Shown here piece by piece: positions 1 to 64,000 of a DNA stretch of 64,000 bases. Location of the stretch: contig JADNRY010000082.1 of the NCBI GenBank assembly GCA_015501585.1, positions 166,975 through 230,974 on the forward strand, written 5' to 3'. The notes beneath the pieces are model-generated. The model saw nothing but the letters and a program-made list of their open reading frames with translations. It was not told the DNA's origin and ran no database searches. This DNA comes from Rhodocollybia butyracea. Taxonomy: Eukaryota; Basidiomycota; Agaricomycetes; Agaricales; Omphalotaceae. The translations under genes were made by a program, and so were the position numbers. The number at the start of each line of letters is the position of its first letter. The first letter of the stretch is position 1.

Positions 1-59
1 TGCAGCGTGAATCTAGAGTCATGAAATAAGTGAATGTCGTTCCCAAAGAGCGCAAAAAC

Positions 60-378
60 TCACCAAAATTCTCCCTGGTCCTGCTTGTCATCATACTGGT
101 GGCCAGATGGACCAGCCACAGCATTACTATTGCCTCCAAGTCCAACAAGGTCCTCATCACCAGAGGGGTCTTCAAATCGTTGGTTGCCTTCGCCATCGGA
201 TACATACGCAGGTTGGGGACCACTGAAGCGTCGGCTGTTCTTGAACTTGCGTCCAGATACCACAGCCTTACTGAGTCGTGTTTGATATTTGCGCTGATTT
301 TTGATGTACTGCTTCAATGCTTCTCGTGTCGCCCAATATCCCGGAAAGCGATTCTTGCCAAAATATGGGAGATCAACT
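60..378 (-). pseudogene. remnant exon of a transposon-associated protein
   Basis: An open stretch on the minus strand begins just after an AG acceptor and reads VDLPYFGKNRFPGYW followed by a basic helix-like stretch (ATREALKQYIKNQRKYQ) and an acidic, glycine-rich tail. It has no obvious start and is followed by unrelated sequence. Its basic and low-complexity make-up and its position next to the transposase-like fragment at 423-770 suggest debris of a DNA transposon. I do not recognise a named domain. Confidence is limited to 'coding-like remnant'. Confidence 0.3.
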
Positions 379-422
379 GCAGTCTAGGATTCAGTTAATC
401 AAGGTTTTGAACATAGTATGAC

Positions 423-770
423 ATGCTTGTCGACTTAAATACCCGGCGGCGCAGGGTACAACCTGTATACCAGAAACAAAGCTTTTACGGGCAACTTCAG
501 CACATTCTGGTGGTAACGCTACCTGCGGCTGAAGAGCTGGGACTTAACTCACAGACAACATTCGTTCTTGCTGCTATCCATTGTTGCCAAGTGCAAGGCA
601 CAAGCCACAGTGGCGCTGCATATTATGAGCAAATGGGAGCTCTCGAAGTTGTTGATATGAGCGCTGTACAGTGTCTCATTGGGCGCATTGAGGCTGTCAA
701 TGATATGCGTAAGTTTGTTATTGATCGAACAGGTACTCTACAATCCTCGTACTATGTAACGGGGGAATAG
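423..770 (+). pseudogene. C-terminal fragment of a DNA-transposon transposase-associated protein
   Basis: This 115-codon reading frame contains QLQHILVVTLPAAEEL, then a TTFVLAAIHCC segment, then a conserved ALEVVDMSAVQCLIGRIE stretch and an IVDRTG-like end. From memory this resembles the C-terminal part of large transposase-related proteins that are very abundant in Agaricomycetes (Tnp2/KDZ-type elements). The catalytic part is absent and the upstream fragment (60-378) is on the other strand, so this is a dead, rearranged piece. The family assignment is from pattern memory and should be searched. Confidence 0.45.
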
Positions 771-779
771 TAACTAGTT

Positions 780-935
780 ATTACCGGGTTAATTATTTCG
801 TCCGGGTTAACCAACTCAAAATCCCGAAAGAGTTACCGGGTTGACTTCACTCGGTTGGGGTTAACCCAAAAGTAACCGTTGAGACGGAACCTGGTTACTT
901 TCACTCGGCAAACGGGTTAGCTTAACCCTGTCTGA
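780..935. repeat. GGGTTAA-rich direct and inverted repeats at the edge of the transposon debris
   Basis: The stretch repeats CCGGGTTAA, GGGTTAACC and TTAACCC words in both orientations, including the small inverted repeat GGGTTAGCTTAACCC near its end. It lies directly after the transposase fragment and looks like a terminal or subterminal repeat of that element. Confidence 0.4.
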
Positions 936-1327
936 GGCTCATAGTGCTCATCTGTGCAATGAAACACACCTTCAACCTTTTTCAAAACACTCTTCCGAAG
1001 AAGTACATGATCAACTCCACCAGAATTCTGAATCAACTTGCATCATCTCAGAAGCCAATGCGGAGCCGAATACTTGCCTATAGCCTGGGCCAACATGCTC
1101 AAACATATTATCATCTTCAATATCAACAAATTCACCATGCATTCGCAAGCATATCAAACATATAGCAGCCTTCCGAGTTTTAAACCTCTTCCCAATCATC
1201 TGAGGAAGCACTGTAAACATAGAAAAAGGAAGCGAATTCAACAGCATTGGTATGATGGCCCAGGATCGTCTTTTCACTGAGAGAAATCTCTCGTACTGTA
1301 CTGTATACATAGCATTCATAACAGCAA

Positions 1328-1453
1328 AAGTGATCCTAGAAACAAGATATGGTGGCAGAGGTAACAGTAAAAGTGGTCCTAGAAACAAGATGTGGCAGCG
1401 GAAGTGTAATGGTAAAAGTGGTCCTAGAAACAAGATACAGCGGCAGAAGTGAT
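1328..1453. repeat. three imperfect tandem copies, about 43-45 bp
   Basis: The unit begins AGTGGTCCTAGAAACAAGAT and is followed by a variable GGCAG-rich half; three copies lie head to tail. No gene function is implied. Confidence 0.7.
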
Positions 1454-1599
1454 ACGTACGGCGATAGAGTTGTAGTGGTCGAAACCTGTGAAAATGTTAT
1501 CGCCAAAGAGCATCATCCAATCAGTGCGCGAAGTATTGCGTCATAGCAGAAATCTGAAGGATCAGATAAGAAACGAGGTTCACAAGACCCTCTCTTCCC

Positions 1600-3164
1600 T
1601 TCGGTCAGAGTCGGGGATCGTCTTCAGTTGAAACGTGGATAACCCCTACCAAATCCTCAGAGGCTAGATGCCTTGAAAGAAAATCTCATACCAACGGGAA
1701 CGGCTGGGTGCAAGCGCATTATTTCGCGATAGATAGATTGGACATACGGAAGCGACTTTCGGTCTTCAAAGGTAGGGAGTCGATCTCTCCCAACAACACC
1801 ATCAATTTCGGCTTGTCCTTTAGCCTGAACGTCGGGATGTAAAGTCAGGATTAGAAGAACGGTGCTAATGGCAGACATTGTCTATACCACAACAACCGAT
1901 ATTGACTAGTAAGTTTCAAGTGCGACCCCAAGTAGAAATCATACCGTATCCGAGGCCCCTGCGCGCAGAAACATCAGTACATATTGCAGTATGTAGCGTC
2001 ATGATGTGATGTAAACCTTACCTATAAAGCTGGTGGTACCCATCCCTTTGATTATCTCAATCTCCGCTGGCTTACCCTCGTTTTCTAGTGCTAGTTCAGC
2101 CATAAGGGAAATGCCAGCGCCCGTTTTCTGATAAGATGAGGAAGCGTTGGCACCACACTGAAAAGCAATCTCACCAAGTTATTCACGGCCCTATCAAACG
2201 GAATGGTGTCTAGCTCATTGAAATTTTCTTGAAACTCTCTCGCTGTCTTTTTAAATTCACAGCCAGGGAAGAAAGAAGGCATAAAGCGCAATCATGGAAA
2301 TCGTTCGAGAGTAGGAAAACCATTCAAAAATATTTGTCCAAAAATCTCGATATTTTCTGCGGCCCTCCGCGCAAGAGGATCATCGTAGTCAATATCAAGC
2401 AGTATAAGGAAGCCTACATAAGGCTTTGAGAGAAACTAGTCAAACATTATTCAGCAATAACTTTGTTGAATAGGTCGGTGAAGGGTACGCCATGGTATGT
2501 CGCATAATCTGCTCCGGCGCACCTACCAAGCTTCGCAAAAAATCAGTGGTTTTCGCATATTGGGCCGGATAGAAGCGGCTGCTGTCGGATTGACGAAAGA
2601 CCTGATTATAAACCTTCCTGTGGCTGCGCCACGTGTTGGAATATCGCTGTCCATGTGGATTGGAGAATAAACATGAATGTAGGTAGGCGACATCGCTTAC
2701 CTGTGTTGGAAGTGTACGTTCTGCCCCACATCTGATAAGAAAATACACAGTTAGCAAAAATGCAGTGGACACTGAAGAACTGAACGTTCAGACCCACACT
2801 TGCGCTGTCCAAGATGCTTCTCGATCTGAGTAAATGCGGGCACGTTTTTCCAGTAAATCTACAGCCACCTGAGAGCTGTTGATAATGAGCATGTTCCTTT
2901 CGCGAATATAGACAAGATCTCCTAAGAAACATGATTTTGATCGTTAGTGCATCGATGTAGACACTGTAGAGTCCGTAACCGACCATATTCTCTCCCCCAT
3001 TCTTCATACTTGACCCAGGCGTCAACAGCCGGCATGTCAGGAGATTTAGGACCTGGAGGGAGCGATAATGCGGACTTGGCTTGACGACGAGGAGAGAAGA
3101 GATACACTGAGGCTAATACAAGAGCCAGAATGCCAGACAGAGGCAAAAGCGAAGCAGGAGCCAT
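1600..3164 (-). pseudogene. cytochrome P450, truncated before the heme-binding region (copy 1 of the array)
   Basis: The start MAPASLLPLSGILALVLASVY is a membrane anchor followed by the proline hinge PPGPKSPDMP. Further exons match the other array members: the C-helix region (SNTWRSHRKVYNQVF), MRFMPSFFPGCEFK, an I-helix reading AGASDT, and a K-helix reading EIMRLHP inside HPDVQAKGQAEID. After IHVSTEDD the frame meets a stop and the sequence becomes unrelated, so the PERF motif and the heme-cysteine region are missing. It keeps a TATA box and start codon, so it may be transcribed, but it cannot encode a working P450. Confidence 0.85.
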
Positions 3165-3207
3165 AGTGGAACAACAAGGGGAAGTTTCGTATGATACTTT
3201 GTTCCCG

Positions 3208-3218
3208 CCTTATATAGA
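3208..3218 (-). promoter_or_regulatory. TATA box of P450 copy 1
   Basis: CTATATAAGG lies about 45 bp upstream of the start codon. Copies 3, 4 and 5 have a TATATAAG box at nearly the same distance, indicating a shared core promoter that was duplicated with the genes. Confidence 0.6.
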
Positions 3219-4804
3219 GGGGTGATATCTTGTAAATTATTTTGGAACGCCGTGTTCTCGAAACCTTAAACTACTAGGATCAAGGCCTAGCAGCGCATGA
3301 ACGTGAATCCGGAGGCAGGAACGTGAATTGTCATGAGAAAAGATGACGACGAACCTTAACACTACCCCTCAGAGAACTAAATCCTTGTCAAGTACAACAA
3401 CTAGAATTAATTCTGAGTGTGAGTGTGAGTAGCAGTAATACTATATGGAAGGAAGGAAATCGGCTATGGAGAGTCCGAGCTCAAATGTGACAGCACTTGA
3501 CCATGCATGAGTAATAATACTAGAGCAATGAACAAGTAAACGACTCATTTCACTAGCTAGCTGAATCTGATTACGGCGAGGAGCAACACTTCGCGAGGGG
3601 CAGAGATATAAGCGAGAATAAGCTATGGGCCAGCTTTGACACTTCTTATTTAGTCATTTCGGTGGCCTCATACTTGATGGACCCTGGGCAAATACCCTAT
3701 GTGCCTACCGATTACCACCATCATCCCTCGAGCGCCTAAACCTCATTAACGAGAAAAAGGGCTCGAAAATGGTGAAATGTGGACTCGGTATAGCACAGAT
3801 AGACTCGTAAAGGCCAATATGTGACCTTAGGCGGTATTTTTTCCATGGCTTAGACGATGTGGAAGTCGTAGTCGACGCCAATGGACTAGCCCCTTTCTTT
3901 TCACTGCGTGTCAGCATTGTACATGCATCGTCGGCTGTAATCAATAGCTTCTATAACGATATGGGACTTCCGAAAAGTTTGGAAACATCATAAACGTTGT
4001 ATAAACATCTCCAGTAACCGTTAGCATCACACGGAAACATTCCATATCATTCCTTTCTGACAATACCGAGACCAACTCGAATCATTCACTGCACCCATCT
4101 AATGATAAAGTGAAAAGTTTGTGTTGTCCTTGCAGAGGTCGCAAGTGAAGAAATGGATGCTGGGCCATTGGATTAAGCGTCCCTGTGAAGACCATAGTAT
4201 GGTAGACTGGTGCACTGTATCTTGATGATTATGATGCCCCCATGGCCCTTATATAAGTAGAGCGCCTCAGTTCACTTCTATAGTGACATCTCTTTATTGT
4301 GTCTAACATCAGTGTTGTGTGTCCGGAGGAACCAGCCTCTCAACACAGCAGCATTGAGGTTAGATACCCGCGACACATATCCCAGGCGCAATATGTGTAG
4401 CGTGGAACCCGGCTGTTTCTAAATGGGACCGTGTCGGTTAAACCTACCTACCTACCTACCTATGGTCAGCGACACTCTCAGAGTTACAGGAAATAAAAAT
4501 AGATTACTATTAATCCCACAGGTTCCTGTTACTCCAAAGTCGCTCTGAAAGGGAATGCATTGGATATTCAACAACAGTGACCCCTGGATTGCCAAACCTA
4601 ATCCCGTTTATTTCCCACTAAGAGCAAACTTGTGAAGATATATATTTTGTTAGATAAGAGGGGCAGCAAATGGTCCGGTAGAATCAAAAGACAAGGTGAT
4701 AGATTTTAGTCCTGGTCAGCGATTGGTTATACTTTGCTGACGAATCTCAAGTGTACCGAGGAAATAGTTGTTTGATTGTAAAAACACGAAGAAGATTTTA
4801 TATA
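3219..4804. other. intergenic, no gene recognised
   Basis: No convincing coding frame was seen. Around 4240-4440 a TATATAAG motif is followed by a CT-rich transcript-like stretch and GTGTCGG, which loosely resembles the promoter part of a retrotransposon LTR; no matching second LTR, primer-binding site or pol fragment was found, so this is only a suspicion. Confidence 0.4.
4442..4462. repeat. (CCTA)n microsatellite
   Basis: About five uninterrupted ACCT/CCTA units. Confidence 0.8.
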
Positions 4805-6986
4805 CTACTTCAGCTCTACCGTTGCCAAGATCAACTCCCGTGCCTGGGTGTTTCGAGGCGTGATGGAGGACTGGTACAGCTTGGGGTGGCTGCAGTAGAT
4901 CACTTTGATAATTCCCTCAAACCAGCAAAGAAGTACGTACCGGATAAAGGTGCTAGTAAATTCACCGGGGATGTCAATTTCATTGCCTTCATCATCCTTG
5001 GCCTTGCGCAGATCAAGCGTGGCCAGGACAGAAACAATAGTGAGCCAAACTGTATTATCGGCCATATAACGGCCGGTGCAGATTCTAGAACGCATAATAT
5101 GGAACTGTAGCTGAGGAGTACTTACTTCTGAATAATGAATAAACGAACCTTCTCCCAAACCCATAGGCGTAAATATTGTTGATGCTCGTGAACGGTCCAG
5201 CTGGAGGGTCAAGAAATCGCTCGGGCATGAATTTATTTGGCTCTGAGTATAGATTGGGGTCTCGATTCATAGCCCTAGCCACAATGCTAAGTTTACAGAC
5301 CTGGCGGAAAGAGGGTATGATCTCACCAGATATTGGGAACAATCACGCATCCTGAGGAGAACGCATTGAGATGGGTACCAAACAGGACTAAAGAAAATGA
5401 GTCAAAACCTTTAGGGATATAGTAGCCCTTGTAAAAATCATTCTCAGTTGAAATGTGGTTGATCCCTAAACAAAATCATGAAAAACGCGTAGTAGGGTCA
5501 CTGGGGAAACGCATACCAAGGGGAAGAGGCGGATCCAACCGCATAACTTCACGGTAGATAGCTTCAACATAAGGAAGAGACTGTCGGTCTTCAAATGTAG
5601 GCAGTCGATGTCTCCCAATGACACGATCAAGTTCGACTTGTGCTTTGAACTGAACATCGGGATGAAGGGTCATAGCGAGAAGAAAGGAGCTGATGGAAGA
5701 CCTTGTCTGTTGGACTAATGTATTTCAGTAAATTCCGAAGTTTGAGTAGACTTCGTACTGTATCCGCCGCGGCTGATAACAGAATATCTCATTGGATTAA
5801 ATGCGGCAAGGAAAAGTTAACCCTTACCCAGAAAGCTCATGGTACCCATTGCCTTGATCATTTCAATCTCCACGTGATTTCCTTCGCTTTCAAGAGCTAG
5901 CTCAGCAATAAAGGAAGTACCAGTGCCCGTTTTCTGGAATGCATAAGGGATTAGAAAGGCAGGTGCCTTGTGAATAATCATATTTACCAAGTTATCTACT
6001 GCTTTGTTGAATGGGATGGTGTCTACTTCCTTGATACCTTGGAGACATTTGTTTGCTGTTTGCTTGAACCCACACCCAGGAAACCAAGAAGGCATATAGC
6101 ACAGCCACGGAAATCGTTCAATAGCAGGGAAGAAGCCCTTCAGTGATGCTTGTCCCAATATTTCAACGACACCTACGGCTTTCCGCGCAAGCGGATCGTC
6201 ATGACCCACGTCAAGTCCGTATAGTGCAGCATATATCAGGCCTTGAGACAACCTAGTTAAAAGAACGGTAGTTAGCTACATGTCGTTTGGTAATAACATT
6301 GCTAGTAGCAGTAAAGACGTACGCCGTGGTATGATGCATAAACCTTTCTGGTTCAATTGTCAGGCAACGTAAAAACTCGTGAATCTTCTTGTATTGAGCT
6401 GGATGAAAACGGTTACTAGTGGATTGACGAAAGTTTTTCTGGAAAAGCTTCTTGTTCTTCCTCCACTTTTCGGAGTACCGCTGCCAAGAGAGAACGTTAG
6501 AAGTTGCGAATGAGTCTGGGGAATGACTTATATCGCTTACTTGCAATGAAAGGACATCCTCCGCTCCACATCTTACAAAAAAAGGTTCACTGTAGATATA
6601 TTAAAGCTTCGTGGAAGTATATTTATGCTCACAGTTCCATTATGGGAGTCATTTCTCGATCCGAGTAGATACGAGCACGCTTTTCGAGTAAATCTATGGC
6701 AACTTGAGAGCTATTGGTGATGAGAATATTCTTATCACGAATGTAGACAAGATCTCCTGCCAAACATCAGTATGCATTTCGTGCATTGTGTAGAGGGCAA
6801 CGAACCATATTTTCTCCCCCAATCTTGATACTTCACCCAGGCATCGACGGTTGGCATGTTTGGGAGTGTGGGACCTGGAGGAAACGGTCCTGAAAACCTG
6901 GGCTGAAGGTACCACACAATGAGATATATGAGTAAAGCTATAATGATCCCAGACAGCGCCAAAAGTAAAGATGGGGAATGAGCCAT
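4805..6986 (-). CDS. cytochrome P450 monooxygenase (copy 2)
   Basis: This is a membrane-bound P450 using heme and a P450 reductase to insert oxygen into an unknown substrate. The N-terminus is a hydrophobic anchor (LLLALSGIIIALLIYLIVW) followed by the PFPPGPTLPNMP hinge. Then come the C-helix region (EKWRKNKKLFQKNF), the I-helix reading SAAADT, the K-helix AIYREVMRLDPP (ExxR), MPERFLDPPAGPF, and the heme loop YGFGRR with, after an intron, ICTGRYMAD, giving the full FxxGxRxCxG signature. It ends in PRNTQARELILATVELK. Introns break the gene at the same places as in its paralogs. It is the most divergent copy and lacks the TATA box seen in copies 1, 3, 4 and 5. The CYP number cannot be assigned by eye. 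Confidence 0.88.
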
Positions 6987-8327
6987 GGTGGAACGAAGGA
7001 GAGTTTGCTTTGCGAAGACTAAGACTTTTAATGTGAGCTTAGTGGACAGAAATCCACTACAAGAGCGTTACAGTCCGGGCCTAGAAGCTTGAATTATGAG
7101 GGATCCAGGACCGATTCCAGGTGTATGCTGTAAATATTTGAGCATTATAGTTCTTGAGTCTCGAGAATATAAAATTATTCGTTTCTTTTTGCGAGTAAGA
7201 GCCGGAGAATCGAAGCATTGAAATGTGCCACTGCCTAGTGGAAATGATATCTAGGACTAAGGAAACTCAAAACTTCCTGGACTACGAATCAACGAAAGGA
7301 GACCGTTAAATGTCCGAGGCGATAAGCGCCACCAAGAGGCGCCCAATCTCCTCGCTCTCGGTCGGCCTATAAAATTTCCTTCTTCCAACGCTCGAGTAAC
7401 ATACTTATCAAAAAATCTATGCGACTTTGTAGCGGTAAAGCTTCGAACTCAACGAGCTAGAGTAACGTTGGGCAAATATGCAATTCCTCCCATCGCGCCA
7501 GTCCTCTCTTCACGAAAGCTCGGAATCGGCGATGGCTGGTCTCCTGTGCGGAGCCTGGATGCACGAGTCTACATAGGTCACACCCAGACGCAGCATATGC
7601 AACACAGGTGCTTCAAGGAGCATTATACTTCGAAGCCAATATCTTTGGGAAACCGGTGTTGCTGGCAGATGAGCAGATTATCTCTTGCTGTAACGCAAGT
7701 CTCAGGTTGGGATGCGAAGGAGGTAAGCTTGCATCCATCCAACATCGAAAAAATTAATCTACTCGACATAATAGTACTAAGTATAGATCGAGTTCGCGCG
7801 CTTGAACCTCTCATCCTTCCATTTCAACCATACAAACCCAATCATCGATTTGCGTCCGAAATCCTACTTGCTATGTCGAAGCCCTATTACCTGGTGTTTC
7901 AAGTCATTGCCACGTTCGGTCAGAATACGGATAGCAACTGGCCATGGCTTGACGCTTCCAACACTTGTTATTATTCCATCATAGTACATCCGCACTTCAA
8001 CACATCTCGGCAATCTTGCATTCGCATCATCGTTTGACGACCTCGGAACTACTCATTTTTTTTTTCTCCTACACTATCGTCTGCAACAGATCGTTATTTT
8101 AACTGCGCCCTTTCAAGCTCAATTCCGATGCCTGGCGAATGGAACACGCCGGACGAGACAAGCTGCTGGGATGTATACTATATACCTCATTCAAGTTGGT
8201 TATCCTTACAGGTCTTAAGCATGCAGGGTGAAAGGACTTTGGTCAAGTTGTTTTATCTACATCTACGATATGAATACTCTCCAGTAGCCCCTAGAACATT
8301 CTGTGTCCAAGCAAGTTCACACATAAA
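6987..8327. other. intergenic, possible unrecognised ORF
   Basis: A CCTATAAAA motif near 7370 is followed at 7468-8037 (plus strand) by about 190 codons without a stop, but the frame has no ATG near its start and shows no known domain. I regard it as unproven. The part next to 6986 is the promoter of P450 copy 2. Confidence 0.3.
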
Positions 8328-10484
8328 TTATTTCTTTTCGACTGCCGCGAAAACCAACTCCCGCACGCGGGCGTCGCGAGGTGTAATGAAAGATTGGTAT
8401 GGTTTGGGTTGACTGGAATGAGTTGCTCTAAATCAAATTCACATCGAATCAACAGAGAAACACATACCGGAAAAAGGTTTCGGTAAAGTCTCCGGGAATG
8501 TCAATTTCATTACCATTACTGTCCTTGGCCTTGCGTAGATCAAGGGTGGCCAGGACAGATACGATAGTAAGCCAAACAGTGTTATCGGCCATATGACGGC
8601 CTACGCAAACTCTGGACAGAATAAGGTGTAGTCGAATAAACATTGGACAACAAAGCGACGAACCTCCGCCCAAAGCCGTACGCGTAGACATCATTGATGT
8701 TCATAAATGGCCCGTCTGGAGACCTCAGAAAACGTTCGGGGATGAACTTGTCGGGTTCGGGATACACATCGGGGTCTCGATTCATAGCCCTGGGAAAATT
8801 ATTCAGACACTTCCTGGCAAGACCTGAGTGTAAGCTCACCAGATATTGGCAATTACCACACATCCTAAGTAAAAAAACGAACATTAGTGACATAAAATAT
8901 AGAATCAGAAAGGTTCGAGCCTTTAGGAATATGGTAACCCTCATAGAAATCATCTTCAGTTGAAACATGGCCGACCCCTACAGAGTTGTAAGAAACACAT
9001 AGACAGGCTTGAAATGGGAATCGCATACCAAGGGGAACGGGCGGGTGTAGTCGCATTGTTTCGAGGTATATAGATTCAACATAAGGAAGCGATTGTCGGT
9101 CCTCGAAGGTAGGTAGCCGATCTCTTCCAATGACACGGTCAATTTCTGCTTGTGCCTTGGCCTGGACCTCGGGGTGTAGGGTCATCATGAGGAGAAAAGA
9201 GCTCATGGAAGACATAGTCTGTTAAGCAAATGATAAGTGCCGAAGTTTATACAGTTGGAGTAGATTTGTGTTCACCGTATCCGATGCGGCTGAGAAGAAA
9301 TGAGTTTTTCTGGGTTTACGGTTGCATAGCAAAGGACCACTTACCTACAAAGCTAGTGCTACCCATTGCCTTGATTAGTTCGATCTCCGCGGGACTTCCC
9401 TCATGCTCAAGAGCTAGTTCAGCAATAACAGAAGAACCAGCGCCTGTTTTCTGCATGCGATGAATAATTAGAAAGATATGACGTTGTTTCGAGAAGATAA
9501 CCTTTCTCACCAAGTTATTCACTGCTCTGTCGAATGGGATGTTGTCCAAGTCGTCGAAATTTTGCGTAAATTCGTTCGCTGCCTTATGAAAGCCACATCC
9601 AGGGAAGAAAGAGGGCATGAAGCGTAACCAGGGAAATCGTTCGAGGGTAGGGAAGCCTGGATAGAGTATTTGTCCGAATATATGGATGGCTGTCACGCCC
9701 TTCCGCGCAAGAGGATCTTCGTAGCCAATGTCAAGCCCGTATAATGCCGCATATATAACGCCTTGAGAGAGTCTAGTCATGGATATTCAGTTTAGTGTTG
9801 ATAGATAGTAGCCCAGTAATACGTACGCTACCGTATGTTGCATAAACTTTTCCGGGGTTGCTATCAAGCTATGTAAAAACTCGTGGATTTTTGTATATTG
9901 GGCTGGATAGAAACGATCGTTGGCAGACAGACGGAAGATCTGATTGAAGGTTTTCCGGCTCTTCCTCCATCGGTTGGAATATCGCTACCGAGATGGAAGT
10001 GAATTATCAGCATGGAAGTGAGTTTGGTGAAGGCAAGTCGTTTACCTGCAGTGTAATCACGCGCTCTCCACAACTGATAATAATAAATGCCGAGAAATTT
10101 CTTGTAAATTGAGCATTCAGACCCACAATCTTATCATAGCAGATGACTCTCGATCCGAGTAGATACGAGCACGTTTTTCCAATAGATCTACGGCAACTTG
10201 GGAATTGTTGGTAATGAGCATATTCTTTTCTTGAATATAGACAAGATTGCCTAACGACTTAAAATTAGTCTTGTGCATTGGTACAGACTCTGTAACTGAC
10301 CGTATTCTCTTCCCCACTCTTGATATTTGACCCAGGCATCAAGAATGGGCATGTCCGGAGACTCGGGACCTGGAGGGCAACTCAAAGCAAACTTGGACTG
10401 ACGGCGCCGCAGAGGGAGATACAACACTACAGCAAAAGCGGCAATTCCAGATAAAACCAAAAGTAAAGTGGAGGTTGAAGCCAT
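8328..10484 (-). CDS. cytochrome P450 monooxygenase (copy 3)
   Basis: Same family and gene layout as copy 2. It starts MASTSTLLLVLSGIAAFAVV (anchor) with hinge PPGPESPDMP. The body includes MPSFFPGCGFHKAANEF, I-helix SAASDT, TLHPEVQAKAQAEIDRVIGR, K-helix SIYLETMRLHPP, HVSTEDDFYEGYHIPKG, IPERFLRSPDGPF, and YGFGRR plus VCVGRHMAD across an intron. It ends RDARVRELVFAAVEKK then TAA at 8328. All signatures are present and no frame break was noticed. The I-helix has AASDT where most P450s have AGxDT. A TATA box lies 35-45 bp upstream. Confidence 0.9.
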
Positions 10485-10518
10485 AGCAGATCAACGGGGG
10501 AAATTCCGTCCGTTTCTA

Positions 10519-10528
10519 CCTTATATAC
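10519..10528 (-). promoter_or_regulatory. TATA box of P450 copy 3
   Basis: GTATATAAGG lies about 40 bp upstream of the start codon, as in copies 1, 4 and 5. Confidence 0.6.
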
Positions 10529-11750
10529 AGGCGCGGCTGCCGAAATTTTCACGAGAAAAAAACGTTGTGAACCTCTGTTAGACCTGAAGACTAGTGATGA
10601 AAGGTTCCTTGGCGTCTTCTAAGTCCACCAAACAGAATGACTTCAACGTCGACTTTGGAATAGAGTAGTGCTGCGTGATTTGGAACAGGGTAAAATTTCG
10701 CCAGGAACCGCGCGAAGTCGTTCAGTACGTTGCGGCTGTAAATTTATTCTCCAGTATGTTGTAGGATATGCCAGGTGACGCTCTCGTCTACTGGAAAACA
10801 ACGAAGGAAACGGGCCAAGCCTTGTTGGAATATTGAGGGCCTGAAAGCCTACGCCACGGATACGCAAAGGCATTTACTGCGCTGGATCGCTGGCAGGCCC
10901 ACCTAACACATGAGCCAAATCGATGCACTAGAAGCCACAAGGTACTCACTTAGGTATATCAGGGATGTAAGAAACGAGAAATGGGGCCGCATATGATTCG
11001 CCTATCGTGTGAGATAGGTAGTCCGGCTCGACGACAGGAAAGACTAATACTATTCGGGGAGTCGATAGGTTATGGGGGGCTTGAAGATAGCAGACGGGCC
11101 GGCTCCACACTGAACTTTCTCTTCGCTTTCTACAGTACTTGTTGATCCTCCCGCAATGTCAAAATAACTTGATTTGGACTTCGGACTCCCAAGGTGAAAA
11201 AGGGAAGATCACAAACCTATCTGAATGCAAAGTTGGAATTCCGCCCCCAATGAAAAGTACCTTCCCACAAACAACTCGGATTATATCCTCTCCACCAAAC
11301 AGAATGGGTGGACTCGACCGTAAGTTTGCCGTTCCATCGCAACTACCAAGGATGTTTAGTGTTGCATCTTGCAGCGTACCAGTAAGGCCAAAAAGATATC
11401 TAGGTCCCATGGGTGAATATTTGAGTCAGCATGTACTTCTTGGTGACTGAGGTCAACTTAAATCAAATGAAACGGCCCGTAAATCCCCGTCTCACTCGTT
11501 CACTCGCCGTTTTCAGTAATGGGACAAGAATTCAACAATGCAAAAACCACCTCAGTAATTACAACAAATCAGCAGCACCTTTCATCTCTGGCAAAAAATC
11601 GTCACGTACGCTCGAAGGATTGCAGGAGAACGAACTTCAAAAGCCAGAATGAAGCCAGTGTCTGTTGGCCTCAGCAACAGAGTGGAACTGTTTACTACAT
11701 TCGGCGCTCAGCAGTCCCGTGTATCGATATCAGCGACTCCGTTTTCCGAC
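10529..11750. other. intergenic, upstream of the membrane-protein gene
   Basis: No gene recognised. The part from about 11470 resembles 16610-16870 (shared words such as GCGGCCCG/ACGGCCCG, TTCAACAATGC, GCACCTTTCATC), so the duplicated block begins upstream of the membrane-protein coding region. Confidence 0.4.
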
Positions 11751-13077
11751 CCACGTTTGGACGTTCAGTACTTTGAGTAAGCGCCTCGATATCTTATTTA
11801 TTGCAACCTGACATCTCTGTAGATACCGTTTGGGCATTCTACTCGCACTCAGGAACCTTTAGACTGCACATCTGCAGATATCCTCATCAAAGGATGGCTC
11901 GAAGACGCCAATTGCCCATGCGCACACCATCCTTATTGTCGTTCAAATATCAGTATCAGAGTGTGTTATCGGCATCCATCTCACCACTTCCAACTCATGT
12001 CTCCTACATTTCGCACTTTTGGCTGTTTTCGCGATACCCGTTTGCGCCTACAACGCGACAAAGTTCTCGCTTTACAAAAATTCGCACTTTGGCCCATGCC
12101 CGTCGACACAACCAACCACTGCAACACTTCCCATCTCTGAACACCCGGCCTCGCTTCCCACAAATGGCAGTCTATCATCTGCTTTTTGCGATAGGTTTTG
12201 GAACTATACGGTGGTTCCATCGGAGCCATTGAATAGCGCGTTTGAAATGACATGGCTAAACGCGTTGATGAACTCGCTTTCTGCTGTTGCCGTGGTGTTC
12301 TCGGTGGCCGGGGTGCTCGGCGGTATCGGGGGAGATGAGCTTGGGTATGCTTCTTCCTTTTACCGATCCATCGAGCTCACAAAAGTCACAGAATTGTCGG
12401 TTGGATCTTTATGGTCCGTGCCCTAGCCACCACCATTATGTGGTGGAGATCCTTCATCATCATGGCCAGGGATTATCCTGCATCCCACTCTATGCTCTCC
12501 CCAAGCGCAGTCACAACAGTCTGGACATATTTCGTCACGCTCCGGGGGGAAAGCATATACGACTTCTTCCAGCCCATAATCTATATCTTTTCCGTGTGTC
12601 AATATATAATCAGCCTTGCAGGTCTTGTCTTGTTTTACAAGTCGCAGGATGCAGAGCAATACACGATCTCCCCTTCGTTCAACATCACCGCCTACACCAA
12701 CTGCACAGGATCTATCTCATCCATGTTGCGTGATCCAACAAACAACCCCATCGTTGTCAGCTTTGCCGCTGCACCCATGTTTTTGTTCTGGTTCACTTTC
12801 CCACTCGTGCTCCTTGTGTCAGCCAGTGGAAACCCAGAGAAAGCTGCCGCTGCCAATCTTGGAGTTGCAATGCTTGCCACCCTTCTTTCTTTCTCGTATA
12901 GCCATCACCGCCGACCAGACGAAGTCGCCCATTGCCTGGGATCCTGGATGTGGACTTGTCCATGTGATGATGAGTAGCAAATTGGGCTATTGGGATGTAA
13001 AGCTGGAGGGTGGCTGGGATGATACGACGACTCTCGCTTCCAGAGTGGTCAATGGACTGTTAGCGGTGTATTTCTAG
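11750..13077 (+). CDS. polytopic membrane protein of unknown function (copy A)
   Basis: The frame shows repeated hydrophobic segments: around TILIVVQISVSECVIGI, CLLHFALLAVFAIPVCAY, LSAVAVVFSVAGVLGGIGG, then, after an intron at about 12345-12391 that joins DELG to IVGWIFMVRALATTIMWW, further segments IIYIFSVCQYIISLAGLVL and MFLFWFTFPLVLLVSA. Loops contain NxT/NxS glycosylation sites (FWNYTVV, SFNITAYTNCTG). At least five membrane spans are likely. The first exon and start are uncertain. Near 12899 the frame is offset relative to the decayed copy at 19378-19690: copy A reads either to a stop at 12977 or, in the paralog's frame (SPIAWDPGCG), to 13077, so a small deletion may have damaged it. I do not recognise the family. 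Confidence 0.5.
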
Positions 13078-13511
13078 CTGTTCGAAGGTTGTAAACATGT
13101 GTTTTTGGTTATGATTATGCATGTATTGTTTACGAGTTTACGAGTTGATATTCATCTCTATCCTCGAAGGACTAAGGTTATAAAACCCTTGTTCAAATGT
13201 TGCATACATTGATTCGCGGTGCGATTCACGAAATGAACATGTACATTCACTGAGTTACTACTTACAAACTAAGAATCCTTTTGCACTTGACATCAGACTC
13301 TTATACTTCTCATCCAACTCTTTCTGCGATTTCTGCGATTTCAGACAAGACATACCACGAGTCGGATTAAGTAGATAAGAACAACGTCAAAACACTAGAG
13401 TGCTACACATTGAACGAACATGATATGTAAAGATGAGAGATACAAATAAGAGCGTAAGAGTAGATACCGATACATACACAGAAGTGCGGTGCAAAAACAA
13501 TCAACGCATAC

Positions 13512-16085
13512 TTACAACACATACTTGGATTTTTTAGCCTGGGGTTGCGAATCAAAAGAGGTATTGCTTCGCTTCTTACCTCGTGCAGCTTCCACCTGCG
13601 CAAGCTCTCTGACGGGAACCAAGGTGATTTGTGACAGGACAGCCAACAACTTTTTCGCCTGCAGCGCTTGAAGACAGCGATTATGGACACTTTCAAATGC
13701 CAGTGGCTCGATGTCTGGATAGTTTTCCTCCGCATGGTGATAACCGCATCTCAAGAAATGGGAAAAGTTTGAGATAATTATGAACGCAGGCTCAAAAGTG
13801 GGGGACACGTATTCCGGGACAACTCCCGAGGTCAGATGATGCATGAAGAACGATAGACGATAACCGTTCTGTGATCCCCCGTTGAAAACCTTGTCTATCC
13901 AAGCTTGGCGATCTGTTCGGTTAGGAGCTGCGTGGGAGGCGTCTTCGTTGGAAAAGAGCACCCAGAGAAGAATCCACCATACAGACTCGAGATCATGCAA
14001 GGCGTTATAGGCAAAAACAGGATGTTTGATAGGAGGAGCGATGGGGAGATCAGGGAGATCCTTAAAACTGTGCCAATCGAAAATATCGATCTTTCTGGAC
14101 TCATCTATAGGCTCGGGTCGCTCGACTTTGCGTCGATCAAAGAGATATGATTGATAGATGATCTCGCAAGCCATAAATTGAGGTGTTCCCTGTTGAGGAT
14201 AAATGAGCACTGGTTCCAAAGAAGCAGCAATGCGTGCACTTACGACGCGCCCTTGGAGATGAGTTTCATCTTCATCTGTGACCTTTCTGGAATATTCAAA
14301 ATCTCCGATCAGTCCAGTATTCTGCTCCGAGCACCAATACAGATTCCCCCCGCTGATGTCTCGATGAACCCAACCAGCCATATGGATAAATCGAAGGGCT
14401 ATATCGCCAGAAATAAGTCAAGATGCAGAGGATTGTCTGGAGTAAAAACTTACCAAGGACAACTTCACTTAACCCGTTGATGATATTGCCTAGGTTTCGC
14501 TCGTTATAGATCGTCGTGGCATACTGTTTAAAGACAATGCGATAGTGGTACCTTCGACTGTGAACGGGCTGTTTATGGTTCGAGGTTGCCACGGTAGTAA
14601 ACTCGGAAGCAAGAGACTGAGATGGATGTTCTCTATCTGAGAGTAAGCTGGAGGCAACACTCTGGAGTGAGGTGTAAGCAGGAGCTTGGGCAGTGAAGGA
14701 ATCGATCATAGGTTGGCCTGCCAAGTCGTATCCGCCCATCATCACGGTCCTCGTATCATCTACTTGGCCGTCAACAGCAACTTTACAGCATGCGAGGGGG
14801 GTGAGGGTTCGTTTGCGAACAGCTTCGGCCATTTTGTCGGCGCTGTCGTTATCCAAGTTCCGAATATCTTCAATGATCTGCATTAGAATTTGATTTTCTG
14901 GAACAGTGTCAAAGCTGAGCCACAGATCTTTCAGGACGTGAATTTTGCCCTCGGAGTCTTGGACTTTCCAGATTCGGGTACCTCGACCAAAAGGACTGTT
15001 CGCGGAAGAGTCTGATATAATGGAGATAGTGGTGTAGACTTTCCCTTCGACTTCGATGATGTACTGTCTATGGCCATCGTGAATGTGGGAGAAGCTAAAG
15101 GTAGGATCCCATCCCATCTTAGAGGGAGAAGCAAAGGCGAAAGAAAGAAAGAGTTGTACCAATAGTTCCGGCTGCTACAAAAGACAGAATGAGCAGGCTG
15201 ACATTTAAGCTGGTGGTAATCGCCATACTTCCATAAAATTGAACGGTTGGGACTTCACCAGATTAGCACGGCTGAGGAACCAAACCCGCATGTCGTAATT
15301 CTCGACAGTAATCCCAAATGTGAAGCGCCTACATGGATCCATTCGTAAAAGGGTGGACATATTGTCGAACACCTTCCAAACGTTCTGCAAAGAGGATACT
15401 TAGTTAGAAAAAGTCGTCGCACCAAGATCACACTTACCTCGTTAGCATTCGAAGGTTGATTCAGTTTTTTCACCTGAACTGGAACAGTATGGTGATCAAA
15501 GAGATAGGAACGAGGCGCTTCCAACTGTTCCTCCTCCGTGACCCCTTGCCTTGCCTTCCCCTTCCCTTCAGGATTGGCAGTGTGTGCCGACTTCAGAGAT
15601 ATATGTTCGAAGATAAAGTCAGGACGCGACGCAGGTCCTAGATCTGAATGCGGCATCGTAAAGTTGAAGGTTGGCTCCAAAGCATCTCTGTCGTGCTCCT
15701 TCTCTGCAGCGACAACGGCGCGAAATATATCTGCCATTGGTTTGTAAACAACTGTTTCGTGTTCGCTCCTCGCTGCAGGTTCTTGTAGGAAAGCAGCCCA
15801 TCCCTGGTCCTTCAATACACCGTCTTGTTTCAAAGTTTCCAAGACGTGTCCAAGCATCTTTCCCTCTGATGAACCAGGGAGCAGGGGTAAGATGTGGATG
15901 CAAAAATCCTCGACAGCCAGCTCGGGGATTCTGCTGGGTAAGATCTTTAGAACACTGTCTCTCATTGGATCCATGCTACTCGAGCTTCGGAAAGGGGAGA
16001 GACTGGTTTCCTGTCCTGGTTCAGCGCTGTCGCCAGACGCGGTCACATGGTCGGGAGATGGCAGACTTTCAACTTCATCGTCCAT
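13512..16085 (-). CDS. FunK1-type protein kinase
   Basis: FunK1 kinases are divergent eukaryotic kinases expanded in mushrooms; substrates are unknown. The start chosen is MDDEVESLPSPDH. The N-terminal half has the family's pattern with PMADIFRAVV and RPDFIFEH. The middle exon carries RGTRIWKVQDSEG and the lysine-bearing VLKDLWLS. After an intron near 14382-14450 the catalytic loop is VHRDISGGNLYW (HRD with the metal-binding N) and the DFG position reads GDFEYS. GTPQFMACEI follows as the activation-segment end, and LHDLESVWWILLWVLF is typical of the family. It ends in a basic tail (KKRSNTSFDSQPQAKKSK), possibly nuclear. At least four introns. A small ORF (MSVDNNEPSETDPP, about 16260-16340) upstream does not splice in frame and was left out. 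Confidence 0.85.
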
Positions 16086-16609
16086 TGTCGACAGTAAGGG
16101 ATTTAGGAGGAGGAGTAGAGATGATTGCTGTATAGATATCAAGAGAGAGGAAGATAGAGACGAGATCTTCCCTCCTTATTATAAATACATTCATTATACC
16201 TGTAGGAGTTAGTATATTTGGTAGGATTGTCGCCATTGTTTTCCAAGGAATGTACTTACGAAATTTTCTGGAAAAGCCACAGAAAACTTCTCCCAAGCGG
16301 GGTGGATCCGTCTCTGATGGCTCATTGTTGTCCACAGACATTTTCACAATAGACAAGCCATTATCTCGATCCGCGTCGAAGGCTTGAGGGCTTGAGTACA
16401 ATGGAAGACAAATTATAATATTCTGGAAGAGTAGCAGTCAAGCTGAGCTTTGGGCTACTTTGTACACAAGCAAGGACATGTCAGATTAGTGATGTACAGG
16501 CGTATCTTGCAGTGACGCCAAACAGCTATCGATCCAATGTCGCTGAATACATATGCGAGGGAGGAGATTGTCATTAGCGCTGAATCGGCGCCTACTATTG
16601 AGCACCGGA

Positions 16610-17266
16610 TGAAAGCGGCCCGCAAAATCCCAATTTTTCTCGTTCGCTCGCTGTTTGTGGACTTCAACGCAACTTCGTTCAACAATGCGGAAACCATGTA
16701 AAATAAAACGACTCGCCGGCACCTTTCATCGACATCCCCGGTATACTTGAAGCTTGAAGCTTGAAGAACAAACCTCAGAACTCAGCGTTCAGTGTGTTCT
16801 CTGCGGTATCGGTGACCCTGTGTTGTGACCCATGTTTTTGGACGCCGAAGACTTTGAGTAAGCCATGTCTTATTATAATAATTGCAGCCTGAAATCTCCA
16901 AGTAGCGGGGACCCAACGGTACCTAATTCCAGCACATCCGGCACATCCTCGTCAAAGGATAGCTTGAAGGCCTCAACTGTCCATGCACATACCGCGCTTG
17001 CTATCGATCAACATCACTGCGTTATCAGCATCCATATCACCACTCCTTCTACATTTTGCATTACACTCGAATTTTTGGCCGTTCGCAATACCTATTTGCG
17101 CCTACAACGCAACAAAGTTCTCTTTGGCCCACCACTGCAATACTTCGTATCCCTGATAAACACCCGGCCTCGCTTCCCGCACATGGTAGTCTTTTGCGGT
17201 AGGTTTTGGAACTATACCCTGGTTCCATCGGAGCCAGTCAATGGACTATTAGCGGTGTATTTCTAG
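16610..17266 (+). pseudogene. decayed copy of the membrane-protein gene (copy B)
   Basis: The DNA follows 11480-12230 with many changes (TSSSKDS, VHAHT, CGRFWNYTLVPSEP against CDRFWNYTVVPSEP), then jumps straight to the last codons NGLLAVYF. The whole central and C-terminal membrane part is deleted. It lies just downstream of the MYND gene at 17387-19006, tail to tail. Confidence 0.75.
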
Positions 17267-17386
17267 TTGTTCGAACGTTGGAAACATGTATCCTTGGTTA
17301 TGAATATCAACATATTGTTCAAATGGGCATACATTGATTTGCGGTGCGATGGACGAAACAAGCATGTACATTCACCGAGTTACTAT

Positions 17387-19006
17387 TTACAAACTGAGAT
17401 CCTTTGCACCTGACAAAAGACTCTTATACATCTCATCCAACTCTTTCTGCGACTCTTCCTTCGTTTTTCCCTTCTTCTTCAGCTCCTCGTCAGCGCGCTT
17501 CTGAACAATTGGCAGCCATTCGTCGATATCAACATTATACTCCCGCATAAGCTGCTTCTTCAATCCCACTTTCCCAATCCCAGGAGCATTCTCCGCTGCA
17601 GGCAGCAGCATTTTATACATCTGAACTACCGCCACCGGTGAAAACTCGCTAATGGCGCGGTTCCGTTGAAGTATGAACAGCATCTTACCCATGGGATGGG
17701 GAATCTTTACGCCATGATCTGGATGCGGCTCCGGACGAACAAAGACATAGTCCATGTCAGGATTCTCCTCAAGGAACTTCAGTTGGTGGAGGAGTGCGGG
17801 GGAACGTATGTAGCCAGGCTTGGGTTCCTTCCAGAAACGCTTGTCGTCGTCAGCAGAATCGCCATTAGACTGAGCAGCGGCTTTAGATTTTCCCTTGTTC
17901 GACTGCGAGCCCGGAGCAAGAATAGCATCTTTGAGTGCTGCAGTATTACCGCAAGTTGTCCTGTGCGGGGGACGCCCGTTCTTCCAATCCTGCACTTGAC
18001 ACTGCCTTCAAAAACCAAAGTCAACAACGGGGCTAGACAAGTAAAAGTTGACCTTACTTGTTGCAGTAATAGACCGCTTTACATTTCTGACATGCGAGTA
18101 ACACCCTGACTCCAGCCCTTTCAGCCGTTAACCCACAAGCCCTACAACCACGTTCGGCTAGGGCATTATTAGCTTTCACTTCCTTTTGAGAGTTTTTGAG
18201 AAGCTTGGTAAGATCTTCGTCTTCCCGAAGAGAGTCCTTCAGCTCCCGCGAGACGCCACTTTTGCCGCCCTTCATAAGACCATATTCTTCTTGTCCTCCA
18301 AACTAGATGAAATTAATGAGCAAAGGTCAACGAGTACAAACGCTTTCCTCACAAAGGCCAAAAGAGTATTCCAAACAAAAAAAGTCAAAAACGTAGTTCT
18401 CTGAAGATCCATCAGCCGTGCATAGACCTTCTTTTTCGAATCATCATGCCCATCGTTCATAGCCTCCCAGACTGGATTCGGAACCTTTTGAAAATCATTC
18501 GGGATCGTATCGATATCCTGCAGCGTAAGTTTCTGCATCAAGTCGAGAAAGCCCCTGCCGGATTGAGCATTCAAACGATTCATAGTTAACTCGGGACAGA
18601 ATTGGCGATGATCCTCGAAATCGGGGCTAGCTTCACAAGTCCTGAATAGTCCTTCGAGTATCCACTTTTCTCGCTCGCTTTTGGAACAGACGTTGGTCCA
18701 GCGATCCACAAAATCGTCCTCAGCGTAACGCTTGGAAACTTCTCTGGACAAGTCCCGCTGGAGTTTACAGAGTTGGTCTTGTTTGACATGCGCGCTGTGG
18801 AGCAGCGAATCTTGTACTTGGGCAGTGAAGAATGCATCAGGAAGGTCATCCTGAAGTTTGATGATTTTCTGGTACTTCTTCACAGTGAAACTAGGGTCGG
18901 ATCCATAAAGTGCATCGTGCTCGCGCTCCCAGTGCTTATTCCAGGCCACCCGGTCCTCCTTCCACGAAGGCTTAGAAGCTTTGGCAGTAGATTTACCGTG
19001 AGGCAT
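17387..19006 (-). CDS. MYND zinc-finger protein (copy A)
   Basis: Start MPHGKSTAKASKPSW; the first exon (about 230 residues) is mostly charged helix with no named domain. A 51-nt intron (donor GTGAGG, acceptor ATCTAG) joins LLAF to GGQEEYGLMKGG. The MYND finger follows: CRACG, CQKC, VYYCNK, and after another intron QCQVQDW and the His/Cys end (PPHRTTC), giving C-x2-C...C-x2-C...YC-x3-CQ...W...H...C. After an acidic spacer come GYIRSPALLHQLKFLEE and VRPEPHPDHG, then a charged coiled-coil-like tail (KRADEELKKKGKTKEE). MYND fingers bind protein partners; the target here is unknown. The copy A intron donor in the finger is GTAAGG. Confidence 0.8.
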
Positions 19007-19140
19007 AAGAATCGGATGCAGCGTATAGTTGACTTCAAAGTTCAAGAAAGGGGTGTTTCAGATTTCATGTGACCCTGTACGCGTTCAAGTGACGCCCAAA
19101 GTTGAAGTTGCTCCACTTCTCATACAGAAAAATCATTTCA

Positions 19141-19372
19141 ATTCAGCCGTTGGTGAAATCAACTCTTGCGCCTGTGTGTAAAATGAACGATATGAACTGC
19201 ATGGCTGGCTGAAATCGGGCATTGATTGGCTTTATGTAACCAAGAGGTCATCCGAGGAGAGCACATACCGAAAAAGGGTCTTGGTAAAGTCTCCCGGGAT
19301 GTCGTTACCTTCATTGTCTTTGGCCTTGCGTAGATCAAGCATGGCCAGTACATACGCAAAAGCAAGCCAAAT
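19141..19372 (-). pseudogene. cut-off 3' end of a P450 gene
   Basis: The stretch matches the last exons of P450 copy 4 (VLA-LDLRKAKDNEGN-DIPGDFTKTFF pattern and the QAR...-type C-terminus), then stops abruptly at about 19372. It contains small indels. It is the distal part of unit 1 of the tandem duplication, not an independent gene. Confidence 0.8.
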
Positions 19373-19377
19373 AAACT

Positions 19378-19690
19378 AGGATCTATCTCATGTTGCGTGA
19401 TCTAACAAACATCGTTGCCAGGTTTGCCGCTGCAACTATGTTTTTGTTCTGGTTCACTTTACCACTCGTGCTGCTTCGGTCGGCCAATCTTGGACTTGCA
19501 ATGCTTCCCGCTCTTCTTCCTTTCTCGTATAGCTTGGCCATCATCACCGAGCAGGCGCAGTCACCCATTGCCTGGGATCCCGGATGTGGCATAGATGATG
19601 AGTAGTGAGTTGGGCTATTGGGATGTCAAGAGAGAGGGTGGCTGGGATGATATGACGACTACATTCAGAGTAGTCACTGTTAGCGTTGTA
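19378..19690 (+). pseudogene. decayed 3' part of the membrane-protein gene (copy C)
   Basis: It matches 12710-13030: GSISxMLRDxTN, TMFLFWFTLPLVLL, LPFSYSLAIIT, SPIAWDPGCG, then SSELGYWDVK. Only the C-terminal part is present, beginning exactly at the duplication junction. It preserves the SLAIIT stretch that copy A has lost. Confidence 0.75.
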
Positions 19691-19801
19691 TCTCTGGTGT
19701 CGGAACGTTGGATTCTAGGTTATGGATATTATGCATGTTTGTTCAGGCGTTGCGTAAAAACAAGCAAAATAAATCTGTACATTCACCGAGTTACCATGTA
19801 C

Positions 19802-21446
19802 TTACAAACTAAGATCCTTTGCACTTGATACCAGACCCTTATACATCTCATCTAACTCATTCTGCGACTCTTCTTTAGTCTTTCCCTGCTTCTTCAGCTC
19901 CTCGTCGGCGCGCTTCTGAACAATTGGCTGCCATTCGTCGATATCGATGTTATACTCCCGCATAAGCTGCTTCTTCAATCCCACTTCCCCAATCCCAGGA
20001 GCTTTCTCCGCTGCAGGCAGCAGCATATCATACATCCGAACAACCTCCACCGGCGCAAACTCGCTAACGGCACGATTCAGGAGGATCGTGAACATCAACT
20101 TGCCCATGGGGTGGGGAAGCGCTATTCCGTGATCTGGGTGCGGCTCTGGACGAACGAAGACATAGTCCACGCCACGATTCTCCTCAAGGAACTTCATTTG
20201 GTGGAGGAGTGCAGGGGAACGTATGTAACCAGGTTTGGGTTCCTCCCAGAAAGGCTTGTCCTCGTCGTCTGAATCGTTATCTGAATCGCCATCAGACTGA
20301 ACAGCAGCTTTAGATTTGCCCTTGCTCGACTGCGAGCCCGGACTGAGGATAGCATCTTTTAGTGCTGCGTTATTACCGCAAATCGTCTTGTGCGGGGGAC
20401 GCCCATTCTTCCAATCCTGCACTTGACACTGCCTTCAGAAAACCGAAGTCAGATAACGGGCCTAGACAAGTAAAATTGACTGAACTTGTTGCAGTAATAG
20501 ACCCCTCTTCCAATCAAATTACATTTCTGACATGCGAGTAACACCCTGACTCCAGCCCTTTCAGCCGTTAGCCCACAAGCCCTACAACCACGTTCGGCTA
20601 GGGCATTATTAGCTTTCACCTCCTTTTGGGAGTTTTTGAGAATTTTGGTAAGACGCTCGTCATTCTGAAGAGAGTCCTTCAGCTCCTGCGAGATGCTACT
20701 TTTGCCGCTCTTGATAAGACCATACTCTTCTCGCCCTCCGAACTAGATGAAATTAATGAGCATAGGTCAATGAGTACAAACACTTTCCTCACAAAGGCCA
20801 AAAGCGTATTCCAGACAAAAAACGTCAAAAACGTGGTTCTCTGAAGATCCATCCGTCGCGCATTGACCTTCTTCTTCGGGTCATTATGCCCATCATTCAT
20901 AGCCTCCCAAACCGGATTCGGAATCTTTTGGAAATCATTTGGAATTATATCGATATCCTGCAGCGTAAGTTTCTGCATCAAGTCGAGAAAGCCTCTGCCG
21001 GATTGAGCATTCAAACGGTTCATAGTCAACTCGGGACAGAATCGTCGATAGTCCTCGAAGTCGGGGCTAGCTTCACAAGTCCTGAACAGCCCTTCAAGTA
21101 TCCACTTTTCTCTGTCGGTTTTGGTACAAATGTTGGTCCAGCGATCCACAAAATCGTCCTCAGCGTAATGCTTGGAAACTTCTCTGGACAAGTCCCGCTG
21201 GAGTGTACAGAGTTCGTCTTGCATGACATGCGCATTATGGAGTAATGAATCTTGTATTTGGGTAGTGAAGAATGCATCAGGAAGGGTATCCTGTAGTTTG
21301 ATGATTTTCTGGTCTTTCTTCACGGTGAAACTAGGGTCGGACCCATAGAGAGCATCGTGTTCGCGCTCCCAGTACTTATTCCAGGCTACTCGGTCCTCCT
21401 TCCATGAAGGCTTAGAAGCTTTGGCGGTAGATTTACCACGAGGCAT
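19802..21446 (-). CDS. MYND zinc-finger protein (copy B)
   Basis: Paralog of 17387-19006, very similar along its whole length (start MPRGKSTAKASKPSW; MYND finger CRACG...CQKC...YYCNK; C-terminal KRADEELKKQGKTKEE). Differences: a four-residue insertion inside the finger (CNLIGRGVYYC against CKAVYYC) and a longer acidic stretch (DGDSDNDSDDEDK). The splice donor inside the finger has changed from GTAAGG to GTTCAG, which could impair splicing between YYCNK and QCQVQDW. It may therefore be a weakened or dying copy even though its reading frames are open. Confidence 0.75.
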
Positions 21447-21537
21447 GAAGAAAGGGATGTTTTGGACTTCACGTGACCCTGTATGTCCAATTCGACGCCC
21501 ATAAAATAAATAGTACAGAAAAAACAAAGGGTTATCT

Positions 21538-23698
21538 CTACTCAGCCGTTGCTGAAATCAAGTCTCGCGCCTGTGCGTCGCGGAACACAATAGAAGATGT
21601 GAACGGCATGGGCTGGCTGAAATCGGGCATTCATCGGCTTTAACAAAGAAGTCATTGAAGAGCACATACCAAAAAAAGGTCTTGGTAAAGTCTCCCGGGA
21701 TGTCGATTTCATTACCTTCATTGTCTTTGGCCTTGCGTAGATCAAGTGTAGCCAGTACATACGCAATAGCAAGCCAAACAGAACTGTCAGCCATGTAGCG
21801 GCCTACACAAACTCTGTGAGGTAGAAATACAATTCAAGTCAAAAATACTTAGTCATTAACAAGCTGACAGACCTTCGCCCAAATCCATAGGCATAAATGT
21901 CATTGATACTCGTAAAGGGTCCAGAGGGGGCATCAAGAAAACGTTCGGGGATGAATTTGTTGGGTTCGGAGTACACGTTAGGGTCTCGGTTCATAGCCCT
22001 AAAGGATGTTTTCAGCTCACAACTTATGAAAGGAGTACGTAGGATCTACCAGATGTTGGGAATAACTACACAGCCTAAAATGAACAAACTGAAATTAATG
22101 CCAAGCAGCACTAGAGAAACGAGTTAAACCTTTAGGAATGTGGTAACCATTATAATAATCATCTTCGGTTGAAACATGATTGACCCCTACCAAAACTTAA
22201 GAAACAACTAGTTATTTTGAAGGAGGATCTCATACCAAGAGGAACAGGTGGGTGCAAGCGCATTGTTTCACGGTAGATAGACTCGACGTAAGGAAGCGAT
22301 TTTCGGTCTTCAAAGGTGGGTAGTCGAGTTCTTCCAATGACACGATCGATTTCAGCCTGTCCTTTGGCCTGAACATCAGGATATAAAGTCATGATAAGAA
22401 GAAAGGAGGCAACAGAAGACATTGTCTATTGATAGTAGCAGTAAGTTTCAAATACTAGTCTGAGCAGACACCGTACCGTATCCGAGGCAGCTGAGGATTG
22501 AAATGGCCTCTGATTTAGTGGATCCTGTAAGAAATCCGGTATAGAATCTCACCTATGAAGCTAGTGGAACCCATGTCCTTGATCATCTCAATATCTGCTG
22601 GCGGGCCTTCATTTTCAAGTGCTAATTCAGCAATAACAGATGTGCCAGTGCCAAGTTTCTGGGAGGATGATAAATAAATCCTTGCCCTATTGAACATAAT
22701 CTTACTCACCAAGTTATTCACCGCCCTATCAAACGGGATAGTGCCTAAGGCATCAAAATTTTCTCGAAATTCAAGCACTTTCTGTTTGAACCCACAGCCA
22801 GGAAAGAAAGAGGGCATAAAGCGCAGCCATGGAAATCGTTCGAGGGTAGGGAAGCCAGTTGAGAATATCTGTCCAAATACATCAATGGCTTTTTTGCCCT
22901 TCGGAGAAAGAGGATCATCGTAACCAATATCAAGCCCATATAATGCAGCATACATGACGCTTTGAGAGAATCTAGTTGAACAGAAGATTCAGCGATATTG
23001 GTTTTAGATATACTAGTAAAACATACATCAGCGTATGCTGCATGATCTGCTCCGGCGTGGCTACCAGGCTACGTGTGAGATCAAGGACTTTCTTATATTG
23101 GGCGGGATAGAAACGACTAATAGCGGATTGACGAAAGATCTGATTGTAAAGCTTCTTGTTCGTCCGCCACTTGGCTGAGTGTTCCTGTCATGAAGAAAAG
23201 AGGGGAGACGGGATAAATAGAATTGTGAGCCTAGCAAGTGACTTACCTGCATCGAAAGCACACGTTCTCCTCCGCACCTTATGTGTATATGTTAGGAAAA
23301 ACTCTGTTGAAATTGGAATTTCCGACTTACAGGATCGCCGTCCACGGTACTTCTCGATTCGAGTAGATGCGCGCGCGCTTTTCTAGCAGATCTACGGCAG
23401 TCCGAGAGCTGTTAGTTATAAGGATATTCTTTTCGCGGATATAGACAAGGTCCCCTGGTCCGAGAATCAGTACATCGGTGTAGACACTCAGCTGTAGAGT
23501 CTGTAACCGACCATATTTTCTACCCCATTCTTGGAATTTGATCCAAGCATCAAGAACCGGAAAGTCGGGGGTTTTTGGGCCAGGGGGGAGGGTTATTGCA
23601 GACTTGGGCTGAGGGCGACGAGAAAGAAGATACAACAAAGCTAACGTCAGAGGTGCAACTCCAGATAAAATCAAGAGCAAAGATGACGCAGGAGCCAT
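21538..23698 (-). CDS. cytochrome P450 monooxygenase (copy 4)
   Basis: Start MAPASSLLLILSGVAPLTLA, hinge PPGPKTPDFPVLDAW. Signatures in order: MPSFFPGCGFKQK, I-helix SAASDT, TLYPDVQAKGQAEIDRVIGR, K-helix SIYRETMRLHPP, STEDDYYNGYHIPKG, IPERFLDAPSGPF, and heme loop YGFGRR/VCVGRYMADSS across an intron. It ends RDAQARDLISATAE, stop at 21538. It is complete and is the parent of the fragment at 19141-19372. A TATA box lies about 55 bp upstream of the start. Confidence 0.9.
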
Positions 23699-23752
23699 AG
23701 TATATCAAGGAAGGAAACAAGGAGGCGAGAGTAGATTTTGTAAGATTTCCAC

Positions 23753-23761
23753 CTTATATAC
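23753..23761 (-). promoter_or_regulatory. TATA box of P450 copy 4
   Basis: GTATATAAGG about 55 bp upstream of the start codon, in the position shared with copies 1, 3 and 5. Confidence 0.6.
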
Positions 23762-25602
23762 CTTTCTGATAACCAAAATAAAACTAGACCCTTCGACTAT
23801 GGCAAGCGAAGTCATGAAAAGATAAGGCGAGCCTTGGCCAATAGAAAATCAAACCCACTGGCAGTAGTACACCTTCTCGACGCTACATGAACTTTCGAGT
23901 GTGCTATGAAATGGCTTAGCTTCGATCCGGGGGTTCTTTTCGGCTGACTTGACTATGATATGCGTGCGTTTCCCCAGCAGTCGTTTCGCATAGTTTTCAT
24001 TACCCTGGGTTCCCTCCTCGGCCTTGAGATCTTGAGAGCAGTGGGGATTTGAAAAGGGATTTAGGAGTCCATTTTTCTTGTCAACGTGCTTTCGCTGCTG
24101 AGGGCTTTTCAATTGGTGGTGGTTCGTTTCAGTCCTCGGCCTTGGAAGTTGGGAACGCACAATTGTTCTTCTAGCCTGCGATCCTACTACTTCGGATGTC
24201 GATCCGTGAAATTCGCCCACTGCGTGTTTTGGTTGTCTTTGTCCGTGACAATCTGGCGCAGTGGCTTGTCCTAAGAAGGCGGTTCGGCATATGGCGCCGC
24301 CGAGAGTTTTAGACGCCTATCCAGCTTATTCATACATCTCAACCTCGGCTCGGTATACTGCATCTTTATCGTCCCTCCCACCCATCCCAGGACTCGTATA
24401 TTCTCACTAACATCGATAGGACATTCCAGTTTAGCCCACTCGCGTGTGGCAGTGCTATTTACTTTTGGACAATTGTTTTCCTCCGACACCACCTCCCCAC
24501 CCGCGCGGGGCCAAGCCTAGGGCAAACACACTGAAACTAGAGGTTGGATATCATCCTTCACACGACTCTATATTCATCTATTTATCTCCCGAATCGATAG
24601 CCGGGCATTAAATTGTAAGGTTTATTAGTTTCAGATTTCACGTTCGGTGTGTCGCCCATAAAATTGCTCATCTCGAAAATTGGAGAAAATACGGAGATCC
24701 AGAGAAATTACAACCTTCCTATCTGAAATTCTCGTGAATTCTAGCTGCCAAAATTTTACAATTCGTTCTGTTCAATGGGCTTCGGAAGGCTTCGGATGAC
24801 GGACGTCGTTTCATACGCAACTACACTTCTAGCTTAACGTTCAATTCACCCTTCTGGCCTTTCTTCATCGAATGGACCTATTCTCTCCTCTCCGCCATCG
24901 GTTAATGTGTTGATCCCATTAAAGTGGACGATTCGTTCGGTGTTAACTTCAATGCTGGTGTGGCTGAAATCGGAGGCTGGGTTGTAATCGACTCAGGGGA
25001 GGTACTAAGTGTTCCTACGAAGGTGCGTACTTGATTGTTCTGCTTTGAAATCCGCTTTGCTCATGTTCTTGCGCGTAGCATTCCGTTTCAAGCTGTTGCT
25101 CAACCATGCTCAAATCCAACCGCTCATTACTATTGCTTCAGTCTATCATCGCCTGTCTTCATGATTCCATTGCTCTCTTGCACTCCTTCACACTAGTTTG
25201 TTCAAAGTTTGCACTAGCGCTTTTCGGGAACCTGTTGTCCTCAGTATGGCGTAGTCCTAGCTGAGTACCGTTCTATCTTCTGTAGGCCTTCCATCGAACG
25301 ACATCGATATAATCCATTCATTCTGAAGGGAAAAACGGATGACCGAGGACATCCACCGAGATTCATGAACGGTGTTCGTCTCTTACTGGCTGCACTAAAC
25401 ACCGTCGACTGCCGACCACGCTCACCCCACAAGCACCTCTGTACTGCCGCGGCGCAACCTATTCCCTCTTAGGACCGTCCATACGGCTACCCCCATACAA
25501 CGACATCCATGATGGGAAAATGGACGACAACCTCTGCGTGTTGTGTGCCTAGCAGCTATGTAAACAAATACTTTCCTAGAAAAATACAGAGAAATACAAA
25601 AA
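23762..25602. other. intergenic, no recognised gene
   Basis: Several short frames on the minus strand (23849-24220 and 24271-24492) show no domain I know. The segment 24757-25060 is a diverged copy of 37756-38150, which lies at the same place relative to another P450 of the array (beyond its 3' end), so the intergenic DNA was duplicated together with the gene. Confidence 0.4.
24757..25060. repeat. non-coding repeat shared with 37756-38150
   Basis: Shared words include TTCTGTTCAATGGG, TCGGAGGCTGGG, and ACGAAGGTGCGTAC followed by TTGATTGTTCTGCTTTGAAAT. Both copies are in the same orientation, downstream of P450 copies 5 and 6 respectively. Confidence 0.7.
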
Positions 25603-27777
25603 CTATTTCAACTCAGCCGTTGCTGAAATCAAGTCTCGCGCCTGTGCGTCGCGAGGTAAAATGGAAGATATGTATGGCATGGGATGGCTGAAATCGGGCA
25701 TTGATTGGCTTTAACAAAGAGGTCATCGGAGAACACATACCGAAAGAAGGTCTTGGTGAAGTCTCCCGGAATGTCAATATCGTTACCTTCATTGTCCTTG
25801 GCCTTGCGTAGATCAAGTGTGGCCAGTACATATGCGATAGTAAGCCAAACAGTGGTGTCAGCAATGTAGCGACCTGGACAAACTCTGTATATGATTCGAG
25901 TTGGAGATAGTTAATCAACCAATCAACAGACCTTCGTCCAAATCCGTAGGCATAAATATCATTAACACTTTTAAACGGGCCAGATGGAGAGTCAAGGAAA
26001 CGTTCGGGAATAAATTTGTCGGGCTCGGAGTACAGATTAGGGTCTCGGTTCATAGCCCTATATGATGGTTTTATAAATTCACAAGTCTTGAAAACAAGTA
26101 ACACAAAATGTACCAGATATTGGGAACAACCGTGCATCCTGAAAGGAACATACTGAGCTTGACATCAAACAGCATCAGAGAAAATGGGCTGAAACCTTTA
26201 GGAATATGGTAACCCATGTAAGAATCGTCTTCGCTTGCAACGTGGCTGATTCCTAGTATGATAATATAATCCATAACTTGAAAAAATGAAATTGATACTT
26301 ACCAAGAGGAACGGGCGGGCTTATTCGCATTATTTCTTGATAAATAGCTTCAACATAAGGAAGCGACTGCCTATCCTCAAAGGTAGGTAGCCGGTCTCTT
26401 CCAATCACACGATCAATCTCAGCTTGTCCTTTGACCTGAATGTCGGGATGTAACGTTATGATAAGGAGAAACGAGCTGATAGAAGACATCGTCTGTCAAC
26501 ACCATGGTAAGTTTCAACCACCAGAGCTGAGAGCCCTAGTAAAAACCGTACCGTATCCGAGGCAGCTGAGCATTGAGATGTGTTTCAAATTAGTTATACT
26601 GCGAGAAGTAGTGTTCCATGTATACCAAATGCATACCTATCAAGCTAGCGGTACCCATCTCCTTGATGATTTTGATCACTGCTGGCTTTTCCTCATTTCG
26701 TAGCACTAATTCAGCAATAACGGAGGTACCAGTCCCCGTTTTCTGAAAAAATGAGATATGTTTACCATGTTTAAGCCTAGCCCTACTACTCACCAGGTTA
26801 TTCACTGCCCTTTCAAAGGGGAGGATATCCAAGTCATCGAGTTTTTTCCCAAGGTCGTTTGCTATCTGTTTAAACCCGCAGCCAGGGAAGAAAGAGGGCA
26901 TAAAGCGCAGCCATGGATATCGTTCGAGGGTAGGGAAACCACCGAGGAAGACCCGGCCAAATATATCAACAGTTTCTGCGGCCCCCCGCGCAATAGGATC
27001 ATCATAATTGATATGAAGACCATATAATGTAACATACATGAGGCTTTGAGAGAGTCTAGTCGGAGATTTATTGATCAGTATTATTGTTGTTATGCCAGTC
27101 GAACGTACGCCATAGTGTGTTGCATAATGTGCTCTGGCGTAGCTACTAGGCTATGTAAAAGATCTAGGACCTTTGCATATTGGGCCGGGTAGAAGCGGTT
27201 GATAGTGGATCGACGAAAAACTTCATTAAAAATCTTCCTGTGGCTCCGCCACTTGTTTGAATGTTGCTATCATGGAAATTGATCGACGTGAATGGTTTTA
27301 CAGAGACAAGCATAGTTACAAAAAATGTAATTATACGCTCTCCTCCACACCTTGTATATAGATTTGAACAAAATTCAGAGGACATCAAGAACTTTCAGAC
27401 TCACAGTTTTGTTGTCCAAGATTCTTCTCGATCTGAGTAAACACGAGTGCGCTTTCCCAACAGATCTATGGCAACCTGAGAGCTGTTGGTGATGAGCATG
27501 TTCCTTTCACGAATGTACACAAGATCTCCTGGGAACATTGTTTGAGACTCAGATTAGTGAATTGATGTAAAATGTGTAGTAGTAACTAGCCGTATTCTCT
27601 CCCCCACTCTTGATATTTGACCCAGGCATCTAGAGCTGGCATGTTGGGAGACTTTGGACCGGGAGGGAGAGGCAACGCATACTTGGGTTGAGGGCGACGA
27701 GAAAGGAAATACAGCAAGACAAAACCTAGAGCTGCAATTTCAGAGAGAATCACAAGTGAAGATGACGCGGGAGCCAT
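25603..27777 (-). CDS. cytochrome P450 monooxygenase (copy 5)
   Basis: Start MAPASSSLVILSEIAALGFV, hinge PPGPKSPNMPALDAW. Signatures: MPSFFPGCGFKQIAND, I-helix SAASDT, TLHPDIQVKGQAEIDRVIGR, K-helix AIYQEIMRISPP, IPERFLDSPSGPF, heme loop YGFGRR/VCPGRYIADT. It ends in RDAQARDLISATAELK with TAG at 25603. No frame break noticed. It is closest to copy 4 at its C-terminus. The segment around FLGGFPTLERYPW is typical of the array. Confidence 0.9.
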
Positions 27778-27817
27778 AATAGATCAGCGAAGGGATTCCA
27801 TGTTTGTTTCCACATTA

Positions 27818-27826
27818 CTTATATAG
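27818..27826 (-). promoter_or_regulatory. TATA box of P450 copy 5
   Basis: CTATATAAG about 45 bp upstream of the start codon. Confidence 0.6.
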
Positions 27827-28817
27827 AAAAATCGATGTTGCTGATTAACACCAAAGCTTGTAGAGATTCATCCAGGCTATGGAAAATGATGTCTTTAAAG
27901 TTCAAAGAAGCTTGATATCATCTTACTAGAGTAATTAATCCCTTCCAAGAGTGCACCAACCAGAATGAGTCCCAACTTTCAATATTTGAATAGCAGTTCC
28001 ATACACTGGCAGAGAAAGAAGCCGGTCAGACAGCTTGGTGGGGAAATTTCAAGCGCGTATGAAGTGCTCCAGGTACCAAAATGCATATTGTACCACCCCT
28101 GTCAGAGCATGTGCAGTTGACCAGTCAGCTGGTGTACCGTGACAAGGAGAGCTGAGGCTTACAACTTGAAACTCACTGTAGTACCACCGTTTCGGAATGT
28201 GTGTATCAATTGAGAAAAAGTGGCCGCCTCATAAACGAAAGGCACAAGGATTGTTGTGACCTAGTACCTTAGGCTATGACGAATTGGGACTTGTTTCCTA
28301 ATCAAGTTAACTGATCATGATATTTACCAACCTGGTTCAGAGAGGGGCCACTAACGATTCTCTCACTGAACCAGAAAACATCTGCTATAAACCTCATTTA
28401 AGTAATTGCTCTTCAGAAGGATAGTGAGCACTGAATTGAAATACAATTGAAAATTGATTGAAAATGAACAACTTCACCAAGCTTCGGTGCGAATAAGCCT
28501 TCAGCTTTGCCCACACTTCTGATGGATTTACGGCTGACTTGCTTTCCATGGTCCTCGATGCATCATTTCTGGTTAGCTGGCCTCGGAGGGATAACCTCGA
28601 GAGTCGATGAAGTTCAAGCTCAAGAAGTGCTCCAAACTTTGGGCTGAGTTTTGTTCCGCTTTCGGGATTGCTGAGAAATTAGGTCACTACTTACTGTTGA
28701 AGCGTTAACAAGTAGGACAAGTAAAAATCGTCCTACTACCTGAATTTTTCGCGAGTTCTGCGCGTGTAAGGCGCAGCGTGGGCCCCGGCTGTTCCTCATT
28801 AAAATAGGGACCACCTG
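27827..28817. other. intergenic DNA up to the transposon insertion
   Basis: No gene recognised. The first part is promoter DNA of P450 copy 5. The last 80-90 bases before 28818 (ACCTGAATTTTTCGCGAG) weakly resemble 24706-24735, i.e. the DNA that precedes the shared repeat in the paralogous flank. Confidence 0.4.
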
Positions 28818-28823
28818 GCCGCC
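28818..28823. repeat. target-site duplication, left copy (GCCGCC)
   Basis: GCCGCC directly precedes the TATGACG terminus. The same six bases directly follow the right terminus at 37708-37713. Confidence 0.8.
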
Positions 28824-29040
28824 TATGACGTTCAAAAGTGGGAATAAATCAACTTTGCTCCGCGCGCATTGAATTTGCTCCGCGCATTGAACTTGCTCCG
28901 CACATTGAATTTGCTCCGCGCACTGAACTTGCTCCGCATGCAAGCTTATTGTTCTGCGCGCAAATTCATGTAAACCATTGCTCCGCGCATGAAGTCAAGC
29001 CAATGCTCCGTGCACCGTTCCAGTTCAAACTTTTCATGTA
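28824..29040. repeat. left terminal inverted repeat (217 bp) with 18-bp subterminal array
   Basis: It is the reverse complement, with substitutions, of 37444-37707. From 28855 to 28940 it holds about five copies of an 18-bp unit containing TTGCTCCGCGCAnTGAA, a likely binding array for the transposition protein. Confidence 0.85.
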
Positions 29041-29161
29041 TATCTTCTAAGCAGAAAAACTATTAGATGAAACGTAGAAATAGATGTAGGAAATGAAATT
29101 CAACAATTGATTCAAGACAAACGATGGGCAGACAGAGGCAGACAGACATGATTAAGACAGC

Positions 29162-29216
29162 AAGGTACGAGATAACGACTGTGAGTGTAGTAAGGTACGA
29201 GATAACGACTGTGAGT
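29162..29216. repeat. two direct copies of a 25-bp sequence, period 30
   Basis: AAGGTACGAGATAACGACTG plus GTGAGT occurs twice without mismatch, between the left end of the element and the BTB gene. Confidence 0.85.
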
Positions 29217-29298
29217 TTATTAAGAAAGAGTAGCGTGGTGTCCTCAGCGGGAGGAGGATGTGATTAATGACAAGAGCTTGAGAAAAATTGTTTAATAT

Positions 29299-30365
29299 CT
29301 ATCCCGAGTAAGGTGACATGCGAACGAGTCCGCCAAGCCTATCCACCAAACGCTGATAAAGGTTTGTTTCGACCTCGAAAAAAGGTGTGATGCTTTCAAT
29401 CGTCGAAATCCTGCATTCATCTGTAACACCGTCAAATCTATGGCTCCGGATATACTGCATCGCCTCCGAAAGTGGAAGAGGGTCTTCTCTTCGGATGAGC
29501 CTAAGACCTACGTTCCTCCATCCAAGGTCCCAGGCTTGAGCGCATCTGGATTTATCGTGATGAATACCGTAGTATGGACAGCCTTTCTCACCAAACCCAA
29601 CATTGGCCATGGGAGGTGGGCATGAAGCACGAGATACGCGCTGGTCCATGAGATAAAGCTGTGCGTTGGCAATGATTGACGCAGATTCGGGCCCAATTTC
29701 ATTCTTCTCCTGCTCTGACAACTGATACATCGGCTTATTGAAAAGCTCTCGAAGCGCCGGTTCAATCCATCGACGGACACCAAGTTCAGTGGCAAGCCCA
29801 AGCATCCGGCTGGCCCTTAACCCAAGAGACTCGATGTGTTGGAGAGCCCACTCTGTAGCAGAATCACATATCCACTTGTCAGCAAATCGATACAGGCTTA
29901 ACAGATCTGGTTCATTCAAGTCCAACGGAATCCAGTGACTTCACGTTGTTGAGTACAGTGTATCAAAGGTAGAGGCAGATTACTCACGGATGTTCAATCC
30001 AGTGAAGGAAAATAGCAACTTCACGAGGGTTTCCTGGCAGAGGAATTGGGCTGATCTCCGTTCCTAAGAGTCCATTCGTTGGGTCAGGAAGCTTAAGCAC
30101 TTCCTTCAACCCCACTGCCAATTCGGTGAGCTTCTCATGATTTATTCTATAGACCTGGTTGTCCTGTGTCTTTGGAACGTTGGCATCAGGACTGTTATCC
30201 AGAATTTCCGAAAATTCAACTTACTTTTACAAGAACAAGCTTCGACCCCTTGCAGAACTCAGGAACAAGGTTCCAGCTAGGGTTTTGAGCTTTCAAAAGA
30301 GAACTAAGCTCTTCGAAACTGCCATAGTGAGCAGGAGGTGCTATGGTTTCAGACGTGGTATCCAT
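29299..30365 (-). CDS. BTB/POZ-domain protein carried inside the transposon
   Basis: Start MDTTSETIAPPAHYGSFEEL. The first exons give a BTB fold: GSKLVLVKV, then VYRINHEKLTELAVGL, LPDPTNGLLGTEISPIPLPG and NPREVAIFLHWIEHP. The last exon has the BTB-associated helices LLSLYRFADKWICDSATEWALQ and GVRRWIEPALRELF, then a Cys/His-containing segment (CPYYGIHHDKSRC). This is the pattern of BTB proteins common in mushrooms; they usually mediate protein-protein contacts. It has at least three exons. It lies entirely within the inverted repeats and shares an 82-bp promoter gap with the integrase, so it travels with the element. No frame break was noticed. Confidence 0.7.
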
Positions 30366-30447
30366 GGTGAGTCGATGACAAGGTAAAATTCCCAAAATAT
30401 GCTGCGCGTTTTTACATAATATTTGTTTCCCCCAAAGTCCAACCTCC
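30366..30447. promoter_or_regulatory. 82-bp divergent promoter between BTB and integrase genes
   Basis: The two start codons are back to back with only 82 bp between them, implying shared control of the two genes within the element. Confidence 0.5.
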
Positions 30448-32530
30448 ATGTTTGGAATGTCCCTACCACCGCTTCCTCGACGCGCTACACCCTGGTCACA
30501 CAACGTTTATGAAGCTAACACTCTTTTGCGAGAGTTTTATCGCCGATCTGTTGCACTCCTTGCCTCAGGGAACTATAACCTGCATCGAGTGAAACTTCAA
30601 CGGGAATCTATACTCAAAGATGCAATTCCGTTGCTTTTGGAAGTTGAAGAAGCAGCCGATGATGAAGAAATACCGCTGGAATGGATCTGTGATGTGTCTG
30701 ATCATTTTGCCGTGTATTGGTAGAGCTAGAGAATGCAAAAGCAACTGCTCATCAAAGGTACGGCCTGCATAACTAAATCTCATTCGGAGCTAAGCATATG
30801 TCTCAGAGAATCAATACACGTTAGGCCTGTGGATGATCCTGTTACGGTTCATCAAAGTGGAATGCGTGGTCGACCCAGAAAACACATTGACCCAGAATTT
30901 CTCAGACATGCCATGAGCCCTACACGTCGAATTAAAGTCACTGAGTTGGCCCGAAAACTCAAGGTAGATTGCAAAACTCTTAAAGCACGACTTCGAGAGA
31001 ATAATGTTGACTATAAATTTTCGGCAATCACTGACGCAGACCTCGATGAGCTGGTGAAGGATTACCGACGGAAGAAAACCGGTGGCATACGGTACCTAAC
31101 AGCGTACCTTCGCTGCAAGGGTTTCAGGCTTCAGAAACGCAGAATTACCGAGTCGCTTGACCGCGTTGACAGGCTGGGACGCTCACTTCGCCGACGACGG
31201 AAGAACAAGGTTATTGTTCACGGTGCATACAAAGTACGTCGACCGCATGAACTCTGGCATATCGATGGACATCACAAGCTGATTCTTTGGGCTTTGTAAT
31301 TCATGGGTGTGTTGATGGGTGTACTCGAACAGTGCGTATCCCCTGCTTTTGATATTTTCTTGTCACCTGAAACCATACATTCATAGATCACTGGGCTCCA
31401 TACCAGTACAAACAACCGCCCATCAACGGTTCTGCGTATGTTTCTTGCAGCAGTCAAGAAATACGGGATGCCCTCTCGTGTTCGAGGAGATCGTGGTTGG
31501 GAAAACAAACTTGTATCTATCCTCCTTATCATCAAGCGGGGACGTAACCGAGCCGGTTTTTTATGGGGATCTTCAACACATAACACTCGCATTGAGCGTC
31601 TGTGGGTCGAGGTTGGTTCTCAGTTTGCTCGGGCATGGCGCGCTTTTTTTTTTCGACTTGAAGACCTGCATGGCCTTGATCGAAAGAGTCCATTCCATCT
31701 TTGGCTTCTACACCTTCTCTTTCTTGGTCCAATTAATGACGACTGTGCAGAGTTTGTTGAGAATTGGAATGCACATCCGATCTCTGGCAAAGGCCACGAT
31801 CGAAGTCCCAATGTACGTTTATGTTACCCCTTTGATTTGCTCACTATCAAGAGCTGAATCACCCTAGGACTTACTTTTTCTTGGTCAACTTGATCATGGA
31901 GCAAACGAGGATTTTCCGGAGCTTGACCCAAGCCTTTTGAGGCGATTTTATGGAGTTCAAGGGAGGCCAGTTCAGCGACAGGCCCATCAGACCGGCGCCG
32001 GTCATCCCATCGAGGAGGAACAGTCAGACACAGATCCTGAAGGCGAAGATGATGGATCTGAGTGGATGGGAATCGATAGTGAACATCCAGCCGATGAAGG
32101 GCATGGGCTCGAAAATGAAGAAGAGGAGTGGCACGGGGTAACAGGCTTAGGAAGCGATGAGCTGGAAGGGCTTGAGATAAACTACGAGGAGCTTGTAAAC
32201 ATGGTAGCGGGAGAGGATGAAAATGAATTTAACCAAGAGGTTATAGACACTCCGAAATATGCTGACCCTTTCCAAGATGATCAAACACATCTTGTGTTTG
32301 AAGCAGCTTTGGCTCGCCTCAATCGGAGCGGTCAGATTCCTTTAGGGTATGGCATACATCCGTCGGAATGGGACAGCGATGGATATCCTTCTGTTGGTAC
32401 CATACGGTCGGGTAGGAAAGGCACCAAGAGGCTTGAAGTTGCATTACCAGACCCCATTTGGAGGCCCCGCTCTGTCCAATGGGTACAAGGGCTGTATTTG
32501 ATGAATCAGTTATTAGATCGACGGTCTTAG
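30448..32530 (+). CDS. rve-type integrase/transposase (IS3EU-like), with frame breaks
   Basis: This is the enzyme expected to cut and join the element's ends. In order: an N-terminal helical region; a GRPRKHIDPEFLRHAM helix-turn-helix-like part; YRRKKTGGIRYLTAYLRCKG, which resembles the IS3 HTH segment; then the DDE core. The three acidic residues are in LWHIDGHHKL, RVRGDRGWEN and NTRIERLW. WRAFFFRLEDLHGLD and WNAHPISGKGHDRSPN follow, and an acidic C-terminal domain. Introns at 31332-31386 and 31813-31867 splice in frame (TRT/ITGL; SPN/DLLFLG). At 31289-31291 one G is missing from the expected LWGFVIHG reading, and a second offset is near 30713 (FAV/LVELEN). The copy is therefore either inactive or carries base-call errors. 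Confidence 0.85.
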
Positions 32531-33410
32531 CAGTAGCGTAGCCATTGAATATATATCTTCTCTAGTACTACTTGGTTTCAGCCTTACTGAGATCGAAACA
32601 GGGATAAAATCTAACCGACCGAGGTTCCTAAACTCACTGATACAGCCTTGGTCTTGTCTATCAAAAGTGCTCTCTCACTTCATCCTGGGTTCAAAGCTGG
32701 AGGGGTCAAGAGTAACGGCCCACGTCCAGAGCTGACTCAAATTAGGAGACACTGACGGTGTCAGTCCTTCTTTGCAAATATTCCATGTACCTATCTTACG
32801 CAGTCAAAACATCTGTTCGTTGGGCTTACAATACCTACCTAACGGCGTAAGTCCTTTGCAGAAATCTCGTGTACCTAACTTACACAGTGAGGGTGCTGCA
32901 CTTTCCTTGGTCTTTCCTGCATATCTTCTTGTATGTCTATTAGAACATCCCTCGAAGCATTCATTTATTGAGCTTACCAGTACGGAAATACAGCAAGAAG
33001 CACCTCAGATGGATCAAGATTGAAGTTTAGAGAAATTGACCTATGCTGACGCTGGCGCTGTGGCTTCAATATGTTTATATTGGCCCCTTCTAAATTTGTC
33101 TGGTGCGATACAATGTACGAAAATAACAAGATATTCTATTATAGATGCCTCGAGGGCATAAAAATCGGCATAAGTATGCAGAAGATCTGCTCAATCGGTT
33201 GAGAATTGAACAAACTCTTGCGACTTTTGTCAGGAAACGCGCAAGAAACACGCCTTATCGAAGCATATTGTCACATCAGGTGATTGTGGGCGCTACAATT
33301 TGTAACGTTTGTCGTTACTCCTTCTTTTCCAGCCGCCATCTTAAGTGTTTGTCGCTACTCCTTCTTTTCCAACCACATCTTAAGCCCAAAGGAACTTTTT
33401 GAAAACGGCC
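32531..33410. other. spacer between integrase and TET/JBP gene
   Basis: It contains a tandem pair of about 39 bp (33307-33345 and 33347-33384, GTTTGTCGTTACTCCTTCTT type). A small ATG frame at 33145-33279 (MPRGHKNRHKYAEDLLNRLR) ends at a possible donor and could be an extra upstream exon of the next gene or a tiny separate gene; I could not connect it. Confidence 0.4.
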
Positions 33411-35211
33411 ATGGGTGAGCTCCTCCTTCTCTCTTTTTGTCTTCTTTTCTTCGTGTTTGGCTGTCCTGGCAGGGAGGGTCCAACTGGGGAGCCAAACTGC
33501 CGGGCGCCTTTGGTTTCTGAGCTTTTTCGCACCTGTTCTCCCCGCCGTTCTTGATTTAATCTGCCGCTTTTTCTTTAGGAACGCGAACTGGTCAATCTTA
33601 CTCTCCGTGGGGCGTCGGCGGAATCAAAGCTCAGGACATGGAGCCCGTACGGTCCTGCGGCCTTTTCACCTCAAGGACCGGCTTTCCTCTCAGCTACACA
33701 CGCAGCAGGATGCCGAACCGTCCGACGACTTTCAGGATTGTCCCGACGTGGATGATGGAGCTGTCCCGGGCCCTAGCTTTTTGGGTGACGCATCGCCGAA
33801 TGAACACCTGTCCAACCTCATTCCTGAACCCTCTTCCACGCTTCAGCCACTTCCTTCCGAGGTTCTTCTTGCCGGCGCTGGTCCACATCGATCAAAGAGC
33901 AAGAAGAACGTGCGAAAGGATGCTAAGAATCGCGAGAAACGCAGACAGGCCCGCGCAGAGCAGGACAGACTTGGAAAAGGTGAACGCCAGATCTTGGCGC
34001 ATGCTCAGGAGCGTCTTGCAGCCTCATTGTCTGTCCAAAGCACAAGGTTTGCATTGGCCGAGGATGCCGCTGTTGGCTCGGGCGGCTACACAGGCAAGAG
34101 GCAGGAGTTTGACCGTGTGCATTGCTCTGTGGCTGAGCTGGAGGCACAGGGTCTTGTAGAGTTTGTCGGGGAACCTGGGTGTGTGTTTATCTGCTTCCTT
34201 TGCTTTCTTTGCTTATCTCGATGGCCAGACAAATGTATGTCCTTCTCGATTCCGATGGTGTGGTAACAGGGGTTGTGGGCGGCCATCCTCAGGGCACAAA
34301 ATGGCTTGAAACAGTAAACCAGCAAGCCACTGAAGCTATTCGCCAAGCTCGATTGGATCTGACGTTCACTGAAAAGCAAACAAACCATCGCCGTTCCGAT
34401 TGCCCTGCCGTTGCCTTTGGAGTCAGCTTCGGTGGAGGTTCGAAGGTGAGCCTTCCGCCCTTTGATCGTTCTTAGTATTTTTTTGACTAAGCTTCCCTTT
34501 AGATGCCTGGCAACCTACGGCAAGCTAGCCCTGCGGCCTTCAACATCATGTTTTCCCTCCTTAGCCTCACCTGTTTCGCACGAATATCAGGCTACGCTAA
34601 CAGTGAGCTTCCTTTACATAGCTGGCCTTCTACCTGCTCTGACATGGGTTCTAGGTCTTTTTATGGCGTATTCATACGGGTGCTACACCTACTGCAGGGC
34701 TACGTTGAACAAGCTCTTCGACTGGAATTTGAACCTCCGCCGTCTCTTCAAAAACAATGCATGGGCTGCATGTACCGTTAACTTCGGGCCCTTTTCCGTT
34801 ACCTATCCCCATGTTGACTCTGCCAACCTATGCTTTGGTTGGTGCTCAATCACTGCCTTAGGGAGTTTTGACCATACGCTTGGGGGGCACCTCATCCTGT
34901 GGGACCTTGGCCTCTTTATACGCTTCCCTCCCGGTTCCACTATCCTCATCCCTTCAGCCCTTCTTGTGCACTCTAACGTTCCTATCTCCCCTGGCGAAGA
35001 ACGGTATTCTTTTGTCCAATACTCATCGGCTGGGCTGTTCCGCTGGGTTGAGAATGGGTTTCAAAGCGACGTCGACTTGGACCGTCGGGCCACTTCCTCC
35101 CAGCGCTCAAAGCGTAAAGCTGAACGACAGGGCAGGTGGGAGAGCGGCCTTTCTATGTTTTCTAAATGGGTGGACATCCAGACAGGTAATTGGAAGGGTA
35201 GCTACGTGTAG
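33411..35211 (+). CDS. TET/JBP-family 2-oxoglutarate Fe(II) dioxygenase
   Basis: TET/JBP enzymes oxidise methyl groups of bases in DNA (5-methylcytosine or thymine). The N-terminal 200 or so residues are basic and low-complexity (KKNVRKDAKNREKRRQARAE). The catalytic core reads NFGPFSVTYPHVDSANL (HxD iron ligands), FGWCSITALGSFD, GGHLILWDLGLFIRFPPGST, ALLVHSNVPI (distal His) and ERYSFVQYSSAGLFRW (Arg for 2-oxoglutarate), so all expected residues are present. Introns at 34179-34228, 34456-34502 and 34614-34666 (approximate for the last two) splice in frame: GEPG/QMYV, GGSK/MPGN, GYAN/SLFMAY. The start (ATG at 33411, followed by an intron) is uncertain. The gene sits inside the element, downstream of the integrase. 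Confidence 0.85.
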
Positions 35212-35369
35212 TATCATTTACCTTACTTTTGTATTTGAAACGGTGTTAAGCTACAAACGAAAAATGAAATTCTACAATGTTCTAGATCAGTGACCGGGCA
35301 TGTGAGTCGAGTTTAATTTAGCACTCCCACGCTTAACTGTTTTTACTACCTTCTTTCATTTCTCTCAAC

Positions 35370-37156
35370 ATGGGCACAGGTGGCCCTTTGAAAACTCACA
35401 AAAAGCAACTTCTGGTTCGAAAATCCGGTCCATCCCCTCGAGCAAACATGCCAAAGCACAGGAGGAGCAACTCTCGTGGCCTTGGGCCGCTTGCTCCTCA
35501 ATCCTCGTCTGATGCTGAAGACAGTCTGGATGGTTCTGCCTCACACTCTCTAGAAAAACTTCGAAAGTTTACTGATGATGGGGATGCAGACGCCCTCATC
35601 GACAGCTTGACCTCTAATAAGTTACTTCAAAGCCCAGATACAGCCTCCGATAAAGCCTCCGATAGTGAGGATGAGTATGCTCAGGCAGAGGCAGAGACTT
35701 CACGTGGGCTTCGTCCTAAGCAAAAACCATCAAAGCGTGTGGGCGGAAAACGCGTATCTGAGCCTTTGAGGAGTCAAGCTAAGGGAAAAGCTGTAGGTCT
35801 TTTCTCGTAACTTTGTTCACCCATTGACTTGTTCTTCTCCAGAAAGCTGTCAATACTACGTTTGTCGTAGAATCAATACTCTGTTTGCCTGAGGGTATTG
35901 TTGAAGTCAAAGCTGTACGTTTTTTCTCTTGAAAACTGGCAAATCATCCCCTTACCTTCTGTTTGCATTCAGAAAAGCGAAAAAGAAGCCGCCGCCGCCT
36001 GCGCTGTCAAGCTGGGAGGTCGTTACTTTGCTCTGCCGACGAAAGTCAGTGGTACCAACGTTCTGAGCCTGGCCTCCCTACAAAACTATCGAAAACAAGG
36101 CCTTGCAGCCATCAACTCTTCCACTGGTTTTGAGTTCGACGCTGCATGGGACAAGGAGACGGTAGCAGAGAAGCTCTCAGAGGAGGTCCCAGTTTTTCGT
36201 CTGTTGATTGAGGAAGAGGAAAATGATTTTAAAAGACGACCTCCTATTCTTTTCTGCACCCGCCAAGAACGACGTATCCAGCTGACGGGGCTAGCAATTC
36301 CAAACGGTGACACTGCGAAACAGTATAGTCGAAAAGCTCGTTCTGGGTGGCAAGGGTCTGTGATGATCTTCAGTAAGCAAACCATTTCTGAAACCCCGTT
36401 ACTTCCTGCCATTAACCTCGATACAGCAACGCGTACAGCGATCAATGCTGTTCATCAAAAGGCACTCGCCAAAAGCTTTTTAGAGAAATATGGGGATGAG
36501 ATTCTGGAAGTAGATGACTGGGATGACATCATGACGCAACACCCACGTCTTGACCATCTTGACCAGGGCGGCACTTCAGGAAAAAAGACCCGCGTGTTGC
36601 GAAGCAGTGTCCAGGCCAATCGAAAGCGTATTCGTGAGGAGGAGATAAGCTCTAGTTCTGAAGATGAGGTTGTATCGCATCTGACAACCTCGCCTACTTC
36701 CTCACCTGTTCCTCCTCCTCGAAAGAAAAGAAAGATGAACCTGGGTGGTGAGTTTGTATAATGCAGTCATTTTGTGCCTCATGGTTTTCTTTGTAGAAAT
36801 CGATTTAACCGACGATGATACATTAGGTCAGCTCAAGCCTCCTCATACTTCCTTGATACTCACCGTTTCCTTTGTACCTAGTGCCCGCCGATGCTCCCAG
36901 GCCTTCAGAAAGTGGTCCCAGTGACACGACTAATGAAGCCACTGACCGTCCGGTGACCCCAGAAACGATCCCGTCACCAAAACCTGATCACTGGAGCCCA
37001 GACTGGAAGGTATATATGCACCAATATTCCACCTGGGGGACGAAGCCTCTCAACATTAGTTTTTGAATGCTTTGGCAATACGTTATTTTCCATTCATTGA
37101 TATTCTTTTTGTTTCGATTTACTCTCAACTTTCAACAGTTTAACTTCATGCAGTAG
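35370..37156 (+). CDS. unrecognised nuclear-type protein, fourth gene of the transposon
   Basis: Start MGTGGPLKTHKKQLLVRK. The N-terminal part is basic and Ser-rich with acidic SDSEDEYAQ stretches. A globular centre runs from ACAVKLGGRYFALPTKV through FEFDAAWDKETVAEKL and PPILFCTRQERRIQLTGLAI to WQGSVMIFSKQ. It is followed by LEVDDWDDIM, a Ser/Glu tract (EEEISSSSEDE), the nuclear-localisation-type PPPRKKRKM, and EIDLTDDDTL, a classic SUMO-interacting motif. The last exon ends WKFNFMQ at 37156. At least five introns keep frame (phases checked by eye at NLGG/EIDLT, DTL/VPAD and DWK/FNFMQ). I do not know the family. Its place suggests a role in transposition or in chromatin targeting, which is inference. 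Confidence 0.65.
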
Positions 37157-37443
37157 TCCTGAAGTTCTTGCTCTATTGCTGAACATCCAACTGTTCAGCT
37201 TTAGCACCTGCTTTTGTTTACGATACAAAGCTACACTACCCACACTCTCCTTTACTCCTTCATACCAAGCTTCAACGTTCGTTTTTTAATATAATGGACA
37301 CTACGCAACCCTACTTTACTTAACAGTTTTAATCCTGTCTGCCCATCCTTTTATTCTTCATCGTTTCGTTACCCCATCGTTTCGTTACCCTCCGTTTATC
37401 GAATGCTTACTTCTCTCTGGTTTAATGAATAGTTTTTCAGCTG

Positions 37444-37707
37444 TACATGAAAACCTTAGAACTGGAGTGGTGCATGGAGCATTGACGTGACTTTGTGTGC
37501 AGAGTAATGGTTTACTTCGTGCGCGGCGCAATGGTTAATTTTGTGCGCGGAGCAATGGTTTGCATGAATTTGCACGCGGAGCAAGTTCAGTGCGCGGAGC
37601 AAATTCAGTGCGCGGAGCAAGTTCAGTGTGCGGAGCAAGTTCAATGCGCGGAGCAAATTCAATGCGCGCGGAGCAAAGTTGATTTATTCCCACTTTTGAA
37701 CGTCATA
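37444..37707. repeat. right terminal inverted repeat (264 bp) with 18-bp subterminal array
   Basis: Inverted counterpart of 28824-29040. The outer array (37575-37677) has units such as TTCAGTGCGCGGAGCAAA. The inner part carries additional GCAATGGTTTA-type units, making it about 47 bp longer than the left repeat. Confidence 0.85.
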
Positions 37708-37713
37708 GCCGCC
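37708..37713. repeat. target-site duplication, right copy (GCCGCC)
   Basis: GCCGCC follows the CGTCATA terminus and equals 28818-28823. Confidence 0.8.
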
Positions 37714-37755
37714 CCTTCCTTCCTTCCAAGCCGCCAATTTCAATCCGAACGACTC

Positions 37756-38150
37756 TTTCTGTTCTGTTCAATGGGTTTCGTATGATGGACCTCGGTTTGT
37801 GCGCAAATAAACAAGCCAAGCCTCTACCTCAATGTTCAATCCACCATTCTGGCCTCTCTTCTTCGTATGGACGTACATACCGATCTTTTATCTATCCTCT
37901 TTGCTATTGGTTTTTGTGTTGATCCTATCGAAGTAGATAATTCATTCGGTTTCGACTTCAATTGTTGATGTGCAACTGAGTGTTCAGTGCTCACGGCCGA
38001 ATCAATGAAATCGGAGGCTGGGATCATGGTTGCTATGTAGGAACAGGAAGTTGCGGTATAGGAGACGTGGTACTTGCTACTAAGCGTACACTTTCCGCGT
38101 ATACGAAGGTGCGTACCTTGATTGTTCTGCTTTGAAATCTACTGTGCTGA
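37756..38150. repeat. non-coding repeat shared with 24757-25060
   Basis: Diverged copy in the same orientation (see 24757-25060). The remaining DNA to 38580 has no recognised gene; at 38242-38275 a short GGAGTGGATAGA unit is doubled. Confidence 0.7.
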
Positions 38151-38580
38151 GGTACTTCCCTCTGCTGTTACATGTGTTTAAGCAGCTAAAACGTACGCTC
38201 GGTACGCAGCCTACAGTGACAACGAATGCTGATAAGGATCAAATTGGAGTGGATAGACAAATTGGAGTGGATAGATGTGTAGTAGACCTCCGTCGAAGTT
38301 CATTCGCGTTGGACAACAAGTACGATTATTCTTGACCTCGAGACGGGTGAGTTGTCACTGGAGATTTTGTTTCAGTTTCGTTTTATCGTTCATTCAACTT
38401 CTATTCCAAGATCTTCTTTGTTAACGGCGGCGAATCACTGTTCCGCCCCAGCGGTCAACACGTGATTGTACGCACGTCAGATGTATCACCGGTTTGGGAA
38501 ACATGGTGTCTGAGTATCCGTCCAATGAAGTAGGCTCTTGTTCATTATTAAGTCACTGAAAAAATACAACCACAGACAAA

Positions 38581-40724
38581 TTACTTCAACTCGAAAATCA
38601 AGTCCCGCGCCTGCGGGTCGCGGGGGACAATGGAAGAATGATATGGCTTGGGATGACTGAGATTGGGTGATTAATTGGGGTGAACCCGACATATGAATGT
38701 GGTAAGAGCGCACCGGAAAAAGATGTGAGTAAATTCTCCCGGGATCTCGATTTCATTACCTTCATCATCCTTGGCTTTGCATAGATGAAGTGTAGCCAGG
38801 ACAGATGCGATAGTGAGCCAAACCGTATTGTCAGCCATGTGGCGGCCTATACAGACCCTGTAGAGACAAGAGACAACTTCGAGTCAACAATGGTGGAACA
38901 ACAAACCGACGAACCTTCGACCAAACCCAAAGGCATAGATGTCGTTAATGCTAGTGAACGGCCCAGTCGGAGAGTCAAGAAAACGCTCAGGGATGAATTT
39001 ATCGGGCTCGGAGTACACATTTGGGTCTCGGTTCATAGCCCTAGGATAGGATAGGATTCAATCTGAAAGCTTGGTCGAAGAGGGTATGCGATCTACCAGA
39101 TATTGGGAACGACCGCGCATCCTAGAATGGACATTTCAGATTGAGATTGACAAAGCAGCGACGTAGGCTGAACCTTTGGGAATATGATAACCCTTGTAAA
39201 AATCATCTTCAGTTGAAACATGCCTGATCCCTACCAAATCTTAAGAAAGGACCAGTGATTTCGAATTGAAAGCTCGTACCAAGAGGAAGAGGCGGATGCA
39301 AGCGCATTACTTCCTGGTAAATGGCTTCAACATAAGGAAGTGACTGCCGGTCTTCAAAGGTTGGCAGTCGATCTCGTCCGATTACACGGTCAATTTCTGA
39401 TTGTCCTTTAGCTTGAACTTCAGGGTGGAGAGTCATTGTCAGAAGAAAGGAGCTGATAGAAGACATTGTCTGTCATCAACCAGTAAGTTTCAAATGCTAG
39501 CTTCAGTTGGGACCATACCGTATCCGAGGCAGCTGAGCATTGACGAATTAGTATATATGACAAGAAACGGTGCGCAAGTTTTACCTATAAAGCTAGTGGA
39601 ACCCATCCTCTTGATCATCTCAATCTCCGTCGGTCTTCCTTCATTTTGTAGTGCCAGTTCAGCAATAACAGAAGTACGGGTGCCCATTTTCTGAAAGGAT
39701 GAGAAACCCTTACCAGTCAGAAAAGAACGATGTTACTCACCATGTTATTCACTGCCCTATCAAACGGGATGGTGTCCAAGTCATCGAAATTCTCTTGAAA
39801 TTCACGCGCTGTCTGCTTGAATCCACATCCTGGGAAGAAAGAAGGCATAAATCGCAGCCATGGAAATCGTTCGAGGGCGGGGAAGCCATTTAAGAATATT
39901 TCTCCGAATATATTATTAGTTTCTAGAGCCCTCCACGCAAGAGTATCATCGTGATCAATGTCAATCCCGTATAACGAAGCAAACATGATACCCTGAGAGA
40001 GTCTAGTCGCAAATAATTCAGCAATAACACCGCCAGATCGCCCAGTAAGACGTACGCCATAGTATGTTGCATGATCTTCTCCGGCGCAACTACCATGCTA
40101 CACAAGAAATCCGCGACTTTCGCATATTGAACTGCGTAGAAGCGACTGCTGTCGGATCGACGAAATATTTGATTGAAAACTTTCCTATTGCTTCGCCACC
40201 TAGCAGTATATCCCTGACATGAAGGAAACGTGATCAAGGAAGGGCTTTGCACCGACTCGGACAAACCGCTTACCTGCAGGGTCATCACGCGCTCCGCTCC
40301 GCACCTCACGATTATTTAGATTAGGCCAAATTCGGGGGAGATTGAGATGCACTTACGCTTTCACCGTCCAAGATGCTTCTCGGTCCGAGTAAACACGAGC
40401 ACGCTTTTCCAACAGATCTATCGCAACCTGAGAGTTGTTGATAATGAGCATTTTCCTTTCACCAATATAGATAAAATCTCCTGAGTAAACATCATCCGAG
40501 CATCAGTACATCGGTGGACGTTATAGAGTTTATAACCAACCATATTCTCTCCCCCACTCTTGATATTTAACCCAGGCATCCAACGTCGGCAGCTTAGGGG
40601 ATTTTGGGCCAGGAGGGAAGGTTACAGTTGCAGACTTGAGCTGACAGCGACGAGAAATGAGATACAAGAGAGCTAATGCAAGAGCTGCAATTCCAGAGAA
40701 GGGAAAAAGCAAGGCAGGGGCCAT
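38581..40724 (-). CDS. cytochrome P450 monooxygenase (copy 6)
   Basis: Start MAPALLFPFSGIAALALALL, hinge FPPGPKSPKLPTLDAW. Signatures: WRSNRKVFNQIFRRSDSSRF, MPSFFPGCGFKQTARE, I-helix SAASDT, TLHPEVQAKGQSEIDRVIGR, K-helix AIYQEVMRLHPP, STEDDFYKGYHIPKG, RAMNRDPN, IPERFLDSPTGPF, heme loop FGFGRR/VCIGRHMAD. It ends QARDLIFELK, stop at 38581. No frame break noticed. It was separated from copy 5 by the transposon insertion. No clear TATATAAG box; a weaker TATGTAAAG lies at the corresponding place. Confidence 0.9.
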
Positions 40725-41743
40725 AGTGGAAGAATAGAGGCAAGTCTGAGTCTCGCTTCCACTTTACATACTCACAGTTGCTTCATGTATGTAAGGTGTA
40801 GGGTTGACGCACTGCTGACAAGAGGACTGTCAGAGGAGCCCCGGGTGCTCTTCCTGGCCATTGTCCGGCCAAGTCGCCTCAACTACGCTATTCGCGTAAT
40901 CGTTTGTAGTTTTCGGGTGCGCCGAGAGTCGTGGATAATAGTTCGAAACGCGAGGCGATACATCGCACTTGTGACTGGTGGAAATGTTGAAGTGGGTTGT
41001 AAAAATTGAGTCAAAAAATGCGAACATGTTACTGTTGCCGAAATAAAGCTCTGCACTATAGGGCGTAATCAAGCTTAATAGAGGACTAATAGGCTAGGGC
41101 GTTAACCGAAATGAAAAATCGGGACATAGATGGGCATTAGGATATGAAATTGTAATGGAAGAAGATCCGATGGCTAGCCTAGTGTCGAAAAAGGTCTTTT
41201 CAGTGCACAGGCTTAATGAGGGATACTTACAACAGCGCACCAGGCTTTTTATTATCAGAATGGCTGATGTCAAGGAGCGGCCACAGAGATAAGCGCTGGT
41301 TCTGGCGCCAATTCATAGATTTTGACGCGAATCTGCTTTACCGCACTCTTCGGGAACCAAATACGAGGGACTGCGCAAGAAATAATTGTGTAAACTGACT
41401 GATGTCAAACAACCTCTCGCGGCTAATATCCTCGCACTGACTCGGAATTCAAGATTATTGACGCCTGCCACAACTACCAGTGCACCTTTGCCTTGGACTG
41501 GTTGATATGGGACAACGCGGGAAACAGCCCAGCAGCTTCAGCACATAAATTTTGTGGTTTGGCGCCATAAAAGCTACGTCAAACTCAATGTTTAAACGTT
41601 TAGAAGCAGGCCGTCGGGTATCATCATGAAGAATGATTGCGGCATCTTCTAAAGGTGTATAAGCTCCATATGCTCCTACTAGTCTGTTTCAAGTATATCG
41701 TCTTTCTTCTTTTCGTTCTGTCATGACCAGCATATTTCCCACA
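40725..41743. other. divergent promoter region between P450 copy 6 and the FAD monooxygenase
   Basis: About 1 kb separates two divergent start codons. No gene recognised in it. Confidence 0.4.
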
Positions 41744-43891
41744 ATGGACCCTCGAGCTCGAGCTTCAGTCGATACACTCAAATTCATCGTTGTGGGAGGG
41801 GGCATCGCGGGCTTGACATGTGCATATCTGCTCAAGAAAGCAGGGCATAGAGTGGTGGTGTTGGAAAGATCTCCTCGCATAGGAAAAATGCCAGTGAGTT
41901 CCCGCCTTCCTCCTACGTATTGCGTTATAAATGCGCAGGTAGATCCATCATGGCGGACTCCGAGTACCCCCCAACATGACGCGGCTACTGCAGGAGCTTC
42001 CGGGGACGGGTGAATTGCTGAAGACAAAGGCAACAAAGATTACTGGGTATGGCTCCATTTCCGGATTCGGTGCTCGATCCTTGGATATCTGATGCTCTTT
42101 GAATATTGAACAATGTAGAGTATTGTTCCACCAATGTAAGTTATAAAGCGGAACATAGGAAATCTGACTACTAATGACTTATTGCAGGTGACAGCAACAA
42201 TACAGCACCAGAGCTTGTCGGCAAGTTGGTCTATGCGGAGGAAATGATGAGTGATCTTGGCGCTGACCTTTATACCATAACGGTGAGTTTCGAGTCCGAC
42301 TTATATGGCTGTCAACTTCTTCAACGGACTCTAATATCTCCTGCAGCACAAAGACTTTCATGATTACTTGCTCAGTCTATGCGATAGTATCGCTGTTGAA
42401 CTTCATTATGATTTTGAAGTCGAAGATATTATAACGGGCATACCTGGACCAACCGTTATAGGAAAGTCAGGGGAAAGAGTCACTGGAGATATTGTGCATT
42501 TGGTCGCTTTCTGGGAAATCATACATACCTGATTGTTTGTCTTTCTGATAGGTAATAGGAGCAGACGGGAAAAACAGTGTGACACGCAAAGTGCTGCTTA
42601 ATGAGCAAGTTGAAGCAGAAGATGAAGCGGAAGAAGCTGATTCTCTGGGTATAAAGGGTTCATTCGGTCTCAGGAAACCCGCCTTTCCTCCGTTGAATGC
42701 GCTTATTGGGCAAGTTTCCAATCGTCTTTCTTTTACGTTTTAACACTTATATTGTATAGCGCGACAATGTCTATTCCGATTTCGTTGATCCAGTCCGATC
42801 CAGAGTTAACATCCCTCGTACATGTCGGAGAGCAGGAAATTTATGTATAGTCGTTCAACTTCCATCATACATGTTGGTATCTATCTGACTGCATCTCAAG
42901 GCTAGAATGTTTATGGGCAATGGAACAAATATCTTTATCTCTCAGGTGAGCTTCTGATTGCTGTCGTGTTTGACAAAATTTTTATCCTATCTCATAGTAT
43001 GGACCTGACCGATACGAACTTGCCTTGACGTACAGCACACCGCCGGCATTCGACGTCAATGACGGAGACTGGCTCTCTGGTGGGACACCAACGAAGGACA
43101 TACTTGAGAAGGTAGAGGAATATGATTTCAGGTAAATTGTCTCTTCCGGGTTTGTCTACAATCGTTCTCTCTCAGTCAAATTTCTTACCAGGATAAAGAA
43201 GCTCATTCAACTCGTTCCAACTTGCTACTGGAATGTTCAAAATGTTCATACTCTATTGCGATACATTTCAAAACTAGATCAGGTTGTCGTTATCGGAGAT
43301 GCAGCGCATGCAACCTACGTAAGTAGTTCTGCTTCGTCTTATTTCTGAAACCAATCATCTTTTTGTGTAGATTAATGGAACACATAATACGTGAGCTCCT
43401 TCGCTTTCTTTCTGTCTGTCTGTTCTTCTATAGCTTGAACACCCTTCTTTCTATAGAGGCGCTGCAGTGCGTGGTTTATCTTATAAAATCATTTGCCTAT
43501 TTACGCAGGTTCACATTAGTTTGAAGACGCGTTTACGCTTGGTCAACTATTTTCTCGACTAACTCCCGCGGATTCAAAATTAAACGCATCTCTTCTCTTG
43601 AACGGCTACCAACAGATCCGACAAAAGCGAACACATGCACTTGAGAAAAGTTCCATGGATACCATGATACTGATGGGATTGGTCCCTGGTCCTGAACGCG
43701 ACGGGCGAAACAATGGGCTTAGGTTAACAATCTCTCTTGAAGGACCTGATGACGCAACGTTAGAACGCGTCTGGACAGAATACAGTGATCAGTTCGACTA
43801 TGAATCTAGAGACAATGTTGCCGAATGGTGGATGAATTGGGCAAGACCGATTAAAAGTCGAGCTAACTTGTTGATTCGGCGTAGCTACTAA
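41744..43891 (+). CDS. FAD-dependent monooxygenase (copy 1)
   Basis: Class A flavin monooxygenase of the salicylate-hydroxylase/UbiH type, using NAD(P)H and oxygen to hydroxylate an unknown substrate. The Rossmann motif is FIVVGGGIAGLTCAYLL near the N-terminus. The first intron uses GTGAGT at about 41893 and the acceptor GTAG before IHHGGLRVPPNMTRL, judged from the paralog. Later exons carry APELVGKLVYAEEMM, VIGADGKNSVTRKVL (the second FAD/NADPH motif), LALTYSTPPAFDVNDGDW, and VVIGDAAHATY, the third FAD motif. The last exon has GYQQIRQKRTHALEKS and YESRDNVAEWWMNWARP. At least eight exons. An ATG 21 nt upstream (41723) is an alternative start. It diverges from P450 copy 6, a usual arrangement in metabolic clusters. 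Confidence 0.82.
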
Positions 43892-44088
43892 CATATATTT
43901 ACTCCCGATACTATATTTGGCAAGTAAACTACCCTTCGTGGGTTATGATGTCATCGTTCTTTATAGAGTCTCCACTTCTGCGCTCCATATCAACTCCATT
44001 TAGCTCCAGTATGTAGATTACACTTGTATTACACCCATATTTCATCATCATCATAATCTTCTTCACCACTGGCCCCACCAATCCAAGG

Positions 44089-44094
44089 TATAAA
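44089..44094 (+). promoter_or_regulatory. TATA box of the CsbD-like gene
   Basis: TATAAA lies 87 bp upstream of the ATG at 44181, with CT-rich and AACTACT-type sequence between. Confidence 0.5.
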
Positions 44095-44180
44095 GGCAGG
44101 ATTCGAAAAGGTGAAAGTATCAATCAACTTTAACAACTCATAAACGCACTACCACATACTTACTCGCACCATTAACTACT

Positions 44181-44615
44181 ATGTCTTACAACAACGAGAG
44201 CTCCCCAAAGTATGTTGTTTCCTCAGTTGGTCTGTTGTAGAGCTAATTTTCATTTCTCGACCTTGTAGCAAGACCACTGGTCAATTCCACTCTCTCAAAG
44301 GCAATGCCGTCGAGGCCGTCGGTAACGTTACTGGAGCACAATCGTGGCAGCAGTCTGGCAAAGAAGAGCATGCCGCAGGAGAGACTGAATACAATGCCGC
44401 TCGTGCAAAAGGATACGTTGACGGCGCGACCGACCGCGCAGGAGGCTATAAAGACTCCGTCATGGGCGCTATGAAGGGCGATAAGTCACAGCAAGCCTCT
44501 GGTGAGTGTTTCACGGACTAGTACAAAGAGATTGAGAAAATGCTGACCGAACACTACAGGTAACCTGCGACATGATCAGGGCCAAGCTCAACAGGATCTC
44601 AACCGCAAAGCATAG
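44181..44615 (+). CDS. CsbD-like small stress protein (Hmp1 / cruciform-DNA recognition type)
   Basis: Three exons: 44181-44209, 44269-44501 and 44560-44615, all with GT-AG borders and matching phases. The protein is about 105 residues: MSYNNESSPNKTTGQFHSLK, then GNVTGAQSWQQSGKEEHAAG, then GYVDGATDRAGGYKDSVMGA and GNLRHDQGQAQQDLNRKA. This Gly/Ala/Gln/Lys-rich, disordered, repeated-amphipathic layout matches the CsbD-like family, including the Ustilago protein described as binding mismatched and cruciform DNA. Many relatives are stress-induced and abundant; the biochemical role is not settled. No defect seen. Confidence 0.85.
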
Positions 44616-45174
44616 ATGATAGACGCGAAGTTTAGCCAGTATCAATAATATCACGACTTAATACCTGTATACTTAGATTGTATCAGCCTTCGAGAATCTA
44701 TCGATGAATGCGCCACAATGAACCTAAAATATAGAAACCCAACTAGCAATAGGAGACTGCACCGCTCTGACCAAACTTCACGAGGTACTTTGCAACTCGA
44801 TTGGGGTTTTGCAAAATGAAGAAAGGCACGATAACCTTGTTTCTCTGACTGAAAATTTCGACCTGAGAAATATCAAACTTTCACTGAATCTGAAATTTTT
44901 AGTGAAATTTGCACTTACTACTTCGACCGTCACCAGAACCATAGGCGTAACGAAGACCGGTAAGGCTCAACATGACTAGCTGGGAACACCTTTCACCGCA
45001 AGGAAAAGCGGCGTAAGGGCGACGCGTTCTTCATTGGTCGAGATTCATCTATTTTTCTGAGATGTTAACCTCCAGAAACTTCGACGGCTGAACTAGCGAG
45101 TGGACGAAGATAAGTAATGCAGAACATGGATTCAGGATAAGACCAGCCCGGTCAATGCTAGATTGTACGTGCTA
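44616..45174. other. intergenic, no gene seen
   Basis: Holds the 3' flanks of the CsbD-like gene and of the F-box gene; nothing else recognised. Confidence 0.4.
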
Positions 45175-46791
45175 CTACAAAAATTCTAATCCTAAAAGCG
45201 CACCTCCCTCTGCACTCTCCACCAGAATATACAACACTCCTAGCCGTTCATCAAACTCGAGACTCTTGATATCGTTCATCGATATATAAGACATCATAAC
45301 TGGAAGCTCAGGACGATACAAATTCGACGTCCGTGTCGTAGCATCATAGTGGATCAAAAAGATATCAGCCTTCCACGACACCTCCTCATCTGAAGACTCA
45401 GTGATGTGCTCCGGAACCCCAGCGATTTGAATACCAACGTCGATTTCGAAATCATGCCCAATACTGTGTCCCGTACTACCTACATCCCTGGGGCTGCACG
45501 CAAATGCTCCCCATGTTCCGGATTCCGATCCCATGCATGATACTGCATAGAACTGCATGCCTGGGAGAGTTCTTCTATGCGCTAGTGCTGCCGATATTCC
45601 AGAATCCGTAGCCGTAGGCTCGAGATCCCAGAAAACACATTCTAAAGACGGGGGCATACCGAGTCCAACAATGTCATATAATGTTGCGGCAAATTTCGTC
45701 CCATTAACTCCGCCAGATGGGTAAAAACCCCATCGCTCATAGGAACGAAGCTGTTGATCCAACTGTATGGCTGGGCTCGACGATACAAAGTTGATAAGAT
45801 GATTCGATCGGTGCGAGGCCGCCACTGTTTTAGTATCGTAGGGAAGTAAATCCTTTGGACATCGATAAAGCCATGATGTTACAGAGTTTCCGGTCAATAT
45901 CACTAGGTCTTGTCCGTTGAACGCCAAGTCGATGTAATCCACATCGATTTCCTGGGATGCAAGCGAAACCAGCAAGTGAATAGTCAGACACGTCTCCAAT
46001 ATACATGCACTCACAGTCAAATCCGTCTCGATCGTACATTCAGCGCCATTGAACACATTGAAAGCACTGATACTAACGGAATTAGCCAGTTTTACGATTG
46101 CGACGACTCCTTCACCATTGATGACGCATGATGGGTACATTGCAGGATAAGTAGAATCCAATGATGATCTGTGAAGGACGGATAATCGGACGTTAGAAGG
46201 GGAATAGGAAAGGGTATTCGGGTCGATATCCATATCGTATTTTAGACAAAGGACAACGACAGATGTTGCTATAAATTCCTGCGCAGTTTCTGCCATAAGC
46301 ATACATATCAGAAACTCCCCTCGCTTTACTGGCAAAGTACTCTTGGAAAGGATATTTCTTCCGATATAAACCTGGCTGATACTGGTGCCCATGGTCAAGT
46401 CCCAGCATCTGGCCATGCCGTCCTCGAGTGAGCCGTAGGTTAGATACAGGTTGGTTCCAGGAACATGACATATAGTTTCTATATCCCAACATTTTAAGTA
46501 TCTCTGAACTCGAACTGGGGTTGGATTTGGAGATGATAGCAGTGCCCGTTGGCGCTGGACAGTGCGGAGGATCAATTCCCTTGGATTTTTGGCATAATCA
46601 GAAAATGGAGGGCAGGCCAGAGGAACGTCGAGGTTCTGAACTAAAGCGTGCCAAAAGCTGTGATGAGCACGGAGTACGTTTAGTTGTCGGCAGGATGAAA
46701 CCAGTGAAAGAGCATCTGGGACATCCAAGTAGAGGACCAGTTCGAGCAAAATATCCATCGGAATGTCCACCAGTCGTTTTGGTTTGCTCAT
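45175..46791 (-). CDS. F-box protein
   Basis: A single uninterrupted 538-residue frame. The F-box is at residues 5-50: LVDIPMDILLELVLYLDVPD followed by ALSLVSSCRQLNVLRAHHSFW. F-box proteins link substrates to SCF ubiquitin ligases through Skp1. The rest is beta-rich with WD-like phrases (ARCWDLTMGTSISQVY, CVFWDLEPTATDSG), so a propeller-like substrate-binding part is likely, though no clean WD40 repeats are visible. Such single-exon F-box genes are numerous in mushrooms. Substrate unknown. The lack of introns contrasts with the neighbours. Confidence 0.82.
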   Translation of the reverse strand: MSKPKRLVDIPMDILLELVLYLDVPDALSLVSSCRQLNVLRAHHSFWHALVQNLDVPLACPPFSDYAKNPRELILRTVQRQRALLSSPNPTPVRVQRYLKCWDIETICHVPGTNLYLTYGSLEDGMARCWDLTMGTSISQVYIGRNILSKSTLPVKRGEFLICMLMAETAQEFIATSVVVLCLKYDMDIDPNTLSYSPSNVRLSVLHRSSLDSTYPAMYPSCVINGEGVVAIVKLANSVSISAFNVFNGAECTIETDLTVSACILETCLTIHLLVSLASQEIDVDYIDLAFNGQDLVILTGNSVTSWLYRCPKDLLPYDTKTVAASHRSNHLINFVSSSPAIQLDQQLRSYERWGFYPSGGVNGTKFAATLYDIVGLGMPPSLECVFWDLEPTATDSGISAALAHRRTLPGMQFYAVSCMGSESGTWGAFACSPRDVGSTGHSIGHDFEIDVGIQIAGVPEHITESSDEEVSWKADIFLIHYDATTRTSNLYRPELPVMMSYISMNDIKSLEFDERLGVLYILVESAEGGALLGLEFL

Positions 46792-47679
46792 GGTAGAAGG
46801 AGAGAAAAGTGGCGGCCCCGGAAAAGATCTGTCAACTCGAATTCAGTTGATTCATGTGCAGTGACACTTTGTCAAAGTTGCTGAAGATGCGCCACTTTGC
46901 TTCAAACTTTTTGCTGAGATGCTACTGTGAAGACTTACCGAGTCTTCAGCCGAGTCTGCCTGATGCCATTGGCCAATCGCAAAGCTTGCGACTCCGGCCC
47001 GGAACGGGTAGCTGCCGTATAACTGCGTTGACCTTGTATTCTACCTTCACTACCTTGTATTCTCTACCGGAATCGAGCATGCTGCCTAAGTATGTTAGAC
47101 TAGGGACCGGCTAGTTCCTTTGCGGTACTGTTGTTTGCTGATGCCGTGTAATCATATCACAGCACTTGGGGAACGAACCTACTGCTACTTCACTAGACTT
47201 CGGTGGGGTGGTGGTAGTAGTATTTCAATTCCACAGACAAAGGTGAAGTATAATATCAATTGATTTATTCACGGATCCAAACGCACCGAGTACTATTAGA
47301 GGGTCAACTTGTCAAAGGACCAGTTCCAGGGACAGCCGAATAGACTTTCCTTCCTACTTAACTTCAACGAGTAGCCTTTGACTGTGGCTCTGGCTTGGCC
47401 TGAATAAGTAGATAATGTGCTGGAGGGTTGTTTCAAAGTCGTGGTTAATTTCGTGTCTTCCCCCACTCGAATTTGTTCCAGAGCTCGCCAACCAAGATAG
47501 GCCATTTTATTCCCTTACACATCTCATGGCCCTATTGCACGCCAAGTTAGAGTGCGTTTTATTCGTGCTGTACCGAAGTGGTTGAGCGTTTGATTTCACT
47601 GCAGGTCAGCGACCTGGCTTGCCTACCGCACTCATGTCAGTACTAATTATATTTGTCTCTGCTAAAGGGATATTCCACC
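46792..47679. other. intergenic, no gene recognised
   Basis: The frames present are short and unlike known proteins. A stretch near 47567-47630 resembles a tRNA D-arm but does not fold as a tRNA. Confidence 0.4.
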
Positions 47680-49023
47680 AAGTGACGGAAAAATAGGAAG
47701 CTTTTTAATCAAGTCTTTCGTCAATCCACCAATGGTCACTTTTAGCCAACTCAATATGAGAAAATCTATGGTCTTTTGGCTAAGCCGGAACAGTTGATGG
47801 AACATACCATGTCGTGCGTATCAGCCTTATCTACTAACAGCGTCATTGCTGAATAATTTGCGCAACTAGCCTCTCCTAAAGCGTCATGTATACTTCATTA
47901 TACGGATTCGATATCAACCCCAACGATTCTCTTGCGCGGAAGACTGTAAAAACCGTTGAAACATTGGGACAAATATGCTCAACTGGCTTCCCCACTCTCG
48001 AACGATTTCCATAGTTACGCTTTATGCCCTCTTTCTTCCCCGGCTGTGGTTTCAAACAGGCAGCTAATGCATTTTTCCAAAATCTGAACGACATTGACAC
48101 CATCTAGTTTAACAGGGCGGTGAATAACCTGGACTACTGTCAAGGTACTGTACCATTTTTTGACCATTGAGACCATACAGAAAAATAGCACAGGCAGTTC
48201 CCTTATTGCTGAATTAGCTTATGAAAACGAGTGGAATCTTGCGGAGATAGAGCTGATCAAGGCAATGGGTACCATGAGCTTCATAGGTAAGACGTGCTAC
48301 ACTATTTCTTCTAATATGTATCAAACAAATATTTCAATGTTCAGCTGCATCGGACATGGTACGAAGCTTTTAACTTAGCTGAATTCACAGAACTTATGAG
48401 TTTTTTCTTAACAGACGATGTCTTCCGTCAACTCCTTTCTCCTCACCTTGACCCTACATCCTGAGGTTCAGGCAAAGGCGCAAGCAGAAATTGATCGTGT
48501 CATTGGAAGAGCTCGACTACCTACCTTTGAGGACCGACAGCTGCTACCTTATGTTGAAGCTATTTACCAAGAAATAATGCGCTTGCACCCCCCCGTTCCC
48601 TTCGGTAAGAAATTCCATGCAAAATGACTGATTGTTTCTGAAGAGTCTTCTTAAATATAGGGCTCAACCACGTTTCGACCGAGGATGACTTTTACGAGGG
48701 TTACCATATCCCTAAAGGTTTGGAGCGTCTCTGAAGTTGGGCGCTTTGATTCTTATGTGTATCTTCTAGGATGCGTGATTGCCGCCAATATCTGGTGAGA
48801 TCACGTACTCTTTTTTTCCCCAAGCACGTAAATTTAATTCGTCGGCCAGGACTATGAATCGAGACCCAACTGTGTACTGAGAGCCCGATAAATTCATGCC
48901 GGAACGTTTTCTAGACTCTCCCAGTGAAATGATGTTTCTATATGGTCCACTGGGAGAGTTCACACCTCGCGACTCACAAGCAAGGGAGCTGATTTTGGCC
49001 GCGGTTGAACTAGAGGATTTCTG
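47680..49023 (+). pseudogene. decayed cytochrome P450 of the array family, opposite strand
   Basis: Pieces in order match the array: NQVFRQS-like start, LASLYG/LGFDI region, RFMPSFFPGCGFKQAANAF, SLIAELAYENEWNLAEIELI, MSSVNSFLLTLTLHPEVQAK, K-helix AIYQEIMRLHPP, STEDDFYEGYHIPKG, then RDPTVY-stop-EPDKFMPERF and a jump to PRDSQARELILAAVELED. Stops interrupt the frame at 48012 (a TGG changed to TAG), 48105 and 48878. The N-terminal anchor and the heme-cysteine region are missing. It is the only family member on the plus strand. Confidence 0.88.
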
Positions 49024-49593
49024 ACCTGTTTCAAATGATAACAGCATGATTTTTACACGGTTCTCCAGGACCTACTCATTATTGACTGTCCGCTGTATTA
49101 GGTGCTGCGAAACATAGCTTTGACTCTTCGTGATGAACATATATATATTACGCAGCACCAGATATGTAAAATGAGCCCTAGGCGCGCATTTTCGGACGTC
49201 GGGCCTGTATTTCATTCCACTTACTAGTTAACAAAGTCGATGCAAGCTAAGAATATAGATAGCTGAGATATTATTTGATCTGGCTAATTGTCGCGCATGT
49301 ACAGTAAGCTTTGGGTTGATATCCTAATATCCTATCGTTCTTGGCCCTGATCATGTCGCCAGTCTTCATAGCGCCAGCAACGGAGCCTTTGTAACCTCCT
49401 GCACGCCGACGGTCGACGTATCACTTTCGTTGGTACTGATGACTCGTGGAGAAATTATGATAAAATATAAGTATATGCCCGGGCCAGTGGGCGTATGTGT
49501 GGAAAAAGGGATGACATCATATAGCCCATAAAGGGAAGTTTAGTTGCCAAATATAGTAAGGATTCGAATAGAGGGAAGATAAGTATGCACCGG

Positions 49594-51783
49594 CTAATTG
49601 GATACGTTTCCAGTAGCTATTGCTCCAGGGATTCGGACCCAAGAGCTGGTTTCAAAGTTACCACCTGGTCTTGCCCAATTCATCCACCATTCGGAAACCT
49701 CATCTCTAGATTCATAGTGCATCCGATCAATATAGTTCTTCCAGACGCGTTCCAACGTTGCATCATCAGCTCCTTCCAGATGGAGCGTCAGCCTGAACCC
49801 ATTGTTCCGTCCATCACGCTCAGGACCAGGGGGCAATCCCAGTAGTACCATGTTGTCCGTACCACTCTTCTCGAGTGCTTTAGTTCGTTTCTGACGAATG
49901 TGTTGGTAGCCATCTAGCAGAAGAGACGTGTTTGACTTCGAATCTGAGGGAGACAATATAGAAAATAGTCGGCCGAGCGTAAAGGCGTCCTCGAACTAAT
50001 GTGATACGTGAGTAGGAAAATGACATCCGTGGATAACAACCAACGTACTGCAGCGGCTCTTTAATGAAAAAATATTGATGTTCAAGACCAGCGGTATAAA
50101 GGACACTTAGAAGAGCTCACGTATTGTTTGATCCATTAATCTGCGTATAACGAGAGTTAGTTTCAGAAGTAACAAGATTGACGACCAACCCCTACATAGA
50201 TTGCATGAGCTGCATCTCCGATAACAACGACCTGATTCAAGTTCGAGACATATCGCGATAGATTGTGGACGTTCTGAATATTCCAGTGGCACCTTGGCAC
50301 GAGCTGGAGCAGCTTCTTTATCCTGGCAAGAAAGTCGGTTGATACTCAAGGCAATTTGAGGTACAATTACCTGTGATCATACTCCTCCACCTTCTCAAGT
50401 ACGGTCTTTGTCGGGGTTCCACTTGAGAGCCAGTCTTCGTCCTTGTCGTCTGATTCTAGTGGCTTACCAGGGTACGTAAATTCAAGTAGGTATAAATCAG
50501 GTCCGTACTGAAACGCTTTTATCGTAAGTTTCTGAATCTAGCAATAGGGAACAGAGAGGAGACTTTGTTACATGGCATCCAGCAGCGCTAAACGCAGGTT
50601 CCAAAGCGTATCTTGGTGGGTAGGTACGACAAAATTTTACTCACTCGGGCCATAGCAACATTTGATCCATTACCCATATAAAGGGCGCGCTTGAAATGTG
50701 TCAATCGCTCGGTTACCTATAGTCAAATCACTCACGTACATAGTTCCCCTCGGTCAATAACGATGCTAGCTCTGGGTCCGACTGAAGAAGGGAAACTGGA
50801 ATAGAAAGGGTCGCACTATGGAGAGTCACAAACCTGAGCAGGCCTTTATAACGAAAAGAAGTTTCAAAACTTGCCCAGCAAGAGCTTTCAGTGGGACGAA
50901 GGCGGGGTTCCCGACTGAATCGTTTGCATCATCAACATCTGGCTTTTTTTGCTTCGTCTCTCTCCATTAGCAGTACTTTGCGTGTCACACTGTTTTTGCC
51001 GTCCGCTCCTATCACCTATGCATTATAATCAGTGACGTATGATTTTGAAAAGTAGCCCGGCGCACAATATCTCCTGAGACACTCTCCCCTGACTTTCCTA
51101 CAACTGCCGGTCCAGGTCTATCTGAGATAATGTCTTCTACTTCGAAGTCGTAACGAAATTCAACTGCGGCATTGTTGCATAAAGCGAGTAAGTAATTATG
51201 AAGGTCTTTATGCTGGACAGAATGTGAGAGACGTAAGTTTGGGAATACAGCCTTGGTGAGCTCACCGGTATGAGATAGAAATCAGCGCCCAGATCTTTGA
51301 TAATCTCTTCCGCATATATCAGCTTGCCCACCAGCTCTGCTGGATCACTGCCTGTGTCACCAACAACTGCCGTCAGGCACGTCGAAGAACTCCATAAACA
51401 CTGGTGCACTTGCATTGGTAGAAAAATATTCTAGAAGACGTATCAGAATGATCAACTTGCAGTGGTGCCTACTACGCAACATACCCTGTGCTGTTAGCTG
51501 CCTTCGTCTTCAATAACTCCTCTGTTCCCGGCAGCTCCTTCATTAATCGTGTCATGTAGGGAGGTATTTTGACTCCTCCATGATGTATCTGCATATCAAG
51601 GAATAATTTTTCGCGAAAGACACAGGAGGAAGGATTATAACTCACTGCGCTTTGTTCAGCAAGAGGAGATTTTTCTAAGACCACTACTTGATGTCCTGCT
51701 TGCTTGAGTAGATAGGCGCATGTCAAGCCTGCGATGCCTCCTCCTACGATGATGAATTTAAGTGCATCGACTGAAGGGTCCAT
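49594..51783 (-). CDS. FAD-dependent monooxygenase (copy 2), frame possibly broken
   Basis: Paralog of 41744-43891. Start MDPSVDALKFIIVGGGIAGL, then IHHGGVKIPPYMTRLMKELP, AELVGKLIYAEEIIKDLGAD, VIGADGKNSVTRKVLL, VVVIGDAAHAIYV, and the C-terminus GYQHIRQKRTKALEKSGTD ... YESRDEVSEWWMNWARPGG. All three FAD motifs are present. After RKVLLMERDEAKK the frame is lost: the continuation matching copy 1 (PDVDDANDSVGNPAFVPL) is one base out, right at a run of seven T/A (about 50946-50952). This could be a real inactivating indel or a base-call error in a homopolymer. It faces copy 1 across 5.7 kb. Confidence 0.75.
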
Positions 51784-53646
51784 TCTACAAGTTTCGCTAA
51801 TCGTGGTGGAGAGTAACAACAAAGATCCAACAGGAGTGGGATAGCACGTCCATATTTGGACAGATCACCATTAACAATGCGGTTCCATGGGCCTGGATGG
51901 GCCACATATTTCCGTAGATATCATTGCAAAGATGCAAGCGTAGCACAGATTTAGATGTATCTCTTCAACACCTATGACAAGTTACCCTAGTTCAACGAGG
52001 AGGATCCAAGGTCGAAACATTCACAAAATCGTGCTGAAGACATATAATATATGATGTATTGAACAACAAATGAGAAAACATAATAGAATTAATCTCTCCG
52101 AAAAGAGAACGATAAGGAAAAAATTTGATGACCACGCACTGCAGACCAAGAGTAGTCTGAATCGAGTTACACATTCACCAACCCGTTTGCAAGACAGGTC
52201 AGCTCACCATGTGCCGCGAAGTGCACTGAAGGACAACATCAAAAGTGCAAGCACGATAACCTGTTCCTTAACCGCAAAACCTGATCAACACCGCTCCAAG
52301 GTACGCTGTTAACTCGTGACAGACGTCGTAGTTGAACAACCCTTGGAGAGCATCCATGTCTCATGCAGAAGCACCGTGAGACACAGACTATCACTGTCAC
52401 TACACAAGCAGTTCACCGTGTATAGCACTAAACAAACTCCACTGGGGACGTTCTAGGGCATCAATGACCAGCTCCAAGGTAAAGTGTCTAACCACCATAG
52501 GAGAAGTGAAGTGACCTTGACATGACGGTGAAGACAACAACAGATAGGAGGATCACTGACCAACCCCTTGCTCCAATGAAGAGAGCACTGCTGGAATGCG
52601 AATCAAGTCTCATTTAAGAGCGATGAAAGGAAGTGCAAGCGTTTCGCCTTTGCCCAATCTCCACGACGACTTCCGATCCAAAACATTCTTGCCCTCTTTC
52701 GCAAAAAAAAAACAAAGTCTTCGGGACATAAGCGTGTTTGGAAAATTTCTGATATGTCGTTTCGCTTAAAAGTTATAGCCAGACCCAGCTAGAGCCAATC
52801 AAGGGAGCATTTCCTCAGACCTTAGCCCACTCGCAAAGATGAACAAAAAGTTCGGTGCGGAACGAGTGTCGCGGCTTTTGGACTGCAAGTAGTGGTTGGA
52901 AAAGAACCGGTCCGCGAGCCTACGCCGCGTTTTACTTTGGGCGCTTAAACTTTCTGCGACACACTACGGAATCGCATACAGATCGCACACAGATACATAA
53001 CTAGGCAGACACCTCAGCTTCCAGTGGATGATTCGAAGACGAGAAGAATGCAACGAGCATGGGGCATGTTATTACTTTCGGTCAGGAAGACGAGAATCAA
53101 GGATCGACAGGATGCACTTCTCTCCATGAACCTTCGCCCGCAAGAATTCAACGCAGATTCCTACCTTCGCAGAACACACTGAGAACTCGAAATTACACTC
53201 TCAAGATCTCATGCCTTGCGTATGATGTGCACTCTGATGATTTGGAGAATTTGCGGGTCTGGTAAAAGACTAAAGTATTGACTCTTGAATCCCGAGCTTC
53301 CGCTCTTGGCCTCATTCATCAAACCCGTCTTGGTGGCACTGTACACACAGAAAGAAAGTTTTTTCACCCCCAACTTCCTTCGAAAGGGGATCTTCGGAGT
53401 CTCCAGCACAAATTGCAAAAAAAAAAAAAAAACGTGCGACGGAGAACGGGCTTGCAGAGTTTACCCTAGGTAACACGCTACTCTCGTCAGATGCATTGAG
53501 CAGAAGATCCAATGATAATCTGGAAATTTTGTCTTTGCGCAAGCATGGATACAATGAAAAGGGTACACCGACGAGAGCGTCAATACGACAGCGGAAAAAA
53601 AGTCCAAGCACCATACTACGACCGCTGCTTCGGTTTTTCTCCCCGT
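51784..53646. other. intergenic, no gene recognised
   Basis: About 1.9 kb without a convincing coding frame. It includes a run of 15 or so A at about 53417. CACCGTGAG, CTCCAAGG and TCACCAT words recur in 52190-52600, hinting at an old repeat, but no structure could be defined. Confidence 0.35.
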
Positions 53647-54260
53647 TTAGTCCAGCTTGTCCAGAGAAGCCGTCTTATCATCCACATCAAAGTTCTCTAC
53701 TAGGTCCGGCACGTCGTCGTCGTCATCCTCTGCGTCGGCGGCTGGTCGCTGGCCTTGTTGAATCGACTGGTAAGATTCGGCAAGTTTACGCAAGGATGCA
53801 AGGGAGTCGGGGCCAAGTTGGTTCAGGATTCCAGGAACCAGTTCGGTAAGTTCCTTCGATTGACCTGTACCGTAAATGGCAAAAGTGTTTGCTGAAACAG
53901 CAGCATGTACTATACAAGTCGAAGTCGAAAATTAGATAAAATAACGAGCTTAGAACTAGAATTTGACGCGCCTTTGGGAGCCTGGAAGTGAAGAACGGTT
54001 CCATCTTCTTTGAACATGTTCACTTCTTCAACACCAGTGATCGGCTGAACATTCAGTTTTTTGAGTGCGCCTTGCAGCTTTTTGTCATCCTGTGCTGCTG
54101 AAGGCTTTGTTTTCCGTACAACTTTTCGGCGCACAGTTCCCTTTCCACCTGGATGAAAAATTTTCAAGACTTTTCTCGAGCAATTTCAGAACGACGAGTA
54201 CATACCGATCCTGTTGGCTACGGCCTGCGCCTGTAGCTTTGCCAATTTAGCGGGATCCAT
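53647..54260 (-). CDS. EGD1: nascent polypeptide-associated complex, beta subunit (BTF3/EGD1)
   Basis: NAC-beta pairs with NAC-alpha at the ribosome exit and shields new chains from mis-targeting. Exon 1 gives [19 protein letters not shown]; the next carries the ribosome-binding basic motif [32 protein letters not shown] and [15 protein letters not shown]. After a further intron come [20 protein letters not shown] and [20 protein letters not shown], then LRKLAESYQ and an acidic tail [18 protein letters not shown], stop at 53647. This is the complete expected length (about 155 residues). Recognition is strong. Confidence 0.95.
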
Positions 54261-54374
54261 GGTCAGAATTGGAGTAATTTGGGACCAACGGCGACGAAGG
54301 CGTGATGCAGATACAGCACTTAGTAATTTTTTCCCACCACTCATCTTTGGACTTGTTCTTCTCGATTCTTCGCA
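54261..54374. promoter_or_regulatory. 114-bp divergent promoter between EGD1 and the acetyltransferase gene
   Basis: The two start codons are back to back, so one short region must drive both genes. Confidence 0.5.
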
Positions 54375-55254
54375 ATGTCTGCTGGATTTCATATTCGACC
54401 TGCCACGCCTGATGATGTGGTAGATAATGCAGAGGCCTTTCTCAAAGAATGTATTCTGATTACCTTTACCTTCAGAACATCATCCTTCAGTTCATTAACG
54501 ACCTTGTAAACCAGCATTCGTTGAGATTAGATCTCTCAAGTAATCACAAACTTGCAGGCTGTATACGAGAAAGAACCAGATGCGGTCAAAGCAACTCCAG
54601 AGCTTGTAAGTAGCATCGAGTAGCTGAACGCAGTTGTATGCTTACGCACGCGAAAGCTGCGTACAAACTTGTTTGAAAGGAAATACGCGCACGCACTGCT
54701 CGCGTTCGGCGGCGACAAACCTCTAGGAATGGCCCTTTATTTCTTCAATTTTTCAACATGGATGGGTAAACCGGGGTTATTTGTGAAACTTCTCCCCTTT
54801 TGCTCCCCGTCAGCTCACCAATATCGTTATCAGCTCGAAGACCTCTACGTCTCTCCGGAATATCGGAACGCAGGCATCGGGAAAGCGTTCTTCGGAGAAC
54901 TGGGCAGAATAGCGAAAGAATCGGTAAATATTTTTTCACCGTTAATTATTCCAAAAACTTCCCCGTGTCCAGGACTGTGCGCGTATGGACTGGTCCGTTC
55001 TCAAGGTACGTTACATTGCACAACAGGAAAAGCGTAGAGCTTAAAATCACTTCGTTACTTCACTCCGTTCCACTCTAAAACGTGTCTTCGCGACGCTTCT
55101 ACGCTTATAGTGGAACCAACCCTCGATCGACTTTTATGAGAAGAAACTCCGCGCAACAGCAATGACCGAGTGGATGGGCATGCGGCTTGAGGAAGATGGG
55201 ATCGACAATCTGCAGAGCTTTGTGCTAGCGGAGCCTTCGGGACCCGCCGCCTAA
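54375..55254 (+). CDS. GNAT-family N-acetyltransferase (diamine/spermidine acetyltransferase-like)
   Basis: Transfers acetyl from acetyl-CoA to an amine. The start is MSAGFHIRPATPDDV. Introns join this to NIILQFINDLAVYEKEPDAV and then to a KYAHALLAFGGDKPLGMALY strand with FFNFSTWMGKPG. The acetyl-CoA motif follows: LEDLYVSPEYRNAGIGKAFF (R-x-x-G-x-G/A type, here RNAGIGKA). The end has WNQPSIDFYEKKLRATAMTE, typical of diamine acetyltransferases. Stop at 55252-55254. About 170 residues, the usual length. The substrate could also be another amine or a thialysine-like compound. Confidence 0.85.
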
Positions 55255-55414
55255 GGTAGCCCATAGTGGGGGCGCACTAGTACTGAAGGATGATGGTTCG
55301 CGATTACCTACTTGTGTAGTTTAAAGCGGTTGAATGATTGACTCTAGTAACTTCCATTGCAAAGTTTGGTTCCCAATAATAAAGGCCAACACTGTTCCAT
55401 TCCAAAGACAAAAT

Positions 55415-56271
55415 TTAAACACCATCATAGCTAGCGCCGCCAGCCTGAGTGGGTAGGAAGATCGCCATGGTGGTAGGAAATAGTCAGTGACAGACTTTAT
55501 ATTCGAAAGGAAAATTCCGCACCTTCCGTAGTCGTACAACAATAGGATCCTCCTTCAAATCATCTTTCTCTTTAGCAGCCACTTCTATGGAGTAGACCCG
55601 CAATACATTCTTGACATCGGCAGAATGGACGGAAATCTGAGTGTGAAACAGAAATGTGCGTGAGATGTTAGTGGATCCAGCATGGAATGCGAAGGGAGAG
55701 TGCGAAGGGAGAGTATGGATGAGGTTAGAGGACAACGGAATACCTTGGCTTTCCTCATTACTTTACAGTGTGGGCCTATCCAAACCTGGAAATTGAGGGC
55801 ATCAGGGTGAATATGCGAGAAGCGAAAACAGCGGAATACGGACCACCAAGATGAACTTCTCCCTAGTCGATTCCTACGGAGCAGCTAAGATTTATTGCCC
55901 CCGAACCGACGATGCATCGCACTATACCTTGTCATTGGAGTATGCAACGCGCACATATGCGTATGAAGCCTTGGAATCATCTAGATGCTGATGGACGGGT
56001 GGTATTAGTTCCACAACCTTAAAATCGCATGAGATGTTACCTCTTGAAGTTCAGCCAAACCACCGACACCCACGTGTGCTATTTGAAGCTTATCGGAACG
56101 TTCAGACTGAAAACCGCCAGTTGACCATTATCGACGAGATCGCAAGATGCTATAAACGTGATGTTACCTCGTATTCCAGAAGCAGCCAGTTGGTTGAGGA
56201 TTTGTCGTCTGTCGATCAGGAGCTAAATCCGGTACTCATACCAAAGACAATGAGATAAGTACCTCGGACAT
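55415..56271 (-). CDS. coactosin-like actin-binding protein (ADF-H domain)
   Basis: Coactosin binds actin filaments. Read on the minus strand, the exons give TDDKSSTNWLLLEYE, then GGFQSERSDKLQIAHVGVGG, LAELQE, DSKASYAYVRVAYSNDK, SREKFILVVWIGPHCKVMRK, and AKISVHSADVKNVLRVYSIE followed by DLKEDPIVVRLRK. The last intron (GTGCGG...CACTCAG) joins RLRK to AGGASYDGV and the stop at 55415. The length (about 140 residues) and order match an ADF-H coactosin. The first exon is uncertain; ATG at 56271 gives MSE but the first splice could not be made to fit cleanly. Confidence 0.85.
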
Positions 56272-56322
56272 CGAGATAGGCTACAAGATTTCGTACTTAG
56301 TTCAGCAGAAAAAATGCAACAT

Positions 56323-56399
56323 TAGAGCTGTTCAACAACACGATGCAAAACGTTTAATTGGTTGAGTTTATGTTTTGAGGGTGTTGCTGAACAGCTCTA
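56323..56399. repeat. small foldback element, 19-bp inverted arms
   Basis: TAGAGCTGTTCAACAACAC (56323-56341) pairs with GTGTTGCTGAACAGCTCTA (56381-56399) with one mismatch, separated by 39 bp. It lies in the promoter region between coactosin and the RRG9-like gene and could be a tiny MITE or a structured regulatory site. Confidence 0.75.
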
Positions 56400-56530
56400 T
56401 TTTAAAAGATACCTTCATTGATTTTGGGGTCCGTAAGGTCAGCCATTGGAGACGAGTGGAAGGGTAAAATGATAGTGTCAGTGTCGCTGGCAAGTTGTGA
56501 GCGCTCAATTGGTATTTTGCCACATGTGAT

Positions 56531-57250
56531 ATGAAAAAATCTGACAGGTCGCCGACTCAGTGCTCACCCTTGTACTTGTACTTGTTCCATCGCGTTAATG
56601 GCCGCCTCGTTGTTTTCCGCCTTTCCGAAAATTCACGCTCTTCAGGGAGAGATTATATCTCTGTCGTATGCGCAGTAAAAAACGCGCCTGCAGGATTCTC
56701 TAGACAGTGGCGCGCCGCTTCTGGCTCATCTACTCCGTCAATTTTTGACGATGATTCACCCGTAGATTTGTCAGAAGACAATTATTCAGTCAGGAGCACG
56801 TCGACCACCCCATATCATCGTCAGAAACCGCCAAAAGAGCCTACACCAGAGGCTCACAAAATCCATCGACAGGTCATGCGAGATAACTTTCCTGATGGAT
56901 GGAATCCGCCTCGCAAACTGTCTAGGGAAGCCATGGAGGGTCTCCGGCAACTGCATCATCTCGACAAAGCGAAATTTACTACACCGGTGCTTGCAGAAAA
57001 GTTCAGGATCAGTCCAGAGGCCGTTCGGCGGATTCTGAAGAGTAATTGGGAACAGCCGAAGGAGAAACGGGTAAAACATGCAGAGAAGGACAGGCAGCAT
57101 ATGCTCCTCAACCGGCTGAGGGACAAGATGCGGGAGAGGAAAGAAATAGAAGAGATCCTGCAAGCCAAGCACGGCCGGGACCTGGGGAGTAGACGACAAG
57201 GACAAGTTCACGTTCGAGTAGTAGTACTTACGTTCCCATCGTTATTGTAG
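56531..57250 (+). CDS. RRG9: RRG9/neugrin-like mitochondrial protein
   Basis: The diagnostic block is HRQVMRDNFPDGWNPPRKLS followed by REAMEGLRQLHHLDKAKFTT and PVLAEKFRISPEAVRRILKS, the neugrin/Rrg9 signature. Rrg9 is needed for mitochondrial genome maintenance and respiration; neugrin acts in mitochondrial rRNA metabolism. The N-terminal region is poorly defined: an ATG at 56588 in another frame gives MAASLFSAFPKIHALQ, which looks like a transit peptide but meets a stop. At the C-terminus the open frame ends in an unlikely tail, while the next frame gives VDDKDKFTFE and a stop at 57203, so one base or an unseen intron may be involved. Confidence 0.75.
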   Translation: MKKSDRSPTQCSPLYLYLFHRVNGRLVVFRLSENSRSSGRDYISVVCAVKNAPAGFSRQWRAASGSSTPSIFDDDSPVDLSEDNYSVRSTSTTPYHRQKPPKEPTPEAHKIHRQVMRDNFPDGWNPPRKLSREAMEGLRQLHHLDKAKFTTPVLAEKFRISPEAVRRILKSNWEQPKEKRVKHAEKDRQHMLLNRLRDKMRERKEIEEILQAKHGRDLGSRRQGQVHVRVVVLTFPSLL

Positions 57251-57555
57251 TCGTATAAACATTATTTCATTCGTCCAAGATGTAGTATCAGTTAATTACT
57301 TTATTACTGTTAGGAATAATACCCTCCAAATCCATCCGATAAAGATGCGCTCTGATCCCCACTTCGTTAAGTATGTGTACATAAGTATAACTACTAGGAT
57401 GGTCTAATAAACAGGTCTAGTGGCGGTACCGCAAAGAATTATTTCGTTCTTCTGGTTTGAAGAGAAAAACGAAGAGACGAAAGATTAACTCGAACGTAAT
57501 GGTAAGTGGTGAAATGTCTATAGCAAAAATAAATAGAAAATAGATAGATGGGGTC

Positions 57556-59453
57556 TTACAGCGCAGCGGTCGACCGTTCGTAACTCAGACTAAAAGAGCC
57601 TCGAGGTGGACGACACAGGAGAATGTCATTCCAGTTCGGAAGAGGCGGCTGAGGAACGGCTTTGCCTGAACCGTCCACAACGCAATGATTGAACCCGAGC
57701 AGGAACAGAGCTGTGACGATTTTCAGTTCCACTCGGGCCAAGCGCTGACCGAGGCAGGTTGTCGTCCCTAATGATACATGAAAGAAGCATCAGATTCCTT
57801 GTAAAATGTTAGGAGTCAAGATCAGACGAACCTCCTCCCCAACCAACATAGCTATACGCAGCCTTGGTCTCTGGCTGTCGGTCTGGGTTGAATTTCCAAG
57901 GATCGGGATAGATTTCGGAATTCAAGTGAACGTCGCTGAAGGGATACACCACATAAGCACCAGAGGGGACGAGCTGGCCGTCGATGTGCATCTCGGGACC
58001 GAGATTTCGACGCATTGCAGTATGAGGCTGAGCGACTCGAAGCGTTTCTCGGATGATGGAGTCGAGAACTGGGGTTTGAGCTTCCCAGGTCTCAAGCGAG
58101 ATAGAAGCCAACTGAGAGGTCAAGGACTCGCTGGATGCTAAAGGATAAGAAGCGAGAAGTCCTTCCACTTCAGTTTTAGCTTTGTCACGCCACTCTGGGT
58201 GACCTCCCAAGAATGTAAGCATCCAGCAAGCTAATGAGAGAACCGTATGAGTATAATACGGCGGAATAAAAGGGATTCACTGACCCGTGGTACCCGTGGC
58301 CCTAGCACCAGCAATCAAGAGGCCCATAATGAACTGGAAGGTATACTAAGTTTTGGCCATTAACTCGGAGAGGAAGATATTAAGGTACTAACCCCCGACA
58401 ACAACCAACTTCTCGTCCCCAGAGTCCAAAAGCATCTGAAGAGTGTCGTTCTTTTGATACACCGCTTTGTTCTCGAGCGGTGATGGCTGCAACGACGATA
58501 TCGTAAATTTCTTTTGTAGCCCATACCTTCCTAATCATAGCTGGCGTAGGGAACCAGGGAAGGAGAACCGTCGCTGGTGTAGTACCAACATCGAGAGTAT
58601 CGTAAAGTTTCTTGAGGCGTGAAACGACACATGGATCGTCCGAAATTTCAGCACATGATAGGGATCGTACAGTCAATTGGAAAATAAGCTGGGCAGATAT
58701 GTTAATGAATGATAGTATATGTAAAAAATGAATCCCAAACCTCGTAAACATTATCAAAAGGATCGAAAGAACCAGAGTTTCCCCAAGTCTCCATCATCCT
58801 CCGGGAATCTTCCAGCATCACCGGGATTACTACACATTATTGAGCATCTAGATTGGTATACACAATAAATCAGGAGCGACTCACGCATGGAAAGTTGTTC
58901 ATTTTTCTGGACAGCAGCCAAACGTTTGTGGATTAAGGATATCCTCCGGGTTTGGAGGTCAGAAGTAACCCCTCGAACCATGGGAATCTATGGTAAGGTG
59001 CTGGTCAGCGCATGTTATCAAAGCGAACCCAAACGTACTGCTCCCGAAAGTATCTTGAACCCCTCAGTGAGATCGAGGCCTTTTGCAGAAAAGAACGTCT
59101 GTCTTGCAGACTCTCCGGACACCACAATAACATTATTCTATTGAAAAAATAATCAGTATCACGCAAGGGTCGGAGATAAAGTTACTTGCCCGTAATAAAT
59201 CAAACTGGAACGAAGACTTCCCCGTTACTTCGAACCCCCAGTTCAGAAAGTCAAATCGACGTCGAAAGAATGGAATAATGGCAAAGAGAGAATTGATTGG
59301 TAGTCGGGCAGGCGCGTCAGCAGCATCCTTTTGCAGTGAAGAGGTGATGGAAATTATGACGAGGAGGATTATAATAGCCGATGTAAATACGACCGGGAAG
59401 CCTGCGGAAAGGAGAGCAACGCTTGCAGCCTGAAGACCAACTGAGAAAGGCAT
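57556..59453 (-). CDS. cytochrome P450, family unrelated to the array
   Basis: Start MPFSVGLQAASVALLSAGFP, an anchor with a second hydrophobic run (AIIILLVIISI), then RLPINSLFAIIPFFRRRFDF and LNWGFEVTGKSSFQF. Internal exons include TPATVLLPWFPTPAMIRKVW, an I-helix LLIAGARATGTT, MLTFLGGHPEWRDKAK, K-helix IIRETLRVAQPH, GPEMHIDGQLVPSGAYVVYP, and YPDPWKFNPDR. The heme region is YVGWGGG joined across an intron to GTTTCLGQRLARVEL, so the cysteine is present but the usual arginine of FxxGxRxCxG reads Thr. The C-terminus ends SLSYERSTAAL. About eight exons. It sits in the housekeeping block and its layout is that of a dispersed single-copy P450. Confidence 0.82.
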
Positions 59454-60217
59454 GATGTAGGTGGTCGTCGCTCAAATCAAAGAACGTTTTAATAAGGGTA
59501 GGGAAATAACAGAAACTGACGTCGTTATCAAAGAAGTCAAGGGTCATTTTTATACCTGCCCGAAAAATGCACGAAGCACGGATTAGGACGAATAGGAAAA
59601 TCAATGGAAACCATGCTTTTGTGACAAAGATCTCGAAGTACTGCAATGAGCAGGGATCATGCCAGAGGGGGCATACCCATCAATAGAGCGGATCTGCTAA
59701 AGCTGAATAGGATCTGGTTGCTGTACACATAAGAGCAAGACGTCAAGGTGCGTCGGGCCCGAAGGGAATTACTGTTGTAGTTGCCGTTTACCTTCGTTCT
59801 GTACGGCACATTACACGTGTGGGCCTACTTCCTGAGTCACCCACGAATCACGATCGATTTCGTCGCTTGTATTTCGTTTCACCTGTGTACGGCGATGAGC
59901 TGATTTGCTCCTTGAAGAATGAAAAAAACGACAATGCATCAACTGAACCACATCAAGAATACATTCAACATGAAAGGTGCACCAGGAAGGGCCAATGGCG
60001 GTAGCCAATGAACTCCGGATTTCTAATTACCGTCTTTCTCTAGGCCGGCGCAGCCAGTGCCACTGTGAGGCGTGGCTTCTGCCTGAAAATGTCTGCGGCT
60101 CCGAATGCGGGAATAGCCCTAGGTAAATCCGTATTGAGTAGGCAAATCCAGGATTCATTTGCGATCGAAGTTGACATCATTGCGTTCGCTCAGATAATTC
60201 GCAATCTACGAACGACA

Positions 60218-61466
60218 CTACAATTCACAATGAGATCGGGTATAAGCATAATGGAGAGCCACTAGGATCGATTTGTAGTGGGCCAGTGCAGCGAACACCA
60301 CAAAGAAATGGAAGATTTGGTGAGAGGCAAAGAAGTAATCAAAACTTCCTGGAGCGAATCTTTCTGGTATGCGATTTGCGCTGATGGCAAAAAGAGTCAG
60401 AATGGTTGACGATTTTTTATTATGTAAATCACATACTAGAGTAGAGCTCCTACGATATAAAAACCGCCAGAGAGTCCGAGCCAGTGCAAACCCATCGCTA
60501 GCATTGTTTGCAATCCATGTACGGTTACCCAGTGACTGACTGGCACGATCGCACAGAGACCTAATGCGATGAAAAACAGTCGTGCGAGCACTGCGATGTG
60601 TGGGTTTCGCGTATTCAGGATTCAGAACAATGTACGCCGCACCTGTTCGCGTTAGCAAAATAAACACTCGTTTGCATCGAAAAAGATAAACCAACCTATT
60701 CCCACTAATGTTATGGATGTAATGTAAAGTACTTGGAGATGTGGCTCGCAAAAAAAGCCATAGTACACACAAGGATAAAATGATCCCACTGTAAGTACGA
60801 CAATTCCAGAGTAGTCAAAAGCATGACATTGATTAGTTATCTGCGAGAATCCGTCTACATGGAGAAATAAGGAAAGCCATGAACATCATACCTTCTCAGA
60901 GTGACAGGTTGAGACGTGAAAAATTGCACTTGAACATAAACAGAACACTGCAGAGGCCAGAAAAACCGAGAAACACCGTGGTATCAAGCCATGTCGTGGG
61001 GTAATCAGCCAGATACTTGGATTTTGTTGTAGCCAAGAAGTAGAGAAAAAGCACTCCTCCCCATAGGTGACTATGGATGTTTACTGGACGTCATGGTCAG
61101 ACAATGATAGGGTTGAGCTTTGAGCCAGTGCCTTACCAGATTCATTGTGCAGATCTATGATAGTGAACAACGTCAGGAATGATTTTTGCGAAAGAGGCTA
61201 CAGCATACAAAGATAAACGGATTCAAAACATCCTTTCCAGCACCGCTGTTCCCTAACAGATCGCATAAAACATGGGTATAAAAAAAGATATTCACGACCA
61301 ACTTTCGATAGCCTGAGATGATATACTCATTATCTTTCATCCAAACCGGCAGTTCTGACCACGTTAGCAAGTCACCGCTGGCCGTACGAACAACCTCGAG
61401 GGAGTTTCGGCCACTTTTAATTTCCGGAAATCTTTTTCGATTTCGATATCCTTTGTTTCTGAGCAT
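60218..61466 (-). CDS. PAQR / hemolysin-III family membrane receptor
   Basis: Seven-span PAQR proteins (adiponectin-receptor relatives; Izh in yeast) act in lipid and zinc homeostasis. The N-terminal exon has TWSELPVWMKDNEYIISGYR, the family's opening motif. The next exons read VNIHSHLWGGVLFLYFLATT (first metal-binding His), then AAYIVLNPEYAKPTHRSART and HWVTVHGLQTMLAMGLHWLG. The last exon has YASRIPERFAPGSFDYFFAS and HQIFHFFVVFAALAHYKS with the final two metal-binding His residues. It ends HYAYTRSHCEL, stop at 60218. Several introns of 50-60 nt. All zinc ligands expected for the family are present. Confidence 0.85.
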
Positions 61467-64000
61467 AAGAGTTTACGCAATGAGTTGAGTGGATGACGGG
61501 AAAGTTGAACAAACCCAAAAGCGCTGGCGATCTGATTCGGCGCTTATTTGTCTATTTGGGCGCTTCCATAAACACCGAACTTTCACCGAACGCTGAGTAT
61601 ACTGAGTATATACTGAGCGCTGAGTGCTGAACCCTCAGGCCCCAAGCCAAGCAATATTAAGTCTCTGTACCTGAGATGCTAACTCAGATCCGATCTTAAT
61701 GTACGTGCCAGTCAGTAGTTTCTGACGAAGGTACGTTCATCCCGCTATGATACCTGCCCTTGACCCAGCAATCTTTGCCCTCCGGAGCAGAAGTAATCTC
61801 ATGCCTTAAGCTTTACCGGTAAGTAAACACGTTAAAAAGTCGCCCTTGCATTTTATCCGACTTTTATTGCGTCCGTATTGTGAGGAAATATATACAAAAA
61901 AAAATAAATCACTTCAAGCTCGTCCAGTCTACACTCAATACGGGGTGCGTAAATCAAGCAAGCATCGATACGGGAGTATTGCCTTTCTTCCTACCGGCCG
62001 CACCAAAGCGGTATTCTGCCAAACAAAGGACTCTATGACACCTGAAAAACACGGAGCAGGACGCGTGTAGAACCTGTTCATTGGTATTCAATATAATAGA
62101 TTTGATAAAGAAACGAAAGTACTGTTTGCGTTCTGTAAGCGGTGAGCTCCCGCAAATACTGAGCTTGAGTATGAGAAATAAATCCCAAGAAAAGAGAGAC
62201 TCGTCGCCCTGAAACTCTTGCATGCTGATTCCACATTGCGTGGCGTTGACCTCCCATTATGAAAGTCATCCGAGGGCATCGGCTTCAGAAAACTTGCATG
62301 CAAAAATAACAGACACCAACTTTTGCGCTTAAAGCTCAGCTGCTGGAAACTAACAATTTACAACTTACCCTAAAACCTGGACAAGGCGTAGGAGGAGGTG
62401 AAGGCGATGCCTCGATGCTCCTGACAGCACGCTGATTTTCAGGTAAAATTAAACGAGCCCTGTTGGGAATGCGGAAAAGTGGTGAATTTGCCCTCTTCTA
62501 GGACGGAGGAGAGCAAAAATAAAATGGAGTGAGCATTCGTGATATATGAGATTAAGGTACGTTTAGCGCTCACCCACTTCATCCCTTGAGCATACTACAT
62601 TTTAATTTTTCCCTCCAAAGCCAAACATACACACATGACTCAGGCTGGTCCTCCCCATCGGTGACATGGTGACATGGAAACCAAGGCACTGTCATCAAGT
62701 TCATTATCAGGCGCATGCCTAATGCTATAACAGCACGCCAGCCCAGCGTTGTTTGATGTAGAAATGGTCTGCATTTAGTGTGGACGGCATATACTGGTAC
62801 TCGAGCCCACATATGATATTTTAATTTCCATCTGCTCTTGATATTTCTCAGGCGGCGTGGGATGAATGCGAGGGCGGTTTCGTCGTGTACTGAGTCTCAT
62901 TTAGCAAGCGCGTGAAGTGGGTGTGAAGCCATTGACAGCTCTAAGAGTGTGAGTTCCGTCGGGTAGTTGGCGACTTGGAAGCGAGGGATAATATATTAGA
63001 ATAGTACCGCCATTATGATACTAAGATAAGAAGGTTAGTAGGTTCGGGATTACTAAACTCGAACCATTTACACGCACGATTCGACGATACAGTATGTTGA
63101 GAATCTAACGTCACCTCCGTAGACCCCACCTTTCGGAGGAGCTCATGGGAGAATCATAGTACCGCCATTAACAGCAAAGGGAAGGCCCCAGCAACGCCGT
63201 CCACCTAGTCGGAAGGTGCCTTCGTCTCTAGCGGTAAGCTCTGACTAAGTAGAGGCACACTTAATAGGAGTGCTGGATAGAGTTCGGGTAGTCTTGTAGG
63301 TTCACAGCTAGAAGATTTAAAAGATGAGAATCAATCACTAATGTTGTGTCCTTGAAGGTTGCTTTGAAGGGAGTTCAAGTTCATGATGACGCAAGTGACG
63401 AACATCTCAGGTAGCCAATTCGTGTCCCGAAAGGTTTTGTGAAAGTCCGTATGGTAGAAACACCTGCCTTCAAAGGGTCATAGGAAAACATTTGGCTGGA
63501 GAATGTTTTCCGACTCTTGATACTGAGATGAATACGAATAAGCTTCCGAAACTGCCGAGGACCACCAAAATCATCCCCTATTCTTTTGGGACCGAGAAAA
63601 ATTGTAGCGGTACCGAGATCAAAGTCATTAACCGGTCGGAAAGTATGAACGAGGATGAACGTCAAGGATGCAAACTTAGTCGCTCATGGGGGAGAAGTGA
63701 TTTCACCCGAATCAGATTGGCTGAACTTAGCTTTTCATTGGCCATGCTGAGGGTGAGGAAACAACAAGGGGTGTAGCTCAAAATACCATCGTACCTAACG
63801 CTCGACATAGGCAAATCTTATCTTTAAGTTGCATGTTGGCCGATCTCCTGGAGAAATCACAGCCCAGGATTCCACGTGGCCAACGTCTTTTCAACGATGC
63901 TCACAACATCAAATTACTCAGCCCGAAGGACCATTTCGTGCTTGTATGCAGTACAATTCCAGCGACCTTGTCAGGAAAGAAGAAGGCCTATGCTCATCAA
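61467..64000. other. no recognisable gene
   Basis: About 2.5 kb with only short frames that match nothing I know. ATAGTACCGCCATTA occurs twice (near 63001 and 63158), and CTGAGTATACTGAGTATATACTGAGCGCTGAG at 61594-61626 is a short imperfect repeat. If a gene continues beyond the right edge it is not identifiable from this part. Confidence 0.35.

Follow-up and report, generated by a model that had tools for sequence, protein, structure and literature searches.

An IS3EU-like transposon of the mushroom Rhodocollybia butyracea carries a predicted TET/JBP-fold dioxygenase

The DNA analyzed in this study, hereafter the window (64,000 nucleotides; C1183:166975-230974 in the 95.6-Mb assembly of Rhodocollybia butyracea), harbors an IS3EU-like transposon of 8,884 bp, which occupies one of two copies of its insertion site and carries the gene of a predicted TET/JBP dioxygenase. 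This enzyme likely oxidizes 5-methylcytosine (5mC), and we consider it probable that the transposon escapes silencing in this way. The element begins with TATGACG and finishes with CGTCATA (Table 1). A preliminary description of this DNA had claimed inverted ends of 217 and 264 bp flanked by GCCGCC, and both coordinates and letters proved correct. The arms 28817-28937 and 37594-37714 show 96% complementarity over 121 nt, and the left end, taken as query, matches the right end at 89% across its bases 1-192 of 217. IS3EU elements have TA..TA ends and usually 6-bp duplications (PMC10045372). The placement as IS3EU-like is based on the TA..TA termini (window, TATGACG..CGTCATA; sister copies, TATGCTG..CAGCATA), the 6-bp target-site duplications of the window, C716, C628 and C312 units and the integrase core matching Pfam rva_4.

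Table 1. Coordinates of the transposon, its genes and ends (window positions), of sister units and of TET loci with no listed partner (contig positions).
Feature	Location	Strand	Details
Target-site duplication, left copy	28818..28823	.	GCCGCC; once only in the empty site on C1
Left inverted end TATGACG..	28824..29040	+	18-bp tandem array at 28863-28937
Predicted BTB/SKP1-like gene	29299..30365	-	spliced; annotated protein P0125 (320 aa), 99% match
Integrase/transposase gene	30448..32530	+	Pfam rva_4; 34 residues from second D to E
TET/JBP-fold dioxygenase gene (predicted fold)	33652..35211	+	exons ..34178, 34229-34445, 34503-34602, 34655-35211
Fourth gene	35370..37066	+	annotated protein P0121 (494 aa), 100% match
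Right inverted end ..CGTCATA	37444..37707	-	24-bp tandem array at 37490-37561, 18-bp tandem array at 37575-37668
Target-site duplication, right copy	37708..37713	.	GCCGCC; once only in the empty site on C1
Window unit	28824-37707		duplication GCCGCC
C716 unit	513172-521939		duplication CCCACT
C628 unit	307374-316180		duplication CCCGAG
C312 unit	73240-87950		duplication CCAGCC
Thirteen TETs with no listed partner (L019, L020, L091-L100, L110)	C904, C25, C533, C1094:87235, C561, C642, C158, C805, C663, C1008, C992, C437, C1272

The flanks of the element are joined on contig C1 (1543000-1544803, minus strand) with 99.1% identity over 1,804 columns. Here, the 1-kb left flank aligns to 1543999-1544803 and the right flank to 1543000-1544004, both on the minus strand, and the two matches overlap by exactly six bases. 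An empty site of the kind proposed as a check in the preliminary description was thus found: C1 contains one GCCGCC at this position, and what is missing there is precisely the transposon together with one copy of the duplication. Because of this exact empty site, a chance inverted repeat could be ruled out. The C716 unit likewise has an exact empty site, on C1248 (100% identity over 172 bp on the left and 611 bp on the right, one CCCACT). Ends, 6-bp duplications and exact empty sites for two copies show the mobility of the window-type transposon. A relative of the C716 insertion site with 82% identity occurs at C683:276550-277178 (L116).

The preliminary description had further presented a mobile unit with its own integrase. 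The mobility of this unit stands on its ends, duplication and empty site, whereas the assembled sequence of the window copy shows two breaks in the integrase frame, close to 30711 and 31289, which counts against the silencing-escape reading. Such breaks would also be in line with a dead remnant, which retains intact ends and moves neither by itself nor in trans. We regard this as very unlikely, since a site copy whose flanks are 99.1% identical lacks the element, arguing for a recent insertion, since the frames of the TET, BTB-like and fourth genes are open in the window copy, and since matched integrase exons free of stops exist in sister copies. Moreover, short elements of 669-809 bp share the same outer ends while the genes are missing, and of seven such places inspected, five showed matching 6-bp duplications. 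Having moved without genes, they make movement in trans plausible. The preliminary description had named end repeats around unrelated content as an outcome against it; such ends do bound these gene-less elements, which we read as internally deleted derivatives probably mobilized in trans. One short element with shared flanks measures 806 bp in C138:155-960 (L035), and in C401:50133-74615 (L070/L004) its ends lie about 24.5 kb apart, which suggests that something large is nested in the C401 copy.

The KDZ transposase profile (PF18758) gave 144 matches genome-wide and none on contig C1183, and the identity as a KDZ element was rejected for this reason. Together with the rva_4 integrase, this bears out the earlier claim of an integrase-type rather than KDZ transposon with dioxygenase cargo. 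Relatives of the integrase with 61-63% identity on C866, C115 and C712 (L027, L029, L030) are not accompanied by BTB-like or fourth-gene matches, and no TET lies nearby, save for a distant match of 35% located 7 kb off in C712. These loci could possibly represent elements free of the TET, BTB-like and fourth-gene cargo; inverted ends were sought around the C866 and C115 integrases and not found.

Sister copies were sought in the same genome with the TET, integrase, fourth-gene and BTB-like exons, and the resulting counts are lower bounds. At least eight loci (C1183, C977, C312, C545, C716, C628, C1083 and C444) have matches to the complete set of four genes, with gene order and orientation preserved, and partial gene sets occur in C1208, C954, C703, C554, C1366 and C454, several of them near contig ends. 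The TATGCTG-type terminus was present in 11 of 17 end regions examined and absent from six, including the two from C1083. Both ends with a matching 6-bp duplication were found in four units (window, C716, C628 and C312), so that the further copies with the same genes and duplications which the preliminary description had proposed to look for do exist. Two loci count against our reading, as both ends of the C444 unit were found with unmatched duplications, and neither flank examined at C1083 contained a recognizable end. C545 is 99.94% identical to C716 over 3,564 bp, but the flanks at the fourth-gene end differ; its other end is cut by the contig start. C628 (L052) and C444 (L057) have the BTB-side end and flank in common at 99% over about 1.2 kb and differ in the fourth-gene end and the interior, a pattern which might reflect either a recombinant allele or a misassembly. 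Copies diverge markedly in how CpG-rich their ends are, which weakens the suggestion of the preliminary description that methylation is rewritten at landing sites and silencing thereby escaped. Conserved CpG-rich ends as target of the oxygenase were considered and rejected: observed/expected ratios are 1.35 in the window and 1.34 in C716, but 217 bp of a C312 end contain no CpG at all, which also counts against our reading.

Regarding the dioxygenase itself, the TET/JBP fold is predicted from a model of the homologue P0001 (80% identity to the window protein, with 62% of the query aligned), and the best fold match of this model is to 5mC oxidases. The iron-binding HxD motif reads HVD in the window TET, and the downstream histidine is invariant across 45 aligned homologues. 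Against our reading count the C1083 copy, which has HVN instead of HxD, and the lack of a match of the window protein to Pfam Tet_JBP, a family matched by five of the 45 homologues at E <= 0.01. A search of the whole genome with the PF12851 profile gave four matches, all below the cut-off, and PDB sequence searches for a solved TET relative found none with the window TET, the 45-sequence profile, two KDZ-linked TETs or an INT2 TET; for the window TET, this is a further point against our reading. The 5' exons and start of the window gene were sought and not found. Positions 33146-33384, just upstream of the gene, comprise a short ORF (MPRGHKNRH..) and, after it, a tandem repeat of 40 bp; the ORF could belong to an additional small gene or represent a 5' exon.

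The catalytic exon of the TET gene was compared in 28 pairs from eight copies. In 19 pairs, dN/dS was 0.04-0.14 at dS above 1; six pairs had saturated dS, two close pairs gave 0.37 at dS 0.033, and one pair was identical. For the integrase exon, dN/dS was 0.04-0.08 in nine of ten pairs and 0.18 in one. The TET exon is thus under purifying selection much like the integrase exon, with ratios that are rough, given that most pairs have saturated dS or dS values exceeding 1, and we take this as an argument that the transposon profits from the enzyme; the HVN of the C1083 copy stands against such constraint. The selection speaks against a dioxygenase which is mere cargo and plays no part in the silencing of the element itself, either as a passenger or as a host-serving enzyme spread by the transposon, as does the four-gene order kept at eight loci. 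In favor of such cargo, short gene-less elements with related ends moved too, and TET-like genes are abundant in this genome: 150 of 184 TET candidates were scored, and merging of these 150 rows left at least 134 loci. Within 9 kb, 12 of these loci had an integrase, 27 a KDZ match, one had both and 94 had neither, although the exon-by-exon searches miss some partners, e.g., the C436 integrase, which was found only on separate inspection. As most of the loci had neither match within this distance, any single TET copy may be redundant. Weighing both sides, we consider the cargo explanation improbable.

Of 52 TET domains extracted, 51 entered a tree (C1061 was left out for short coverage), which united the TETs of the four-gene unit with those of C954, C1206 and C524 in one clade (support 100/99); the C1206 and C524 TETs had no integrase match. 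The neighboring clade comprises the thirteen TETs of Table 1, for which no integrase or KDZ match was found within 9 kb; the 9 kb around the C25 TET contain short ORFs and one ORF of 551 codons only. A second integrase-linked clade (100/99) consists of C436 (L112), C557 (L111) and C1316:203909-205597, is associated with a different rva_4 integrase and falls, along with three KDZ-linked TETs, into a larger group supported at 100/100. At C436, TET and integrase share one strand, the TET immediately preceding the integrase, and the terminus next to the integrase reads TATGGGC; a target duplication of the C557 element was sought and not found. In this genome, TETs have thus become linked to elements of the integrase type in no fewer than two separate clades, with mobility proven for the first clade only.

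The window TET family has the motif GWCSITALG where the INT2/KDZ group has GWCTDTAAG, so that the pocket beside HxD differs between the TET clades of this genome. This difference would be compatible with a target other than silencing 5mC, i.e., another base such as N6-methyladenine (6mA), or with a marking of the ends or target for transposition. Consistently, CcTET acts on 6mA besides 5mC according to other work cited by Kojima (2025; PMC12730594). On the other hand, nothing links the dioxygenase to a transposition step and the predicted fold is closest to 5mC oxidases, and we hold this possibility to be just as improbable as the cargo explanation.

For the silencing-escape reading, we propose that a DDE integrase would recognize the tandem arrays of the inverted ends and move the unit by cut and paste; the window copy probably depends in trans on the integrase of a sister copy. 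The dioxygenase would act on methylated copies of the element and relieve methylation-based silencing. Of the four genes claimed in the preliminary description, all are present, and the BTB-like and fourth genes are both in the annotation; the label of the former stands without a Pfam match. A BTB/SKP1 fold is supported by fold prediction only, for residues 42-148. The fourth protein contains acidic and basic stretches and matches no known family. Both proteins could serve as nuclear helpers, e.g., as cullin-ligase adaptor and recruiter. In a more elaborate and rather doubtful version, the unit would constitute a chromatin-evasion kit, with the TET rewriting methylation on the copies, the BTB-like protein acting as the link between a cullin ligase and a host silencing factor, and the fourth protein guiding TET and BTB-like protein to the inverted ends, so that new insertions would stay active amid more than 100 other TET-like loci. 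The 99.1% identity of the flanks suggests that C1 represents the other haplotype of a dikaryon, in which case one haplotype would hold the occupied and the other the empty site copy. Within the same cells, the two alleles could then be examined side by side for methylation and oxidized methylcytosine, making the anti-silencing idea directly testable.

The premise of the preliminary description that IS3EU elements are usually described with the integrase alone is outdated, since TET-bearing IS3EU elements are known from seven Pucciniales species and from Tuber indicum (Kojima, 2025; PMC12730594). The window element departs from that account in its mushroom host, its gene set and its termini. 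A literature search gave, among the matches listed, no other report of TET-bearing IS3EU elements in mushrooms, and Rhodocollybia is absent from the main text of PMC12730594. The carriers given there for Agaricomycotina are Kyakuja, Zisupton, EnSpm, Plavaka and Helitron2, with IS3EU not among them, and for AG-type TETs the account reports no transfer between superfamilies. In contrast, the genome of this one mushroom contains integrase-linked TETs in at least two TET clades, and in one of these they group together with KDZ-linked ones.

The elements of Pucciniales and Tuber indicum resemble the window element in IS3EU type, TA..TA ends and TET/JBP gene, and those of the rusts also in their 6-bp duplications. 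Their termini differ, being TAYGG..CCRTA in the rusts (Kojima, 2025) as opposed to TATGACG in the window and TATGCTG in sister copies. As described by Kojima (2025), the TET of all these elements lies between the transposase and an alpha-kinase gene, whereas Pfam scans of the ORF pieces and spliced proteins of the window element gave no alpha-kinase match; its TET is instead flanked by the integrase and the unrelated fourth gene, and its BTB-like gene is divergent from the integrase. The HxD motif (HVD) likewise sets the window TET apart from the HxE of PE-type TETs (Kojima, 2025). The TET-bearing Kyakuja and Zisupton (KDZ) elements of Agaricomycetes share the mushroom host, and related TETs adjoin KDZ matches at at least 27 loci here, but Kyakuja is described with 7-bp duplications and no inverted repeats, unlike the integrase-type transposase, inverted ends and 6-bp duplications of the window element. 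The relation to AG-type TETs was assessed through CcTET of Coprinopsis cinerea (PDB 8jkk, 7w5p), which shares the fold of the P0001 model at 14-15% identity over the structural alignment, whereas no sequence match to it was found at E <= 10 by phmmer with the window TET or by the 45-sequence profile. Our analysis thereby places a predicted TET/JBP-fold dioxygenase in an IS3EU-like mushroom transposon whose mobility is demonstrated, two of its insertions having exact empty sites in the same assembly.
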